Source: an uncultured Arenicella sp. (GTDB lineage Bacteria > Pseudomonadota > Gammaproteobacteria > Arenicellales > Arenicellaceae). From it: a DNA stretch of 59,142 bases. The notes under the pieces are model-generated. The model did not search any database and was not told where the DNA came from. It worked only from the letters and a program-made list of their open reading frames with translations. Positions within the stretch are counted from its first letter, which is position 1; each line of letters opens with the position of its first letter. Of this stretch, positions 1 through 59,142 are shown piece by piece. The position numbers were made by a program, and so were the translations under genes. The stretch spans positions 1 through 59,142 of the forward strand of contig CAJQNY010000044.1 in assembly GCA_905479805.1 (NCBI GenBank), in the 5' to 3' direction.

Positions 1-444
1 AAGCTCGAGCAACTCATCCATTTCATTGACCGCTTTAACCGCTTGAGCGGAGGTTTCGATCGCAGTTTCAATGTACTCTCGCATCGTGCTAGCGATCTCT
101 TGGGGCACGCTCATTTTTCGCCCCAGCATAATTCCGGCTACATCTTTAGTGCAATTGGCTATTTCATCCTGTCGCGAAACCATCACCAGTAAATCACTTC
201 GGTCAACCGGCATCATCAAGCTATTAGGCAGGTTTGATCTTAGGTTTATTTTTGCATCGTCAGCAGCGTGCTCCAAATCAGAGATTTCACCATGAACTTT
301 CGTCGCTTTGTCCCAATCGTCGCTCATAACGGCGTCCATAAAAGGAATCAACTGCATAGCACACTCATGCGCTAATTGAATATGTTCTTGGAGAGGCTTA
401 ATCGGAGACTGTCCAAACAAGTTACTAAACGGGGTACCCGCCAT
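1..444 (-). CDS. DUF47 (PhoU-like) phosphate transport regulator, C-terminus cut off by window edge
   Basis: Reading leftward from an ATG at 444 there are 148 codons without a stop up to base 1, so the C-terminal part lies outside. The product opens with SNLFGQSPIKPLQEHI and is an all-helical, soluble protein with many acidic residues (for example HGEISDLEHAADD), as in the DUF47/TIGR00153 family of PhoU-like proteins. Family members usually sit directly upstream of a Pit-type inorganic phosphate permease and are thought to regulate it; such a gene would lie beyond base 1. A full AGGAGG ribosome site at 455-450, five bases before the ATG, fixes the start. Family is assigned from memory of its N-terminal pattern. 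Confidence 0.75.
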   Translation of the reverse strand, partial: MAGTPFSNLFGQSPIKPLQEHIQLAHECAMQLIPFMDAVMSDDWDKATKVHGEISDLEHAADDAKINLRSNLPNSLMMPVDRSDLLVMVSRQDEIANCTKDVAGIMLGRKMSVPQEIASTMREYIETAIETSAQAVKAVNEMDELLEL

Positions 445-502
445 ACTGACCTCCTAAGGTCTTTTTAAATCTTGCTAGTTAATTAGCACAAAACTAGGGG
501 TA

Positions 503-874
503 TTAGTCCTTAGACAATCCCCATATACCGGTTCCGCGCGCCGCAATAAACAGGAACGCAAAACAAAAGATAGCGACCAATTCACCACCATTCAAAAGTG
601 GGAAAAAGCCTTTAGTACCGTGTGCCATCCAATAGGCTACAGCGGACATGCCTGAGCAAATAAACGCCGCAGGTCGTGTAAACAAGCCAATCATAACGAG
701 CACCCCACCGATTAGCTCAATAGAACCCGCCCCGTACATCATTGGGTTCATCGGCCATGGAAATTCTTGCGGAAAATTAAACAACTTTTGAGTGCCATGC
801 CAGATAAACATAAAGCCAATAACAATGCGTAATAAAGCATAGGTGTGTTCTTGATAATTGTCTAAAAATTTCAT
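503..874 (-). CDS. DoxX family membrane protein
   Basis: 123-residue integral membrane protein with about four hydrophobic helices and the DoxX hallmarks: an N-terminal helix RIVIGFMFIWHGTQKL, the segment GSIELIGGVLVMIGLFTRPAA, then HGTKGFFPLLNGGE before the last helix. DoxX-type proteins are quinone- or thiol-linked inner-membrane proteins of poorly defined function, and length is normal for the family. The start at 874 is supported by AGGAGT at 887-882, seven bases upstream. It follows the carbonic anhydrase gene in the same direction, separated by a triple 13-bp tandem repeat, so co-transcription is likely but unproven. Confidence 0.85.
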   Translation of the reverse strand: MKFLDNYQEHTYALLRIVIGFMFIWHGTQKLFNFPQEFPWPMNPMMYGAGSIELIGGVLVMIGLFTRPAAFICSGMSAVAYWMAHGTKGFFPLLNGGELVAIFCFAFLFIAARGTGIWGLSKD

Positions 875-887
875 TTGAAATACTCCT

Positions 888-926
888 AAGTCGTTGTTGA
901 AAGTCGTTGTTGAAAGTCGTTGTTGA
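888..926. repeat. Three perfect 13-bp tandem repeats between carbonic anhydrase and doxX
   Basis: The unit AAGTCGTTGTTGA occurs three times head to tail at 888-900, 901-913 and 914-926 with no mismatch. The array starts right after the carbonic anhydrase stop codon (929-927) and ends just upstream of the doxX ribosome site. Confidence 0.95.
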
Positions 927-1538
927 TTATTCAGTGGGGAGAAAGCTCACCTCACCCGTTTCAATACAATATTCGGCACCCACAATGCGGAGCTGGTGAC
1001 GATTAACCAGGCCACGTAATATCCGCGACCGCATGCGCAGCATTCTAACCGATTGCTCCACATTTGCACGCATCGATTTTTGTAACAATTCATCACGATC
1101 ACCACCACTGCATTCCTCAATAATAGGAAGAACAGCCGGTGTAACCCGATCCACTATTGCCCCAATATTTGGTGACATCTCTTCGGTATCGCTTAGCAAG
1201 GCATCAACGGTAGCCGCAATAGCACCACATTTTGAATGCCCCAAAACAACAACTAACTGAGTACCGAATTGCTGACACGCGAATTCCACGCTGCCAATTT
1301 GCGAAGGAGCAACTATATTTCCTGCCACCCTGATGACGAAGAGATCACCAAACCCCTGATCAAACACTAACTCTGCGGGTACGCGCGAATCTGAACAGCC
1401 CAGCACGATAGCAAAAGGTTTTTGCTCATTGAGCTTGGCATCTTCTACTTTAGTTTGTAACTCCTTGCCTTGAGAAGAAGTTTTTACAAACTGTTTATTG
1501 CCCGCAATTAACGCTTCAAGTGCTTGATCTGCATTCAT
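927..1538 (-). CDS. Beta-class carbonic anhydrase
   Basis: Converts CO2 and water to bicarbonate and a proton; cytoplasmic zinc enzyme. All beta-class zinc ligands are visible: Cys48 and Asp50 in CSDSRVPAE, and His101 and Cys104 in GHSKCGA; Arg52 completes the Asp-Arg dyad. Length is 203 residues from the ATG at 1538, normal for the family. A longer reading from a GTG at 1583 would overlap the upstream TAXI gene by 41 bases and adds nothing conserved, so 1538 is preferred; no strong ribosome site is seen, and translation may be coupled to the TAXI gene, whose stop is four bases upstream. Context suggests an operon TAXI receptor - carbonic anhydrase - DoxX. Confidence 0.92.
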   Translation of the reverse strand: MNADQALEALIAGNKQFVKTSSQGKELQTKVEDAKLNEQKPFAIVLGCSDSRVPAELVFDQGFGDLFVIRVAGNIVAPSQIGSVEFACQQFGTQLVVVLGHSKCGAIAATVDALLSDTEEMSPNIGAIVDRVTPAVLPIIEECSGGDRDELLQKSMRANVEQSVRMLRMRSRILRGLVNRHQLRIVGAEYCIETGEVSFLPTE

Positions 1539-1542
1539 AATT

Positions 1543-2673
1543 TTATTTAATAAGCCGAGCTTCTCGGTAGTAGCGAATCGCACCTGGGTGCAATGGCGCG
1601 GATATCCCTGCGTAAGGCAATTCTTTCTTACTTAATGATCTTAAGGATGGGTGCAACGATTGAAAATCTTTGAAGTTTTCAACGATCTCTTTGACTACGT
1701 GGTAAATCGCTTTTGGTGACGTTGATTCTAAGGCGACAAAAGTGGCTCCGTAGCCAAATGAAAGTATGTCTTCTTTTGAATCTAGATGATCCCCACGTAA
1801 AATTTTCCCCGTTCTATAATAGGGTTTCTCTTGGATGATCTTGGCAATTTCCGGATCTTCTAATGGGACAAAGCGCAACTTACAAGTTTCAGTCAAGCCT
1901 TTTAGGTTGTCGTTCAAGCTACTGCCTAATAACAGAATTGCCTCTACCTTGTCAGCGCATAACTCGCTTACCTGACGCGTATCGTTCATGCGTCGAACTG
2001 TTTTGAAATTTTTATCCGACCAACCCTTAGCTTCCAACAAAGAGTTGATAATCCGGTGTTGTAATGAGCGGGCATATCCAAAACTTACAACGCGATCTTC
2101 CAAATCGCTAAAACTATTAATTTCGCTATCTTCCTTTACGATTAACGCCAAAGGGTCGGGCTCCAATGCAAGGACAGCACGTAGATCTGGGTTAGCGCCT
2201 TCTTCCCTGAATGTACTGGTCCCGTTGTAAGCATGATACTGCCAATCTGATTGCGCAAAAACCAAATCAAAACTACCGTCGCGTAATTGGCGTAAGTTCG
2301 ATATAGACCCTCCAGTACTCTCTAAAGAACATCGCATGTTATGCAACGATCGATGCCGGTTCAATAATCGACAGATCACCCCACCAACCGGAAAATACAC
2401 ACCTCTGACACTTCCAGTTCCAATAAGCATGTGGCTTAGTCGCTTCCCTCTACGGCTAAGCTTATCTATAGCAAAAGTGGCTTCTTTTGGCGGTTGCACG
2501 GCATCATCCTTAGGCGCAGATAAATCCCCATTGCTCGCGGCCTCAGCTACCGCCACGCCGCTGCCATCTTCATTAGGTTTTTCAGTGCACCCAACGAATA
2601 AATACCCCATGCAACACAACACAATGAAATGAGCTGTTGCGCTCATGGATTTTTTCGATTTTCTCCCCAACAT
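1543..2673 (-). CDS. TAXI-family TRAP solute receptor, predicted lipoprotein
   Basis: 376 residues. An N-terminal hydrophobic segment ends in YLFVGC, a usable lipobox, so the protein is probably anchored by its N-terminal Cys and faces the periplasm. The body has the TAXI pattern: MLIGTGSVRGVYFPVGGVICRLLN near the start, then GSFDLVFAQSDWQYHAYNG, and EDRVVSFGYARS, typical of substrate receptors for TRAP transporters. TAXI receptors normally accompany a fused 4TM-12TM permease; none is encoded here. The gene is four bases upstream of the carbonic anhydrase gene. The ligand cannot be told from sequence. The start at 2673 gives a basic n-region MLGRKSKKS; an ATG at 2646 is an alternative. Confidence 0.82.
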   Translation of the reverse strand: MLGRKSKKSMSATAHFIVLCCMGYLFVGCTEKPNEDGSGVAVAEAASNGDLSAPKDDAVQPPKEATFAIDKLSRRGKRLSHMLIGTGSVRGVYFPVGGVICRLLNRHRSLHNMRCSLESTGGSISNLRQLRDGSFDLVFAQSDWQYHAYNGTSTFREEGANPDLRAVLALEPDPLALIVKEDSEINSFSDLEDRVVSFGYARSLQHRIINSLLEAKGWSDKNFKTVRRMNDTRQVSELCADKVEAILLLGSSLNDNLKGLTETCKLRFVPLEDPEIAKIIQEKPYYRTGKILRGDHLDSKEDILSFGYGATFVALESTSPKAIYHVVKEIVENFKDFQSLHPSLRSLSKKELPYAGISAPLHPGAIRYYREARLIK

Positions 2674-2878
2674 TTTTTACTTGTAAGCTAATCCTAAGGG
2701 TGACGAATAAAGGCTACTATAAACAATCTAGGCCACGAACAAAAGGCGTGTTAACGAAAGCTATTGCAAAGTTATTGACGCCGGTCCGAGCCTTGATTTA
2801 CCTGTACCAAAATTGACCGATAACGTATGATGCTGTTGATATCAAACACGGCTAATTAGCTTTTTATCCCATCGTCTC

Positions 2879-3931
2879 ATGCGCCATACCACTACAGATT
2901 TGCAAAAGCAGTTCGCTGCGCAAATAGTTTCAATAAAAGGCCCACACTCGGAGTTTTCCGAATTGGCTGGGTTTGAAGATGTAAACAAAGACGCCATGGT
3001 GTTCATACAATCGGCTGAACAATTCCATGAATTTGGCGAAATTCAGCCCAGCGTCGTAGTTACTGCTGAATCGGTAGCTCAAGAGATCGGTTCGGAGTTT
3101 TCAGGAACCATTGTTTGCGTTAAGGACATTCGGCTCGCTCAAGCCCTCTTTAAACAGAAATTTTTCGACTATCTAGCGCAAGATGATGAGTGGCCCGACA
3201 TCCACCCTAATGCAATCATCCATTCAAGCAGCAGCATAGGGAACAATTGTCGTATCGGCCCCGGCGTGACGATTGGTGCGAATTGTACGATTGCCGATCA
3301 TGTGTGCATTCGTGCCAATAGCGTTATTGAGCACGGCGTGACCATCGGAAAAAATAGCATTATCAATAGCCTAGCGAATATCGGCTATAACAGCGAAATT
3401 GGCGAAAACGTTATTATTCAATCTGGCTGCATTATTGGCAATGAAGGCTACGGGTTTGCGACTGATGAACAGCACCAACACCATCGAATTCCGCATACTG
3501 GCAATGTAAAAATAGGCAACAATGTTCAGATTGGCAGTAACACCTGTGTAGACCGCGGTACCTACGCGAGCACCGAAATTGAACGAGGCGTAAAAATCGA
3601 TAATTTGTGCCACATTGCCCATAACGTTAGGATTGGTGAGAACAGCCTCATCACCGCACAAACCGTCATTGCTGGATCAAGCTCGATCGGAAAACGAGTT
3701 ATTACCTCCGGGCAAACGGGAGTACTTGACCATATCAACATTGCCGATGATGTTGTCTTGGTGCAGCGCGCAGGTGTATCTCAAGACATTACCGAAAGCG
3801 GTATGTACGCGGGTTCGCCGGCAAAACCCTATAGAGAGTTTGTAAAAGGCTTAGGCGTTTCCAAAAAACTTGCGCGCCTAGAACAAAAACTAAAAGCGCT
3901 GCAAGAAGAATTCCTTAAGAGCCAACACTAG
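2879..3931 (+). CDS. lpxD: UDP-3-O-acylglucosamine N-acyltransferase (LpxD-like)
   Basis: 350 residues. LpxD transfers a 3-hydroxyacyl chain from acyl carrier protein to the 2-amino group of UDP-3-O-acyl-glucosamine in lipid A synthesis. The N-terminal ~100 residues form the LpxD uridine-binding region in a diverged form; residues ~105-310 are hexapeptide repeats of a left-handed beta-helix (for example HPNAIIHSSSSIGNN, SNTCVDRGTYAST). The catalytic His is His248 in DNLCHIAHNV. A C-terminal helix (LARLEQKLKALQEEF) matches the family. It is outside the usual bamA-skp-lpxD-fabZ-lpxA cluster, so it may be a second copy or the only one. The DUF374 acyltransferase follows 33 bases later. Confidence 0.85.
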   Translation: MRHTTTDLQKQFAAQIVSIKGPHSEFSELAGFEDVNKDAMVFIQSAEQFHEFGEIQPSVVVTAESVAQEIGSEFSGTIVCVKDIRLAQALFKQKFFDYLAQDDEWPDIHPNAIIHSSSSIGNNCRIGPGVTIGANCTIADHVCIRANSVIEHGVTIGKNSIINSLANIGYNSEIGENVIIQSGCIIGNEGYGFATDEQHQHHRIPHTGNVKIGNNVQIGSNTCVDRGTYASTEIERGVKIDNLCHIAHNVRIGENSLITAQTVIAGSSSIGKRVITSGQTGVLDHINIADDVVLVQRAGVSQDITESGMYAGSPAKPYREFVKGLGVSKKLARLEQKLKALQEEFLKSQH

Positions 3932-3964
3932 CTCTCTAGCTGGTATACACAAAACAGTATTCAA

Positions 3965-4624
3965 GTGCGCGAAAAATTTCTACTCTTTCTTCTTCCCCTA
4001 ATCTTCAAGGTGGTTTTACTCACGATTACCGCCACCTGTCGGGTCAAATGGCACAACAAAGAAAGCTTTGATCGACTGTATGATTCTGAACAAGGTTGGA
4101 TCTTAAGCTTTTGGCACGAGAACGTCTTGATTATCCCTTGCTTGCTGCGTAACCGAGGCATAACCTGCATGGTGAGCGACAGTCGCGATGGTGAGTACAT
4201 AGCACGCTGTGGTCACGTTTTTGGTAACAAAGTGCTGCGCGGCTCATCATCCAAGGGTTCAGCAAAAGCAACACGCTCGGCACTTCGTTTGCTTAAGAAA
4301 AATGAAACCATAGCGATAACGCCAGATGGCCCCAGAGGACCTGCGCACAAATTACAAAGTGGTGTTTTATGGTTGAGCTCCTTAGCTGCTGCGCCTATAT
4401 TGCCGTTCCATATCGAAGTTAATCGGCATTGGCGATTTAAAAGCTGGGACGGACAAAAATTACCGCAACCCTTCTCGACAATTCACGTGAGCGTTGGTGA
4501 ACCCTATTTCACGGACCGTGAAATTTTACAGGCAACACCTGATTCCGTTGTAAATGAGTTCGAGCAGATAATGATGAACAACACCAATCAAGCTCGCGAG
4601 CACGCAGGGCAACCACTAATTTAA
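3965..4624 (+). CDS. DUF374 lysophospholipid acyltransferase-like protein
   Basis: 219 residues starting at GTG 3965; no better start is present and the ribosome site is weak. One N-terminal hydrophobic helix (FLLFLLPLIFKVVLLTI) suggests inner-membrane attachment. Conserved blocks are LSFWHENVLIIP, VSDSRDGEYIA, GSSSKGSAKATRSAL and AITPDGPRGPAHKLQSG, the pattern of the DUF374 branch of the lysophospholipid acyltransferase superfamily. Members are found near lipid A or Kdo genes and are believed to acylate a glycolipid, but the substrate is not established. Here it lies between an LpxD-like gene and an arsenate reductase gene, on the same strand, consistent with a lipid A-related role. Confidence 0.83.
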   Translation: MREKFLLFLLPLIFKVVLLTITATCRVKWHNKESFDRLYDSEQGWILSFWHENVLIIPCLLRNRGITCMVSDSRDGEYIARCGHVFGNKVLRGSSSKGSAKATRSALRLLKKNETIAITPDGPRGPAHKLQSGVLWLSSLAAAPILPFHIEVNRHWRFKSWDGQKLPQPFSTIHVSVGEPYFTDREILQATPDSVVNEFEQIMMNNTNQAREHAGQPLI

Positions 4625-4653
4625 TCATGCCACTTACTTAATCATGCAACTTA
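4621..4653. repeat. 17-bp imperfect tandem duplication spanning a stop and a start codon
   Basis: TTAATCATGCCACTTAC at 4621-4637 is followed directly by TTAATCATGCAACTTA at 4638-4653. The first copy contains the stop codon of the DUF374 gene (TAA, 4622-4624), the second contains the start codon of the next gene (ATG, 4644). The ATG in the first copy is followed by an in-frame stop after four codons. Confidence 0.85.
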
Positions 4654-5117
4654 GACTGCTCTTCATCTGTACGCACAATCGATGTCGGAGCATATTAGCC
4701 GAAGCGATAGGCAGGCATGTCTGTCCTGATCTCTTTGAACTAGCAAGTGCAGGCAGTCAACCTGCAGGCAACGTACACCCACTCACTCTCAAAGCACTCG
4801 AGCAACACAACGTCACTATTGATGGTTTAAAAAGCAAGTCATGGGATGAGTTAAATGATTTTCGACCCGATGCGGTATTGACGATGTGTGATAACGCGGC
4901 AAAAGAAAGCTGTCCTACCTGGTTTGGGGATAGCGTCCGGGTAAACTGGTCCTTGTCGGACCCGTCTAAAACCCAAGGGTCAGAACAAGATATGCTCGAC
5001 GCGATGCATCAGACTATTGAGACGTTAACATGCAGATTCACGTTACTTGCGAATAATGATTTACAGTCCGCAACTGCGACCGAACTGAAAGAATTGTTAG
5101 AAATGGCGGCTAGCTAG
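4644..5117 (+). CDS. arsC: Thioredoxin-type arsenate reductase / low-molecular-weight phosphatase
   Basis: 157 residues, cytoplasmic. The N-terminus carries the phosphatase P-loop as CTHNRCRS, the nucleophilic Cys being residue 10. A second Cys pair in TMCDNAAKESCP, six residues apart, matches the resolving cysteines (Cys82/Cys89 type) of thioredoxin-coupled ArsC, which reduces arsenate to arsenite through a disulfide cascade. The segment VNWSLSDPSKTQGS with its aspartate is the general acid region. No arsenite efflux pump or ArsR is nearby, so the physiological role is uncertain. The ORF ends one base before the stop of the convergent TPR lipoprotein gene. Confidence 0.85.
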   Translation: MQLRLLFICTHNRCRSILAEAIGRHVCPDLFELASAGSQPAGNVHPLTLKALEQHNVTIDGLKSKSWDELNDFRPDAVLTMCDNAAKESCPTWFGDSVRVNWSLSDPSKTQGSEQDMLDAMHQTIETLTCRFTLLANNDLQSATATELKELLEMAAS

Positions 5118-5118
5118 C

Positions 5119-5625
5119 TTAGCGCTCGAGCAACTTTACGCGGAATTTTTCAGCCGCATCAAAATTACCCAAGGCCTTATGTGCGTTCGCCATTAGATAC
5201 CAATTTTGGCGGCGTAATTGCATATTGGCACCCGCCAACGTATTGGACTTTGCGGCCAATTGTATCGCTTGCTTATGGTCTCCCTGTCCCACACGAATAT
5301 CAGCCATACGACTCCAAAGCATGGCATTACGAGGCTCTATCCTCAGCGCTCTTTCTAAAGAGCTAAGTGCGGTATCAGCATCGCCAGCATCTTGGTGTCG
5401 TTCTGCCGAAGCGACAAGCCTCTTAACCACCGCTGAACTAGAGGGTTGATTTGGCAGCGATGTTGCTGATATATCGCGCTCCTCTGGCAGCGGCAATACC
5501 TCTCCATTAATAACCACTCTATCTTCAACCTGAGCCGGCTCGCGGCTAGCATCTTCAACCGATCTCGTCGACACACACGATTGTAGGAACAAAGCCATCA
5601 AGGAGATGCCAAGTAATCGCATCAT
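5119..5625 (-). CDS. TPR lipoprotein next to PBP1b, LpoP-like activator candidate
   Basis: 168 residues from the ATG at 5625. The signal MMRLLGISLMALFLQSC ends in a lipobox (LQSC), predicting an outer-membrane lipoprotein. A ~50-residue linker with many acidic and Pro residues leads to TPR-type repeats (RHQDAGDADTALSSLERALRIEP; WSRMADIRVGQGDHKQAIQLA; ANAHKALGNFDAAEKF). In Pseudomonas the PBP1b gene is linked to a TPR lipoprotein, LpoP, which activates PBP1b in place of enterobacterial LpoB; architecture and position here agree. The gene starts 13 bases after the PBP1b stop. A longer reading from 5730 overlaps PBP1b and places the signal peptide internally, so it was rejected. LpoP identity is an inference. 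Confidence 0.75.
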   Translation of the reverse strand: MMRLLGISLMALFLQSCVSTRSVEDASREPAQVEDRVVINGEVLPLPEERDISATSLPNQPSSSAVVKRLVASAERHQDAGDADTALSSLERALRIEPRNAMLWSRMADIRVGQGDHKQAIQLAAKSNTLAGANMQLRRQNWYLMANAHKALGNFDAAEKFRVKLLER

Positions 5626-5638
5626 GCCAAGGATCAGC

Positions 5639-8212
5639 TTAGCCGAATATTCTCTTCCAAAAGGATTGCTTCTTGCGCTTGTTAGGTTGTCGTCGCTGTT
5701 GTTCACTTGGCTCAAAATGTTGGTCTTCATCTAAATCCTTTAAATCATACTGCATTCTTTCCGCGCACGGTAACCTTTCCAAAGGAAGAGAACTGATTAA
5801 CATTGGCAACTGCCTAGAAAGACTACAATCGTTAAGGTTTTGATCCTGAGAATAATATATCAGCTGCGGGATAATATTTTCGTGATAGGGAAGCTCTAAC
5901 CGCTGTTGAGGAATATTCTGCATCACTTTCGACCATAACCTTGCTGCGCCACTAGCTCCAGTTAGGCCGGTAGACTTATTGTCATCCCTGCCTACCCAGA
6001 TTACCGTTAGATAGTTCCCACTGAAACCGGCAAACCAACTATCGCGATACTCATCCGTAGTACCTGTTTTCCCGGCCAAGCCATAGTCATATTGAAAGCC
6101 ATTCAAAACACTGCGCGCGGTGCCACTGCGTACTACCTCTTGTAGCGCATAGTTAATCAAATTGTTGTGCTCTGGTTCTACCACTTGCTCTATAGCAAGG
6201 GGGTAACGACTTAAGGGCTCATCCGCATTGCTGAGCACCGAACGAACACCTTTGATCGGGGTTTTAAACCCGCCCGATGCGAGCGTCAGGTAGAGTTGAC
6301 CCACGTCCATAACACTCATTGGCACAGCACCTAATAGGAGTGAGGGCAACTGGCTAAATGACTCCTCATACCCCAACCTACGAATAGTATCGCTTACCGT
6401 GGAAACACCCAACTCCATGCCAAGTTGAACAGTGGCTAAATTGTATGACTTGGCCAGCGCATCAATTAACATGACCTGTCCATGTTCCTCGCCATCATAA
6501 TTGTTTGGCTGCCAATCGGGGCTGCCGCGTTGCGAGACGGTGATCTTGGTGTCCTCAATTGGCGTTGCCAATGAAAACTTTTCTGGCTGCTCTAACGCCG
6601 TCAAAAAAACAAAAGGTTTCAGTAACGAGCCAACTGGGCGGCGCGCACTCAACGCGCGGTTAAAACCAGAAAATTTCGACCTTCGATCCCCCATCATCGC
6701 GGCAACTTCACCATTATCTGTTCGGATAACCACGGCAGCTACTTGTAGTTTTCCGTCAGCAAGTCCACGACTCTTTTCTATGCGCGTCAACTCCTGAGTA
6801 ACATTTATTTCAAGGGCGCTTTGCACTCTTGGGTCCAAAGTCGTATAGATTTGCAATCCATCATTTGCTAGATCCGCCTGTCGATAATCGGCTTTTAAGT
6901 TGCTGCCTATATAACCAGAAAAAGCCGGGTAAGAAAGCGGCGCTACGCGTTTCGTGACACTGTCGATTCTCAGAGGTGAATCAACGGCCTGTTGGTACTC
7001 TTCTTGGCTTATGACTTCTTCACCGAGCATGGTCTTCAACACGAGGTCTCGACGCTGCTTAGCTCGCTGTGGGTTCTTCATCGGATTATAGTAGCTTGGC
7101 CCTTTGATAATACCGGCCAATAATGCCAAGTCAGGCAAATCCAATTCTTCCAGCGGCCGACCGAAAAAGTATTGACTGCCTAACGCAAACCCATGAATTG
7201 CACGATTTCCAGCCTGGCTCAAGAACACTTCATTTAAATAGGCCTGAAGAATCTCATCCTTGCTGTAGTGAACCTCTAACAAAACAGCCATCACTATTTC
7301 TTGTAGTTTCCGACGAATGGTTCTCGATGAATTCAAATAGTAATTTTTTACCAGCTGCTGAGTCAGGGTCGAACCGCCCTGCACCACTTTGCCAGCAGCA
7401 ATATTTTTCACCATCGCGCGCGCGATGCCTAAGGGGTTTATTCCAAAATGGCTATAAAACTGTCTGTCTTCGATTGAGATTAACGCGTCGATGAGTAGCG
7501 GCGGAACATCTTCGAGCTTCAGCAGGGTGCGATCTTCATGGCTCAACGGAGAAACGCTACCGAAAAGACGCGGTTCAATCCGAATTATTTCCGTTGACGA
7601 ACTTCCACCTTGCTGATCCACCACTCGGATATTCTCTACCGTATTTCCTCGGAGCTCTATTTCAACTTGCTGTCGAGGCTGTAAGCCATCCCAAAACTGG
7701 AACTCTCTTTGGTGCATCGCTAGCTCATCTTGAGTGAACCGATAGCTGCCTACTCGAGTTATATCCGTTCTTTCCTGATATCCCAATTCTTCCAACTCGG
7801 CTTGGACTAAACCTCTATCCAGTCTCTGCCCTAAATACAGCTCCATCGGCCGGGTGTAGACATGAGCCGGTAAAGCCCATTTTTGCCCTTCAAACTGTTT
7901 GCGTATTTTTATATCAGAATACGCGGTAAACCCCAGCAACAAAACAAACCCTAAAATGAACAGTCTAAGCAGGCCGCTTTTCAGCCAGCCAAATAAGGGC
8001 GAACCTGCACCCGCAATGGACTTCTTTGGGCTTGCCTTATGGCTTGCCTTATGGCTTGGCTTTTTCGTGGCTCTCTTCGCGGTTTTTTTGGAAGCACGTT
8101 TTTTACCTGCTTTTACCGGTTTCTTGCTCTGCTTCTTTGTCGTAGAACTCGCCTTTGCTGGAACTTTCGTCTTGGCTTTTGATATTTTCTTTTTTGTTTT
8201 CTTACCACTCAT
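5639..8212 (-). CDS. mrcB: Penicillin-binding protein 1b, bifunctional glycosyltransferase/transpeptidase
   Basis: 857 residues. Polymerises lipid II and cross-links peptidoglycan at the inner membrane's outer face. Order: a Lys/Ala/Ser-rich cytoplasmic tail (~residues 1-80), one membrane helix (LLRLFILGFVLLLGFTAY), a UB2H-like region (HVYTRPMELYLGQRL), a GT51 domain with catalytic Glu248 in EDRQFYSHFG and the GGSTLTQQLVKN block, then the transpeptidase domain with Ser529 in SLLK, the SYN motif in AKSYNLAT and Lys715 in KTGT. Spacing agrees with E. coli PBP1b. The basic C-terminus (QSFWKRIFG) is ordinary. The tail includes a short in-frame repeat. Followed by the LpoP-like lipoprotein gene. 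Confidence 0.96.
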   Translation of the reverse strand: MSGKKTKKKISKAKTKVPAKASSTTKKQSKKPVKAGKKRASKKTAKRATKKPSHKASHKASPKKSIAGAGSPLFGWLKSGLLRLFILGFVLLLGFTAYSDIKIRKQFEGQKWALPAHVYTRPMELYLGQRLDRGLVQAELEELGYQERTDITRVGSYRFTQDELAMHQREFQFWDGLQPRQQVEIELRGNTVENIRVVDQQGGSSSTEIIRIEPRLFGSVSPLSHEDRTLLKLEDVPPLLIDALISIEDRQFYSHFGINPLGIARAMVKNIAAGKVVQGGSTLTQQLVKNYYLNSSRTIRRKLQEIVMAVLLEVHYSKDEILQAYLNEVFLSQAGNRAIHGFALGSQYFFGRPLEELDLPDLALLAGIIKGPSYYNPMKNPQRAKQRRDLVLKTMLGEEVISQEEYQQAVDSPLRIDSVTKRVAPLSYPAFSGYIGSNLKADYRQADLANDGLQIYTTLDPRVQSALEINVTQELTRIEKSRGLADGKLQVAAVVIRTDNGEVAAMMGDRRSKFSGFNRALSARRPVGSLLKPFVFLTALEQPEKFSLATPIEDTKITVSQRGSPDWQPNNYDGEEHGQVMLIDALAKSYNLATVQLGMELGVSTVSDTIRRLGYEESFSQLPSLLLGAVPMSVMDVGQLYLTLASGGFKTPIKGVRSVLSNADEPLSRYPLAIEQVVEPEHNNLINYALQEVVRSGTARSVLNGFQYDYGLAGKTGTTDEYRDSWFAGFSGNYLTVIWVGRDDNKSTGLTGASGAARLWSKVMQNIPQQRLELPYHENIIPQLIYYSQDQNLNDCSLSRQLPMLISSLPLERLPCAERMQYDLKDLDEDQHFEPSEQQRRQPNKRKKQSFWKRIFG
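8031..8058. repeat. 12-bp in-frame tandem repeat in the PBP1b cytoplasmic tail
   Basis: CTTGCCTTATGG at 8031-8042 is repeated at 8043-8054 and partly again to 8058. On the coding (minus) strand it encodes repeated Ser-His-Lys-Ala units of the Lys-rich tail, so copy number can vary without breaking frame. Confidence 0.9.
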
Positions 8213-8636
8213 TTAATTACCAACCCGCTGGATCTTTACTTAGGCCCTGACTCTTCATGTGTTCGTCAATGCGCAAACTGACAGTGACATTATTTAATAG
8301 CGATAGATTATATAGAATCACGCTCAAACAGGCTCTAACATTACAAGAACATGTACATTCCCTATCAGTGCCTGTAAGCATAGTTATTTACACAATTACA
8401 TTCAATATCAATTATTTACAATATGTTTCTTTCATTTAACTTTAGTTAAATTTTTGACAAATTAGAGTGAAAATGGCTATCATAGGACAATCGTCAATGA
8501 GTTGGGTACTAGGGTGCGCGTTACGCAAAGGTTTTGCCTTCGCTCACGAGCCGGCCGTATCTGATCCAAATCGACAAATAATACATTGCAGGTAAGCAGT
8601 TTACTGGATCAAAGATCAGGACCAAGAGCAAGAACC
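8213..8636. other. Intergenic region between divergent mrcB and the dynamin-like gene
   Basis: About 420 bases, very AT-rich from 8285 to 8455 and of balanced composition after 8490. It holds a plus-strand promoter (8454-8483) with an adjacent inverted repeat, and a possible minus-strand -10 (TATAAT as the complement of 8307-8312) for mrcB without a good -35. A 32-codon ORF (8497-8595) begins about seven bases after the predicted transcription start and overlaps the first possible TTG of the GTPase; it has no ribosome site and I do not call it. The 60-codon ORF at 8257-8439 has no gene-like features. Confidence 0.6.
8435..8483 (+). promoter_or_regulatory. Sigma-70 promoter with upstream inverted repeat for the dynamin-like gene
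   Basis: -35 TTGACA (8454-8459, perfect) and -10 TATCAT (8478-8483) with an 18-base spacer. Three bases upstream of the -35 is the inverted repeat TTTAAC-TTTA-GTTAAA (8435-8450), a possible operator. Transcription would start near 8490. Confidence 0.6.
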
Positions 8637-10694
8637 GTGTCGTATAAAGAACTCGAAAATGAAATAGAACAATACTCCGAATGGCGTAGTCAATTAAGTG
8701 ACACCATTCAGAGCTTGAGCCTATTTTTGAAGAATAACAATATCACGGATATTCGTAGTCACCACCAGTTTGAGTCAGTGCTTGGCGCGTTGGCAGACGA
8801 CAACTTGTCTGTTGCATTTGTAGCCGAATTCTCGCGCGGCAAATCTGAAATGATCAATACTATCTTTTTCGGGAATTATGATCGACGCATACTCCCTTCC
8901 GGCATCGGCAGAACCACCATGTGCCCGACTGAACTTCGTTACGATCCAGATCGACCTAGCGGAATCAGGTTGCTCCCCATCGAATCGAGAACAGAAGATA
9001 CGCCACTTTACGGCCTGAAGGCACAGGAAGACCTATGGCGTGAGATACCGTTCAACGCCGATGACACGGAAAGTGTTGTTGCCGCTATGCAAGGAATGAC
9101 TGACAGTAAGCTAGTCAGTAAAAGCTATGCCGAGAACCTTAAGTTTGATGTCAAACTTAGAGAAGATTCAGATTACGGATTGGAACTCAATGAGTACGAT
9201 GAAGTTGAAATCCCGTGCTGGCGCCACGCTATCATAAACCTCCCTCACCCCTTACTTGAGAAGGGTTTGGTAATACTTGATACACCTGGCCTCAACGCTA
9301 TCGGCACAGAGCCTGAATTGACCATTAATCAACTTGCTACTGCGCACACCATTGTTTTCATTCTCTCGAATGATACGGGAGTGACAGCAAGCGATCTTGC
9401 CTTGTGGGAGCAACACTTAGGCGGGCTAGATCCAAACGAGAAAGCCAGCAAAGATAGCAACAAAAGCAGCGCTCACATTCCGAAGCAACGAAAGCTTGTG
9501 GCACTAAACAAAATAGATGCCTTGTGGGATGGCATTAGAACAGAACAAGAAATCAATACCGAAATTGATAGACAAGTCTGGCAAACGGCCAAAACACTGG
9601 ATCTTGACCCGGAGCTTATATTCCCTGTCTCGGCACAAAAAGGTTTAGTCGGTAAACTGAAGAATGACGATGAGCTGCTCGAACGCAGCAGAATTCTAGA
9701 TTTAGAACATGCGATAGCGGATCGCCTCATACCCGATAAACGTCAAATAGTTGTCGATAAAGTGCAAAATTCATTAACGACAATTATCGATACCGCTGGC
9801 AATATCCTTAATAGCCGCTTGAAAGATGCTGATGCGCACATTTCAGAATTGAAACAAATCAGCACTAAAAATTCGGATGTGATCGGCCACATCATGCTCA
9901 AAGTTCAAACAGAAAAATCTTCTTTAGAAGCCGATATGCAGCGCTATCAAGCGCTCCGCTCAGTCTACTCTAAGGAAACCTCCCGCCTTGTTCGCATTTT
10001 GAGTGAAGAAAGACTAGAGAAATTAATCATCGGCACAAAGCACAACATGTCACGCTGTGCGACATCTCTGACTCTTCAGAAAATTATCGCTAAGTATTTT
10101 GAGAAGGTTCATTTATTTCTTGACCAGTCGATTGACCAGGCGAATCAAATAGCGATTCTTTCAGAGAATATCACTCGCGACTTCGAGCAGGATCATGGAA
10201 TCGCAAATTTTCAGGTTCGACGCTTAAGATTAGAAAGATATAAACAAGAAGTTCTCCGACTAGAGCAAAAGTACAGCCATCTTAAGGACACGAAAACACT
10301 CTTTTTCAAAGAACAAATGTCGATAACTAATCGCTTCTATGAATCTGTTTGCGGTGCAACAAGAATTATTTTCGGGCGCGCTCTGCGTGACGCAGTGAGT
10401 TGGAATAGCAACCTCATGGTGCCAATGGAAACTTATGTTCGCGAGCATCATTCGCAACTCCGCAGAAGACTCGAAAGCGTGAAGCGCATACACCGAGCTT
10501 CTGACACAGTTGAGACTCGTCTCAATGAACTGCAAACGATGCAAACTCAATTACATAGCCAACACCATCATTTTAATGATATTCAAGGTCAACTGGCTGA
10601 ATTACTGGCCAATGCACTTAAATCAGATCTTAACGAAACGACACAACCGCAAAGCGCGGAAATTCTTTATTGGGATCATAAAGTTAATTTCTGA
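8637..10694 (+). CDS. Dynamin-like GTPase, uncharacterised
   Basis: 685 residues from GTG 8637. Large GTPase: P-loop AEFSRGKSE (Lys69), where the first Gly of GxxxxGKS is Ala; switch I in GIGRTTMCPTELRYD; G3 as DTPGLNAIG (Asp215); G4 as NKID (Asn291). The second half (~residues 385-670) is long helices and probable coiled coil rich in Gln, Glu and Arg, with no obvious membrane segment. This pattern fits bacterial dynamin-like proteins, which remodel or tether membranes, and a family found in beta- and gammaproteobacteria without known function. The GTG start places 15 residues before the YSEWR block, as I recall for relatives, with AAGAG upstream; TTG 8586 is the longer alternative. It has its own promoter and no partner dynamin gene beside it. 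Confidence 0.85.
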   Translation: MSYKELENEIEQYSEWRSQLSDTIQSLSLFLKNNNITDIRSHHQFESVLGALADDNLSVAFVAEFSRGKSEMINTIFFGNYDRRILPSGIGRTTMCPTELRYDPDRPSGIRLLPIESRTEDTPLYGLKAQEDLWREIPFNADDTESVVAAMQGMTDSKLVSKSYAENLKFDVKLREDSDYGLELNEYDEVEIPCWRHAIINLPHPLLEKGLVILDTPGLNAIGTEPELTINQLATAHTIVFILSNDTGVTASDLALWEQHLGGLDPNEKASKDSNKSSAHIPKQRKLVALNKIDALWDGIRTEQEINTEIDRQVWQTAKTLDLDPELIFPVSAQKGLVGKLKNDDELLERSRILDLEHAIADRLIPDKRQIVVDKVQNSLTTIIDTAGNILNSRLKDADAHISELKQISTKNSDVIGHIMLKVQTEKSSLEADMQRYQALRSVYSKETSRLVRILSEERLEKLIIGTKHNMSRCATSLTLQKIIAKYFEKVHLFLDQSIDQANQIAILSENITRDFEQDHGIANFQVRRLRLERYKQEVLRLEQKYSHLKDTKTLFFKEQMSITNRFYESVCGATRIIFGRALRDAVSWNSNLMVPMETYVREHHSQLRRRLESVKRIHRASDTVETRLNELQTMQTQLHSQHHHFNDIQGQLAELLANALKSDLNETTQPQSAEILYWDHKVNF

Positions 10695-10837
10695 AATTAA
10701 TTATGCTTTAAAGCAGCCGCTTCGCTGATATACTCGAACTCTATAATGGCTGGCAGATTCTGTAATCTTTGAAGTTAACAATTTCGTGATTTACAGATGA
10801 AAGCTCAGCCCCGGTTTCTACAATAAAATATATTATT

Positions 10838-11161
10838 ATGCGTAATTTCTTTTGTGCCATTCTTGTTTTAATTAGCCTTTCAGCCTGCGCCTCTCATTAC
10901 GGTGCTGCACGAATCACATCTATTCCGGCAGGCGCTGAGGTAGTAAGTGGCGAAGATGGTTCTAGCCTAGGCGTAACTCCTACCACCGTACTGTGGAAAG
11001 AAGGAAGTGATAATCGACAACACTTGATTCTTAGGTTACAAAAAGATGGCTACTACGAAAAAGTGTCATCGTTTTGGTTGCACATGCGACACTCAAGTGC
11101 GACTGATGCTAAAAACGATCCCGATCTAGTAGAAGTTGTATTAAAGAAGAAAGGCGAATAA
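10838..11161 (+). CDS. Small PEGA-like lipoprotein
   Basis: 107 residues. The signal MRNFFCAILVLISLSAC ends in a lipobox (LSAC), predicting a lipoprotein. The mature part begins RITSIPAGAEVVSGEDGSSLGVTPTTV, the PEGA-domain beta-hairpin pattern (an S/T-x-P-x-G-A motif followed by G-x-TP), and ends in Lys-rich KKKGE. PEGA domains are short carbohydrate- or surface-associated beta-structures; no specific function is known. It lies 143 bases after the dynamin-like gene and 120 before a second small lipoprotein of similar plan, suggesting a paralogous pair. Confidence 0.75.
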   Translation: MRNFFCAILVLISLSACASHYGAARITSIPAGAEVVSGEDGSSLGVTPTTVLWKEGSDNRQHLILRLQKDGYYEKVSSFWLHMRHSSATDAKNDPDLVEVVLKKKGE

Positions 11162-11212
11162 GCGAACGGTACATCAGTCGCAACAGCATCAGTTCATTAA
11201 CTGAGGCAGCCT

Positions 11213-11301
11213 CAACTATTCTGGCCTTATTATTCTGGCCCAACTATTCCAGATCACCTACAAACCTTAATTACTATTTTAATGACTATTTTAATGACTA
11301 T
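11213..11301. repeat. Two short degenerate tandem duplications before the second PEGA-like gene
   Basis: ATTCTGGCC occurs at 11218-11226 and 11232-11240 (period 14), with CAACTATTC flanking on both sides (11213-11221, 11241-11249). Further on a 12-base period (AATTACTATTTT, AATGACTATTTT, AATGACTAT) runs 11269-11301, producing three in-frame ATG codons at 11282, 11294 and 11300. Confidence 0.8.
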
Positions 11302-11677
11302 GAACAATAACAGCCCACAAAAAAAATCTATTCGATTACTTGGCTTATTGCTTTGCATCAGCCTTTCATTCGGCTTAACAGCCTGCGGTGCTAATAAAAA
11401 AAACATCTCAATGAAGGTACATTCTGACCCCTTGGGCGCCTATGCTCTAATGCAGGTAACTTATAAGGGTAACGAAAACTCTGATTGGATATTTCTTGGC
11501 CCAACGCCTATCGTCGCTGACAAATTGGTGCTAATGGATGGTGCATCAACTGTTTCTCTGAAGGTTATTCGCACAGGCTTTTACGAACAGGTCAAAACCT
11601 GGAAAGCTAAGGAATTTTTGAAGGAACTAAAAAAGAACAAGTCGATTGTTTGGGTTCCAAACATGGTCGAACAATAA
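11300..11677 (+). CDS. Small lipoprotein with PEGA-like fold, paralogue of the preceding gene
   Basis: 125 residues from ATG 11300. Basic n-region (MNNNSPQKKSIR), hydrophobic core and lipobox LTAC predict a lipoprotein. The mature part, MKVHSDPLGAYALMQVTYKG then LGPTPIVADK, repeats the plan of the upstream gene: a strand, a P-x-G-A turn, an insertion, a G-x-TP step and a Lys-rich tail. The start is ambiguous, because ATG 11282, 11294 and 11300 are all in frame inside a 12-bp tandem repeat, and none has a clear ribosome site; 11300 gives the most typical signal peptide. Function unknown; it ends eight bases before the convergent ferredoxin gene. Confidence 0.7.
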   Translation: MNNNSPQKKSIRLLGLLLCISLSFGLTACGANKKNISMKVHSDPLGAYALMQVTYKGNENSDWIFLGPTPIVADKLVLMDGASTVSLKVIRTGFYEQVKTWKAKEFLKELKKNKSIVWVPNMVEQ

Positions 11678-11685
11678 GCGATTAC

Positions 11686-12012
<327 letters not shown>

Positions 12013-12063
12013 TCAAAGGAGCGACAAAATGTCGGCGTCGCTGAAATCGCACCAATACCCTTA

Positions 12064-12591
<528 letters not shown>

Positions 12592-12658
12592 TTATCGTGT
12601 AAATAATCACACGCCACGCACGAGCCAGCTAGTATAGCTCAAGAACAAAACACCATGC

Positions 12659-13243
12659 TTAGTTCTGTCTTTGGTACAAATAATAGGCGCTTTGCCCAAT
12701 ATTACCTTCTTTGAGTTTCAGCCAATTTTTTGGCAAACTCACCAAATCTGAAGATACACTCTGTTCAATATAAATTAATGCTTGATCAGCTAAACAACCC
12801 TTTTCTTCCAACATAAGCACGGCTGGGGCACAAAGGTCCTCAGAAAATGGCGGGTCCAAAAATACGAGATCAAAGTCGGCATCCTGTATCGAACCCAGAT
12901 AATTGATCGCATTCCGGTTTTCGATTTTTACGTTGTCACTCCAACTATTCGGGGCGACCGTAGTGAGAAAAGTTTCAATCGCATCAACAGCCGATTTATT
13001 TGACTCAACAAAAGTAACTGACTTGGCTCCACGAGATAAACATTCAATGCCAAGCGCACCCGTCCCTGCAAACAGATCCAGACATTTAGCCTCACGGACG
13101 TCATACATTAACCAATTAAACAATGTTTCTCTCACACGATCAGTCGTCGGACGCAGACCCTGTGCATCTAGGACTGGGATTTTGCGGCCACGCCATTCCC
13201 CTGAAATGATTCGAATAGACCCCTTTTTACTTTGCTTGCTCAT
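12659..13243 (-). CDS. rsmD: 16S rRNA guanine-966 N2-methyltransferase
   Basis: 194 residues. Methylates N2 of G966 of 16S rRNA during 30S assembly using S-adenosylmethionine. Seen: IRIISGEWRGRKIPV at the N-terminus, RPTTDRVRETLFNWL, SAM motif I LDLFAGTGALGIE, and the catalytic N2-MTase motif DPPF in LVFLDPPFSE. Divergent from ftsY, as in many gammaproteobacteria. Confidence 0.96.
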   Translation of the reverse strand: MSKQSKKGSIRIISGEWRGRKIPVLDAQGLRPTTDRVRETLFNWLMYDVREAKCLDLFAGTGALGIECLSRGAKSVTFVESNKSAVDAIETFLTTVAPNSWSDNVKIENRNAINYLGSIQDADFDLVFLDPPFSEDLCAPAVLMLEEKGCLADQALIYIEQSVSSDLVSLPKNWLKLKEGNIGQSAYYLYQRQN

Positions 13244-13335
13244 TGTGATTTTTTACGCAATCCCTACAATACAGTTATTCTAATGACGTTAGCGACAATT
13301 CGAAAACTGCCGCAGAAAAGCCAAGCATATTATTC

Positions 13336-14400
13336 ATGAAATCAGGGCAACAAGATACACCGGGCACCGATACTCCTAAGACCTCAAAACTGGCGAAGCT
13401 GTTTGGAAGGAAAAACTCTGCACCGCCTCATCAAGAACAACCAGCAGCTGAGACTGACCGCCCACAAACCAATCATGATCGAGTTGAGGATGGCTTAAAA
13501 GCCAGTAGTGGTGGTTTGTTGGGGAAGATCAGTCAGGTATTCAAAGGCACATTTGACCTTAATGATGAACTATTCGAGGACCTGGAAGAAGTTTTGATGT
13601 CGAGCGACATTGGCGTTAAGGCAAGTCTTGATCTTGTTGATAGACTAAGACTTCGGGTAGAAAGCCAGAAAGTTCATGATGCTAAAGGGGTTATTAGCGC
13701 GCTACGGTTTGAAATAGCAGAGTTGTTAAGTAGCTCCGAAACGGAATGGAACACGTCTCACCAACCCTATGTTCTATTGATGGTTGGGGTCAATGGTGTT
13801 GGAAAAACCACGACAACCGCGAAAATAGCGCAGCGGTTAAAAGAGCAAGGTAAGGTGGTAATGCTCGCCGCAGCCGATACGTTTAGAGCAGCCGCTGTAG
13901 AACAACTGCAAGAATGGGGAGATAAACTTGATATCCCAGTAATTTGTCAGGGTCAGGGCGCAGATGCCGCGGCAGTTGCTCACGATGCGCTTATTTCTGC
14001 AAGAGCCAAACAAGTCGACGTATTAATAATAGACACCGCTGGGCGGCTCCACACGCAAACTGATTTAATGGAACAATTACAGAAAGTAAATCGAGTTCTG
14101 CAAAAAATTGACCCCGATACACCCCATGAGGTTATGCAAATTTTGGACGCCGGCACTGGGCAAAACGCGATAACTCAGCTAGAAAGCTTCCAACAAGCAG
14201 TAGGTGTTAGTAGTATCTCAATCACTAAACTTGATGGCTCAGCCAAAGGTGGTGTTGCAATAGCCTTAGCACAAAACTTTGAACTACCAATCCGCTTTAT
14301 CGGCGTTGGTGAATCATACGATGATCTAAGGCCATTTAGTGCCACCCAATACGCAAATGCTCTTGTGCCCGAATTACATAAGATCGCTAGTGCTGGTTAA
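13336..14400 (+). CDS. ftsY: Signal recognition particle receptor FtsY
   Basis: 354 residues. Docks SRP-ribosome complexes at the inner membrane and delivers them to SecYEG; GTP hydrolysis is reciprocal with Ffh. A short acidic/charged A region (~residues 1-55, much shorter than in E. coli) precedes the N helical domain and the G domain: G1 GVNGVGKTTTT (~151-161), DTFRAAA, G3 DTAGR (~233) and G4 TKLDGSAKGG (~297). First gene of an ftsY-ftsE-ftsX run; the ftsE start is 18 bases after its stop. Confidence 0.97.
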   Translation: MKSGQQDTPGTDTPKTSKLAKLFGRKNSAPPHQEQPAAETDRPQTNHDRVEDGLKASSGGLLGKISQVFKGTFDLNDELFEDLEEVLMSSDIGVKASLDLVDRLRLRVESQKVHDAKGVISALRFEIAELLSSSETEWNTSHQPYVLLMVGVNGVGKTTTTAKIAQRLKEQGKVVMLAAADTFRAAAVEQLQEWGDKLDIPVICQGQGADAAAVAHDALISARAKQVDVLIIDTAGRLHTQTDLMEQLQKVNRVLQKIDPDTPHEVMQILDAGTGQNAITQLESFQQAVGVSSISITKLDGSAKGGVAIALAQNFELPIRFIGVGESYDDLRPFSATQYANALVPELHKIASAG

Positions 14401-14418
14401 TCCTTGACCGGTTAATTT

Positions 14419-15102
14419 ATGATCACTCTAGACCACGTTAGCAAGATATATCAAAACGGACATCAGGCACTCAATGATGTCAGCTTCAACATGGCCGCGG
14501 GTGAAATGGCCTTTTTATTGGGTCACTCCGGTGCTGGAAAGAGTACTCTATTTAAGTTAATAACGGCGATAGAAAAGCCCACATCGGGGCGAATTACGGT
14601 CGATGGAAAGAGCTTTGACAAGCTTAGAGATTCGCAGATACCCGCACTCAGACAAGAGATCGGAGTTGTTTTCCAAGACCACAAATTACTGTACGATCGC
14701 ACTGTATTTGATAACGTAGCACTTCCCTTAATCGTGATAGGAATGAGCCACGACGAAATCAAGAAACGTGTACGCGCTGCCCTTGGAAAAGTCGGCCTAA
14801 GCGGTAAAGAAAAGGTGTTGCCAGTTGCCCTTTCCGGCGGAGAACAACAACGAGTCGGCATTGCTAGAGCCGTTATTAATCGCCCCAATATATTGCTTGC
14901 TGATGAGCCCACAGGCAATCTCGACGAATCACTGTCGGATGAAATTCTAGATATCTTTGCCGATTTCAATCGTGTTGGTGTCACTGTATTAATCGCAACC
15001 CATGACCTTCGCCAAGTTGAACGTCTAAATAAACGTACGATTGAGCTATCCCAAGGAGAGATCACTGGTGGTGAAACTATCGAGCCCACAAAGCTAAGCT
15101 AA
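14419..15102 (+). CDS. ftsE: Cell division ABC transporter ATP-binding protein FtsE
   Basis: 227 residues. With FtsX forms a complex at the septum which regulates peptidoglycan hydrolases through EnvC-type partners. Visible ABC motifs: Walker A GHSGAGKST, Q-loop VFQDHKLL, signature LSGGEQQRVGIARA, Walker B LLADEPTGNLD and switch His in ATHD. Length matches E. coli FtsE (222). Lies between ftsY and ftsX. Confidence 0.97.
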   Translation: MITLDHVSKIYQNGHQALNDVSFNMAAGEMAFLLGHSGAGKSTLFKLITAIEKPTSGRITVDGKSFDKLRDSQIPALRQEIGVVFQDHKLLYDRTVFDNVALPLIVIGMSHDEIKKRVRAALGKVGLSGKEKVLPVALSGGEQQRVGIARAVINRPNILLADEPTGNLDESLSDEILDIFADFNRVGVTVLIATHDLRQVERLNKRTIELSQGEITGGETIEPTKLS

Positions 15103-15150
15103 CTTCGGTTTAAGCGCCACTTGCTAGAGCGAAAAATCAATTAGGAAATT

Positions 15151-16065
15151 ATGAGGACTTACTTAAACCGTCACCTACAAGTACTATTTGCGGCCATAGG
15201 GACATTTGCGCGCACACCTTTTGCTTCTCTCGCAACCATATTGATTATTGCGATCACTTTAGTGTTACCCAGCATACTGTACATCACCCTTAAGAGCGGA
15301 CAACAGATTGCCGAAGGCTGGCAGGGAAGACCACAAATATCAATCTTCATCGATACCGAGTTGGGCGCACAAGAGGCCAAATTAATTTTTGCTGAACTTA
15401 GCTTACACCCAGCAATTGAGACTGCTGAATTTTTGACGCCACAACAAGCCTTGGAGGAATTTACCGCATTGAGCGGTATGAGTTACGAGCTAGACTTCCT
15501 TGGTGAAAATCCACTCCCCGCTTCGATTGTCGCGATGCCCGATCAAGAAAATTCCGAATCTGACAGCTTGCAAGCCCTGAAGACGGAACTAGAAAAAATT
15601 GAAGGCATTGAATCGATAAGGCTGGACCTTGAATGGACGGACAAGTTCAATTCACTCTTAAATACCGCAGAACGCACAACCTATCTCTTGTTCGCACTTC
15701 TGAGTGCCGCTCTATTTCTAATAGTCGGCAATACGATTAAATTACTGATTATGAATCGTCGCGATGAGATTGAAGTCACAAAATTAGTCGGAGGAAGCAA
15801 TGCTTTCGTACGTCGCCCGTTCTTATATTACGGCTTTCTATTTGGAGTGTGTGGCGGTGTTTGCGCCTTGGTTCTGTTATATTTTTCTGCAATCTATATC
15901 AGCCCTGCTTTGGAGAACTTAGCCACTCTTTATCAAAAAGAAACACTGGTTTATCAACTTAATTGGCATGAATTACTTTGTATCGTGGCATTTGGCGGCG
16001 CCCTTGGCTGGATTGCAGCGAGACTTTCGGTTGCACGGCACTTACGGCACATCAAGCCAAGATAG
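15151..16065 (+). CDS. ftsX: Cell division protein FtsX
   Basis: 304 residues, four membrane helices: one after the N-terminal basic region (FASLATILIIAITLVLPSI), then a ~120-residue periplasmic domain (SIFIDTELGAQEAK...), and three more, including the MNRRDEIEVTKLVGGSN loop characteristic of FtsX. Partner of FtsE. The ATG at 15151 is preceded by TTAGGAAATT (AGGAA), giving a reasonable ribosome site. Confidence 0.96.
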   Translation: MRTYLNRHLQVLFAAIGTFARTPFASLATILIIAITLVLPSILYITLKSGQQIAEGWQGRPQISIFIDTELGAQEAKLIFAELSLHPAIETAEFLTPQQALEEFTALSGMSYELDFLGENPLPASIVAMPDQENSESDSLQALKTELEKIEGIESIRLDLEWTDKFNSLLNTAERTTYLLFALLSAALFLIVGNTIKLLIMNRRDEIEVTKLVGGSNAFVRRPFLYYGFLFGVCGGVCALVLLYFSAIYISPALENLATLYQKETLVYQLNWHELLCIVAFGGALGWIAARLSVARHLRHIKPR

Positions 16066-16127
16066 AATATATTTATAAATATCAACTACTTACACCCTAT
16101 CTGGGTTAAGTTTATTGAAAAATACTA

Positions 16128-16133
16128 TATAAT
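16128..16133 (+). promoter_or_regulatory. Possible rpoH promoter -10 element
   Basis: TATAAT in an AT-rich stretch 44 bases upstream of the CIRCE element; no good -35 at 16-18 bases. Transcription from here would place the CIRCE in the 5' leader. Confidence 0.35.
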
Positions 16134-16176
16134 ATTTAGTTATAAAAACATTTTCTTTTAACATTAATTTAATTTA

Positions 16177-16203
16177 TTAGCACTCTATAGGCTTGAGTGC
16201 TAA
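16177..16203. promoter_or_regulatory. Perfect CIRCE element (HrcA operator) upstream of rpoH
   Basis: TTAGCACTC at 16177-16185, nine bases, then GAGTGCTAA at 16195-16203: both arms match the CIRCE consensus at all nine positions with the canonical nine-base spacer. CIRCE is the binding site of HrcA, the heat-labile repressor of chaperone genes. It lies 60 bases before the preferred rpoH start, between ftsX and rpoH, and so should control rpoH. hrcA is not in this window. Confidence 0.93.
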
Positions 16204-16263
16204 AATAGCCGCATGATCAACAGGTAGATAATGTTATTGCCTGTTAACGCGGAGAAGATGAAA

Positions 16264-17112
16264 ATGAAAAAGAAACCTTTTGCTATAACTCTAAACCAGG
16301 ACTCAAACCTTGCTGGCTTCTTGAAAGTAGCGAACAATGCGCCTGTTTTGAGCTCAGACCGAGAAGCGACCTTAGCGCGCCGATTTCGTGATAACGAAGA
16401 TGTGGACGCAGCGCGGGAACTTGTTGTTTCGCAATTGAGACACGTGATTCACGTGGCAAAGGGATTTACCGGTTATGGCCTTCCAGTGGCTGACCTGATT
16501 CAAGAAGGAAACATTGGCCTAATGAAAGCGGTAAAGAACTTCGATCCTGAGCGCGGCATTCGCTTAGTTTCCTATGCAGTACATTGGATTAAAGCTGAAA
16601 TATATGAGTATGTATTAAAGAACTGGAAGATGGTTAAAGTTGCTACCACCAAGGCGCAACGTAAACTTTTCTTTAATTTGCGCAAGTCGCGAAAGTCTTT
16701 AGATGCTATGACGGAGACCGAAACTCACGATTTAGCCGCAAAACTTGATGTGCCAGTAAAGACAGTTCGCCAAATGGAACTGCGAATGACCGGAACTGAT
16801 ATTTCCTTTGACGGAAATGACGATAGTGACGATGAATTTGTCACCAGTCCTTCAGGTTATTTGCCTGATATGCGCTACAACCCAGAAGAGTTGGCGATTG
16901 CATCTGAAACAAGTAGCAATAATAACTCCTCTTTGAAGGAAGCTATCAGCGACTTGGATGATAGAAGCCGCAATATACTTGAAAGACGTTGGTTGTCGGA
17001 CAAGAAAGCAACCTTGCATGAGTTGGCTGATGAATACAATGTCTCGGCTGAACGAATTCGTCAAATTGAAAAACGTGCTATGGAAAAAATGAAGGTCCAA
17101 TTGGCCGCATAA
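16264..17112 (+). CDS. rpoH: Heat-shock sigma factor RpoH (sigma-32)
   Basis: 282 residues from ATG 16264. Directs RNA polymerase to chaperone and protease genes. Region 2 has the RpoH blocks GLPVADLIQEGNIGLMKAV, RLVSYAVHWIKAEI and, next to it, YVLKNWKMVKVATTKAQRKLFFNLRK, the RpoH box bound by core; region 4 ends with the helix-turn-helix LHELADEYNVSAERIRQIEK. GGAG at 16251-16254 has good spacing to ATG 16264; ATG 16258 is too close to it, and ATG 16231 gives a longer form. A CIRCE operator precedes it and a strong terminator follows. Confidence 0.96.
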   Translation: MKKKPFAITLNQDSNLAGFLKVANNAPVLSSDREATLARRFRDNEDVDAARELVVSQLRHVIHVAKGFTGYGLPVADLIQEGNIGLMKAVKNFDPERGIRLVSYAVHWIKAEIYEYVLKNWKMVKVATTKAQRKLFFNLRKSRKSLDAMTETETHDLAAKLDVPVKTVRQMELRMTGTDISFDGNDDSDDEFVTSPSGYLPDMRYNPEELAIASETSSNNNSSLKEAISDLDDRSRNILERRWLSDKKATLHELADEYNVSAERIRQIEKRAMEKMKVQLAA

Positions 17113-17139
17113 AAATCTAGGCAGTTTGGTTAATCATTC

Positions 17140-17165
17140 GCCCTCTCATATGAGAGGGCTTTTTT
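17140..17165 (+). terminator. Rho-independent terminator after rpoH
   Basis: Perfect 10-bp stem GCCCTCTCAT/ATGAGAGGGC (17140-17159) followed by six Ts (17160-17165), 28 bases after the rpoH stop. Confidence 0.93.
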
Positions 17166-17349
17166 GTACCTATCCCAAAGAGATCAAAGAATGATTAGAT
17201 GTTAATATTCCAAACACAGGCAAGCTGATATTTGTTGGTAAATAATTCTGGAATTGCTAAAGCCAAAACAAGGCCGTTGAGTGGTTCACTTTGATGGTAC
17301 GACAACCCATCGTTTATTAAGATAGTTTTAAACAGAGAAGTAATTGAAT

Positions 17350-18696
17350 ATGCAAGATTATGATTTAGTAGTTATTGGTGGTGGCTCAGGTGGCGTACGC
17401 GCGGCAAGAATCGCTTCGACTCATGGCGCAAAAGTAGCCATATGCGAAGAGTATCGTTACGGTGGGACCTGTGTCATCCGCGGGTGTGTCCCCAAAAAAC
17501 TCATGGTCTATGCATCGCAATTCCACGAAGAATTCGTTGACAGCGAATCCTTTGGTTGGAGCTCTAAGGTAGAAGGATTCAATTGGCAAACCCTGATCGA
17601 AAACAAGGATACTGAAATAGACCGCCTCAATAAAATTTATGAGAATCTGCTGGATAACGCTGGCGTCGAGATTCTCTACGGTACCGCTAGTTTGGTAGAT
17701 GCGAATACCATTAGCATTAACGACCAAACTCTGTCAGCGAAAACTATTTTAGTTGCAACCGGTGGCACTCCCTTTCTTCCAGAAATAAGCGGGATTGAGC
17801 ATGCCATTTCTTCAAACGAAGTCTTCCATCTTGAACAACAACCTGCCTCGGCTCTGGTAGTCGGCGGAGGCTATATTGCCGTTGAGTTCGCAGGAATCTT
17901 TAACGGACTTGGCATTGAGACTAGTTTGATCTACCGCGGGCCACAGATTCTTCGAGGCTTCGATAGCTCTGTAAGCAATCACCTAAGCGGCGAAATTCAG
18001 AAAAAAGGCATCAACCTGATGCTGAATAACAATATTTCCAGCATAGAGCTGACTGATCAAGGCAAAAAGAAAGTGCTACTTTCAGATGGCACACAGATGA
18101 CCGTAGATTGCATCTTATACGCCACCGGCCGAAAACCTAACATAGAAGGCTTGAACCTGGAAAGCGTAGGCGTAGAGCTAGGCCGCAAGGGCGAAATAAA
18201 GGTAGATGAATACTCAAAAACAAACATTGATAGTATTTACGCCGTTGGCGATGTCACCGACCGAATTGCACTCACTCCAGTGGCAACAATGGAAGGACAT
18301 GCATTCGCAGACACAGTTTTCGGAGGCAATACTCGTATTGCGGATCATAGCAACGTGGCTTCCGCAGTTTTTTCTCAACCGCCAGTCGCATCTGTTGGTC
18401 TCGGCGAAGAAGATGCTCGGGAAAAGTTTAAAAGCGTTGATACCTATAGTTCTGAATTCAAGATTCTAAAACATACACTGACCGAGAACACCGAGCGGAC
18501 ATTAATGAAATTAATCGTGGATGCCGATAGCGATTTAGTCATCGGTGCGCATATGGTCGGGCATGACGCTGCTGAAATAATGCAAGGTATCGCCATCGCC
18601 ATCAAGGCAGGTGCGAAAAAATCAGATTTCGATGCAACCGTAGGAATACATCCGAGCTCCGCTGAGGAATTTTGTACCATGCGCACCAAGGATTAA
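17350..18696 (+). CDS. gor: Glutathione-disulfide reductase
   Basis: 448 residues from ATG 17350 (an in-frame TTG at 17344 is possible). Reduces oxidised glutathione with NADPH; FAD flavoenzyme, cytoplasmic. FAD-binding GGGSGG near the N-terminus; redox disulfide Cys41/Cys46 in CVIRGC; NADPH domain GGGYIAVEFAG with the Arg residues of IYRGPQILRGFD that select NADPH over NADH; C-terminal dimer-interface active site HPSSAEE. Length and order match the family. The next small gene starts one base after its stop. Confidence 0.93.
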   Translation: MQDYDLVVIGGGSGGVRAARIASTHGAKVAICEEYRYGGTCVIRGCVPKKLMVYASQFHEEFVDSESFGWSSKVEGFNWQTLIENKDTEIDRLNKIYENLLDNAGVEILYGTASLVDANTISINDQTLSAKTILVATGGTPFLPEISGIEHAISSNEVFHLEQQPASALVVGGGYIAVEFAGIFNGLGIETSLIYRGPQILRGFDSSVSNHLSGEIQKKGINLMLNNNISSIELTDQGKKKVLLSDGTQMTVDCILYATGRKPNIEGLNLESVGVELGRKGEIKVDEYSKTNIDSIYAVGDVTDRIALTPVATMEGHAFADTVFGGNTRIADHSNVASAVFSQPPVASVGLGEEDAREKFKSVDTYSSEFKILKHTLTENTERTLMKLIVDADSDLVIGAHMVGHDAAEIMQGIAIAIKAGAKKSDFDATVGIHPSSAEEFCTMRTKD

Positions 18697-18697
18697 T

Positions 18698-18907
18698 ATG
18701 CGTTACCGTGAGGGAGAAAGTTTGCCACTAGCCTCATCGGCTAGTGATGACATGCTTTTACTGACCGCTGTCTTAGGCGTTCTTATCGGACTAATTTTGA
18801 CTTATATGGGCCGACGCGGTAAACAGCTTTGGATGGCAGTATGGGGTGTTGGTCTTGTCTTGATAAGCATCGCCATGGGTGTCATAACCGCACAGTCGCT
18901 AGGGTAA
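18698..18907 (+). CDS. Small two-helix membrane protein, unknown
   Basis: 69 residues with a short polar N-terminus, two predicted membrane helices (MLLLTAVLGVLIGLILTY and LWMAVWGVGLVLISIAMGV) and a positive loop MGRRGKQ between, predicting both ends on the periplasmic side by the positive-inside rule. AAGGA six bases before the ATG, lying in the last codons of gor, makes this a credible gene translationally linked to gor. I do not recognise the family. Confidence 0.65.
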   Translation: MRYREGESLPLASSASDDMLLLTAVLGVLIGLILTYMGRRGKQLWMAVWGVGLVLISIAMGVITAQSLG

Positions 18908-18932
18908 AGCCTAAATACTAGCGCTAAGGCAC

Positions 18933-19751
18933 TTAGCCTTTCTGACAACTCGGGCAGTAAAAGGTATTGCGTTGACCAATGATTTTGCTTTTTATGATTG
19001 AGTCACATCCATGGCACACCTCCCCTGACCGACCATATACTTGCAACTCTTGTTTAAAATAACCTGGCTTTCCATCGGCTTGAGTGAAATCATTCAAGGT
19101 TGTGCCGCCCGCACGAATTGCTCCCTTCAAAATATCCTTTATCGCAACGGCGAGATTCCTATACTTAACTCGTGACACGCGCTTAGCTATCGAGGTTGGA
19201 CGCAGCCCGGCCCGATACAATGCCTCGCTCGCATAAATATTACCCACACCAACAACAACCTTACCATCCATGATAAATGTTTTTAGGCAGACCGCTCTAC
19301 TGCGTGATTGCTGGAATAGGTAATCACCATCGAAGTCAGCCCCAAGTGGCTCAGGTCCTAAATTTGCAAGTAACTTGTGGGAAAATACTGGCGGCTTTAC
19401 CAGTAAACAACAGCCAAATCGACGCGGATCATTTAAACGAATTATTTTCGAGGCATTAACTTCTATGTCTATATGATCGTGCTTTGCCACGGAATGGTTT
19501 TTGTCGAGAACACTTAAACTTCCTGACATTCCCAAATGCAAAAGAATGGTTCCTTGCAAGGTATGGACTAAAATATACTTCGCCCTGCGTTCCGTGCCGC
19601 TCACCTCATGACCTATCAAACCAGCCAATTTTTTGGTCGGCACCGGCCATCTTAAGTTCGGGTTGCGTACTTCAATATTGGTGATAATTGCATTACGTAA
19701 ATACGGCTCTATTCCTCGTAATGTAGTTTCAACCTCTGGCAATTCTGGCAT
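18933..19751 (-). CDS. mutM: Formamidopyrimidine-DNA glycosylase
   Basis: 272 residues. Excises 8-oxoguanine and formamidopyrimidines and cuts the abasic site. N-terminal MPELPEVET supplies the catalytic Pro and Glu; GNIYASEALYRAGL forms part of the H2TH region; the C-terminal zinc finger is C-x2-C ... C-x2-C (CHGCDSIIKSKIIG... YCPSC). Normal length. Confidence 0.97.
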   Translation of the reverse strand: MPELPEVETTLRGIEPYLRNAIITNIEVRNPNLRWPVPTKKLAGLIGHEVSGTERRAKYILVHTLQGTILLHLGMSGSLSVLDKNHSVAKHDHIDIEVNASKIIRLNDPRRFGCCLLVKPPVFSHKLLANLGPEPLGADFDGDYLFQQSRSRAVCLKTFIMDGKVVVGVGNIYASEALYRAGLRPTSIAKRVSRVKYRNLAVAIKDILKGAIRAGGTTLNDFTQADGKPGYFKQELQVYGRSGEVCHGCDSIIKSKIIGQRNTFYCPSCQKG

Positions 19752-19793
19752 AAAAAATCAACACACCCTAACAAGAAGCCTTAACAAAACCAT

Positions 19794-21029
19794 TTAAGAG
19801 GAACCCAATTTCGAATTCTGATCTGACAACAATGTATCTTTAGGAGCTTTAGAAATTTGTTGATCACTGCCTAATAACTGCATCCCCACCCTATACATTT
19901 CCAAGGCCTTAGCGCTTTCATTATTAGTCTCGAGTAACTCACCCAACTCTGAATAAGCAGACGCTATTGGTCCATTGGTGATGGCTGCTTGCAGATATTG
20001 TTTTGCTACTTCCAACGAGTTAGCCGCTACCGCCAAGCGACCCGCCGCCAAGTTAGCAACCGGGTCCTCTGGTCTGGCAAGAAGCCAACCTTCTATTCTT
20101 CGTAATAATTTTTCTGGTTTATCTGCCTTAAGTTGACCATATAGGTCAGCCAAGTCAGCACTCCAATCACCATTTAAGCTGGACCTGATAAGTTTTTCAG
20201 CTCCAGAATGATCGCCCTTCGTCATCAACCCCTGTGCATAAACCGCAATGTTTTTCGCTCTCTTACGTTGCGTGCGGGGAAGTGTTTTCCAAGCGGACTC
20301 AATATCTGACGCCCCAGATAAATTATGCAGGTAAGAGCTGTTCTGGAGATCTTCCAACAGCTCTAAAGGTAAAGCCTTTTGCTTTTTAGCGATCGGAAGG
20401 AGATTTTGGATTCCATCCCAGTCTTGCGACTCCTCAAAAGTTTGAATCAACATGGCGGTATATTGAGGATTGCTCTTACCTAACTCTTGGACATCCTCTA
20501 AGGTCGCACGTGCCAACTCTATTTGGCCTGCTTTTTGGTGCAGCCTTGCTTTGGTCAATCCAATAGCAAGGCGCTCACTAGGGGCCGCTTGATAAGCTTC
20601 CTTGAGATATTCGTCTCGTTGTTCTAGGCGGCCCTGTTCTTGCGCGGCACGAGCGGCGGCCAAATAATTAACATACGGCACATGACTGTGGTCAGATTTA
20701 CTCACTAACTGTTTTTCAGCTCGCTGCCAGTCCCCCTTGATCAAAGATAAATAGCCAGCACCAAATTGCTCATCCGCCAAGTTTCTGTTGCGTCTGTTAC
20801 GCCATGCCCCGAAGGTCTTTGGCGAACGCCATATCCAACGTACCAACCATAGCGTGAAATACAACAACGCGACAATCGCGATAAGCAACAATAGAAAGCC
20901 AAGGACTTTGACCTCCACAACATAATTGCCTAGATACATCTTCACATAGTTATCTGGGTCAATCTTATCGATCTGTAAAACAGCGTAGCCAAATACACTT
21001 GCCAACAGTATTAAAATAATCATGCGCAT
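19794..21029 (-). CDS. hemY: HemY, TPR membrane protein of the haem operon
   Basis: 411 residues. Two N-terminal membrane helices (MIILILLASVFGYAVLQI and VLGFLLLLIAIVALLYFTLWLVRW) are followed by a cytoplasmic TPR-type helical domain (for example SLIKGDWQRAEKQL, YLAAARAAQEQGRLEQRDEYL). Proteobacterial HemY is distinct from protoporphyrinogen oxidase HemY of Gram-positives; its role in late haem synthesis is unproven, perhaps as a scaffold. The gene begins two bases after the hemX stop. Confidence 0.92.
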   Translation of the reverse strand: MRMIILILLASVFGYAVLQIDKIDPDNYVKMYLGNYVVEVKVLGFLLLLIAIVALLYFTLWLVRWIWRSPKTFGAWRNRRNRNLADEQFGAGYLSLIKGDWQRAEKQLVSKSDHSHVPYVNYLAAARAAQEQGRLEQRDEYLKEAYQAAPSERLAIGLTKARLHQKAGQIELARATLEDVQELGKSNPQYTAMLIQTFEESQDWDGIQNLLPIAKKQKALPLELLEDLQNSSYLHNLSGASDIESAWKTLPRTQRKRAKNIAVYAQGLMTKGDHSGAEKLIRSSLNGDWSADLADLYGQLKADKPEKLLRRIEGWLLARPEDPVANLAAGRLAVAANSLEVAKQYLQAAITNGPIASAYSELGELLETNNESAKALEMYRVGMQLLGSDQQISKAPKDTLLSDQNSKLGSS

Positions 21030-21031
21030 GA

Positions 21032-22141
21032 CTATTTACCGCCGTCTATTTCTTGCAAGGCCTGATACGAACCGGTGATATTTGGCATCGTGACACTGAC
21101 CGGTTGATCGATGAGCGCGGACAATGATTTAAGAACGCTCGCGACCCCCTCATCTTTTTGGTCAAAATAATCCATTAACCATGTCTTCGCCGTGGTTAAG
21201 TTGTGTTCGTAAACCGCTTGTTCCCCTTGTAACAAAGCCAAACTTGCGCTCGCCAGTGACAATTGAATGTTTTGATCAAGAAAATAACGCTGCTCTGGTG
21301 CCAGCAATGGCTTCGGAGGTTGATCTACTCGCTGAATCTGAACAGAACTAAGCACATCGCTCCATATTTTCTTTAGTTCACTGCGCCATGTCACTTCCTC
21401 TGCAACAGCGAGCGGTTGTGTCGCTAACTGGTTAGAGTCGGGCTCATTAAACAGAGGCAAACCTGAAATCTGCTCACGCATTTCGTTCAAACTCGCCGAT
21501 ACAGCGGTAACATCAACTAGCTTGACACTTCGCAATTGTTCTATCTCAGCATTAATTTGAACTCGCACCAACGCATAGCGAGGATCACTTAGCGTCTTTA
21601 ACTGCTGATCTGCCAAATTAAGTGCGTTCTCAGCTGATTTAGTATCTTTGCCAAACAAAACACTGTTGTTGGCCAAACGCAATAACTGTGAGACTTCATC
21701 CACCAAATACTGATTAACACCTTTTTCCAAATCGGTATTAATTTTTTCAATTGACTCATTTAAGTCATCTTGATTTTGTTCGATATCATTTACGTTCTGG
21801 TCAAATTGTGTTTTCAATCGCAGCATATTGCTGTCTAAATCGGCCCGCGTGATGACGTTTGATTGATCTTGTTGTAAGCGAGAAATAGAATCTCCTAGGC
21901 GAGATACCTGTCCACCAATTTCGGTCACCCCAAGTGACAGCTTGGATTCACTTTGCACGCTGAGAACCTGATTCTGATACCAGGTAAAACCACTGCCTGC
22001 CAAGGCCAAAAGGCTCAACAAAACTGCAAAGATAGAAAATCCCTTGCCTGATTTTGGCGGCTTAGCCTGCCGCACAGGATCTGCTACAACATCCGGCGAG
22101 CTGATTAACTCGCTTTGCGTATCATTATTAGTTTCAGTCAT
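21032..22141 (-). CDS. hemX: HemX family membrane protein
   Basis: 369 residues: a disordered polar N-terminus (~1-32), one membrane helix (IFAVLLSLLALAGSGFTWY), then an extracytoplasmic coiled coil (~60-145) rich in Gln, Asn, Asp and Leu, and the HemX C-terminal region with YLVDEVSQLLRLANNSVLFG and ALVRVQINAEIEQL. Once annotated as a uroporphyrinogen methyltransferase, but it has no SAM-binding site; role in haem synthesis is unknown. Separated from hemC-hemD by 222 bases, more than is usual. Confidence 0.9.
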   Translation of the reverse strand: MTETNNDTQSELISSPDVVADPVRQAKPPKSGKGFSIFAVLLSLLALAGSGFTWYQNQVLSVQSESKLSLGVTEIGGQVSRLGDSISRLQQDQSNVITRADLDSNMLRLKTQFDQNVNDIEQNQDDLNESIEKINTDLEKGVNQYLVDEVSQLLRLANNSVLFGKDTKSAENALNLADQQLKTLSDPRYALVRVQINAEIEQLRSVKLVDVTAVSASLNEMREQISGLPLFNEPDSNQLATQPLAVAEEVTWRSELKKIWSDVLSSVQIQRVDQPPKPLLAPEQRYFLDQNIQLSLASASLALLQGEQAVYEHNLTTAKTWLMDYFDQKDEGVASVLKSLSALIDQPVSVTMPNITGSYQALQEIDGGK

Positions 22142-22210
22142 AAATTTGTTACTTCATTAAAGTAAGTGCGTGGAAATCTTTAAAATTTAACGTTACAGCC
22201 ATATTTGGCT

Positions 22211-22245
22211 AGACTTCGTCCGTTGTAACCAGACTTCGTCCATTG
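22211..22245. repeat. Short 15-bp direct repeat in the hemCD-hemX gap
   Basis: AGACTTCGTCCGTTG (22211-22225) and AGACTTCGTCCATTG (22231-22245), one mismatch, period 20. The gap (22142-22363) holds nothing else I can recognise; a hemX promoter may lie here. Confidence 0.75.
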
Positions 22246-22363
22246 CGATAGTTCCATCCTTTTGAAAATAGTATCACAGTGAGCAAATACAACCCATGCA
22301 GCACTAATCTATTCATGTGAACAACTGTTAGGTTTGTATTTCTCTCCATAAAACAGGTCGAAA

Positions 22364-24079
22364 TCAGCCTATTTTCGAAATATTATTCCCTGAAAACGAA
22401 ATCATCATATGTTTATTAGATGGGGAACTAGCCACTCGGATTTCTCCTTGCCAGCCTCTCTTGCGGGCAACAGCACCGATTCTCTCACTGCCGACTACAA
22501 TTATTGTTTGCTCAAACCGTTCAAGATCATGCTTGATGAAATGCATGAAGTTAGTGGCGCTGTGGGCACTGTGCAAAAATACGCCGTGAATGTGATCATG
22601 CTCAGTCAACATACGGTCGAATCGCTCACGCCCACCCCCAGCTAGTTTCTGAATATAGACGTCAGCATGCTCTACGATCGCGCCTCGCTTGCGCATCTCC
22701 TCCGCTGGCCACTCAATACCGCCCGTTCCACGTACGATGAGAATCCTTCGTTGCGACAAATCCGCCAATTGGTTGACGCTAAGCAAGGCATCTGCACCTG
22801 TCCCATGATCTGGGAACAAAGCATCGATACCGTAGCGGAATAAATGCTTGGCCGTCTCAGCACCGACTGCCATTACGCGAGTTGCTTTTGATATGGCCGA
22901 TTGTTGCTGCTGAATCATCGACATACCAATCTCAATAGCATTCCGTGAGACGAACACAATATCCGTAAACTGGTCTAAGCTACGAAACAACCTGAGTAAA
23001 TTTTCGTTGAAAACTGGTTCGATCTGCAATGTCTCAATAGACAAAGGTTGGTACCCTAAGGTCTCCAAAATCGGTGCCATATTACCGAGATATTTAGCCT
23101 GGCGAGTGAGTATCACCACAGGCTTACTTAATGGATCTATTGGTGCTTTAGGCTGAACGCCCCCATTTAATAATTTCTGCGCTCCTTGCTGAATTAAGTC
23201 TCGGGCGACTTTTTGTCCCAGACGCTTGGCGTTTGATTCACTCAGGTTATCGCTTGTCAGGTTGCTTATAATGATTCTGGATCCATCGACTTTGCCGACC
23301 ATACCGCGCATGCGAATTTTGCCTTTAATCACTTCGGCATAACCAGCTATCGGAGACTGGCAGCCTCCTTCTAACACTGCGTTCATTGCTCGTTCAGCGG
23401 ACAGGTACAAGGCGCTTTCTCTGCTATGCAACGGCTTGATCAATTCTTTAACCCGCTCATCATCGGAGCGGCATTCAATTCCTATAATCCCTTGCCCGAC
23501 AGCAGGTAAGCATAGCTCGGGGGTTATGTATTGTTTCACTCTGTGCACAAAACCGAGTCGAATCAACCCAGCGGCGGCCAAAATTATCGCATCGTAATCG
23601 CCATCATCTAGCTTCGCCAGCCGCGTATTGACATTTCCTCTGAGCTCGACGAACTCCAATTTAGGAAAAGCATTTTTTAATTGTGCGGTACGTCGCTGGC
23701 TTGAAGTACCCACTTTTGCGCCTTCAGGTAGGGCGTACAGGTTCTGAAAATTATTTGAAACAAAGGCATCTCTTGCATCCGCACGCTCACAAACCACTGA
23801 AATCCCCAAACCTTTGGGGAGCGAGACCGGGACATCCTTCATTGAATGCACTGCGATATCTGTTTCATTGTTCAACAAAGAAACTTCGAGCTCCTTGAGA
23901 AATAATGCTTTGCCACCCCCATCAGTAAAGCTCCGATCTACCAGCTGATCTCCCATAGTCGTCATCGACACGATCTCAACCGCCAGATCGGGGTGCTCAT
24001 TCTCTAATCTTTGCTTTACGAAATTGGCCTGCCATAGCGCTAGAGGACTATTACGCGTCGCTATTCTTAAGGGACTCAT
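22364..24079 (-). CDS. hemC: Fused hydroxymethylbilane synthase / uroporphyrinogen-III synthase (HemC-HemD)
   Basis: 571 residues, two enzymes in one chain. Residues 1-~305 are HemC, which polymerises four porphobilinogens: RIATRNSPLALWQA, GGGKALFLKELE, HSMKDVP, GTSSQRR, LRGNVNTRL, and Cys240 in EGGCQSPIAGY, which carries the dipyrromethane cofactor. From ~318 the HemD half begins (KPVVILTRQAKYLGNMAPIL) and runs to the end with IVFVSRNAIEIG, RVMAVGAETAKHL and FLHSAHSATNF, closing the tetrapyrrole to uroporphyrinogen III. In most relatives these are separate neighbouring genes; no stop or start intervenes here. Divergent from argH. Confidence 0.94.
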   Translation of the reverse strand: MSPLRIATRNSPLALWQANFVKQRLENEHPDLAVEIVSMTTMGDQLVDRSFTDGGGKALFLKELEVSLLNNETDIAVHSMKDVPVSLPKGLGISVVCERADARDAFVSNNFQNLYALPEGAKVGTSSQRRTAQLKNAFPKLEFVELRGNVNTRLAKLDDGDYDAIILAAAGLIRLGFVHRVKQYITPELCLPAVGQGIIGIECRSDDERVKELIKPLHSRESALYLSAERAMNAVLEGGCQSPIAGYAEVIKGKIRMRGMVGKVDGSRIIISNLTSDNLSESNAKRLGQKVARDLIQQGAQKLLNGGVQPKAPIDPLSKPVVILTRQAKYLGNMAPILETLGYQPLSIETLQIEPVFNENLLRLFRSLDQFTDIVFVSRNAIEIGMSMIQQQQSAISKATRVMAVGAETAKHLFRYGIDALFPDHGTGADALLSVNQLADLSQRRILIVRGTGGIEWPAEEMRKRGAIVEHADVYIQKLAGGGRERFDRMLTEHDHIHGVFLHSAHSATNFMHFIKHDLERFEQTIIVVGSERIGAVARKRGWQGEIRVASSPSNKHMMISFSGNNISKIG

Positions 24080-24120
24080 AAGTTCAAAATTCTGGATTTT
24101 ATCAGGAGCCTACTTTATCA

Positions 24121-24202
24121 CATGCCCACTCAGGCATGCCAAACTTTAATAAAGATTACTAAGCGATCAGCGGTGTATCATACCTCTGCTGCGAGGTATA
24201 AT
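24121..24202. promoter_or_regulatory. Divergent hemCD/argH control region with two inverted repeats
   Basis: CATGCC-CACTCA-GGCATG (24121-24138) lies 42 bases upstream of hemCD. ATACCTC-TGCTGC-GAGGTAT (24180-24199, 7-bp perfect arms) overlaps a plus-strand TATAAT (24197-24202) 48 bases before argH, so a protein bound there would cover the -10. Neither resembles an ArgR box. No good -35 for argH was seen. Confidence 0.45.
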
Positions 24203-24249
24203 GGATCCTGTACCAACCTCAACCCACTCGTCTTTAAGCAGCTCGCAAA

Positions 24250-25656
24250 ATGTCGGATTCAAATAACACAGAGAAGAAACTTTGGGGCGGCCGCTTCAAA
24301 GAGCCCACGGATGCCTTAGTAGAAGATTTCACTGAATCCATTAGCTTTGATTCCAGGCTTTATGAACAGGATATATTAGGCTCTATCGCCCACAGCAGAA
24401 TGTTAGCGCGAATAGGTATTCTCACCACTGAGGAAGCTGATTCTATAGAAAACGGTCTCAACGTCATAAAAACCCAGATTGAAGACGGCGAATTTATCTG
24501 GTCAAAGGCTTACGAAGACGTGCATATGAATATTGAAGCACGCCTGAGTGAAGCGATTGGTGATGCAGGAAAGAAGCTACATACCGGCCGCTCTCGCAAT
24601 GATCAAGTCGCTACTGATATTCGGCTTTACCTACGCGAAGCCACCGACGATGCCATTGAGCTAGTTAAAAACCTACAGCACCAATTGCTTGAGTTGGCCT
24701 CAGGTGAAATAGACACAATTCTTCCCGGGTATACGCATTTACAAGTAGCACAACCGATAAGTTTCGCTCACCACTTATTGGCATGGAATGAGATGCTCGA
24801 ACGTGATGTTGAGCGTTTTAATGATGGGCGTAAGAGGATCAATGTGATGCCACTCGGTTCAGCCGCACTTGCTGGAACAAGCTTTCCGATTGACAGGGAA
24901 TATAGCTGTGATCTCTTGGGGTTTGAACGCCCAGCGAGAAACTCATTAGACGCAGTATCTGATAGAGATTTTCTTATTGAGTTCAATGCGGCTGCAAGCT
25001 TATTGATGATCCACTTATCGAGAATGTGCGAGGAAATAATCTTGTGGGCATCCGAAAGTCATAAATTCATTACAATTGGTGACGCGTTCTGTACAGGCTC
25101 GAGCATCATGCCGCAAAAGAAAAATCCCGATATCGCCGAATTAGTTAGAGGTAAAAGCAGTCGTGTAGTGGGCAATCTCAGCGCATTGATGATGCTGATG
25201 AAATCACAACCACTTGCCTATAATCGCGACAATCAAGAGGACAAGGAACCAATCTTTGACACCATCGACACGATCAACGCCTCTTTAAGAGTCTTCGCCG
25301 CAATGATACCCAGCATCTCAGTTAACCGAGAAAACATGTATCGGGCCGCTTTGAACGGCTATGCCACGGCCACTGATTTAGCCGAATATTTGGTAAGAAA
25401 AGAGGTTCCATTCAGAGACGCCCACGAAATTGTAGGCTCTACCGTTCATTATGCGATTAGCGAAAAGAAGAACCTTCCGGACCTCACTTTAGAAGAGCTA
25501 AGAACCTTTGGCACAATGATCGATGATGATGTGTATGATGTGCTAACCTTAGAAGGCTCAGTCAATTCAAGAAAACATCTAGGTGGCACAGCTCCGCAAC
25601 AAGTTGCGATTGCATTAAAGGCTGCTAAAGAACGATTATTGGGTAAACCGCAATAA
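24250..25656 (+). CDS. argH: Argininosuccinate lyase
   Basis: 468 residues. Last step of arginine synthesis, splitting argininosuccinate into arginine and fumarate; cytoplasmic homotetramer. Seen: [47 protein letters not shown] with the catalytic His, and the superfamily signature [12 protein letters not shown]. Length is that of E. coli ArgH. Start at the ATG after TCGCAAA; the ribosome site is weak. Confidence 0.97.
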
Positions 25657-25694
25657 TAAATACGATCAATCAAAAATTTAATTCTTCAATTATT

Positions 25695-25835
25695 ATGAAT
25701 ATCACAAAACGTGCATGGCTCGCCCTTGCTTTAATTTCGTTCACCATTGGCCTCAGCGCCTGTGGACAGAAAGGCCCTTTGAAAGTTGAACGACCTCAAG
25801 TAATTCAAGAGCAAGAACAAGAAGAAACCCAATAA
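25695..25835 (+). CDS. lptM: LPS translocon maturation chaperone LptM (YifL/LppL) small lipoprotein
   Basis: 46 residues encoded by 47 codons. Positive n-region (MNITKR), hydrophobic core and lipobox LSAC, followed by the signature CGQKGPL-K of the YifL/LppL family, then an acidic Gln/Glu tail. In E. coli LptM binds LptD and helps it form its native disulfides at the outer membrane. Position directly before lysA is conserved in gammaproteobacteria and clinches the call. The gene lies in a 206-base gap between argH and lysA. Confidence 0.92.
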   Translation: MNITKRAWLALALISFTIGLSACGQKGPLKVERPQVIQEQEQEETQ

Positions 25836-25862
25836 CATTGCATTAATTGCAGTGAGCAAGCT

Positions 25863-27131
25863 ATGTCGACATTTCACGACCCCTGCTTTGATTATCAGGG
25901 CGGAACCCTCTTTGCCGAAGACGTTAACGTCCAAAATATTGTCAACGAATTTGGAACCCCCTGTTACGTCTATTCTAAAGCCGCACTAGTTCGGCAATGG
26001 CAGAAATTAGATCGTGCGTTTTCTGACCATCCCCATCAGATATGTTTTGCTGTAAAAGCCAATAGCAATATCGCTGTACTCAACATTCTTGCAAAACTAG
26101 GGTCTGGTTTTGACATTGTTTCAGCAGGCGAATTACACCGTGTATTACGCGCTGGAGGAGACCCTAGAAAAGTTATTTTCTCAGGCGTCGCTAAATCAAA
26201 AAGTGAGATCGCGTTTGCGATTAACTCCAACATCAAATGCTTCAATGTTGAATCATTAGCTGAATTAGAACGAGTACAGACTGTTGCCGAGCAACTCTCA
26301 GCTAAGGCTTCGATAGGTTTGCGAGTGAACCCTGATGTCGATGCACAAACCCACCCATATATTGCCACTGGCTTAGAAGAGTCAAAATTTGGCATTACCA
26401 TGGACGCCGCTTTTGAAGCCTACGAGGCTGCGAAGGCTATGCCGAACATTCATATTCATAGCATCGCCTGCCATATCGGCTCGCAAATAACCAAACTATC
26501 ACCATTTCGCGACGCTGTTGAAAAGGTATTTGCGTTAGTAAACCAGCTTAAGTTGGCAGGCATTGATATAGAGCAGCTGGATCTCGGAGGCGGCTTAGGC
26601 ATTCGATATAAAGACGAGAAACTACCGAGCGCAAACGATTATATCGAAGTCATGTTGGAGCAAATGAGGATCGCAAACCTAGACCTTCCTATAGCCATTG
26701 AACCTGGCCGATACATCTCTGGAAATTCTGGAATTTTACTCACCACGGTGGAATACCTAAAGCATAACGATAGTAAGAACTTTGCTGTCGTGGACGCGGG
26801 AATGAATGATCTCTTGCGACCTTCTCTCTATCAGGCTTATCACCAGATCAGCAACATCCAAGAAAAGCCCACTAAAGCTAAAAAAAGTTACGATATTGTA
26901 GGACCCGTTTGCGAATCAGCGGACGTGTTGGCTTACGACCATCCTATTGATGTTGCAGCGGATGATGTTCTCGCCATTCAGTCAGCAGGTGCTTATGCAT
27001 TCAGTATGGCCTCTAACTATAATTCTCGACCACGCCCGCCTGAAATAATGGTTGATGACGATCAATACCACTTGATCCGCAAACGAGAAAGTTATGGGGA
27101 TTTGACGAGCACCGAATCTTTACTACCTTAG
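25863..27131 (+). CDS. lysA: Diaminopimelate decarboxylase
   Basis: 422 residues. Final step of lysine synthesis: PLP-dependent decarboxylation of meso-diaminopimelate. PLP-lysine in FAVKANSN (~residue 60), phosphate loop LDLGGGLGIRY, EPGRYI and the substrate-binding Cys in GPVCESADVLA are visible, as is the terminal barrel YAFSMASNYNSRPRPPE. dapF, often next, is not in the window. Confidence 0.97.
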   Translation: MSTFHDPCFDYQGGTLFAEDVNVQNIVNEFGTPCYVYSKAALVRQWQKLDRAFSDHPHQICFAVKANSNIAVLNILAKLGSGFDIVSAGELHRVLRAGGDPRKVIFSGVAKSKSEIAFAINSNIKCFNVESLAELERVQTVAEQLSAKASIGLRVNPDVDAQTHPYIATGLEESKFGITMDAAFEAYEAAKAMPNIHIHSIACHIGSQITKLSPFRDAVEKVFALVNQLKLAGIDIEQLDLGGGLGIRYKDEKLPSANDYIEVMLEQMRIANLDLPIAIEPGRYISGNSGILLTTVEYLKHNDSKNFAVVDAGMNDLLRPSLYQAYHQISNIQEKPTKAKKSYDIVGPVCESADVLAYDHPIDVAADDVLAIQSAGAYAFSMASNYNSRPRPPEIMVDDDQYHLIRKRESYGDLTSTESLLP

Positions 27132-27196
27132 AGCCGGTTTGAACGCAGATGCATTTTCAATAAAATCAGCGGCGAATATGCGATAATCATCTCACT

Positions 27197-27760
27197 ATGC
27201 TAATTAAACTTATTCAGGCTTCTCCAAGCCGAAACATAAAATGGCGCGGCACCATCGCCGTTCTGGCTATTGTTATAAATGGCTTTTTCACAGCAGATCT
27301 AGCGGCCCAAAAGCTTTATAAATGGGTAGATGATGAAGGCAATGTTTCATATCACGATAAACCGGCTGCCGCAAAAAACACAGACTCACACGAGTTTCAA
27401 CCAACAATAAAGAGTTCTGCCAGCTCATCTAGCGACAGAGAAAACCTCAGGCCGGTAATAGTCTATACATCCAGAGACTGTGAGCCCTGTGTGCAAGTGT
27501 TGGAGTATTTTGAGAGCATCGGTGTAAGTGCGCAAGAAAGAAGCATCTCGGATAGAGAAGTGCAACAACGTATTTTTGAAATTGCCGGCAGCTTATCGGT
27601 ACCCAGCGTATTTATTGGCGATACCTTGCTGACAACCATCGACCGCGATAGCTTGCGATCCAGCGTACTTGACGCGGGGTACGAAATTACGCCCGCGACT
27701 GAAGATGAAGAAGAACGCAACGCTGAGACCACACCTAGTTCCTCTCAAACGAGTCAGTAA
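27197..27760 (+). CDS. Exported DUF4124-glutaredoxin fusion protein
   Basis: 187 residues. An N-terminal hydrophobic segment (GTIAVLAIVINGFFTADLAAQ) looks like a signal peptide or anchor, with AAQ-K as possible cleavage site. Residues ~43-60 (KLYKWVDDEGNVSYHDKP) are a DUF4124 motif, a small extracytoplasmic module. Residues ~90-160 form a glutaredoxin-like domain with redox motif CEPC, a cis-Pro segment LSVPSVFIGD and a final helix. The C-terminus is acidic and Ser/Thr-rich. A periplasmic glutaredoxin of this type is probably a thiol-disulfide protein of unknown partner. Its stop codon directly abuts the xthA ATG, so the two are translated from one message. Confidence 0.82.
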   Translation: MLIKLIQASPSRNIKWRGTIAVLAIVINGFFTADLAAQKLYKWVDDEGNVSYHDKPAAAKNTDSHEFQPTIKSSASSSSDRENLRPVIVYTSRDCEPCVQVLEYFESIGVSAQERSISDREVQQRIFEIAGSLSVPSVFIGDTLLTTIDRDSLRSSVLDAGYEITPATEDEEERNAETTPSSSQTSQ

Positions 27761-28522
27761 ATGAAGATAGCAAGCTGGAATGTAAACTCTCTACGAGTCC
27801 GTATTGACCAAGTTATCAGTTGGCTTGAACAGAACTCTGTCGATTTGTTATGTTTACAAGAGTTAAAAATGACGGATGAAGACTTCCCAGCGCAGGCATT
27901 TGAAGCGCTGGGTTATCACTGTCACTTTACCGGCCAAAAAACATACAACGGCGTCGCGATAATTTCGAAAGAGCCGATTACTGGATTGACGCTGGATTTG
28001 CCCGACTTTGAGGACCCGCAACGACGCTTTATCAAGGTGGAGTATCTAGGTACCACTGTGGTCAATGTCTATGTTCCGAATGGACAAGCACTTGATTCGG
28101 ATAAATTCATCTACAAACGCCAGTGGTTTAAGAAGCTTCAATTGGCCATGAGATCGCTGCTCGCCGCCAATAGCAATGTGGTACTCGTCGGTGACTTCAA
28201 CATCACACCGAGTGACTTGGATGTTTACGACCCGGTTAAATGGGGTGGAAAAATACATTGTAGTGACATAGAAAGACTAATGCTTCAAAAGCTTATGTCC
28301 GAAGGTCTTTACGATACTTACCGGCATCTCAACCCCCAAGGCGATAGTTTTTCGTGGTGGGACTATCGAACCGACGGCTATAGTCGCAACGAAGGCTTGC
28401 GCATCGACCTCATACTCGCCTCATCAAACATGCTTGATCGACTCAGTGAATGCATTATTGACGAAGAGCCGCGAAAACTAGAACGACCTTCAGACCACAC
28501 TCCCGTAGTAGCTACTTTTTAG
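27761..28522 (+). CDS. xthA: Exodeoxyribonuclease III
   Basis: 253 residues. Apurinic endonuclease, 3' repair diesterase and 3'-5' exonuclease. EEP superfamily motifs: WNVNSLRVR, LQELKM (metal Glu), GDFNITPSDLDV (catalytic Asp/Asn), and final SDHTPV with the catalytic His. Length ~255 is typical. The ATG immediately follows the TAA of the upstream gene without a spacer. The stop lies in the first copy of a triple 16-bp repeat. Confidence 0.95.
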   Translation: MKIASWNVNSLRVRIDQVISWLEQNSVDLLCLQELKMTDEDFPAQAFEALGYHCHFTGQKTYNGVAIISKEPITGLTLDLPDFEDPQRRFIKVEYLGTTVVNVYVPNGQALDSDKFIYKRQWFKKLQLAMRSLLAANSNVVLVGDFNITPSDLDVYDPVKWGGKIHCSDIERLMLQKLMSEGLYDTYRHLNPQGDSFSWWDYRTDGYSRNEGLRIDLILASSNMLDRLSECIIDEEPRKLERPSDHTPVVATF

Positions 28523-28556
28523 AGTTGCTACCTTTTAGAGTTGCTACTTTTTGGAG
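28509..28556. repeat. Triple 16-bp tandem repeat covering both stop codons of convergent xthA and zapG
   Basis: Three adjacent copies (28509-28524, 28525-28540, 28541-28556) of a unit like TTGCTACTTTTTAGAG, with one or two substitutions per copy. Copy 1 contains the xthA stop (28520-28522); copy 3 contains the zapG stop (complement of 28544-28546). Confidence 0.92.
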
Positions 28557-29143
28557 TTTTCCTTTTTCGCCTCAATTCCAGTTGCGTCATCATCAGAAGC
28601 GGACTTTTTTTGCGTATCAGCGGTGGTTTCTTCCTTTCCGCTTACCGACTTCTTTGAATCATTGGTCGCCTTAGACGGTGTTTCACTCACATCTAGGTTC
28701 GCGCTTTGGTCTTCTTTGAGTTTCGATCGTCTCTCTACAGAATCCTTTTTGGCATCTGTAGATCCCAACTTAGTACGGTCAGAATTTGACTCCGGTTCGG
28801 CAGCATTAGTGTTCTCAACTTGCCTTTTTTCGCCATCTATTTTCAATAATGCGCTTTGATCTTGCAACCCTGTAACCATTTTATCTGGCCTACAAAGCGT
28901 GGTAGCCCCCACTGAAAGATGTTGATATAAATCCTGATACTGCTCGGCCATCATTTTAAACTTTTTCGATGTCTCTTCAAAATGATTCTCGACTTCAGCT
29001 TGATAAGCCTCCTTTTCTTTTTTGACGCTATTAGCAGATACGCTACCAGTCTTCAATTTATTGAAAGCTAGAATAAGCAAAACACCAAAGACAGTGCCTG
29101 AAAAAAATAAAATAAGAGAAGGTAATAATTGCAGCTCGGACAT
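28544..29143 (-). CDS. zapG: ZapG/YhcB family (DUF1043) cell envelope protein
   Basis: 199 residues: one N-terminal membrane helix (LILFFSGTVFGVLLILAF), then a coiled coil with the conserved DUF1043 core YQAEVENHFEETSKKFKMMA and YQDLYQHLSVGATTLC, closely resembling the same core in E. coli YhcB. From ~95 on it is a low-complexity tail rich in Lys, Ser, Glu and Asp (SDRTKLGSTDAKKDSVERR...), longer than in E. coli. YhcB coordinates cell division and envelope synthesis. The last codons lie in the 16-bp tandem repeat. Confidence 0.85.
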   Translation of the reverse strand: MSELQLLPSLILFFSGTVFGVLLILAFNKLKTGSVSANSVKKEKEAYQAEVENHFEETSKKFKMMAEQYQDLYQHLSVGATTLCRPDKMVTGLQDQSALLKIDGEKRQVENTNAAEPESNSDRTKLGSTDAKKDSVERRSKLKEDQSANLDVSETPSKATNDSKKSVSGKEETTADTQKKSASDDDATGIEAKKENSKK

Positions 29144-29353
29144 GTTCTTAAATAGTAGCTTTGTTAGAAAATCGAGCTGAGTGTAGCAGTTTAGAAAAAA
29201 TAGAATGTTAAATTTAGTTCCAAAGTTTAATAATTCGCTATTTTTTCACTCTGTGATAGAAATATATTTAATTAAATTTTACCCATGATTTTTTCGACTT
29301 AAAATTCATATGATCTATACTCAATGGATCATATAAAAATGCCAAGGATATTT

Positions 29354-31510
29354 ATGTTTGCCAGTACAGTACTAACTCTACACAATTCAACTCAATTCAA
29401 ATCTGTCAGTCTTTATAAAAGATTTTTGCTGCCTTTGCTTGCATTATTATTCAGTGCCACATTGACCTTAAATGGCACTAACGCCTACGCTGATGTCATT
29501 GACGTCTCCGCGGACACGCTAACAATGAATAAGGAATTGAGTGAAGACGTCGACAGAACTCTGCGTCATTTATTCTTTAACCATTATGTTCGAAAGCAAC
29601 TGAACGATGAATACTCGGCAAAGACCTTAGACAACTACTTAGAGCTACTGGACCCGAATAAAATATATTTCACACAGGACGACGTAGACCGGCTGCAAAA
29701 GTATCGCTTCCAAATCGACGATTTATTAATTAAACGTGATGCTGAAGTTGGCTTTGATATTTTTAAAATATTCAGAGAGCGGATGGATGCCCGAACGAAG
29801 TTGATTAAGAATATCATTGAACAGGAATTTGATTACACCGTTGATGAAAATCTAAACATCGATCGAGATACTTATACTTGGGCTGCCAATGAGAAAGAAA
29901 TAGCGAATAAATGGCGCTTGAGAATCAAGAACGACACTCTGCAGCAATTAATGGCAGAGACTCCTATCGAAGAAGTGAGGGAAAATCTAGAACGTCGATA
30001 TCAACGCCAACGTGACGTTATTTTTCAGCTCAAAGCTGACGAGGTCTTTGAGTGGTTTATGAACGCTTACGCCAAAGAAGTGGGCCCACACACTCAGTAC
30101 ATGTCTCATATTACAGCCGAGAATTTTCGCGTGAGCATGTCTCTGTCTCTCGAAGGAATTGGTGCTGCTCTTCAGACTGAACAAGACTACACAGTAATCA
30201 ACCGAATTTTGCCAGGTGGCCCAGCCGAGAAGAGTGGCTTAATAAAGCCTGAGGATAAAGTTGTTGCGGTTGGGCAAGATGGCGAAGACATGATCAACGT
30301 AGTTGGGTGGCGGCTTACTGACGTTGTGCAAATGATCAGAGGTGACAAAGGCACAAAGGTTAAGTTAGATATCATAAAGAATGATAGTGCACCGGGCTCT
30401 CCGCCATATTCACTTGAATTAGTAAGGGATGTGATTCAACTCGAAGATCAAGCCGCGAAGCTCAGTCAAATTGAACTTTCTGATGGTCAGAAGAATCATC
30501 TGTATTCGGTCATCGACATCCCATCGTTTTATTCTAACTCAGGACAAGCTCAGGAAGGCGCCAAGTTCAAATACACCGCCACCGCCCATGATGTCCAACA
30601 GCTGCTCAAGGAAGTCAATGAGTCCGACTCGGAAGGTTTAATCATCGATCTCCGGGGGAATGGTGGTGGGTATCTGAATGAAGCCATCAATTTATCTGGC
30701 TTATTCATTGATGAAGGCCCGGTAGTACAAGTCATTCAATCGAACCAAAAACGTCAGGTACTAAAAGACAAAAATGATTGGGTCGCATACGATGGACCAA
30801 TGGTAGTCCTGATTGATCGCTATAGTGCCTCTGCCTCTGAAATATTTGCTGCCGCGATGCAGGATTACGGCCGCGCAATTGTGGTGGGCGAACGCTCATT
30901 TGGTAAAGGAACCGTACAACGAGTTACGCCACTTCGCAACGGCAAAACAGTGACCCATGAGAGTCAAATCAAACTTACCACCGCACAATTTTTTAGGGTA
31001 AACGGCGGAAGCACTCAACACAAAGGGGTTACACCTGACATCTTATTAAACTCTGGTGAGGAAGATGAGGATTTTGGTGAGAGAGCGTATGACAATGCAT
31101 TGCCTTGGTCGCAAACTCAAGCGGCAATATTTAAGCAAACAACCATTCCTGGCGACTTGTTAGTTCATTTGAGTACTAAACATGTTCAGCGGTCTGTGGA
31201 TTCACCCGCATTTGAGTTTCTACGGAACACATCAAAGCGAATCGCAAACAATAGAGACACCAAAGAACTATCGTTGAATTTAGTGGCGAGACAGTTACGG
31301 CGCAACGAATTAGAAGATAAATCATTGACTCAACTCAATACCTATAGAAAATCGTTGGGCTTGGAGGCAGTAACAGCAGACAATCGAAGTGACAACCCGC
31401 TTCCTGATGAAGATGAGCACTGGAATATTGTTTATCACACTGAGGCCGCTCGAATTCTACTGGATCAAGCTAATTGGTCAAACAATCTATTAACCAAACG
31501 TTCTGAGTAA
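29354..31510 (+). CDS. prc: Tail-specific protease Prc (C-terminal processing peptidase)
   Basis: 718 residues from ATG 29354, which has AAGGA five bases upstream; an ATG at 29324 would add ten residues. Signal peptide after KRFLLPLLALLF, ending near NAYA. Periplasmic serine protease of the S41A family that trims PBP3 and degrades envelope proteins and hydrolases. PDZ domain ~265-345 (SGLIKPEDKVVAVGQDG), then the catalytic dyad: Ser493 in SASASE and Lys518 in FGKGTVQ, with Asp504 between, at the same spacing as E. coli Prc. C-terminal DUF3340-like extension. Convergent with lnt, eight bases apart. Confidence 0.96.
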   Translation: MFASTVLTLHNSTQFKSVSLYKRFLLPLLALLFSATLTLNGTNAYADVIDVSADTLTMNKELSEDVDRTLRHLFFNHYVRKQLNDEYSAKTLDNYLELLDPNKIYFTQDDVDRLQKYRFQIDDLLIKRDAEVGFDIFKIFRERMDARTKLIKNIIEQEFDYTVDENLNIDRDTYTWAANEKEIANKWRLRIKNDTLQQLMAETPIEEVRENLERRYQRQRDVIFQLKADEVFEWFMNAYAKEVGPHTQYMSHITAENFRVSMSLSLEGIGAALQTEQDYTVINRILPGGPAEKSGLIKPEDKVVAVGQDGEDMINVVGWRLTDVVQMIRGDKGTKVKLDIIKNDSAPGSPPYSLELVRDVIQLEDQAAKLSQIELSDGQKNHLYSVIDIPSFYSNSGQAQEGAKFKYTATAHDVQQLLKEVNESDSEGLIIDLRGNGGGYLNEAINLSGLFIDEGPVVQVIQSNQKRQVLKDKNDWVAYDGPMVVLIDRYSASASEIFAAAMQDYGRAIVVGERSFGKGTVQRVTPLRNGKTVTHESQIKLTTAQFFRVNGGSTQHKGVTPDILLNSGEEDEDFGERAYDNALPWSQTQAAIFKQTTIPGDLLVHLSTKHVQRSVDSPAFEFLRNTSKRIANNRDTKELSLNLVARQLRRNELEDKSLTQLNTYRKSLGLEAVTADNRSDNPLPDEDEHWNIVYHTEAARILLDQANWSNNLLTKRSE

Positions 31511-31518
31511 CCAAAACC

Positions 31519-33018
31519 TTAATTTCTTTTTGCGCGCACGCGCCGAAGTATAGCGAGCCCGATAAATAGCATACAAAAGATTAACACCCAGTTACCGTAT
31601 CGCTTATATAGCGTATCGCCCGTCATGGGCTGAATCGTTAACGCTAATATTTGATCTTCAAATTGTTTACTTTCTAGGACAACAGCACCCCGTTCATCAA
31701 TAAATGCAGACGGCCCAGAATTTGCGCTGCGCACCATCGGGCGCGCTAATTCTCGGGCGCGCATTTGTCCCATTTGTAAACGCTGATGGGGTGCCAACGA
31801 ATCGCCAAACCAAGCATCTTCACTAATGTTTACTAGCACCGTAGCATCTCCGGTGTTTTCTCTAATCTCTGTGCCAAATGCATCTTCGTAACAAATAGAG
31901 AGACCTATCTTAATATTTCCAGCGCATTGCAAAGACTGAGGTTCAGCCCAAGAAGAAAAGTCCGACATGGGCAACTGCAAATACTCCAAGATCCAGTTAA
32001 ACAAAAACCGCATGGGCAGATATTCGCCGAATGGAACTAAATGACGTTTTCGGTAGATCTGTTGCGAATCACCGCAACTTAAAACAGCGGCATTATAACT
32101 TTTGGATTGGGATGGGTTATCTACCAAACCGGTGACTAAGGCTATCCCTTGTGGCTGAATTGATCTCCAAAAATCTTTATCCGTTTGTTGCACGTAAATT
32201 GGCAATGCCGTTTCAGGCCAAACCAACAAATCTAAAGGAGACTCCTTTTGTTGTTCTTGAAAAGCGAGCTGATTGCTCAAACGGCTTAGCTTGTCAACAA
32301 CGCCTTGACGATATTCCGACTGCCACTTTTCGTTTATGGGTATGTTTCCTTGCACAATGCCAATTCGCAAAGAATCTCCATCTGGGGATGACCATACTAA
32401 GGAGTCTGCAAGTTTCGTTCCAGCTAACACCAATAAAATCAACGTAATTGCAGCAACTTTGTTTCTATAACAAAGCAATACAACAATATTCATAGCCACC
32501 AAGGTCACAGTTAGGCTGATCAAATATACGCCACCCAGTGGAGCAAGCGAGAACAACCACGTTGACGTCTGAGTAACTCCAAGTTCGAGCCATGCGAAAC
32601 CCGTTAGAATCCAGCTTTTAAGCCATTCAAACAAGACGTAGCTCACCGAGAGAATCAATAAGCGGAAGTAACCTTCCTGTGGTACTAGTTTGGCTGCTGA
32701 GAAACAAGCCAATGCTGTGAATATAGAAAGAATCCCAGCAAACAAAACTACTGCAATTGAACCCATCCACAAGGGCATACCGCCATAGGTGTGTAAGGAG
32801 ACATATACCCAGGAAACTCCAAAGCCAAATTCGCCTAGCGCGAAGGCAAGACCGTACCAAAAAGAATTTCGTGCGCTACTATTTCGGCAAAAATAGAGCA
32901 GCACACTGAGACTAATGAAAGCGATTACCCCGTAAGCAAAGGGCTCAAATGCCAGGACCATGCAAGCCCCTGCGATGAAACACATCAACAAAGAAAGTTT
33001 ATGGTTAAGCTTTGCCAC
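31519..33018 (-). CDS. lnt: Apolipoprotein N-acyltransferase
   Basis: 499 residues. Adds the third acyl chain to lipoproteins in the inner membrane. N-terminal half has about six membrane helices; the C-terminal nitrilase domain has the triad Glu269 (WPETALP), Lys324 (RKRHLVPFGEY) and Cys376 (SICYEDAFG), and a final helix (WVLIFCMLFIGLAI). Several lipoproteins encoded in this window are its likely clients. ybeX/corC, its usual neighbour, is absent. Confidence 0.96.
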   Translation of the reverse strand: MAKLNHKLSLLMCFIAGACMVLAFEPFAYGVIAFISLSVLLYFCRNSSARNSFWYGLAFALGEFGFGVSWVYVSLHTYGGMPLWMGSIAVVLFAGILSIFTALACFSAAKLVPQEGYFRLLILSVSYVLFEWLKSWILTGFAWLELGVTQTSTWLFSLAPLGGVYLISLTVTLVAMNIVVLLCYRNKVAAITLILLVLAGTKLADSLVWSSPDGDSLRIGIVQGNIPINEKWQSEYRQGVVDKLSRLSNQLAFQEQQKESPLDLLVWPETALPIYVQQTDKDFWRSIQPQGIALVTGLVDNPSQSKSYNAAVLSCGDSQQIYRKRHLVPFGEYLPMRFLFNWILEYLQLPMSDFSSWAEPQSLQCAGNIKIGLSICYEDAFGTEIRENTGDATVLVNISEDAWFGDSLAPHQRLQMGQMRARELARPMVRSANSGPSAFIDERGAVVLESKQFEDQILALTIQPMTGDTLYKRYGNWVLIFCMLFIGLAILRRVRAKRN

Positions 33019-33075
33019 GCAAGGATGTGTTATGGGAATGTGAAAGGCTTTCTAAAACTGTACTAATACATAACT

Positions 33076-33687
33076 CTATTCTGCATTCTTCAGAGCTATA
33101 TACATTTCCTTTTCTTTCTCAAAGCGACGACTAATTTCATCTTTCTGGGCTTCGAGATCGGCGAGTTCAAGCTTAGACTCCTTGATTCTTAAATTGGCGT
33201 CGACGATCTTTTTACCATACTGATCTTTTAAATGCGGTTGCTTAACTTCGGTTCGCTTACGCTCGTACCGCAATACCCGCTTATCCATCCCCTTCAGATA
33301 CGCCATATGAACGTCTATATTACGCTCGACTGAATGTAGCTGATTATCGCGCTGGCGGTCGATATCTTCTTCAGTTTCATAAATGCTCATTACCCGACGC
33401 TTTTCCTCGAGTAAAGCAGCCCGTTGAGCCTTCTCCGCTGCTTTAAGTGCGGCAGCCTCCTCCTCTTCACGGACTTCTTCATCCGACTTTGGAGCTTCGA
33501 GTTCATCAGTCACGATCCCCCGATCATTCAGGGTCGTAACTTTGGAAGATTCACAAGCGCTCACTGCGACATCTCCGTAATGCCAATTGCCATCTGCATC
33601 CTTACATTTTTTTATCGCGTGCGCAGGCGAGCTGGCGAGCGCTAATAACAGGCATAGCCCAATATAGTTGTTTCGGTTTTTGAACAT
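33076..33687 (-). CDS. Exported DUF4124 coiled-coil protein
   Basis: 203 residues from ATG 33687, which has GGAGA eight bases upstream; a longer reading to 33783 lacks support. Signal peptide MFKNRNNYIGLCLLLALASSPAHA. The mature N-terminus is a DUF4124 motif (IKKCKDADGNWHYGDVAVSAC) with two Cys that may pair. From ~90 to the end is a highly charged, probably continuous coiled coil (EEVREEEEAAALKAAEKAQRA..., LELADLEAQKDEISRRFEKE). Periplasmic; function unknown. It sits between lgt and lnt, but 58 and 112 bases separate them, so the link may be chance. Confidence 0.82.
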   Translation of the reverse strand: MFKNRNNYIGLCLLLALASSPAHAIKKCKDADGNWHYGDVAVSACESSKVTTLNDRGIVTDELEAPKSDEEVREEEEAAALKAAEKAQRAALLEEKRRVMSIYETEEDIDRQRDNQLHSVERNIDVHMAYLKGMDKRVLRYERKRTEVKQPHLKDQYGKKIVDANLRIKESKLELADLEAQKDEISRRFEKEKEMYIALKNAE

Positions 33688-33798
33688 TTTTTTCTCCAAT
33701 AATCTAGAAGAGCACTCAAGTGTGTTTCGCTCTTTGAATAGTATCCAATTCACGCTAACTATAAGTAGTTTTCGCTGAACCAATGCTTAATATCTAAC

Positions 33799-34599
33799 TT
33801 ATTTTGTAAAGAACCGTGAACTTTGGCGGGTAACTAAAAATACCCCGATCATCAACATAGGCAAACTTAATAGATGCCCCATCGTAATCCAATCAAAAAA
33901 TAAATAGCTTAAGTGAGCATCAGGAACACGCACTAATTCAACCACCATTCGCGCCAGAGCATAACCAATCAAGAACAAACCAGATAAAAATCCAACCGTT
34001 CGCTGCTTCTTCCCCGCCCACCAAATCACAATCAATAATAGCAGACCTTCCAACAGTGCCTCATACACCATCGAAGGGTGGCGAGCTTGTGCATCAGCCG
34101 TTGTAAACACCATTCCCCAGGGTACATCGGTTGGTTTTCCCCATAACTCTTGATTGATAAAGTTGCCCATGCGACCAAAGAAGAGTCCAATGGGAGCAAG
34201 AGGGGCAATGAAGTCTCCGACATCTAATATTGATCGATCTGTTTTACGCGCAAACAGACTCAAGGCGACAATAACACCCAATAAACCGCCATGAAACGAC
34301 ATGCCACCCTGGTTCACCATTAAGATTTCGCTCGGATTAGCAAAGTACTCTGCAGGCTTATAAAACAAAACGTAACCAAGACGCCCACCAATTACAGCTC
34401 CTAAAGCACCGTAGAAAATGAGGTCACTGATCTGCTCAGTATTCCAAACTCCACGAATCGCATTCGGATATTTATTGATCCTGTAACTGCCTAATAAATA
34501 TACGCCCAGAAACCCAAGCACATACATCAATCCGTACCAATGAATCGCAACAGGACCCAATTGAAGCGCTACAGGATCGAAGTTTGGGTGGACTAACAT
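33799..34599 (-). CDS. lgt: Prolipoprotein diacylglyceryl transferase
   Basis: 266 residues with about seven membrane helices. First step of lipoprotein maturation, moving diacylglyceryl from phosphatidylglycerol to the lipobox Cys. Family blocks: VAIHWYGLMYVLGF, GRLGYVLFY, GGMSFHGGLLG (essential His), GRMGNFINQELWG (Lgt signature) and RHPSMVYEALLEG. The C-terminal helix ends with VTRQSSRFFTK. Confidence 0.97.
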   Translation of the reverse strand: MLVHPNFDPVALQLGPVAIHWYGLMYVLGFLGVYLLGSYRINKYPNAIRGVWNTEQISDLIFYGALGAVIGGRLGYVLFYKPAEYFANPSEILMVNQGGMSFHGGLLGVIVALSLFARKTDRSILDVGDFIAPLAPIGLFFGRMGNFINQELWGKPTDVPWGMVFTTADAQARHPSMVYEALLEGLLLLIVIWWAGKKQRTVGFLSGLFLIGYALARMVVELVRVPDAHLSYLFFDWITMGHLLSLPMLMIGVFLVTRQSSRFFTK

Positions 34600-34608
34600 T
34601 CTTTAAAT

Positions 34609-35556
34609 CTAGGCAACGGGAATTGGGAACGGCTCTTCAAATGCCTGAACGTATCGACTGGAAAATTGCTCTATGTCAAATCGATGGCTTTGAGTCCCCG
34701 CATGTTCAACTTTGATCGCGCCACACAAAGCACCAATTTTCCCACATGACTCCCAGTCTAATTTGTGACTCAAACCAAATAAAATTCCCGCGCGATAAGC
34801 ATCCCCGCATCCGGTGGGGTCTTGAATTTGGCCAATGGGCGCAGTAGGTATTTCGATGGTTTCAGAGCCAGCATAGATCACCGAGCCTTCACCGCCTTTG
34901 GTAACAATAAACGCATCAACTTTCGCGGCAAGCTCTTCGATAGACAAACCTGTTCTATCGGCTATCAACTGAGCTTCATAGTCGTTAGCAATCGCGAAGG
35001 TAGCTTGATCAAAAAAAGTCAAAAACTCTTCACCATTAAACAAGGGCAGCGCTTGACCAGGGTCAAAAAAGAAAGGAATTGAACTTTCAGACAATTGCAA
35101 TGCGTGTTGTAACATTGCATCTCGACCATCGGGTGAAACCATTGCGAGCTCAACACCAACAGCATCATTGACTTGATTGACGTGTGCAAAATTCATCGCC
35201 CCTGGATGAAACGCCGTAATCTGATTATTGTCCATATCAGTAGTAACAAACGCCTGCGCAGTGAACTCATCATCGATGGTTGTAATGTATTCTCTAGAAA
35301 TACCTTCCGCATCTAACCAGTCAGCATAAGCACCAAAATCAACACCTACAGCTGCCATTATTCTAGGGTCGCCGCCTAACATCTTCAGGTTGTAAGCGAT
35401 ATTACCTGCACACCCGCCCTGAAATCGCTGCATCTTTGGCGCCAAAAACGACACATTTATCATATGTGTCTGCTCTGGTAAAATATGGTTCTTAAATTTG
35501 TCTTCAAACACCATAATGGTATCAAAAGCCATAGAACCCGATATTAAGGTCTTCAT
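34609..35556 (-). CDS. PfkB-family carbohydrate/nucleoside kinase
   Basis: 315 residues. Ribokinase-fold kinase: substrate region GSMAFDTIMVFED and GGCAGNIAYNLKMLGG at the N-terminus, ATP-binding FIVTKGGEGSVIY, and the PfkB signature DPTGCGDAYRAGILFGL with the catalytic Asp. It resembles the proteobacterial kinases annotated as adenosine kinase or carbohydrate kinase; the substrate cannot be settled by sequence alone. It ends ten bases before the lgt start and may be co-transcribed with it. Confidence 0.88.
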   Translation of the reverse strand: MKTLISGSMAFDTIMVFEDKFKNHILPEQTHMINVSFLAPKMQRFQGGCAGNIAYNLKMLGGDPRIMAAVGVDFGAYADWLDAEGISREYITTIDDEFTAQAFVTTDMDNNQITAFHPGAMNFAHVNQVNDAVGVELAMVSPDGRDAMLQHALQLSESSIPFFFDPGQALPLFNGEEFLTFFDQATFAIANDYEAQLIADRTGLSIEELAAKVDAFIVTKGGEGSVIYAGSETIEIPTAPIGQIQDPTGCGDAYRAGILFGLSHKLDWESCGKIGALCGAIKVEHAGTQSHRFDIEQFSSRYVQAFEEPFPIPVA

Positions 35557-35626
35557 TCTGTTTCCTAAATTGGAGTTTAGTTCACTGCATTAAGTCAAGT
35601 TCGTCGCCGAAAGCGGCAATAGAGAA

Positions 35627-36025
35627 TTAATCTTCGTTTTGCGCCAAGTAACTCTCAGCACTCATCAAGTCTTCTAATTCACCGATGTCCGATGCTCGAA
35701 TTTTAAACATCCACCCACCAACAAACGGAGATTCATTAAGTAGCTCCGGTTGACCGTCTAGATCTTCATTAATTGCGACAATCTCGCCACTCACAGGAGC
35801 ATAGATGTCTGAAGCCGCCTTCACTGACTCAACCGCACAACACTCTTCGCCGGCGGAGACTGCTTGCCCGATTTCAGGCAACTCTACATACACAACATCC
35901 CCTAAAGCAGACTGTGCAAAATCGGAAATTCCTACTTCAACAATGCCATCTTCAAGTGTTCGAACCCATTCATGAGAACTCGCATATACAATATCATCTG
36001 GGGTTTCGTGTGTGGTTTCGCCCAT
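35627..36025 (-). CDS. gcvH: Glycine cleavage system H protein
   Basis: 132 residues. Lipoyl-carrying shuttle between the P, T and L proteins of glycine decarboxylation; cytoplasmic. The lipoylation site is the Lys of [24 protein letters not shown] and GGWMFKI are also typical. GGAG seven bases before the ATG supports the start. gcvT and gcvP are not in this window, so gcvH is encoded away from them or stands alone here. Confidence 0.96.
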
Positions 36026-36059
36026 TATTTACTCCAACTAGGTTAATAAAATTTTTCGT

Positions 36060-36087
36060 ATTATAGTGGATTCTAAGCAATCTCCAA
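36060..36087 (-). promoter_or_regulatory. Candidate sigma-70 promoter for gcvH
   Basis: On the minus strand -35 TTGGAG (36087-36082) and -10 TATAAT (36065-36060) with a 16-base spacer, 35 bases upstream of the gcvH ATG. No glycine riboswitch was recognised; the space is too short for one. Confidence 0.5.
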
Positions 36088-36130
36088 TAGCTAGTAACTC
36101 AATCCGGATAGAAATATTAATTTGTAGACT

Positions 36131-36541
36131 TTATTTGCACTCCTTGCAAATTCCGTACATGTAAAGTGAGTGATCCTGCAGTTCGAATTCATATTCTTCG
36201 GCAATTCTATTTTGCCTTTCTTCAATTTGCGCATCATAGAACTCGGTAACTTTATTGCATTTTACGCATACCATGTGGTCATGGTGTTCACCTCGATCCA
36301 ATTCGAAGACAGATCGCCCGCCTTCGAAATTATGACGTAAGACCAATCCGGCATTTTCAAATTGTGTCAGTACACGATAAACTGTCGCGAAGGCAATATC
36401 TTCACCGGCTTCCAACAAACTTTTATATACGTCCTCAGCACTAAAATGGCGTTTCTTTCCTTCTTCAAGAATGGTCAGAATTCGTAGTCGAGGAAGAGTT
36501 GTTTTTAACCCCGCATCTTTAAGATCTTTGCTAGATGACAT
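36131..36541 (-). CDS. fur: Ferric uptake regulator Fur
   Basis: 136 residues. Iron-dependent repressor. Winged-helix N-terminus (LKTTLPRLRILTILEE; FATVYRVLTQFENAGLVLR), then HDHMVCVKCNKVTEF with the first Cys pair and C-terminal CKECK with the second. The HHDHM metal site is intact. Start at ATG 36541. Divergent from a PhnD-like gene. No clear Fur box was found in the short gap. Confidence 0.95.
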   Translation of the reverse strand: MSSSKDLKDAGLKTTLPRLRILTILEEGKKRHFSAEDVYKSLLEAGEDIAFATVYRVLTQFENAGLVLRHNFEGGRSVFELDRGEHHDHMVCVKCNKVTEFYDAQIEERQNRIAEEYEFELQDHSLYMYGICKECK

Positions 36542-36601
36542 TATTATTGCCTAGGCCCAAAAATTATAGAACGGATAGTTTATCAGCTTTTGAATACAAT
36601 C

Positions 36602-37471
36602 ATGCAGATCCTATTGAAGACTTTTACAAGTATTTTCTATCACAGCCGCTTACTTGGCTGCGCAACTGGAATATGCGTTTACATGCTATCGACTGTCGCA
36701 TTCTCACAATCAACCTTCGACACCCACGCCGATAAAAGAATTCAACTATTCTTGCCCATACAACATACCAGCCAACAAGAAGTCGCCGATTCGCTACAAA
36801 ATGATTTGGAACACATCGGCATAAATCAAATCGAAGTTAAAACCGCCATTTATTGGCACAACTTTCAACAAGGGCTTAGGCAGGGCCATCTCGGATTTTA
36901 CGTCGCACCGCCACATTTCGCCGCGTGGGCTATCGCCAACCACGGCTTTTTACCATTAGCTCGATTGGCTGAGCCATTAAGCTTCGTAATCGCGACAAAT
37001 AAATCAGACAAAAGCCTGTTCGAGATTGGTGATCTCGCTTATAAGCCCATTTGTTCAAGCAAGCCCCTCAATCTCGATTATTTACTAATAAATAACACCT
37101 TCGAAAAATCAGTTTCTTCCGCCATCCCAACGACCGTGGACTCTGTACCGAAAGAGATGAAAAAGGCCAAAAGTGCCTGCGCAGCTTTTTCGATAAGTAA
37201 TCACCTGCTGGAGAGAGAAGCACGCAAGGGGACAACGAAATATATAAGACTCGCGCAAAGCCTACGAACCAAAAATTATGTTCTGGTCGCACACCCCAAA
37301 ATAAGTAAACAGTTGTCAAAAGGGATAAAAGATTACTTTCTGAGTAATCGAGGAGAACATCAACTCATGCCACTATCCCTGTTATTCAGTAATAGCGGAG
37401 AGTGGGTTAAAGCTACCACTAAGGACTATCCTCTCGAGCACGCAGATGGCCTACAAAAATATTGGCAGTAA
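36602..37471 (+). CDS. PhnD-like periplasmic substrate-binding protein, orphan
   Basis: 289 residues from ATG 36602 (in-frame TTG at 36590). N-terminal hydrophobic segment (LLGCATGICVYMLSTVAFSQ) predicts export, with cleavage near AFSQ. The body has the layout of phosphate/phosphonate-type binding proteins (PBP2 fold): IQLFLPIQHTSQQEVADSL, YWHNFQQGLRQGHLGFYVAPPHFAAWAI, then LAEPLSFVIATNKSDKSLF. No ABC permease or ATPase is adjacent. Ligand unknown; relatives serve as sensors or receptors. Divergent from fur, so iron-linked control is possible but unsupported. Confidence 0.7.
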   Translation: MQILLKTFTSIFYHSRLLGCATGICVYMLSTVAFSQSTFDTHADKRIQLFLPIQHTSQQEVADSLQNDLEHIGINQIEVKTAIYWHNFQQGLRQGHLGFYVAPPHFAAWAIANHGFLPLARLAEPLSFVIATNKSDKSLFEIGDLAYKPICSSKPLNLDYLLINNTFEKSVSSAIPTTVDSVPKEMKKAKSACAAFSISNHLLEREARKGTTKYIRLAQSLRTKNYVLVAHPKISKQLSKGIKDYFLSNRGEHQLMPLSLLFSNSGEWVKATTKDYPLEHADGLQKYWQ

Positions 37472-37514
37472 GCATCAACGTCTTAACCGTTTCGCAGCGA
37501 TAGAAAGACTGCGC

Positions 37515-38687
37515 TCAAACCCCCATGGCTTGATTGACCAAAAACTCTTTTAGCGATTTATTACGACTTAGCACATTCATTCCTTGTCCACGCACCGTAG
37601 ACCAAAAAGCAGAGTTATTCCTAAACCCATGATGTAACGCTTTCATCAGCATATCCGTTTGTTGATTATCCGTTTGTCGGGCGCGTTGGTATTTGTTTAG
37701 TACCGTTAAATCTCCCAGAGATTCGTTAGCACAGGTTGCCAGAATATCCACAAGACATCGCACATCCTTAAAACCAAGGTTCGCCCCCTGTCCCGCTAAC
37801 GGATGAATGCTATGCGCAGCATCGCCAATAAGAACTAATCCTTGCCGGCAATATTGCTGAGCTTGGATGCTTTGTAGTGGAAACGCCAACCGGTCAGACG
37901 CTAAACTCACGCTTCCTATTCTTTGCTGCAACGCTTGTGCTAATGCACGTTCAAACTCAGCATTGGATAAGCCCATCAAACTCACTGCATAGTCGTTATC
38001 AGCGCTCCACACAATAGAGCTTTGATTATTAGATAAGGGCAATACGGCTAACGGCCCAGATTCAAGGAACCGTTGCCACGCAGTATTTTCGTGAGGCAGC
38101 GAAGTTTCAATTTTGGCGACGATCCCTTGTTGTTCGAAAGGTTGCGACGGCGCAAATATTTTTGCTTGCCTGCGAACCCATGAGTTTTGCCCATCTGCGG
38201 CAACAATTAATTGCGCGGCAATGATTTTGTCATCGGCGCCAATATAACAATCACCGCCCTCTATCGATAAGTCATGCGCCTCAAAACCATAGAAAGCATC
38301 TATCCTGTCATTTTCATGAATGGCACGCTGCAAACAACGATTGCATTCAAAGCTATCAATGATTTTGCCTAATTCATCTCGGCCATAATCTTCAGCATTG
38401 AGGAACAGCTCACCTTCGCTGTTCTCGTCCCAAACAAACATGCTTGTATAAGGATGACAAAGATCAGGCTTAAGCTCAGGCAAAACATCAAGCTCATCCA
38501 GTATTGAAGTTGCTGCCGAACCTAATGCCACTACTTTCATGTTTGTCATAGATGAATCACTCATCGGCTTTGATCGTTCGATCAAGGCGATTGAGTAAGT
38601 CGTTCTTTTCGCCAACATCAACGCGCAGGCAGCTCCAATCAAGCCGGCACCAACAACCACAATATCGTAGCTATGCCGTTCCATCAT
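37515..38687 (-). CDS. UbiH/UbiI-family FAD-dependent hydroxylase (ubiquinone synthesis)
   Basis: 390 residues. Class A flavin monooxygenase that hydroxylates the ubiquinone ring. FAD motifs: VVVGAGLIGAACALMLA, an internal AADGQNSWVRRQA (DG motif) and LIGDAAHSIHPLAGQGANLGFKD (GD motif plus the COQ6-family HPLAGQG). The segment TSMFVWDENSEGELF and the terminal NQAMGV look more like UbiI (C5 hydroxylase) than UbiH, but a single-copy enzyme could be bifunctional. It follows pepP, as ubiH does in E. coli, eight bases after its stop. Confidence 0.88.
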   Translation of the reverse strand: MMERHSYDIVVVGAGLIGAACALMLAKRTTYSIALIERSKPMSDSSMTNMKVVALGSAATSILDELDVLPELKPDLCHPYTSMFVWDENSEGELFLNAEDYGRDELGKIIDSFECNRCLQRAIHENDRIDAFYGFEAHDLSIEGGDCYIGADDKIIAAQLIVAADGQNSWVRRQAKIFAPSQPFEQQGIVAKIETSLPHENTAWQRFLESGPLAVLPLSNNQSSIVWSADNDYAVSLMGLSNAEFERALAQALQQRIGSVSLASDRLAFPLQSIQAQQYCRQGLVLIGDAAHSIHPLAGQGANLGFKDVRCLVDILATCANESLGDLTVLNKYQRARQTDNQQTDMLMKALHHGFRNNSAFWSTVRGQGMNVLSRNKSLKEFLVNQAMGV

Positions 38688-38695
38688 TTCTACGT

Positions 38696-40003
38696 TTATC
38701 CGGCCATAACGACTTCTATGTCGTCAGCATTGGTAGGTGCGTCACTGGTTAAATTTTCATACCCATGCTTGGTAATCAGCACATTGTCTTCGATCCTGAT
38801 GCCTATATTGTGCCAACGCTCATCCGTCGTGGTGTTTGGATTAACGTATATCCCTGGCTCAACAGTAAATACCATGCCCGCTTCCAATTCTCGCCAATTA
38901 TCCTCTACTTGATAATCACCAACATCGTGAACGTCCATACCTAGCCAATGACCAGTACGATGCATGTAAAATTGAGTGTACGATTGTGATTCAAGCACCC
39001 GCTCTAAAGACCCTTCTAACAAGTTCTCATCCAACAAGCCCTGAGCTATAACCTCAACCGCTGCGTCATGCGGCTCATTCCAGCCAAAACCAACGCCACA
39101 TTTGGCAAACGCTGCATGTTGAGCCGCCAAGACAATGTCATAAAGTGCCCTCTGTTCGGCAGAGAATTTTCCATTAATAGGGAATGTGCGGCTAATATCT
39201 GAGGCATAACACTGAAATTCAGCGCCTGCATCAATCAATAAAAGCTCACCATCATTCAATACACGATCATTCTCGGTGTAATGCAGAATACAGGCATTCT
39301 CACCACCTGCCACAATAGAAGGATAGGCGTTATAGTGGCTGCCAGCTTTACGAAACTCACACTCCATCTCAGCCTGTACCTGATATTCATACATGCCTGG
39401 TTTACATGCTTGCATGGCTTTCACATGCCCTGCCGCCGACATTTTGCCTGCCTTACGCATCACTTGAATTTCATCTAACCGTTTAATTAAGCGCTGTTCA
39501 TAGAGCAAATGACTCAGATCAACAAGCTCAAAAGGTGCGTGCTTGCCAGAGCTAGTGTCCAGCTTGATTTTATTCAGCCAACCGAGAACACGCGAATCAA
39601 ATTCTGGGTAGCGACCTACGTTGGTATACACCTTTTCGCGCTCTTCCATCATGCCGGGCAGAATATCGCCAATATCTTCGTAAGGAAAAGCATCATCGGC
39701 GCCATAGAATTCGATTGCACCTTCTAATCCAGCGCGGCGGCCATCCCACATTTCACGTTGTAGGTCTTTCTCTCTGCAGAAAATGACATATTCACCATTT
39801 GCCCTACCTGGGCACATGACGGCAACGGCATCGGGTTCCTCAAAGCCAGTCAGGTAGTGAAAATCGCTGTCAGCGCGAAATCTAAACTCCACATCGCCGT
39901 TTCTAGATTTAACCGTAGAAGTAGGAACAATGACAATATCATTGCCGCCAATCTGGTTACCTAACTCAGCCCGGCGCCGTTTGTGAACCTGTTGATTAAT
40001 CAT
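38696..40003 (-). CDS. pepP: Xaa-Pro aminopeptidase P II
   Basis: 435 residues. Releases N-terminal residues before proline; dimanganese enzyme. N-terminal creatinase-like domain (VHKRRRAELGNQIG..., FHYLTGFEEPDAVAV), C-terminal pita-bread domain with metal ligands Asp in LLIDAGAE and YASDISRTFP, His in HRTGHWLGMDVHD, and Glu in TVEPGIYV and RIEDNVLIT. Length matches E. coli PepP. Second of a ygfB-pepP-ubi run. Confidence 0.96.
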   Translation of the reverse strand: MINQQVHKRRRAELGNQIGGNDIVIVPTSTVKSRNGDVEFRFRADSDFHYLTGFEEPDAVAVMCPGRANGEYVIFCREKDLQREMWDGRRAGLEGAIEFYGADDAFPYEDIGDILPGMMEEREKVYTNVGRYPEFDSRVLGWLNKIKLDTSSGKHAPFELVDLSHLLYEQRLIKRLDEIQVMRKAGKMSAAGHVKAMQACKPGMYEYQVQAEMECEFRKAGSHYNAYPSIVAGGENACILHYTENDRVLNDGELLLIDAGAEFQCYASDISRTFPINGKFSAEQRALYDIVLAAQHAAFAKCGVGFGWNEPHDAAVEVIAQGLLDENLLEGSLERVLESQSYTQFYMHRTGHWLGMDVHDVGDYQVEDNWRELEAGMVFTVEPGIYVNPNTTTDERWHNIGIRIEDNVLITKHGYENLTSDAPTNADDIEVVMAG

Positions 40004-40041
40004 CTAAATCGGTATTCTGATTGCGTATTAAAAGGCATTGA

Positions 40042-40611
40042 CTACTGGGTTTGCTCTGGCGCCTTGCTGGCTCGCTCTGAATAGATAAATTCAAACACCA
40101 ATTGCGCTCCTACCTTTACGTATTCATGCAACTCAGCTAAGGCGAAATCTTCCTCTTGATCTCCATCAAAACCCGAGCCTGCTTCAGATATCTCTATAAA
40201 ATCTCGAATAATCTCTGGTGCACTTTCAGGAAGTTGATCGACACTAAACAAATCGTTATACAACAACCCGAGCAAATAACCCTTCGTCCACTCAGCCAAG
40301 CCTTCCACGCGATTCGCAAGCGGCTCATCGTCATCGGGAAGCAGAAGCTCGAAACCCTCCTTCACCTCAATAAGTAATTCACTTACCTCACGATAATTTT
40401 GATACAACACATCACTTAATTGCGACAATTTACCGTCATTTGCATCGCTATTAGGCTCTATGAGCTGCATCAGGTTGGGTATCACCCCTGACTTCATATG
40501 GTTGCACATGGCGCCAACAACCGTGCCATGAACTTCACTAACAGAAATCTCCAAGCCCGCAAGTGCCAAAGAAGTCTCGATTTGAGTATATAGGTCTTTA
40601 ATATTGCTCAT
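40042..40611 (-). CDS. ygfB: YgfB/UPF0149 family protein
   Basis: 189 residues, all-helical acidic cytoplasmic protein. YgfB blocks: VSEVHGTVVGAMCNH at the start, WTKGYLLGLLY, and a final DFALAELHEYVKVGAQLVFEFI. Function not established in most species; in Pseudomonas a homologue affects ampDh3 expression. First gene of a ygfB-pepP-ubi operon, divergent from the zapA region, as in E. coli. The palindrome TTGCTG-T-CAGCAA lies 13 bases upstream of its ATG (40624-40636). Confidence 0.88.
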   Translation of the reverse strand: MSNIKDLYTQIETSLALAGLEISVSEVHGTVVGAMCNHMKSGVIPNLMQLIEPNSDANDGKLSQLSDVLYQNYREVSELLIEVKEGFELLLPDDDEPLANRVEGLAEWTKGYLLGLLYNDLFSVDQLPESAPEIIRDFIEISEAGSGFDGDQEEDFALAELHEYVKVGAQLVFEFIYSERASKAPEQTQ

Positions 40612-40772
40612 ATTTGAACCTGTTTGCTGTCAGCAATTATTAAGGTTGCGATATTCTACCGTAAGCCTAAAGCTTTTGAACGAATTTCCTTACCTCAGGT
40701 CTAATTATCTTGTTGCCACAGCGCTATGGTTTGCCAAAGCGACGTTAATCAGAGAAAACACAGGCAACGTAG

Positions 40773-40809
40773 TTGACGCAATCCGCCAATAGCCTTTACT
40801 ATTGAGGAG
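40773..40809 (+). promoter_or_regulatory. Promoter, hairpin and leader start before the ZapB-like gene
   Basis: -35 TTGACG (40773-40778) and -10 TACTAT (40797-40802), 18-base spacer. An inverted repeat CAATAG-CCTTTA-CTATTG (40787-40804) overlaps the -10 and abuts AGGAG (40805-40809), which is ideally placed for an ATG at 40816 opening a 13-codon ORF (40816-40857) that overlaps the gene start in another frame. Confidence 0.5.
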
Positions 40810-40831
40810 ATAATTATGAAGGGTAACAGTG

Positions 40832-41035
40832 ATGGAAGCGAATATCCTCGGTCTTGAACAACGTATTGAGACTTTGATAAGCGAATGTAAACGACTAAAC
40901 AGCGAGAATCGGACACTTAAATCCGAGCATGGCTCCTTGTTGACTGAGAAAACTCAACTGAAAGAGAAGAACCGTTTAGCCTGCTCCCGGCTCGAAAAGA
41001 TTGTCGAAAAGCTGCGAGCACTCGAAGATCAATAA
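40832..41035 (+). CDS. ZapB-like short coiled-coil division protein (TIGR02449 type)
   Basis: 67 residues from ATG 40832, with an in-frame GTG three bases before. Almost wholly a heptad coiled coil: LGLEQRIETLISECKRLNSE then NRTLKSEHGSLLTEKTQLKE and NRLACSRLEKIVEKLRAL. Proteins of this size and place, directly upstream of zapA, are common in gammaproteobacteria and thought to act with ZapA at the FtsZ ring like ZapB. AAGGG at 40819-40823 may be its ribosome site. Confidence 0.8.
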   Translation: MEANILGLEQRIETLISECKRLNSENRTLKSEHGSLLTEKTQLKEKNRLACSRLEKIVEKLRALEDQ

Positions 41036-41096
41036 GTTCGAACCCCTATCACTAATCGTCATCCAACCTTCTTCATTAACCCGGTAACCCACAGCT

Positions 41097-41399
41097 ATGT
41101 CTAATAAAGGCGTCAATATCTCCATTATGGGGCGCGACTTTTCAGTTGCGTGTCCTCCGCAAGAACAAGAAGATCTATTAGAAGCTGCTCGGCACTTGGA
41201 CAAAAACATGAAGGAGATTCAGAAGTCCGGCAAGATTATTGGCGCAGAGCGTTGCGCAATTATGGCCGCACTCAATATAACCAACGATTTACTTAAGCTA
41301 CAAAGAACAACAGTGGGTGAGTCAAAAATCAAAGCACGCTTAGAAAGCCTGCAAGATCGTATCGACGATGTTCTCAAGGAAGCAGAGACGTATACCTAA
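41097..41399 (+). CDS. zapA: Cell division protein ZapA
   Basis: 100 residues. Binds and bundles FtsZ. N-terminal beta-strands VNISIMGRDFSVACPPQEQE with the GRxFxVxCPxxE pattern, then AARHLDKNMKEIQKSGK, AERCAIMAALNITNDLL and a C-terminal coiled coil. Order ZapB-like - zapA - 6S RNA - ygfA matches many gammaproteobacteria. Confidence 0.94.
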   Translation: MSNKGVNISIMGRDFSVACPPQEQEDLLEAARHLDKNMKEIQKSGKIIGAERCAIMAALNITNDLLKLQRTTVGESKIKARLESLQDRIDDVLKEAETYT

Positions 41400-41491
41400 A
41401 TTAAACGCTTTTCATAATTGCTACCCAATAATTTACCGAAAAGCGCTCGTACTCGTTAAAAAATATTCATAGCAGCTAGAGCCAAGCAGGT

Positions 41492-41497
41492 TATAAT
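41492..41497 (+). promoter_or_regulatory. 6S RNA promoter -10 element
   Basis: TATAAT seven bases before the predicted RNA 5' end. The -35 region 41469-41474 (ATAGCA) is weak. Confidence 0.6.
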
Positions 41498-41503
41498 CAG
41501 TTC

Positions 41504-41716
41504 TGGTGTTGCCTGTGGTGTTTGTAGTGAGCTTCAAATCCCTTAGAACCTAGTATTTTTACTCGGGGGTTAGACCAAGTGACTGTTGTGAACATCTCAC
41601 GTTCGACATTTCCGAAAGGGCATGTTTTACACTGAGAAATCCTGATGTTGCTTGTAGACTCCCACTTGAACCATTGGTTCAAGGCACCAAGCCATTACGG
41701 CATCTACGGGTAACAT
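41504..41716 (+). ncRNA. ssrS: 6S RNA
   Basis: The 3' half carries the most conserved 6S block, TTGAACC-ATT-GGTTCAA (~41675-41691) followed at ~41701 by CATCTACGGGTAAC, closely matching the E. coli 3' region, and it lies between zapA and ygfA, the standard 6S locus. GTTGCCTGTGGTG (~41508-41520) can pair with CATCTACGGGTAAC (41701-41714), with G-U pairs, as the closing stem, so the molecule is about 210 nt, slightly long for 6S. The RNA mimics an open promoter and holds sigma-70 RNA polymerase in stationary phase. Ends are estimated to within ~5 bases. Confidence 0.88.
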
Positions 41717-41790
41717 CTTAATTTGTATAGTTTCAAGCAAGGCCTGCTTACGAGACTTCGGCCATCCTAGTTACTTAAACTTGATTAGTA

Positions 41791-42372
41791 ATGTTATCCG
41801 AGAAGAAAAAACAAAGTTTAAAATATCGAAAGGCTCGGCTCTCGCTTACACGGTCTGAACAGCATAAAGCCGCTCGGGCTATCGCTCGTCACGCGCGTGG
41901 CTTTCTCCCAATCTATAACTGCCAACGATTATTGAGCTATTCACCATTCGGCGGAGAAATTGACCCGAGCGTATTGGCAAGCAGTCTTGGCGCCTTAGAG
42001 TACCTACCAAAAATAACTAACTACCGCATGCGACGAATGCGTTTTTTCTCCGCACGGCAAGGCTTAACTATTAATTCACTGGGTATTACTGAACCGAGCG
42101 AGCAATCTCCCAGCATTACAGGGCGCGAATTAGATGTTGTATTAATGCCTCTTGTTGGTTTTGATAGAAACGGCAACCGCATCGGTATGGGCGCTGGATT
42201 TTATGACAGAGCATTTGAGTTCAGGAACACCGGTACGTCGTCAAAGCGCCCATTACTGATCGGCCTCGCACACCATTTCCAGGAGATAGAGTCAATTGAT
42301 GCTGACACATGGGATGTGCCGTTAGATGCTATAATAACTGACCGTGAACTCATTATTCCCACGCACTCTTGA
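41791..42372 (+). CDS. ygfA: 5-formyltetrahydrofolate cyclo-ligase
   Basis: 193 residues. Converts 5-formyl-THF to 5,10-methenyl-THF with ATP, salvaging folate. Seen: KYRKARLSLTRSEQHKAA, LLSYSPFGGEIDPSVL, and the signature VLMPLVGFDRNGNRIGMGAGFYDRAF. Located after the 6S RNA, as in E. coli where the two are co-transcribed. Confidence 0.93.
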   Translation: MLSEKKKQSLKYRKARLSLTRSEQHKAARAIARHARGFLPIYNCQRLLSYSPFGGEIDPSVLASSLGALEYLPKITNYRMRRMRFFSARQGLTINSLGITEPSEQSPSITGRELDVVLMPLVGFDRNGNRIGMGAGFYDRAFEFRNTGTSSKRPLLIGLAHHFQEIESIDADTWDVPLDAIITDRELIIPTHS

Positions 42373-42440
42373 GTGTAGGAATAGTAGGTAAGAGCGAGAA
42401 ACTTAGATTAGCCAATGAGCTTTATAAACCGGAGCATTGA

Positions 42441-43103
42441 ATGTCCAACCAAATGTCGATTCCAGCCAAACTGGCTAGCATTTTAATTATTTTATTCGCT
42501 GCAGCGTGTAGCAACGATAAACCACAATCCAATACCGAAAAAAATTCCACAAACAACACACACAATAAAGATACCAATATGACTTCTGAAACTAGCAATA
42601 GCACCGTACTTGTCGAACTAGAAACTTCCAAGGGCACTATTACCCTTGAGTTGAATAAGGAAAAAGCCCCAGCGACGGTAAATAACTTCCTCAACTATCT
42701 TGAAGCTGGCCATTATGACGGCACTGTATTCCACCGGGTTATTCCAGGATTCATGATTCAAGGTGGTGGCTTCGAGCCGGGCATGAAACAAAAGAAAACG
42801 AATGCCCCAGTATTGAATGAAGCCAACAATGGTTTACAAAATAACAATCTAACGATCGCCATGGCACGTACCGGCGACCCACATTCAGCGACGGCGCAGT
42901 TTTTCATTAATGTAAAAGACAACGACTTTCTGAATTTCTCTAGCGAAACACAGCAAGGCTGGGGTTACACCGTGTTTGGTCAAGTTGTTGAAGGTGGTGA
43001 AGCTGTTAAGGCGATAGAAACGGTAGCTACCGGTCAATCTGGCGGACACGGCGATGTTCCACAAGAAGATGTTTTAATCGTCTCAGCTAGGGTTAAACAA
43101 TAG
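42441..43103 (+). CDS. Cyclophilin peptidyl-prolyl isomerase with lipoprotein signal
   Basis: 220 residues. Residues ~50-220 are a compact cyclophilin nearly identical in plan to cytoplasmic Ppi[43 protein letters not shown] (catalytic Arg/Phe), [48 protein letters not shown] and GDVPQEDV. In front stands a signal with lipobox ([17 protein letters not shown]) and an Asn/Thr/Ser-rich linker, predicting a membrane lipoprotein. An internal in-frame ATG begins just before the domain ([15 protein letters not shown]), so a cytoplasmic short form is possible. Confidence 0.9.
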
Positions 43104-43281
43104 TCCAATATTATCCCTTGATGATTTGAGTCATGAGGATCCTGTGGTGAGTTATTAAATTAGCTCGCCTCCATTGCGACACACCAATCTGTTCCACAAA
43201 TAGTTAGCTGAACATCATTGTGTCTGGTTCCCCATCCTTAGGGTGCATCCAATAAATGAATGGGATTCTCATTTTGACTCA

Positions 43282-43308
43282 TTCCTCTAATTACCCTAAT
43301 TAGAGGAA
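43282..43308. repeat. Perfect 11-bp inverted repeat upstream of the SDR gene
   Basis: TTCCTCTAATT (43282-43292), loop ACCCT, AATTAGAGGAA (43298-43308). No T-run follows on either strand within 10 bases, so it is not a standard terminator. The 282-base gap 43104-43385 holds nothing else recognisable. Confidence 0.85.
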
Positions 43309-43385
43309 CAGTGAATATAAATAGGAGTTCGTTTTTTTCCCTCACCCCACTGGGTGATATTTGCAAACTGTATGATTGATCACTT

Positions 43386-44378
43386 ATGAGCAGCCAAAAG
43401 AAAAACATATTAGTGACCGGCGCTACTGGTTTCACAGGAGGCGCACTAGCCACAAAACTAGTGAATCAAGGACACGATGTCGTTGCCTTAGTGCGTGAAT
43501 CCGCTAACGTAGATCATCTCACCTCACTCGGTGTCAGGTTAGTCACAGGTGATATGACTGATCGCGATGCTGTTTTTAAAGCGGCTGAAGGAGTCGACCT
43601 TATCTATCATATCGCTGCTGTCTACAGAACCGCAGGACACTCTGACGACTACTATCACGCTGTCAATGTAGGCGGAGTACAGAATATTATTGATGCCGCG
43701 CGACGGCACAATGTGGGCAGAACCGTTCATTGCTCAACCATCGGCGTACACGGTGATATTGAACAAATCCCTTCTGATGAGGAATCACCATTTAACCCTG
43801 GCGACATTTATCAAAGAACCAAGCTTGCTGGCGAGGAACTTTTTGCCAGCGCAATGGATGATGGCCTAGCGGGATCAATATTCAGGCCGGGCGCCATCTA
43901 CGGACCAGGCGATATGCGTTTGCTTAAGATGTTTAAGCAAATTAAACGACGATTTTTCCCTTTGTTTGGCGGCGGCCGCAACCTATATCATTTATCGTAT
44001 ATCGACGATCTAACTGACGGGATTATCTTATGTGGTGAGCACCCGGCTGCGTTAGGTCAACGCTTCATCCTTTGCTCTAACGAGTATGGAACACTGCACG
44101 CTCTGAGTGCGACTATCGCAGGACAGTTGGGTGTTCCAGCACCCAAACTAGCTCCGCCCATTGGGCCCCTTATGTTGGCAGCCAGGTTGTGTGAGGGCCT
44201 ATGTAAACCCTTAGGCATAGACCCGCCATTGCATACTCGCAGGGTTGAATTTTTCGTCAAGTCGCGGGCGTTCAGCAACGCCAAGGCTCGAAAACTCTTG
44301 GGCTTTGATCCCAAATTCAGCACCGAGGAAGGTGTGAAACATACGATTGCTTGGTATGAAGAAAATGGATACCTTTAA
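43386..44378 (+). CDS. Extended SDR NAD-dependent epimerase/dehydratase
   Basis: 330 residues. Rossmann GATGFTGGALATKL at the N-terminus, GDMTDRDAVFKAAEGVDLIYHIAAVY, catalytic YQRTKLAGE (YxxxK) and FRPGAIYGPGD. Resembles NAD-dependent epimerases/dihydroflavonol-reductase-like enzymes acting on sugar nucleotides or hydroxysteroid-like substrates. The ribosome site is poor. The gene overlaps the next one by 14 bases, so the pair is translationally coupled. Substrate unknown. Confidence 0.88.
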   Translation: MSSQKKNILVTGATGFTGGALATKLVNQGHDVVALVRESANVDHLTSLGVRLVTGDMTDRDAVFKAAEGVDLIYHIAAVYRTAGHSDDYYHAVNVGGVQNIIDAARRHNVGRTVHCSTIGVHGDIEQIPSDEESPFNPGDIYQRTKLAGEELFASAMDDGLAGSIFRPGAIYGPGDMRLLKMFKQIKRRFFPLFGGGRNLYHLSYIDDLTDGIILCGEHPAALGQRFILCSNEYGTLHALSATIAGQLGVPAPKLAPPIGPLMLAARLCEGLCKPLGIDPPLHTRRVEFFVKSRAFSNAKARKLLGFDPKFSTEEGVKHTIAWYEENGYL

Positions 44379-46059
44379 ACGAAATACTCAAGCACTTGCA
44401 AGCCAGCAATTCGATGTCTGTATTGTCGGTGGCGGCATTAGCGGTGCTTGGCTTGCTTTGCATTGTGCCCAATCAGGTTTAACGACAGCCTTAATTGAAA
44501 AAGGTGACTTTGCATCACAAACCTCTTCGTCATCCTCAAAGCTCTTACATGGGGGAATACGATACCTTCAACAATTTCAATTCGGCAAGGTCAGAGAGTC
44601 GGCCATAGAACGAGCTCACTATATTTATGCCGCCCCTCATCTCTCCACCGCTGTTCCATTTGCGGTGCCGACCTACAGAGACTTTCAACGAAGTAAAACA
44701 TTCCTCCGCTCAGGAATGTTGGCGTATAAGTCACTGTGTTTTGGGGAAGATCGAATCATCGAATCAAGGGAAGAGCACTTACCACCAATCACCTCGATCT
44801 CGTCGAGCGGTTTAAACGAAATTTGTGAGTTAGAGGGAAATGAGCATACCGGCGCTGTCGTGTTTTACGAACGCCACATGCTCAATAGCGAAAGAATGGT
44901 TTTATCTATTCTGCGCACTGCCGCTAGCAGGGGTGCGCAAGTTGTGAATTATGTTGAAGCTCAAAACTACTTGCGCGAAGCCGATCGTATTACCGGTGTG
45001 AGGGCTAAAGACATGCTGACTCAAAAGAGTTTTGATTTAAACGCCACATTGGTTATTAACGCAGCTGGCCCCTGGATTGACAGCCTCAATAGCGATTTGA
45101 AAAGCGTCAATACCGGCGCGAGCATTACTGCGTTTTTCGTTGGCTCACACATAATTACCAGAAAGATATCCAGCCACGCAATTGCCCTTACTACTAAACA
45201 TAAGAGCAATGCAAAAATTGACCGCGGGGGTCGTCATATTTTTGTCATCCCGTGGCGAAATTACTCTTTGATCGGCACCAGCTACGATGAAATTGACAGC
45301 GCACAAGCTGATTTACTGTTGCAGACTAATCATGTTGAACAACTCCTTGAGGTCATCAATCAACAGCTTCCGCAGGCACAACTTACCAGCGACGACCTAA
45401 TCTCTGGTTACTCGGGCCTCTATCCTCTGCGAACAGATAACATCCAACCAAGCGTGTACCAAGGTTCTGGTGAATATCACATTATCGATCACTTTGAAAC
45501 TGATGGCGTAAACGGGCTGATCACGGCGCTAGGAGCAAAGTATACGACGGGTCGCAAGCTCTCCGCACTCACCATGAAAGTCGTAGACAAAAAGCTTAAT
45601 CGCTCCATAGATGTAGCTAAAACTAAGTTACTTGACGCCGATTATCACAGTCTAAAAAAGTTTACCGCTACCAAAGTAAAGCAATACCAGGAGACTTTAG
45701 ACGAGCCAACGATCAAACACCTGATCAGCCATTACGGGAGTTCAATAGATGGACTAATTGACCACTGTCAATCAGACCCGCTACTTTTAGAAAAAATATG
45801 TAGTACAGAATGTGATATTTTGGGTCAAGCTAGTTGGGCAATTGAAAATGAGCAAGCAAAGACCTTAAGTGATGTTATATTTAGACGCACATCAGTTGGC
45901 TTACTAGGAATTAGCCCTGAAGAATTACGCAGAGTTGCCGAATTAATGGCCAATAACCTAGCGTGGTCTACTGAGAAAACGCAGTCTGAAATTGACGTGA
46001 ATCAAGGCAGGCTTAATAAAACAAAAGACACACTGGCCGCTGCAGAGAAATTCCTATAG
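44365..46059 (+). CDS. GlpD-like FAD-dependent glycerol-3-phosphate dehydrogenase
   Basis: 564 residues from ATG 44365 (44356 also possible). FAD fold FDVCIVGGGISGAWLAL, then the GlpD hallmark SSSSSKLLHGGIRYLQQF with FGKVRESAIERAHYIYAAPHL, a middle INAAGPWIDSL, and HIFVIPWRNYSLIGTSYDE. GlpD oxidises sn-glycerol-3-phosphate and feeds electrons to quinone at the inner membrane. No glpK, glpF or glpR is near; instead it overlaps an SDR gene and is followed by a glycosyltransferase, so its substrate may be another polyol phosphate or the gene may serve lipid synthesis. The C-terminal ~120 residues are helical, as in the family. Confidence 0.88.
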   Translation: MDTFKRNTQALASQQFDVCIVGGGISGAWLALHCAQSGLTTALIEKGDFASQTSSSSSKLLHGGIRYLQQFQFGKVRESAIERAHYIYAAPHLSTAVPFAVPTYRDFQRSKTFLRSGMLAYKSLCFGEDRIIESREEHLPPITSISSSGLNEICELEGNEHTGAVVFYERHMLNSERMVLSILRTAASRGAQVVNYVEAQNYLREADRITGVRAKDMLTQKSFDLNATLVINAAGPWIDSLNSDLKSVNTGASITAFFVGSHIITRKISSHAIALTTKHKSNAKIDRGGRHIFVIPWRNYSLIGTSYDEIDSAQADLLLQTNHVEQLLEVINQQLPQAQLTSDDLISGYSGLYPLRTDNIQPSVYQGSGEYHIIDHFETDGVNGLITALGAKYTTGRKLSALTMKVVDKKLNRSIDVAKTKLLDADYHSLKKFTATKVKQYQETLDEPTIKHLISHYGSSIDGLIDHCQSDPLLLEKICSTECDILGQASWAIENEQAKTLSDVIFRRTSVGLLGISPEELRRVAELMANNLAWSTEKTQSEIDVNQGRLNKTKDTLAAAEKFL

Positions 46060-46093
46060 GTTTTTCGACTACAACACTATTCAAGAATACGTA

Positions 46094-47266
46094 ATGAAGG
46101 GAAAAGTATTACACATCGCACCGACACCTTTCTTTTCAGATAGAGGTTGTCATATTCGTATCGAAGGTATTGTCAATTGCCTCCGTGAATTAGGCTACGA
46201 GAATACGGTATGCACCTATCACCACGGTCGCGATGTAGATCGAATTGACGCCCGTCGCATTAAGCCAATCAAAGGCTACACCCAAACAGAGGCTGGCCCC
46301 AGCGGATATAAATTGTGGGCTGACTGGAGACTGCTGTGGCTATGTGTACGCCAAGCCTGGAAAGACAAACCCGTTGTTATACATGCGCATTTACATGAAG
46401 GCCTTTTCATCGCTCAAATAGTCTGTTTGATTTTATTTTGGCGAACTGTCCCAATTATCGGAGATATGCAGGGAAGCTTAGGAGGCGAATTAGACGCTCA
46501 TGGCTCGTTCAAAAAGAAAGGCTTCTTACGCAGACCAGTTAGGTGGATCGAAGAAATGTTGATGGTAACTGCAGACCATATCATTTGCTCTTCAACACAG
46601 TGCCTAGAAAAAATAAAAAGCGAGTTCAACGTTCTAGATAAGAAAATCTCCTTGGCTCAGGATGGCGCGAACCCTAGCCCTGAAATAAGCCGCGTCGAAA
46701 CTGAAATACTAAGAGAACGCTTAGCCATTCCCAAGGAACGAACCATCGTTGTCTATACCGGCGCATTGCTGGACAGTAAAGGAGTGGGGAAACTACGCGC
46801 CGTGATCAAACGATGTGCAACTTATCCAGAGTTACACTTTTTAATCGTAGGTTACCCTGTCGAAAACATGACGCCCTTTATTGAAAAATACGCTCTGCAG
46901 GATAACTGCACCTTGACCGGACAAGTGGATTTTTCCGTCCTCCCTCAATATCTAAGCTTGGGTGACATAGCCATCGACCCCAAACAATCGGATGCCGGAG
47001 AAGGAAGTGGAAAAATGTTGAACTATATGGCAGCCGGATTACCAATTGCGGCTTTCGAAACCGTCAACAATCGGCAATTCCTACCCACTGGCACGCTGCT
47101 CGCAGCAACCACGGCTGAATTGGCCGACCTGGTCAAAGCATTACACGAAAGTAGGCCGTTACGCAATCAAACGGGTAAGAGCAATGAAATCCATTTTATT
47201 GAACACTACTCATGGAAGACGACTAAATCACAATTGGATAACACGTACCGTGATATCTTAGCCTAA
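46094..47266 (+). CDS. GT-B glycosyltransferase (GT4-like)
   Basis: 390 residues. N-terminal half: VLHIAPTPFFSDRGCHIRIEGI, HAHLHEGLFIAQIV, GDMQGSLGGELDA. C-terminal nucleotide-binding half: RTIVVYTGALLDSKGVGKL, HFLIVGYPVENM, LTGQVDFSVLPQYLSLGDIAIDP and SGKMLNYMAAGLPIAAFET. In the last block, the GT4-type K-(L/M)-x-E-Y-M-A-x-G-x-P motif has Asn in place of Glu, which could weaken donor binding. Cytoplasmic, retaining enzyme of unknown acceptor. Begins 34 bases after the GlpD-like gene. Convergent with the flippase/beta-propeller gene. Confidence 0.87.
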   Translation: MKGKVLHIAPTPFFSDRGCHIRIEGIVNCLRELGYENTVCTYHHGRDVDRIDARRIKPIKGYTQTEAGPSGYKLWADWRLLWLCVRQAWKDKPVVIHAHLHEGLFIAQIVCLILFWRTVPIIGDMQGSLGGELDAHGSFKKKGFLRRPVRWIEEMLMVTADHIICSSTQCLEKIKSEFNVLDKKISLAQDGANPSPEISRVETEILRERLAIPKERTIVVYTGALLDSKGVGKLRAVIKRCATYPELHFLIVGYPVENMTPFIEKYALQDNCTLTGQVDFSVLPQYLSLGDIAIDPKQSDAGEGSGKMLNYMAAGLPIAAFETVNNRQFLPTGTLLAATTAELADLVKALHESRPLRNQTGKSNEIHFIEHYSWKTTKSQLDNTYRDILA

Positions 47267-47278
47267 ACTTTAGTCGTA

Positions 47279-49402
47279 TTAATTCGCTATATAAACGTCC
47301 GGCCAATTTTCATTGCCAGTATGGAATGTGAGTCGTGTAGCCTTACTAGAATCGCTACCTGTTTTCCACAAAAATATTTCATAATCCTTGGTGTCATGCT
47401 CATGATCATGAGATCCGCGACTGGCACCAAAAATGAGGTATTCTCCATTTGACGAATCTTTCGGCCAGTATTCATGGCTGAACTCGCCGTCAAGATCAAT
47501 CAAGGTTTTGCTTTCATAACTCTTAGGGTCAACTGAAACAATCTTCAGGCCCCCATCAACTTTGCCATTGTCTCGACCGCCTGTGGTCACCTGATACAAC
47601 ATTTTTCCGTCGCTGGTCCAGCCTAACTCACAACCATTGTATAAACCACGATGGTCATCTCCCAAAGTGATCGCTGTCCCCCAATGACCACTGTTAATAC
47701 CTATTTGATTCTGGCGGCCAGTGAACACGATTTGTTTAGTGTCAGGGTTATATTTCGGATTCTGAATAAATGATCCCTCGGGCATTCGGTTACCGACTCC
47801 GGTCTGATAAATAAGCTCTTGCTGAAGATCATCTACATTGGTTTTAATAACCGTCGTCGCGTTCTTCAGGTACGTTATTTCTGTATCGCTCACCCAATGT
47901 GGAGCAGTAGCATTGCTATCAATGATTTTTTCAACGCCTGTCTCCAAATCCAACAAGTAGACATCCCACGCAACAGAATTTCGTTGCGACACCCAAGGCT
48001 GCTGGGATCGTGAAAATACCAGTCGTTGCCCGTCAGGGGATATACGCGGGTAGGTTTCAGTGTGCGCATGATCCGTCACCTTTACCAGAGTGTAATCTTT
48101 GAAGTTTAATCTGAAGATGTCATGGTTTCCATCTCTGTTAGAGCTAAACACGGCGAAGCCATCTATCGAGCTCAGGAATTGTTTTGACAACGCCTGCCAC
48201 TCTCCTGCATCACTGGCAACCTCTCCAACATCCGGCGCACTAAGCGCACCTATTTTTTTCGCCGCGTAAAGCTCAACGGCCAAGAACGAAAGCCCGCCAA
48301 CAAGTAAAACGGCACTAACCGCTTTTGCGGTCATGGATTTAAACCTAGATGTTTTTTCGCCTGACGCTCTGTTAGAGCGGTTAAACAAAACAAATATAGC
48401 TAAGAAGGCACCACCAAGAATATATTCCACAAGCTGACTCCATATGTGTACACACAGCATAGTGACCAAAGCTTTAGCTTGATCAGTTATACCAATTATA
48501 TTAAAAACAAGCGCACTGCCGGCTTCATAGACGCCAAACCCCATAAAGCTTGGCACGGGCAAACTTGCGCTCAGCTCTCCACCAATAAGTGCACTCACTA
48601 CATTCTCGACCGGCAAATCGGCCAACTCTGCAAACATCGGTTTGGCAACGGCCAAAAAGAGTAAATAGAAACCGGTATATTTGAGAATGCGGATCGCTAC
48701 CGAAACAGCGATGAGACCCATCGCCTTGCCGGACTGACGCACGGTTTGTAAACTTGTTGAAAATTCGGAAATAAAGAATACAACCTTATTAGACCATTTT
48801 CCCAATTTCCCTGAATCTGAACCAAACGAACGGGCGTCTAACCATGTTGAAATTTTCGGCATGATGAAAAACAAACCAAACAAGGCGACAGAGGAAAGTA
48901 CGGCTGCCGATGCCACCGCGGCCAAAGCCCAAGTTTCTACTCCAGGCCCAGCAAATTGCTTTATGGCAACTAACAATACTAAAACAAACAGCGCTATAAG
49001 ATCTAATGCGATACTTAAACCGAGTGAGCTAATGCAGTTTTCCAGTTTGACTCCGTAACCGCGATTGAGCATCCCAACATAACCAAGTTCCCCGAGTCGC
49101 GCCGGCAACATGTCAACGACCATATTGCGCACACCGGTCACAACAATCATCTGTCGCATTGTCGGCACAGATTTTTCACCCGATAACGCAATCAACCATT
49201 GATATCGTTGCGCACGCACCACCAGCGTCAGGAGGTATAACAGTAGGTAAGCGAACACCAACGACAAACTGGTATTTTGTAACGCCGCCAGAATACTAGG
49301 GCGATCTTGGTCAGGAACTCCGCTAAATACCGCCTGTAGCAAGAAAGCCAGGATAATGCTGGAAAGCCCGATGGAAGCGAGTAATTTTAGAAATGTTTTC
49401 AT
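47279..49402 (-). CDS. Flippase-like (UPF0104/LPG synthase TM) domain fused to a TolB-like beta-propeller
   Basis: 707 residues. Residues 1-~340 carry about eight membrane helices of the UPF0104 type also found as the lysylphosphatidylglycerol synthase membrane domain: RAQRYQWLIAL, GVRNMVVDMLPARLGELGYVGML and the LSASLPVPSFMGFGVYEAG block. One further helix (~residues 360-380, AVSAVLLVGGLSFLAVELY) leads to a probable extracytoplasmic domain (~400-707) of PD40/TolB repeats: IDGFAVFSSNRDGNHDIFRL, YPRISPDGQRLVFSRSQQPW, WDVYLLDLETGVEKI and YEIFLWKTGS. No aminoacyl-transferase domain is present. The propeller suggests substrate or protein binding on the far side of the membrane. Function unknown. 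Confidence 0.85.
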   Translation of the reverse strand: MKTFLKLLASIGLSSIILAFLLQAVFSGVPDQDRPSILAALQNTSLSLVFAYLLLYLLTLVVRAQRYQWLIALSGEKSVPTMRQMIVVTGVRNMVVDMLPARLGELGYVGMLNRGYGVKLENCISSLGLSIALDLIALFVLVLLVAIKQFAGPGVETWALAAVASAAVLSSVALFGLFFIMPKISTWLDARSFGSDSGKLGKWSNKVVFFISEFSTSLQTVRQSGKAMGLIAVSVAIRILKYTGFYLLFLAVAKPMFAELADLPVENVVSALIGGELSASLPVPSFMGFGVYEAGSALVFNIIGITDQAKALVTMLCVHIWSQLVEYILGGAFLAIFVLFNRSNRASGEKTSRFKSMTAKAVSAVLLVGGLSFLAVELYAAKKIGALSAPDVGEVASDAGEWQALSKQFLSSIDGFAVFSSNRDGNHDIFRLNFKDYTLVKVTDHAHTETYPRISPDGQRLVFSRSQQPWVSQRNSVAWDVYLLDLETGVEKIIDSNATAPHWVSDTEITYLKNATTVIKTNVDDLQQELIYQTGVGNRMPEGSFIQNPKYNPDTKQIVFTGRQNQIGINSGHWGTAITLGDDHRGLYNGCELGWTSDGKMLYQVTTGGRDNGKVDGGLKIVSVDPKSYESKTLIDLDGEFSHEYWPKDSSNGEYLIFGASRGSHDHEHDTKDYEIFLWKTGSDSSKATRLTFHTGNENWPDVYIAN

Positions 49403-49495
49403 TTATTCTCAGGAAGTTCCCAGTGCTTTTCGTATAGACGGCAATACCTCATGGTATTGCGTCAGACTGAAGAGCCGTTGTTAAGTTAACGTAAT

Positions 49496-50257
49496 TTAAG
49501 ACGTCTTTCTTGATTTAATTAGCTTGGCAGGTACGCCCGCGACGACCGAATAGTCTGCGACGTCTTTATTAATAACAGAAGCCGCACCAACAATAGAACC
49601 CGTTCCGACAGTTGTACCATCTAGCACTTGCACACTACTGCCGAACCACACGTTATCGGCAATCGTAACACCGCCCTGCGGATACATACCCTGATCTTTA
49701 AACGGCAGGTCTAGGCTCTCCGTACCGTAAGGACCACTACCAATGAAATAACAAAAAGCGCCTATGAGAACGCTGTCACCGATGGAAACATCGCTGTTTT
49801 CCAGAGCATGAACCAAGGTGCTAATACCGACAGTGCAGCCCTTGCCGATCGCAATATTACCGTTTTTACAGGACAAAACCACATTACGGCTAATAATAGT
49901 ATCTCGCCCAATGACAATCCCGGAATTGCTAGCGCCTTTGGCATCCAACACGGCACCATCGTCAATGATAACGCCATCGCCAATATTTACTTTCAAACCG
50001 TGGCGAATATTAACACCCTGCCCAAAGACGACATTGCTGCCCACATTACCCAGTATTCTGGGATAGAATATTTTACGTAAAACCAAGCCCAAGGCACCGG
50101 GAACCCAGGAAGTAAATAGCAAGATCAACTCAAACTTGATCAAATACCAAACACTCGTCGTTCCCAGAGCGAGATCTTGGTATCGACGAATAGTAGACTT
50201 TGACGAATCATTTAGTTGTTCGTGCAATGTCCCGTCTGGTAAACCTGGCTTACTCAT
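49496..50257 (-). CDS. Hexapeptide-repeat acyltransferase (LbetaH family)
   Basis: 253 residues. N-terminal ~50 residues are polar with one weakly hydrophobic segment (SVWYLIKFELILLFTSWVPGALGL), followed by left-handed beta-helix repeats (GSNVVFGQGVNIRHGLKVNIGDGVIIDDGAVLDAKGA; GCTVGISTLVHALENSDVSIGDSVLIGAFCYFIG; GSIVGAASVINKDV) ending PAKLIKS. Resembles sugar O-acetyltransferases of the maltose/serine acetyltransferase-like group used on polysaccharides. Same direction as the flippase/propeller gene 93 bases downstream. Confidence 0.85.
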   Translation of the reverse strand: MSKPGLPDGTLHEQLNDSSKSTIRRYQDLALGTTSVWYLIKFELILLFTSWVPGALGLVLRKIFYPRILGNVGSNVVFGQGVNIRHGLKVNIGDGVIIDDGAVLDAKGASNSGIVIGRDTIISRNVVLSCKNGNIAIGKGCTVGISTLVHALENSDVSIGDSVLIGAFCYFIGSGPYGTESLDLPFKDQGMYPQGGVTIADNVWFGSSVQVLDGTTVGTGSIVGAASVINKDVADYSVVAGVPAKLIKSRKTS

Positions 50258-50357
50258 TACTGCCTCCGATAACCGCTAATTTGCGGTGATCCGTAGAATG
50301 GTTTGTACTGCTACAATTCATTTCGATGCTTCATATCAAAGACAGCAACTAGTCCTT

Positions 50358-50846
50358 TTAGTCGTGTTGATGACCACCAGGCCCATGTGCATGACCGTGC
50401 TCAATCTCTTCACTAGTCGCGTCACGTATCTCTGCAATCGAACAATTAAAATGAAGTTCTTTGCCCGCAAGAGGATGATTCCCATCTACCGTTACGATTC
50501 CGTCCTCGATTCCTGTCACTACGACAGGAACCGGACCTTGCTCAGTCTCTGCTTGAAATCTCATACCGACGTCGATCTGTTCAATTTCATCGCCAAATGC
50601 CTCAGCTGGAACTTGTTGAACCAATGCCTCTACAGGGAGACCGTAACCCTTTTCCGGAGAAACAACGGCTTCGATATTGTCGCCAACGGTCTTACCTTCG
50701 AGTTGTTCCTCTAATCCAATAATGATGTTGCTCGCTCCATGCATATAAACCAATGGTTCTTGGCCTTTTGACGAATCAAGCACCTCCCCTTGAGCATCCT
50801 TTAATTCATAGTGCATTGTTACTACTGAGTTTTGTTTAATGGCCAT
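50358..50846 (-). CDS. slyD: FKBP-type peptidyl-prolyl isomerase SlyD
   Basis: 162 residues. Cytoplasmic chaperone-isomerase and nickel-binding protein for hydrogenase maturation in E. coli. FKBP domain with inserted flap: VVTMHYELKDAQGEVLDSSK, LEGKTVGDNIEAVVSPEKGYG, and the IF domain ALVQQVPAEAFG...VTGIEDGIVTVDGNHPLAGKELHFN. The C-terminus is a short His-rich tail (HGHAHGPGGHQHD), shorter than in E. coli, probably metal-binding. Confidence 0.95.
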   Translation of the reverse strand: MAIKQNSVVTMHYELKDAQGEVLDSSKGQEPLVYMHGASNIIIGLEEQLEGKTVGDNIEAVVSPEKGYGLPVEALVQQVPAEAFGDEIEQIDVGMRFQAETEQGPVPVVVTGIEDGIVTVDGNHPLAGKELHFNCSIAEIRDATSEEIEHGHAHGPGGHQHD

Positions 50847-50971
50847 GATTACCTTTTGAAAATGTTTAAATGGTTAGTGCCTGCTTAAGACACACAATTG
50901 TTTGGATTATGCCCAAAGCTAAACTAAATTAACAATTGAATTGAGCCAATTGGCATCGATAGAATGTCAAT

Positions 50972-52570
50972 TTAGTGTCTTGACTGACGGCTATTGTGCC
51001 GTTGTTTATTTCTCAGAGTGCTTTCCGACTTAGTTATCTTTCTATTTTCCACAAGACATCGAGGGATTGATTTCAGACCGGACTTATCAAAATCAGTCTC
51101 AATGCATAAACGTAAAGCAGACGGGTCAATTCCCAAGACCTCTACGCCAATGTCAAAGACTAGATCATAAAGGCGCAGCAAAGAGATTTTATGTGTTTGT
51201 CCCGTTCTCTCAAACAACGCCCTACTCAAACGATCGAATCTTGCGTAAGGTTCATCGGCCAAGATCAACTCCCTACACGCTTTAAACCGCCCAGAGTTTC
51301 CAATTAAATCCCAATAACGGGCAAATCGATTTACCGCCTGTACTGCCTGGTAATTAACCGTATCGCTGGAAACAATACTGAACGGGGAATTGGGGTTAAA
51401 CACCAATTTATGGGCCTGTGTATGGCGAACAATGGGCGAACCTTTTAATCGCTTTAATATCCCTACTTGTATCTCGTGCGGCGCGAGTTCCACCAATTGG
51501 TTAAAACTCTTACCAAAACTCTCTACTGTTTCACTCGGCAACCCAAAAATAAGATCAGCGTGCACATATGCATTTGTGTTCTGCGTGATCCACTTTAGAT
51601 TTTCTTGTGCTTTATCGTTATCCTGCCGACGGCTAATAAGGGTTTGGACCTCAGGGTTAAAAGTCTGAATACCTATCTCAAATTGCAGCACGCCTACTGG
51701 AAAACGTAAAATCATTTCCTTAAGTGCTTCCGGTAAGTGATCGGGAATGACTTCAAAATGCAGAAATAGATCATCATCCATGCGTTCAAGGAAGAACTGT
51801 AAAATTCGCAAACTACTCTTAATTTTCAAATTAAAAGTACGATCCACAAATTTAAAGTGTCGCGCGCCTCGTTTGTAAAGAACATCCATTTCAGACAGAA
51901 ATAGATCAAGATCAAAAGGCCAGGCAGTCTTATCCAATGCCGACAAGCAAAACTCACATTTAAACGGGCAACCTCGTGACGCTTCCACATAGAGAATTCT
52001 ATTCTTTATATCCTCATCTGAATAAAGTTCATACGGCATCGTTATCTGATCAAGCTTCGGCTGCTCTCCGGCAATAACGACCGCCTCTTGTGTTGACGTT
52101 CGCCCGGCTCGATAATTAGAACCATCTCCGTCGCCATCACTGTCATTGCAAAGTAATTGCTCTATTAATAACGAAAAGCTTTTCTCACCCCACCCCGTAA
52201 TCACGTAGTCGGCAAAGCCAACAATGGATTGACCACTAATTTCATGACTCACTTCGGGCCCGCCTAACACGATGACCACATCAGGCGCCACTGCCTTTAA
52301 TAAGGCTACAACTTTTTCGGTTTGGTCAATATTCCAAATATAGACACCGAAACCCACTACCTTGGGATCATGGAGCAATAACTTCTCAACAATATCCTCT
52401 GCACGGGATTCAAGAGTGAATTCTTCAATCACACACTGATCTTTAAAATCACCCAAATTAGCCTGTAGATACCGAAGTCCAAAAGCACTGTGAATATAAC
52501 GCGCATTTAACGTACATAAGACAATCGGTGTCGGCTTCAAGTTTGTCGCCAAATTAGTTTCACTACCCAC
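50972..52570 (-). CDS. Cobalamin-binding radical SAM protein (DUF4080 type)
   Basis: 532 residues from GTG 52570, which has GAGAGA before it and overlaps the tcdA stop; a TTG at 52612 would add 14 residues. N-terminal B12-binding-like domain (PTPIVLCTLNARYIHSAFGLRYL; VIVLGGPEVSHE), then a radical SAM core with the [4Fe-4S] triad CPFKCEFC, and a C-terminal DUF4080-like region (ARYWDLIGN, RFKACRELILAD). There is no DxHxxG cobalamin motif visible, as in others of this class. It is translated with tcdA, suggesting a link to tRNA or cofactor modification; substrate unknown. Confidence 0.88.
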   Translation of the reverse strand: MGSETNLATNLKPTPIVLCTLNARYIHSAFGLRYLQANLGDFKDQCVIEEFTLESRAEDIVEKLLLHDPKVVGFGVYIWNIDQTEKVVALLKAVAPDVVIVLGGPEVSHEISGQSIVGFADYVITGWGEKSFSLLIEQLLCNDSDGDGDGSNYRAGRTSTQEAVVIAGEQPKLDQITMPYELYSDEDIKNRILYVEASRGCPFKCEFCLSALDKTAWPFDLDLFLSEMDVLYKRGARHFKFVDRTFNLKIKSSLRILQFFLERMDDDLFLHFEVIPDHLPEALKEMILRFPVGVLQFEIGIQTFNPEVQTLISRRQDNDKAQENLKWITQNTNAYVHADLIFGLPSETVESFGKSFNQLVELAPHEIQVGILKRLKGSPIVRHTQAHKLVFNPNSPFSIVSSDTVNYQAVQAVNRFARYWDLIGNSGRFKACRELILADEPYARFDRLSRALFERTGQTHKISLLRLYDLVFDIGVEVLGIDPSALRLCIETDFDKSGLKSIPRCLVENRKITKSESTLRNKQRHNSRQSRH

Positions 52571-53408
52571 AGCATATCTCTCTAATAATATGGCCACAGG
52601 CGAAAAAGCCAAAGGTGGCCGTAACGTGGGTGACAGAACCCAAATGACCTGCGCAATTTAAGCCACTACCTTGTTCGGTGATACCTTCCTGAGAAAAGTC
52701 GATATAGGGCGGACGCTGTGGGCTCAATCCACCTTGCCCATCCGGGTAGACTGCTTGTTCATCTGAATAGACGGCTGGGACACCAAAACTACGTTTTAGG
52801 TTTCTAGCAAAGCTATAATCTTGTCTCAACAATTTACGAGTGGTAGCAAGCAATACATCATGCTGTGTTCGACTGAGGTCACTTAGACGAACCTTACTCG
52901 GGTCGCTCTGCCCACCTGCTCCGCCTACAGTCAAAATTTTTATCTTGTGTTCTCTGCAGTAATTTATCAGAGCCGCTTTGGTGCGATAGTCATCAATACA
53001 GTCGACTACGTAATCAAACCCTTTGTGCATGAGTTGATCTAAGTTCTCCCGGTTAATGAATTCATCAATCGGTGTCACTTCACAGTCTGGATTGATCTGC
53101 TCTACCCGATCTTTCATCACAGCAATCTTATCTCGCCCTACCGCATCTGTTGTGGCGACAATCTGCCTATTTATATTTGAAACAGAAACGACGTCCATAT
53201 CGATCATCGTAATTTTCCCGACGGCCGTCCTAGCCAAACTCTCTACCACCCACGAGCCAACACCACCCACCCCAATGACACAAACATGCGCTTCCGATAG
53301 TCTGCGCAGGCCTGCCTCTCCATACAGTCGTTCTATACCGCCAAAGCGACGTGAGTTTTCTGTCGCCGAAGAGGTATCGGTATTAATTAAGGTATCCGGA
53401 TTATTCAT
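52563..53408 (-). CDS. tcdA: tRNA threonylcarbamoyladenosine dehydratase (ct6A cyclase)
   Basis: 281 residues from ATG 53408 (longer TTG reading at 53435 rejected because it would overlap tatD). E1-like ATPase that cyclises t6A37 of tRNA to ct6A. N-terminal RRFGGIERLYGEAGLRRL, ATP-binding GVGGVGSWVVESLAR, DMDVVSVSNINRQ with the key Arg, and VDCIDDYRTKAALINYC. Cys-containing C-terminus CGHIIREICCG. The next gene overlaps its stop codon. Its start is only 21 bases from the divergent tatD start. Confidence 0.94.
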   Translation of the reverse strand: MNNPDTLINTDTSSATENSRRFGGIERLYGEAGLRRLSEAHVCVIGVGGVGSWVVESLARTAVGKITMIDMDVVSVSNINRQIVATTDAVGRDKIAVMKDRVEQINPDCEVTPIDEFINRENLDQLMHKGFDYVVDCIDDYRTKAALINYCREHKIKILTVGGAGGQSDPSKVRLSDLSRTQHDVLLATTRKLLRQDYSFARNLKRSFGVPAVYSDEQAVYPDGQGGLSPQRPPYIDFSQEGITEQGSGLNCAGHLGSVTHVTATFGFFACGHIIREICCG

Positions 53409-53429
53409 AAAATAAGCTAAACTAGGTCG

Positions 53430-54215
53430 ATGCAAGTAAACAAAGAGCCACGCCTGATAGATTCACATTGTCATATTGATTTCGCGGAGTTTGACCACGA
53501 TCGACCGCAAGTATTACTCAGAGCCGAGCAAATCGGCGTATCTAAAATCATTGTGCCTAGTGTCACACAAGACTCATGGGCCAATACCATACAGATCTGC
53601 TCACAAAGTAACTCGCTAGAACTTGCCTTAGGACTTCATCCGGTTTTTATTGATCAACACCAACCACAACACCTTGTTGAATTGGATGATCTCATTGACG
53701 CGCATTCACCGATAGCCGTTGGCGAAATTGGCCTCGACTATTACCTAAAAGATCTGGACCGTGACAAACAAACGATTTTCTTTACCAAGCAACTTATTAT
53801 AGCAAAGCGCCAAGCACTCCCCGTCATTATTCACAATCGTAAAGCTCACGATGAGTGCATTCGCATCTTAGCTAACATTGGCGTGAACGGAGGGATTGTA
53901 CACGCATTCAACGGCAGTATTCAGCAAGCGCATAAGTATATAGAAATGGGTTTCTATTTAGGCTTCGGTGGCATGCTTACCTATGAACGATCTACTAAGC
54001 TACGAGCTCTTTTAAAGGCGATCCCACTTGAGCACATAGTACTGGAAACAGATGCTCCCGACATGGTTGTGTCTCAGCATCGTGGCACAAGAAATAGCCC
54101 AGAATACCTTCCGTACATACTAGACGCAGTCGCTAAATGTCTCGACTCAACACGCGAAGAAGTTGCGAGAGTCACCACGCAAAATGTGCAAAGCTTATTC
54201 GAACTTAAACCTTAA
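53430..54215 (+). CDS. tatD: TatD family metal-dependent DNase
   Basis: 261 residues. Amidohydrolase-fold 3'-5' exonuclease/DNase. Metal ligands: IDSHCHIDF at the N-terminus, GEIGLDYY, then HNRKAHDE, HAFNGS and LETDAPDM. Length and order match the family (YcfH/TatD/YjjV type; the subgroup is not resolved). Starts ATG 53430, 21 bases from divergent tcdA. Its stop lies in one arm of a perfect inverted repeat. Confidence 0.94.
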   Translation: MQVNKEPRLIDSHCHIDFAEFDHDRPQVLLRAEQIGVSKIIVPSVTQDSWANTIQICSQSNSLELALGLHPVFIDQHQPQHLVELDDLIDAHSPIAVGEIGLDYYLKDLDRDKQTIFFTKQLIIAKRQALPVIIHNRKAHDECIRILANIGVNGGIVHAFNGSIQQAHKYIEMGFYLGFGGMLTYERSTKLRALLKAIPLEHIVLETDAPDMVVSQHRGTRNSPEYLPYILDAVAKCLDSTREEVARVTTQNVQSLFELKP

Positions 54216-54267
54216 AACCAAACTGGTAAGTGGCTTTTCAGCATTAGCGGTAGAAACTGGTTTTAAG
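54211..54267. repeat. 10-bp perfect inverted repeat holding both stop codons of convergent genes
   Basis: CTTAAAACCA (54211-54220) and TGGTTTTAAG (54258-54267). The tatD stop (54213-54215) lies in the left arm and the stop of the small minus-strand gene (complement of 54263-54265) in the right arm. Loop of 37 bases. Confidence 0.9.
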
Positions 54268-54451
54268 CGTAGCCCGGCAGCTCTTCCCAGCCCATTTTTT
54301 TCATTCCATGATGCTCCAATCCCTTGACCTCACACGCGACTAAATGAGCACGCGGATCTTTTGCCACACCACATTTAGTACACGCATTAATACGCACGCG
54401 ACCATTTCGAGGATTATAAAATGTCACCCATTTATGTTTTTCGTTTATCAT
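54263..54451 (-). CDS. Small Cys-pair protein, possible zinc-binding
   Basis: 62 residues: basic, with a strand pattern WVTFYNPRNGRVRINACTKCGVAKDP. One CxxC pair (ACTKCG) plus a further Cys and two His (VACEVKGLEHHG) could bind one metal. GGGT upstream of the ATG is a weak ribosome site. I do not recognise it, but composition and distinct motif content argue against a random ORF. It is convergent with tatD. Confidence 0.55.
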   Translation of the reverse strand: MINEKHKWVTFYNPRNGRVRINACTKCGVAKDPRAHLVACEVKGLEHHGMKKMGWEELPGYA

Positions 54452-54593
54452 GATTACCCAACCCTAAATTTACAACTAAAGAACTTTCCAGTTCTACCCA
54501 GCGCTTACTATAATCGACTTGTTAATAAAAAACATAGATCAAGCCGTTTAATTAACAATCCTTATTAATGTGACAAATGACCAATAACCCAAT

Positions 54594-55355
54594 ATGAAAG
54601 AAACACTAAGTGCAGCCGTGCTATTAATCGGTGACGAACTATTGTCTGGGAGCATACAAGATGTAAATTTAGCGCATATCGCCAAGACGCTTGAACAGCA
54701 GGGCATTAGGGTGCGAGAGACACGAATAGTGCCTGATATAGAAGACGAAATAGTTGCCGCAGTAAATCACTTACGGAAGAAATATCATTACGTTTTCACG
54801 ACTGGCGGCATCGGACCGACTCATGACGACATAACCTCAGATTCGATCGCCAAAGCCTTTGGCGTGAAAAATGTTATCCAGCAAAGCGTCTTCGATCTGT
54901 TTAAAAGTTACTTGGATGCCAAAGGACTTGAATTTACGACCGCTGCACAACGCATGGCCTATGCGCCGGAAGGTGCCGAGATAATTGAAACTGGTGGCAG
55001 TGCCATTCCTGGTTACCGAGTCGAAAATGTGTTCGTCATGGCTGGCGTTCCGCGCATTATGCAGACCATGTTAGAAGCTTCATTGGACCGACTTGAAGTA
55101 GGTTCCGCCATATTGAATTCAGCCGTCCATGCGAATGTTCGCGAAGGCGAAATAGCCAAGGATTTACAAGAAATTCAAGATGCGCACCCCAATGTTGACA
55201 TCGGCAGTTACCCACAAGACCGCGCGACCAGCCAGATCAAATACTCTGTCGTCATGGTGGTGCGGGGAGTAGATCAGCAAGAAATTGATGCGGTTTGTGA
55301 AAAAATACTGGCTGCTTGTACAGCTCTTGGCCATAAAGCCGTTTTAGCCAATTAA
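54594..55355 (+). CDS. CinA-type molybdopterin-binding domain protein
   Basis: 253 residues. MoCF-fold domain of the CinA/COG1058 kind: AAVLLIGDELLSGSIQDVNLAHIA, FTTGGIGPTHDDITSDSIAKAFG with the T-G-G-x-G-P-T motif, and PGYRVENVFVMAGVPRIM. The C-terminal deamidase domain of full CinA is missing. Relatives have been assigned as nicotinamide mononucleotide or ADP-ribose pyrophosphatase-like enzymes; the activity here is not determined. Starts after a 142-base gap. Confidence 0.88.
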   Translation: MKETLSAAVLLIGDELLSGSIQDVNLAHIAKTLEQQGIRVRETRIVPDIEDEIVAAVNHLRKKYHYVFTTGGIGPTHDDITSDSIAKAFGVKNVIQQSVFDLFKSYLDAKGLEFTTAAQRMAYAPEGAEIIETGGSAIPGYRVENVFVMAGVPRIMQTMLEASLDRLEVGSAILNSAVHANVREGEIAKDLQEIQDAHPNVDIGSYPQDRATSQIKYSVVMVVRGVDQQEIDAVCEKILAACTALGHKAVLAN

Positions 55356-55395
55356 AACTTTGTGGTACTCCTCGCAACCATAAGCAAGTTCCTGC

Positions 55396-55977
55396 TTATT
55401 TCCCATATCTGAAACAGTCGACAGCATGGTCGTTCACCATGCCGCAGGCCTGCATAAATGCATAGCAGATGGTGCTGCCAGTAAACTTAAAACCTAACTT
55501 TTTAAGCGCTTTGCTCAACGCATCTGATTCTGCAGTGGTCGCCGGAACGTCCGCCATCGTTTTTGGGTGGTTGATTTTTGGTGTACCGTTAACAAAAGAC
55601 CACAAAAATTCAGAAAATGTGGGCCCTTCACCGCGCAGTGCGCGCTCTTGCATTTCAAGGTACAACTGAGCATTCACGATAAATGCATTAACCTTCAATT
55701 TATTTCTTATTATTCCTGCGTCAGCTAATAATTTTTCACGTTTAACTTGGGTATATTTCGCTATCTTTTCTGGGTCAAAGCCATCGAACACCTTGCGATA
55801 ATGTTCACGCTTCCGCAATACGGTAATCCAACTTAATCCTGCTTGGGCGCCCTCCAAATTAAGCATTTCAAATAATTTTAGATCGTCATAGACAGGAACG
55901 CCCCACTCCTCGTCATGATAGGCCTGATACTGTTCGTCTTCCCCACACCAACTACAGCGTTGCATATCTCCCATCAT
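55396..55977 (-). CDS. tag: DNA-3-methyladenine glycosylase I
   Basis: 193 residues. Excises 3-methyladenine. N-terminal MQRCSWCG and the C-terminal His/Cys residues (CYAFMQACGMVNDH) form the Tag zinc site; YHDEEWGVPVYDDLKLFEML and LNLEGAQAGLSWITVLRKREHYR are diagnostic. The ATG at 55977 overlaps the stop of the MFS-PlsC gene (ATGA), coupling their translation. Confidence 0.95.
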   Translation of the reverse strand: MMGDMQRCSWCGEDEQYQAYHDEEWGVPVYDDLKLFEMLNLEGAQAGLSWITVLRKREHYRKVFDGFDPEKIAKYTQVKREKLLADAGIIRNKLKVNAFIVNAQLYLEMQERALRGEGPTFSEFLWSFVNGTPKINHPKTMADVPATTAESDALSKALKKLGFKFTGSTICYAFMQACGMVNDHAVDCFRYGK

Positions 55978-57830
55978 CGCTCATCTCCACGCAAGGCGAC
56001 TACTTTGTCAAACATTCTTATTCGGTCTGCCTCTTCCGCCGGCACAGGGGGCCCGCTAATCACCGAAATTTTACTCATAAAACGCCTAGGCATTCCTTTC
56101 ATTGCTCTTCCTCTATGGCGCGAGAACCAGGTTCCCCACATTCCTTTTAACGCCACGGGCACTACAGGCACCGGGTTTCTTTTTAGTATTTTTTCCATGC
56201 CAGGCTGAAACTTAGCAATCTCACCATTCTTGGTGATTCCGCCTTCGGGGAAAATGAAAACCAGATGGCCATCGTCTAAAGATTCTGCGATGGAATTCAT
56301 GGCTTGTTCCAACATTTCGGGCCGGTCACGTTTTGTCGCAATCGGAATTGATCGCAGAGATTTAAACACCCATTTTATGATCGGCAATTCATAGAATGAG
56401 TAATACATCACAAATCGTGCAGGTCGTGGAGAAAGCGCCAGTAATATTATTGGGTCAACAAAACTTACATGATTGCACACCACCAAAGCTGGACCTTCTT
56501 CAGGAATATGATGCAAATCTTGTTTCTTAATTCGATACACACTGTGAATCAATAACCATCCAATTAGCCGTAATACGAAATGCGGAACCACAGAGATAAT
56601 ATAGAGCGTAACAATAAAATTCAGGATGGCGGCTACCTTAAAAATCTGCAGAACGGTGAAGTCCAAATAAAGCATCAAGGCTGCCAAGCCGCCAGCAACC
56701 ACCATGAAGATTGAGTTCAGAATATTATTGACGGCAAACATTCTCGAACGCAGGCCTTCTTCGGTTCGAATTTGAATGAATGCATACAACGGCACAATGA
56801 ACATACCCGAGCAGAAAGCAATCATCGTCATATTCAATATGACCCACCAAGTGCCGTCGGTAGCCAGCATTTCCATAAGCGTGCGTAACTCTTCGGCGGG
56901 CGGCACCATCGAGGTGCTTAACTGCCAAGTGAAAAAGCTAATGCCTAAGGCACCCAATGGCATCAAGCCAATTTCAACGCGGCCACCTGAAAGTTTAGAA
57001 CAGGTCATAGAACCAGCGGCAATGCCAATGGTAAAGGTAGCCAATAGCAAGGTAGCAGCACTGTAGTCACCATAAAGGACTTGGCTAGCAAAGGTAGGAA
57101 ACTGCGTTAAGACTATCGAAGCAAAAAACCAAAACCAAGAAATTGCCAATATAGCCAAATAGACGGGTCTATTCGCTCGAGCCAAATTAATGATTTTTTT
57201 GGTACTCTGCCAAACATTCAATGAAACTTTCAGTTCTGGGCTGGCTGCAAGTGCATCTGGTATCTTTTGACTGGTAAACCAACCAAGTAGCGCGATAGCG
57301 ACCAAGGCGACCATCAACGGATACTCTAGCGATTCTCTCCCGCCTAAGAAACCACCGATAATCGTCCCTAACAAAATAGCGACAAAGGTGCCTGCCTCAA
57401 CATATCCATTCGCGCCTAAAATTTCATTTCTTTCTAAGTGCTGGGGCAGAATGCTGTATTTGATCGGTCCAAAAAAAGCCGACTGAGTACCGAGCAAAAA
57501 TAATATAGCTAGCATTAGTTCGACTGATTTCAGATACAAGGCCACGCAACCTAGAATCATAATGACAATTTCGGCTAACTTAATATTACGTATCAACCAT
57601 GATTTTTCATACTTGTCGGCCAATTGCCCGGCCGTAGAACCGAACATTAGAAATGGCGCGATAAAAGCCACTAGCGCTACATTCTGCAGAATCGCATCAT
57701 TCTCGACCACGAGCCGATAGGTAATGAGAATCGCTAAGGCATTCTTGTATAAATTATCGTTGAACGCACCCAAAAATTGCGTGCAAAAATAAGGCAGAAA
57801 CTTACGTTGCGTTATTAGACTATTGGACAT
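55974..57830 (-). CDS. MFS transporter fused to PlsC-type lysophospholipid acyltransferase
   Basis: 618 residues. Residues 1-~410 are a major facilitator with about twelve helices (QFLGAFNDNLYKNALAILITY, GTQSAFFGPIKYSILPQHL: an LplT-like lysophospholipid flippase pattern). Residues ~430-618 are a PlsC acyltransferase: NHVSFVDP (HxxxxD), FVMYYSFYELPI, RSIPIATKRD, FPEGGITKNG and VPVALKGMWG. In E. coli the lysophospholipid flippase LplT and the Aas acyltransferase-synthetase are separate; here the AMP-ligase domain of Aas is missing. It would flip lysophospholipid in and re-acylate it. Coupled to tag. Confidence 0.92.
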   Translation of the reverse strand: MSNSLITQRKFLPYFCTQFLGAFNDNLYKNALAILITYRLVVENDAILQNVALVAFIAPFLMFGSTAGQLADKYEKSWLIRNIKLAEIVIMILGCVALYLKSVELMLAILFLLGTQSAFFGPIKYSILPQHLERNEILGANGYVEAGTFVAILLGTIIGGFLGGRESLEYPLMVALVAIALLGWFTSQKIPDALAASPELKVSLNVWQSTKKIINLARANRPVYLAILAISWFWFFASIVLTQFPTFASQVLYGDYSAATLLLATFTIGIAAGSMTCSKLSGGRVEIGLMPLGALGISFFTWQLSTSMVPPAEELRTLMEMLATDGTWWVILNMTMIAFCSGMFIVPLYAFIQIRTEEGLRSRMFAVNNILNSIFMVVAGGLAALMLYLDFTVLQIFKVAAILNFIVTLYIISVVPHFVLRLIGWLLIHSVYRIKKQDLHHIPEEGPALVVCNHVSFVDPIILLALSPRPARFVMYYSFYELPIIKWVFKSLRSIPIATKRDRPEMLEQAMNSIAESLDDGHLVFIFPEGGITKNGEIAKFQPGMEKILKRNPVPVVPVALKGMWGTWFSRHRGRAMKGMPRRFMSKISVISGPPVPAEEADRIRMFDKVVALRGDER

Positions 57831-57954
57831 GCGTAATCGCCCGGGACTAACCGCGTTTAGTTATAATCATCTGAAAAGGTTACCATCAAGACGAAACTAA
57901 TAGTAGTAGGCATTTATACTCCTATTCGCGCTTCTGACACATAGACTTTAACGA

Positions 57955-59001
57955 ATGAAAGCTATTCCCTACGACTATTTAATAATCGGCCAAGGCCTCG
58001 CTGGCTCGATACTTTCCTACCATCTAATGGCGGAGAAGCAATCGGTGCTGGTAATAGACAATCATCATCATCAAAGCTCATCAAGAGTCGCTGCCGGAAT
58101 GATCAACCCAATAACTGGCCACCGCTTAAGTCTAAGCCAAGATTTCGAACACTATTATGCAGTTGCCAAGCAATGCTACGCCAGCATGGGCCACGCCATT
58201 CAGACAGAACTCATTTCATTCGTGAAACAAAGAAGGCTAATTAGAAATACCGGTCAACTTGATTATCTTGGCAAAAGGCTAGAACAACCGGAATACCAGG
58301 AAATATTGCACGACTTCGACGAAAGCCCAACTGAATTCCATAACCCTCAAATCGGTTCAATTGGGGTCAATTCTTCTGCTGTGGTTGACTGTAAACAACT
58401 TCTGGACTCTGTGAGTGTTTGGTTAGAGCAACATAGTGCATTACGAAAAATGAAGGTTAACTACCAAGACCTAAAAAATGAAGGCCAGCATATTGCTCTC
58501 GGGGAAATTCGTGCCAAGGCCGTAATATTTTGTGAAGGCGCAGCCGCCATTGCAAATCCTTGGCTGAATCACCTACCTTTTAAACTGGCCAAAGGAGAAA
58601 TACTCAGTCTTAAGCTTGAGCAAGATTATGACGGTAGATTACTCAACTGGGGAGATTGGATGGCGCCGTCTAGTTCTTCGCAGGTTGTCAAGCTTGGTTC
58701 AAGTTATGAGTGGAATGATCTTGATCTGACAACAAGCGAAGAAACAGCGGAAAAATTACTAACAAGCCTGCACGAAAACACCCATTTCAGTGGTGAAGTA
58801 ATAGAACACCAGGCAGGAATTCGACCCGCCAGCAAAGATCGGCGGCCATTCATTGGAGCTATGCAGAATCTAAACAATGCCTATTGTTTCAACGGTTTTG
58901 GCAGTAAAGGCTGTTTGATCATCCCTTTTTACGCGCAGCTTTTATGCGATCACCTCATTAATGACACAGCAATTTCAAGGGAGCTCACTAAATGGCTTTA
59001 A
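57955..59001 (+). CDS. DAO-family FAD-dependent oxidoreductase
   Basis: 348 residues. FAD motif YDYLIIGQGLAGSILSYHL with SSRVAAGMINPITGHR (the RVAAGM-NP block common to glycine oxidase/MnmC-like proteins), and a C-terminal GIRPASKDRRPFIG then NAYCFNGFGSKGCLIIP. Related to D-amino acid/glycine oxidases; substrate not known. Its last codons overlap the start of the next gene by ten bases. Confidence 0.88.
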   Translation: MKAIPYDYLIIGQGLAGSILSYHLMAEKQSVLVIDNHHHQSSSRVAAGMINPITGHRLSLSQDFEHYYAVAKQCYASMGHAIQTELISFVKQRRLIRNTGQLDYLGKRLEQPEYQEILHDFDESPTEFHNPQIGSIGVNSSAVVDCKQLLDSVSVWLEQHSALRKMKVNYQDLKNEGQHIALGEIRAKAVIFCEGAAAIANPWLNHLPFKLAKGEILSLKLEQDYDGRLLNWGDWMAPSSSSQVVKLGSSYEWNDLDLTTSEETAEKLLTSLHENTHFSGEVIEHQAGIRPASKDRRPFIGAMQNLNNAYCFNGFGSKGCLIIPFYAQLLCDHLINDTAISRELTKWL

Positions 59002-59142
59002 CCGACAACGCACACCGTTTCGTAAAAAATATCTATCCAAACAACTCGGTAAGCACACATTGGTAATTGACGCAACTTATAACAAGGTTTCCGACATTCT
59101 ATTTTTACTCAATCAAGACTCCAATAAAATTATAGTTTTTGA
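58992..59142 (+). pseudogene. Putative YtqB-type SAM methyltransferase, frame change in an A-run; cut off by window edge
   Basis: ATG 58992 opens a reading MALTDNAHRFVKNIYP, then stops at 59064-59066. Re-reading one base back in the run of six As (59024-59029) gives RFVKKYLSKQLGKHTLVID followed by ATYNKVSDILFLLNQ, open to the window end and resembling the rRNA-methylase-like family (N-terminal LT-NA--FV, then VIDAT-GNGHDTLFLA). The heptamer there, A-AAA-AAT, is a -1 slippery sequence in the right frame. The glycines expected in SAM motif I (ATxGxGxDT) are gone, so a decaying gene is as likely as programmed frameshifting or a sequence error. Confidence 0.5.

Follow-up and report, generated by a model that had tools for sequence, protein, structure and literature searches.

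The window, meaning the whole 59,142-nucleotide stretch of DNA that was analysed, comes from an Arenicella-like gammaproteobacterial draft genome (2.88 Mb, 78% complete) and carries ftsY, ftsE, ftsX, a CIRCE element and rpoH in that order, followed by a glutathione reductase gene. The ftsY-ftsE-ftsX-rpoH order is identical in E. coli K-12. The features of the locus are:

13336–14400, + strand: ftsY
14419–15102, + strand: ftsE
15151–16065, + strand: ftsX
16161–16167, + strand: site of the sigma-E −35 element GGAACTT of rpoE-bearing relatives, here ACATTAA (lost)
16177–16203, no strand assigned: CIRCE operator (predicted HrcA site), arms 16177–16185 and 16195–16203, spacer 16186–16194
16177–16182, + strand: −35-like TTAGCA in the left CIRCE arm (4/6, spacer 18; promoter scan and inference)
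16198–16206, + strand: putative extended −10 TGCTAAAAT, right CIRCE arm plus AAT (flank conservation and promoter scan)
16212–16214, + strand: predicted rpoH transcription start, placed about 7 nt after the −10
16219–16245, + strand: leader stem-loop (same place in most genus members, sequence diverged)
16251–16254, + strand: Shine-Dalgarno GGAG of rpoH (sequence and genus alignment)
16264–17112, + strand: rpoH (sigma-32), 282 aa from ATG 16264 (start from Shine-Dalgarno and genus alignment)
17140–17165, + strand: intrinsic terminator 3′ of rpoH (terminator prediction)

The operator, TTAGCACTC-TATAGGCTT-GAGTGCTAA, matches CIRCE at 18/18 positions with 0 mismatches. When matches to the pattern TTAGCACTC-N9-GAGTGCTAA with up to 3 mismatches were counted, it was the sole match in the window, where shuffled sequences gave an expectation of 0.01, and likewise the sole match in the 2.88-Mb draft, bearing out the perfect CIRCE of the original prediction and yielding none of the further sites that the prediction had proposed to look for. 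The downstream gene had been correctly named as rpoH, scoring 371.7 bits against the NCBIfam equivalog TIGR02392 (cut-off 323.1). Its longest open reading frame begins at ATG 16231, but the start is likely ATG 16264, as judged from the GGAG at 16251–16254 and the genus alignment; because the start is taken there, the CIRCE lies 60 bp upstream of a heat-shock gene, the distance originally given. With a terminator after the gene, rpoH is apparently transcribed as a monocistronic unit.

The leader stem-loop sits between the predicted transcription start and the Shine-Dalgarno sequence, with a mean folding z of −1.39 over 18 genus members (Stouffer −5.9), a score based on fold z only, the sequences being too diverged to align for pair counts. 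It may represent a leader hairpin or an RNA thermometer.

Comparison of rpoH upstream regions among relatives, which the original prediction had suggested, revealed strong conservation of the operator. Both CIRCE arms are unchanged across the 18/18 genus members, whereas variation is seen in the nine bases of the spacer. Among the 59 members of the order for which the region before rpoH was read, 58 carry a CIRCE with at most 3 mismatches there. The exception is G043, where hrcA is present and rpoH occurs twice (L329 and L330), with no CIRCE at either copy. Two other members of the order, G026 and G031 (L307 and L311), apparently have two tandem CIRCE-like elements before rpoH.

Across the class, we sampled genomes of 95% completeness or more, in most cases a single one from each family, giving 145 rpoH upstream regions. 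CIRCE was found in 107 of these, 56 of them perfect, and in 0/2900 shuffled rpoH upstream regions. It tracks hrcA, preceding rpoH in 101/110 hrcA-positive versus 6/35 hrcA-negative genomes (Fisher p 6e-17, uncorrected for shared ancestry and therefore descriptive rather than a strict test), which leaves 9 hrcA-positive genomes without the site. The six hrcA-negative genomes that keep a CIRCE-like site (L203, L233, L243, L246, L278 and L159) include one perfect element (L278) and two with a common altered form, TGTGCACTC...GAGTGTTAA; recent loss of hrcA or a different reader of the site is possible in these cases. A further draw from the same class, rich in other lineages and with hrcA searched in few of them, gave 6/22, and the overall class share is dependent on sampling. 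No CIRCE with at most 3 mismatches was seen in 45 rpoH upstream regions from other classes of the phylum. Judged by sequence matches, the CIRCE–rpoH arrangement thus turns out to be common to nearly all sampled gammaproteobacterial families with HrcA, rather than a rarity. E. coli is not among its bearers: nothing similar to CIRCE lies upstream of its rpoH, the best site having 8 mismatches of 18, as expected because a search for HrcA in E. coli finds no match.

Class sequences were anchored on CIRCE to reveal conserved flanks. AAT lies directly 3′ of the right arm, with T at CIRCE+29 in 100% of the genus, 90% of the rest of the order and 88% of the class; this T occurs at only 18% of groES CIRCE elements, making the AAT flank specific to rpoH sites. 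Together with the right arm it forms the candidate extended −10, and a promoter scan paired this with TTAGCA in the left arm at a score of 9/12, with TG before the −10. The consensus match is modest and promoter-like sites in the region were no more numerous than in shuffles; a search for a sigma-70 −35 of canonical form to accompany the extended −10 yielded only TTAGCA at spacing 18, and the idea was rejected. The predicted rpoH start falls about 10 nt 3′ of CIRCE, while the −10 overlaps the right arm. We consider it quite probable that 16177–16206 is a composite operator-promoter gated by HrcA. HrcA control of rpoH, the central claim of the original prediction, has gained good comparative support, from an operator that is genus-invariant, near-universal in the order and tied to hrcA in the class, but the site would form part of the promoter and be more than a neighbour of it.

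A second promoter pattern emerged from the same class alignment. GGAACTT, matched at 5/7 or more positions, stands at −16 before CIRCE in 66/107 class sites, with a median of 0 at other offsets, and the spacer of class CIRCE elements opens with T-x-A, so that the two together read GGAACTT-N16-TCTAA, a sigma-E (RpoE) pattern. GGAACTT is the −35 element of E. coli RpoE, on which the E. coli rpoH P3 promoter depends (PMC8103513); in E. coli TGAACTT-N16-TCTGA is located 121 nt before rpoH. Checked independently, the sigma-E −35 appears only in genomes with a canonical RpoE, in 66/96 of these versus 0/11 of the others in the class, and in 13/18 rpoE-positive versus 0/40 genomes of the order without canonical RpoE, counts that are again uncorrected for shared ancestry. 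Most rpoE-positive genomes therefore have a predicted sigma-E promoter with its −10 inside CIRCE, in the same arrangement as E. coli rpoH P3. In the genus of the window the sigma-E −35 is found in 0/18 members, and canonical RpoE (TIGR02939) in 0/21 genomes of the Arenicella-like family (G000–G020), our draft and genomes 97–99% complete included; such a loss is unusual in free-living members of the class. The window was also considered as a site of a sigma-E promoter, a reading rejected because it offers no match to the −35 and the family shows no canonical RpoE.

A second perfect CIRCE lies before groES in 14/18 genus members. At groES the CIRCE is placed after the −10 in a promoter of the form TTGACTT...TATTA. 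In the groES CIRCE loci L061–L090 a fixed CTTGACTTT...CCCTATTA immediately precedes the CIRCE, a sequence that fits overlapping sigma-70 and sigma-32 elements. The groES layout differs from that at rpoH, where the CIRCE arms themselves would make the −10 elements.

The original prediction also called for a search of the genome for hrcA. The search of our 78%-complete draft gave no match, nor did a search for groES, and the absence of hrcA, groES and a second CIRCE from the draft is explained by its incompleteness. In the close relative G003, hrcA (L298:8008–9045) is flanked by an ORF for a 139-aa membrane-protein-like product and by nadK. In our draft the counterpart of that ORF is cut short by the end of contig C152 (3,810 bp) and nadK starts about 70 bases into contig C93; because the flanking ORF ends one contig and nadK opens the other, the hrcA slot coincides with a contig gap, and hrcA is expected in this gap of about 1.35 kb between the ends of C152 and C93. 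The gene is present in 59/61 relatives searched, including 46/46 near-complete ones.

We infer HrcA binding, repression, release on heating and the transcription start point, and propose the following scheme. HrcA bound to CIRCE would cover the −10 elements of the rpoH promoter and exclude RNA polymerase at growth temperature, with TTAGCA in the left arm serving as a weak −35 and the extended −10 made up of the right arm and AAT. Heat or protein-folding stress would inactivate HrcA, allowing rpoH transcription, accumulation of sigma-32 and increased expression of chaperone genes, with groESL additionally freed directly through its own CIRCE. In RpoE-bearing relatives the one CIRCE would also contain the −10 element belonging to a counterpart of the sigma-E promoter P3 of E. 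coli rpoH, so that HrcA would gate both, whereas the family of the window would have lost RpoE and the sigma-E −35 and kept the HrcA-gated extended −10 promoter. On this basis HrcA control of rpoH is likely in many gammaproteobacterial families.

Other readings of the operator were weighed against this scheme. It is doubtful, though the most credible of these readings, that HrcA binds but plays a minor part, with translation and protein stability setting sigma-32 levels as in E. coli and CIRCE only trimming basal transcription. Control of sigma-32 in E. coli is mainly post-transcriptional, and the stem-loop in the leader of most genus members is consistent with a similar emphasis here, but the site is retained almost universally across families with hrcA, which points to a sizeable effect. 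We consider it unlikely that transcription begins at a promoter further upstream (GTTATAAA, about 16139–16147) and places CIRCE in the leader, where it would act as a DNA operator or roadblock, or else influence mRNA stability or translation as a stem-loop. An AT-rich GTTAT(A/T)AAA block is kept there in most of the genus and could be another −10, in which case the transcript would include CIRCE; as RNA, CIRCE folds into a 9-bp hairpin. However, the block has no consistent −35, both the AAT flank and the fixed-offset sigma-E −35 seen at class level put −10 elements within CIRCE, and a pure RNA function leaves the tie to hrcA unexplained.

Finally, CIRCE might be a relic in a lineage without HrcA, with rpoH controlled otherwise, which we regard as highly improbable. 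Besides the failure to find hrcA in the draft, hrcA is missing from one genus member that is 88% complete, and six hrcA-negative class genomes, as described above, keep a CIRCE-like site. Against this, the place of hrcA falls in a break of about 1.35 kb in the assembly of a draft that lacks groES as well, hrcA occurs in every near-complete relative, and the arms are without decay. The HrcA-gated composite promoter remains the preferred reading.

The idea of a CIRCE before rpoH is not new. A perfect CIRCE was predicted at −51 of rpoH in Geobacter sulfurreducens, where HrcA was also predicted to act on groESL and hrcA-grpE-dnaK-dnaJ (Rodionov et al. 2004, PMC545781, Table 8). Both that locus and the window thus have a perfect CIRCE before rpoH, but the Geobacter case is a single species from a different phylum, and the pertinent part of that account does not list the site for the related G. 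metallireducens and describes neither promoter overlap nor class-wide conservation (PMC545781). Our literature search found CIRCE before rpoH only for Geobacter, and no account of its class-wide extent or of an overlap between CIRCE and a sigma-E promoter. The operator and repressor family are those of HrcA/CIRCE control of groESL in proteobacteria and of the dnaK and groE operons in Bacillus. The parts are therefore ordinary, and it is the breadth of the arrangement and its interlocking with the promoter that are unexpected. A 2003 study by Permina and Gelfand is said to cover the beta and gamma groups and may list some rpoH CIRCE cases.

E. coli rpoH P3 shares both gene order and sigma-E geometry with the hrcA-positive, rpoE-positive relatives, but E. 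coli has neither CIRCE nor HrcA, whereas in most of these relatives the sigma-E −10 appears to be embedded in CIRCE. We lean slightly towards an ancestral gammaproteobacterial rpoH promoter that consisted of a CIRCE with a sigma-E −10 and a housekeeping extended −10, through which HrcA would have gated envelope-stress and basal supply of sigma-32. E. coli P3 would then be a remnant after loss of hrcA and CIRCE, and the Arenicella-like promoter would be what remains in the reverse case, after loss of the sigma-E half.

The textbook picture of rpoH control is drawn from E. coli and has no place for HrcA. If HrcA governs rpoH in most hrcA-bearing gammaproteobacterial families, control as known from E. 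coli would be a derived exception. The promoter layout opens this to direct test, including whether sigma-E, under envelope stress, raises sigma-32 only upon release of HrcA. If the proposed control is correct, the two heat-shock systems would form a single cascade, with HrcA above sigma-32.
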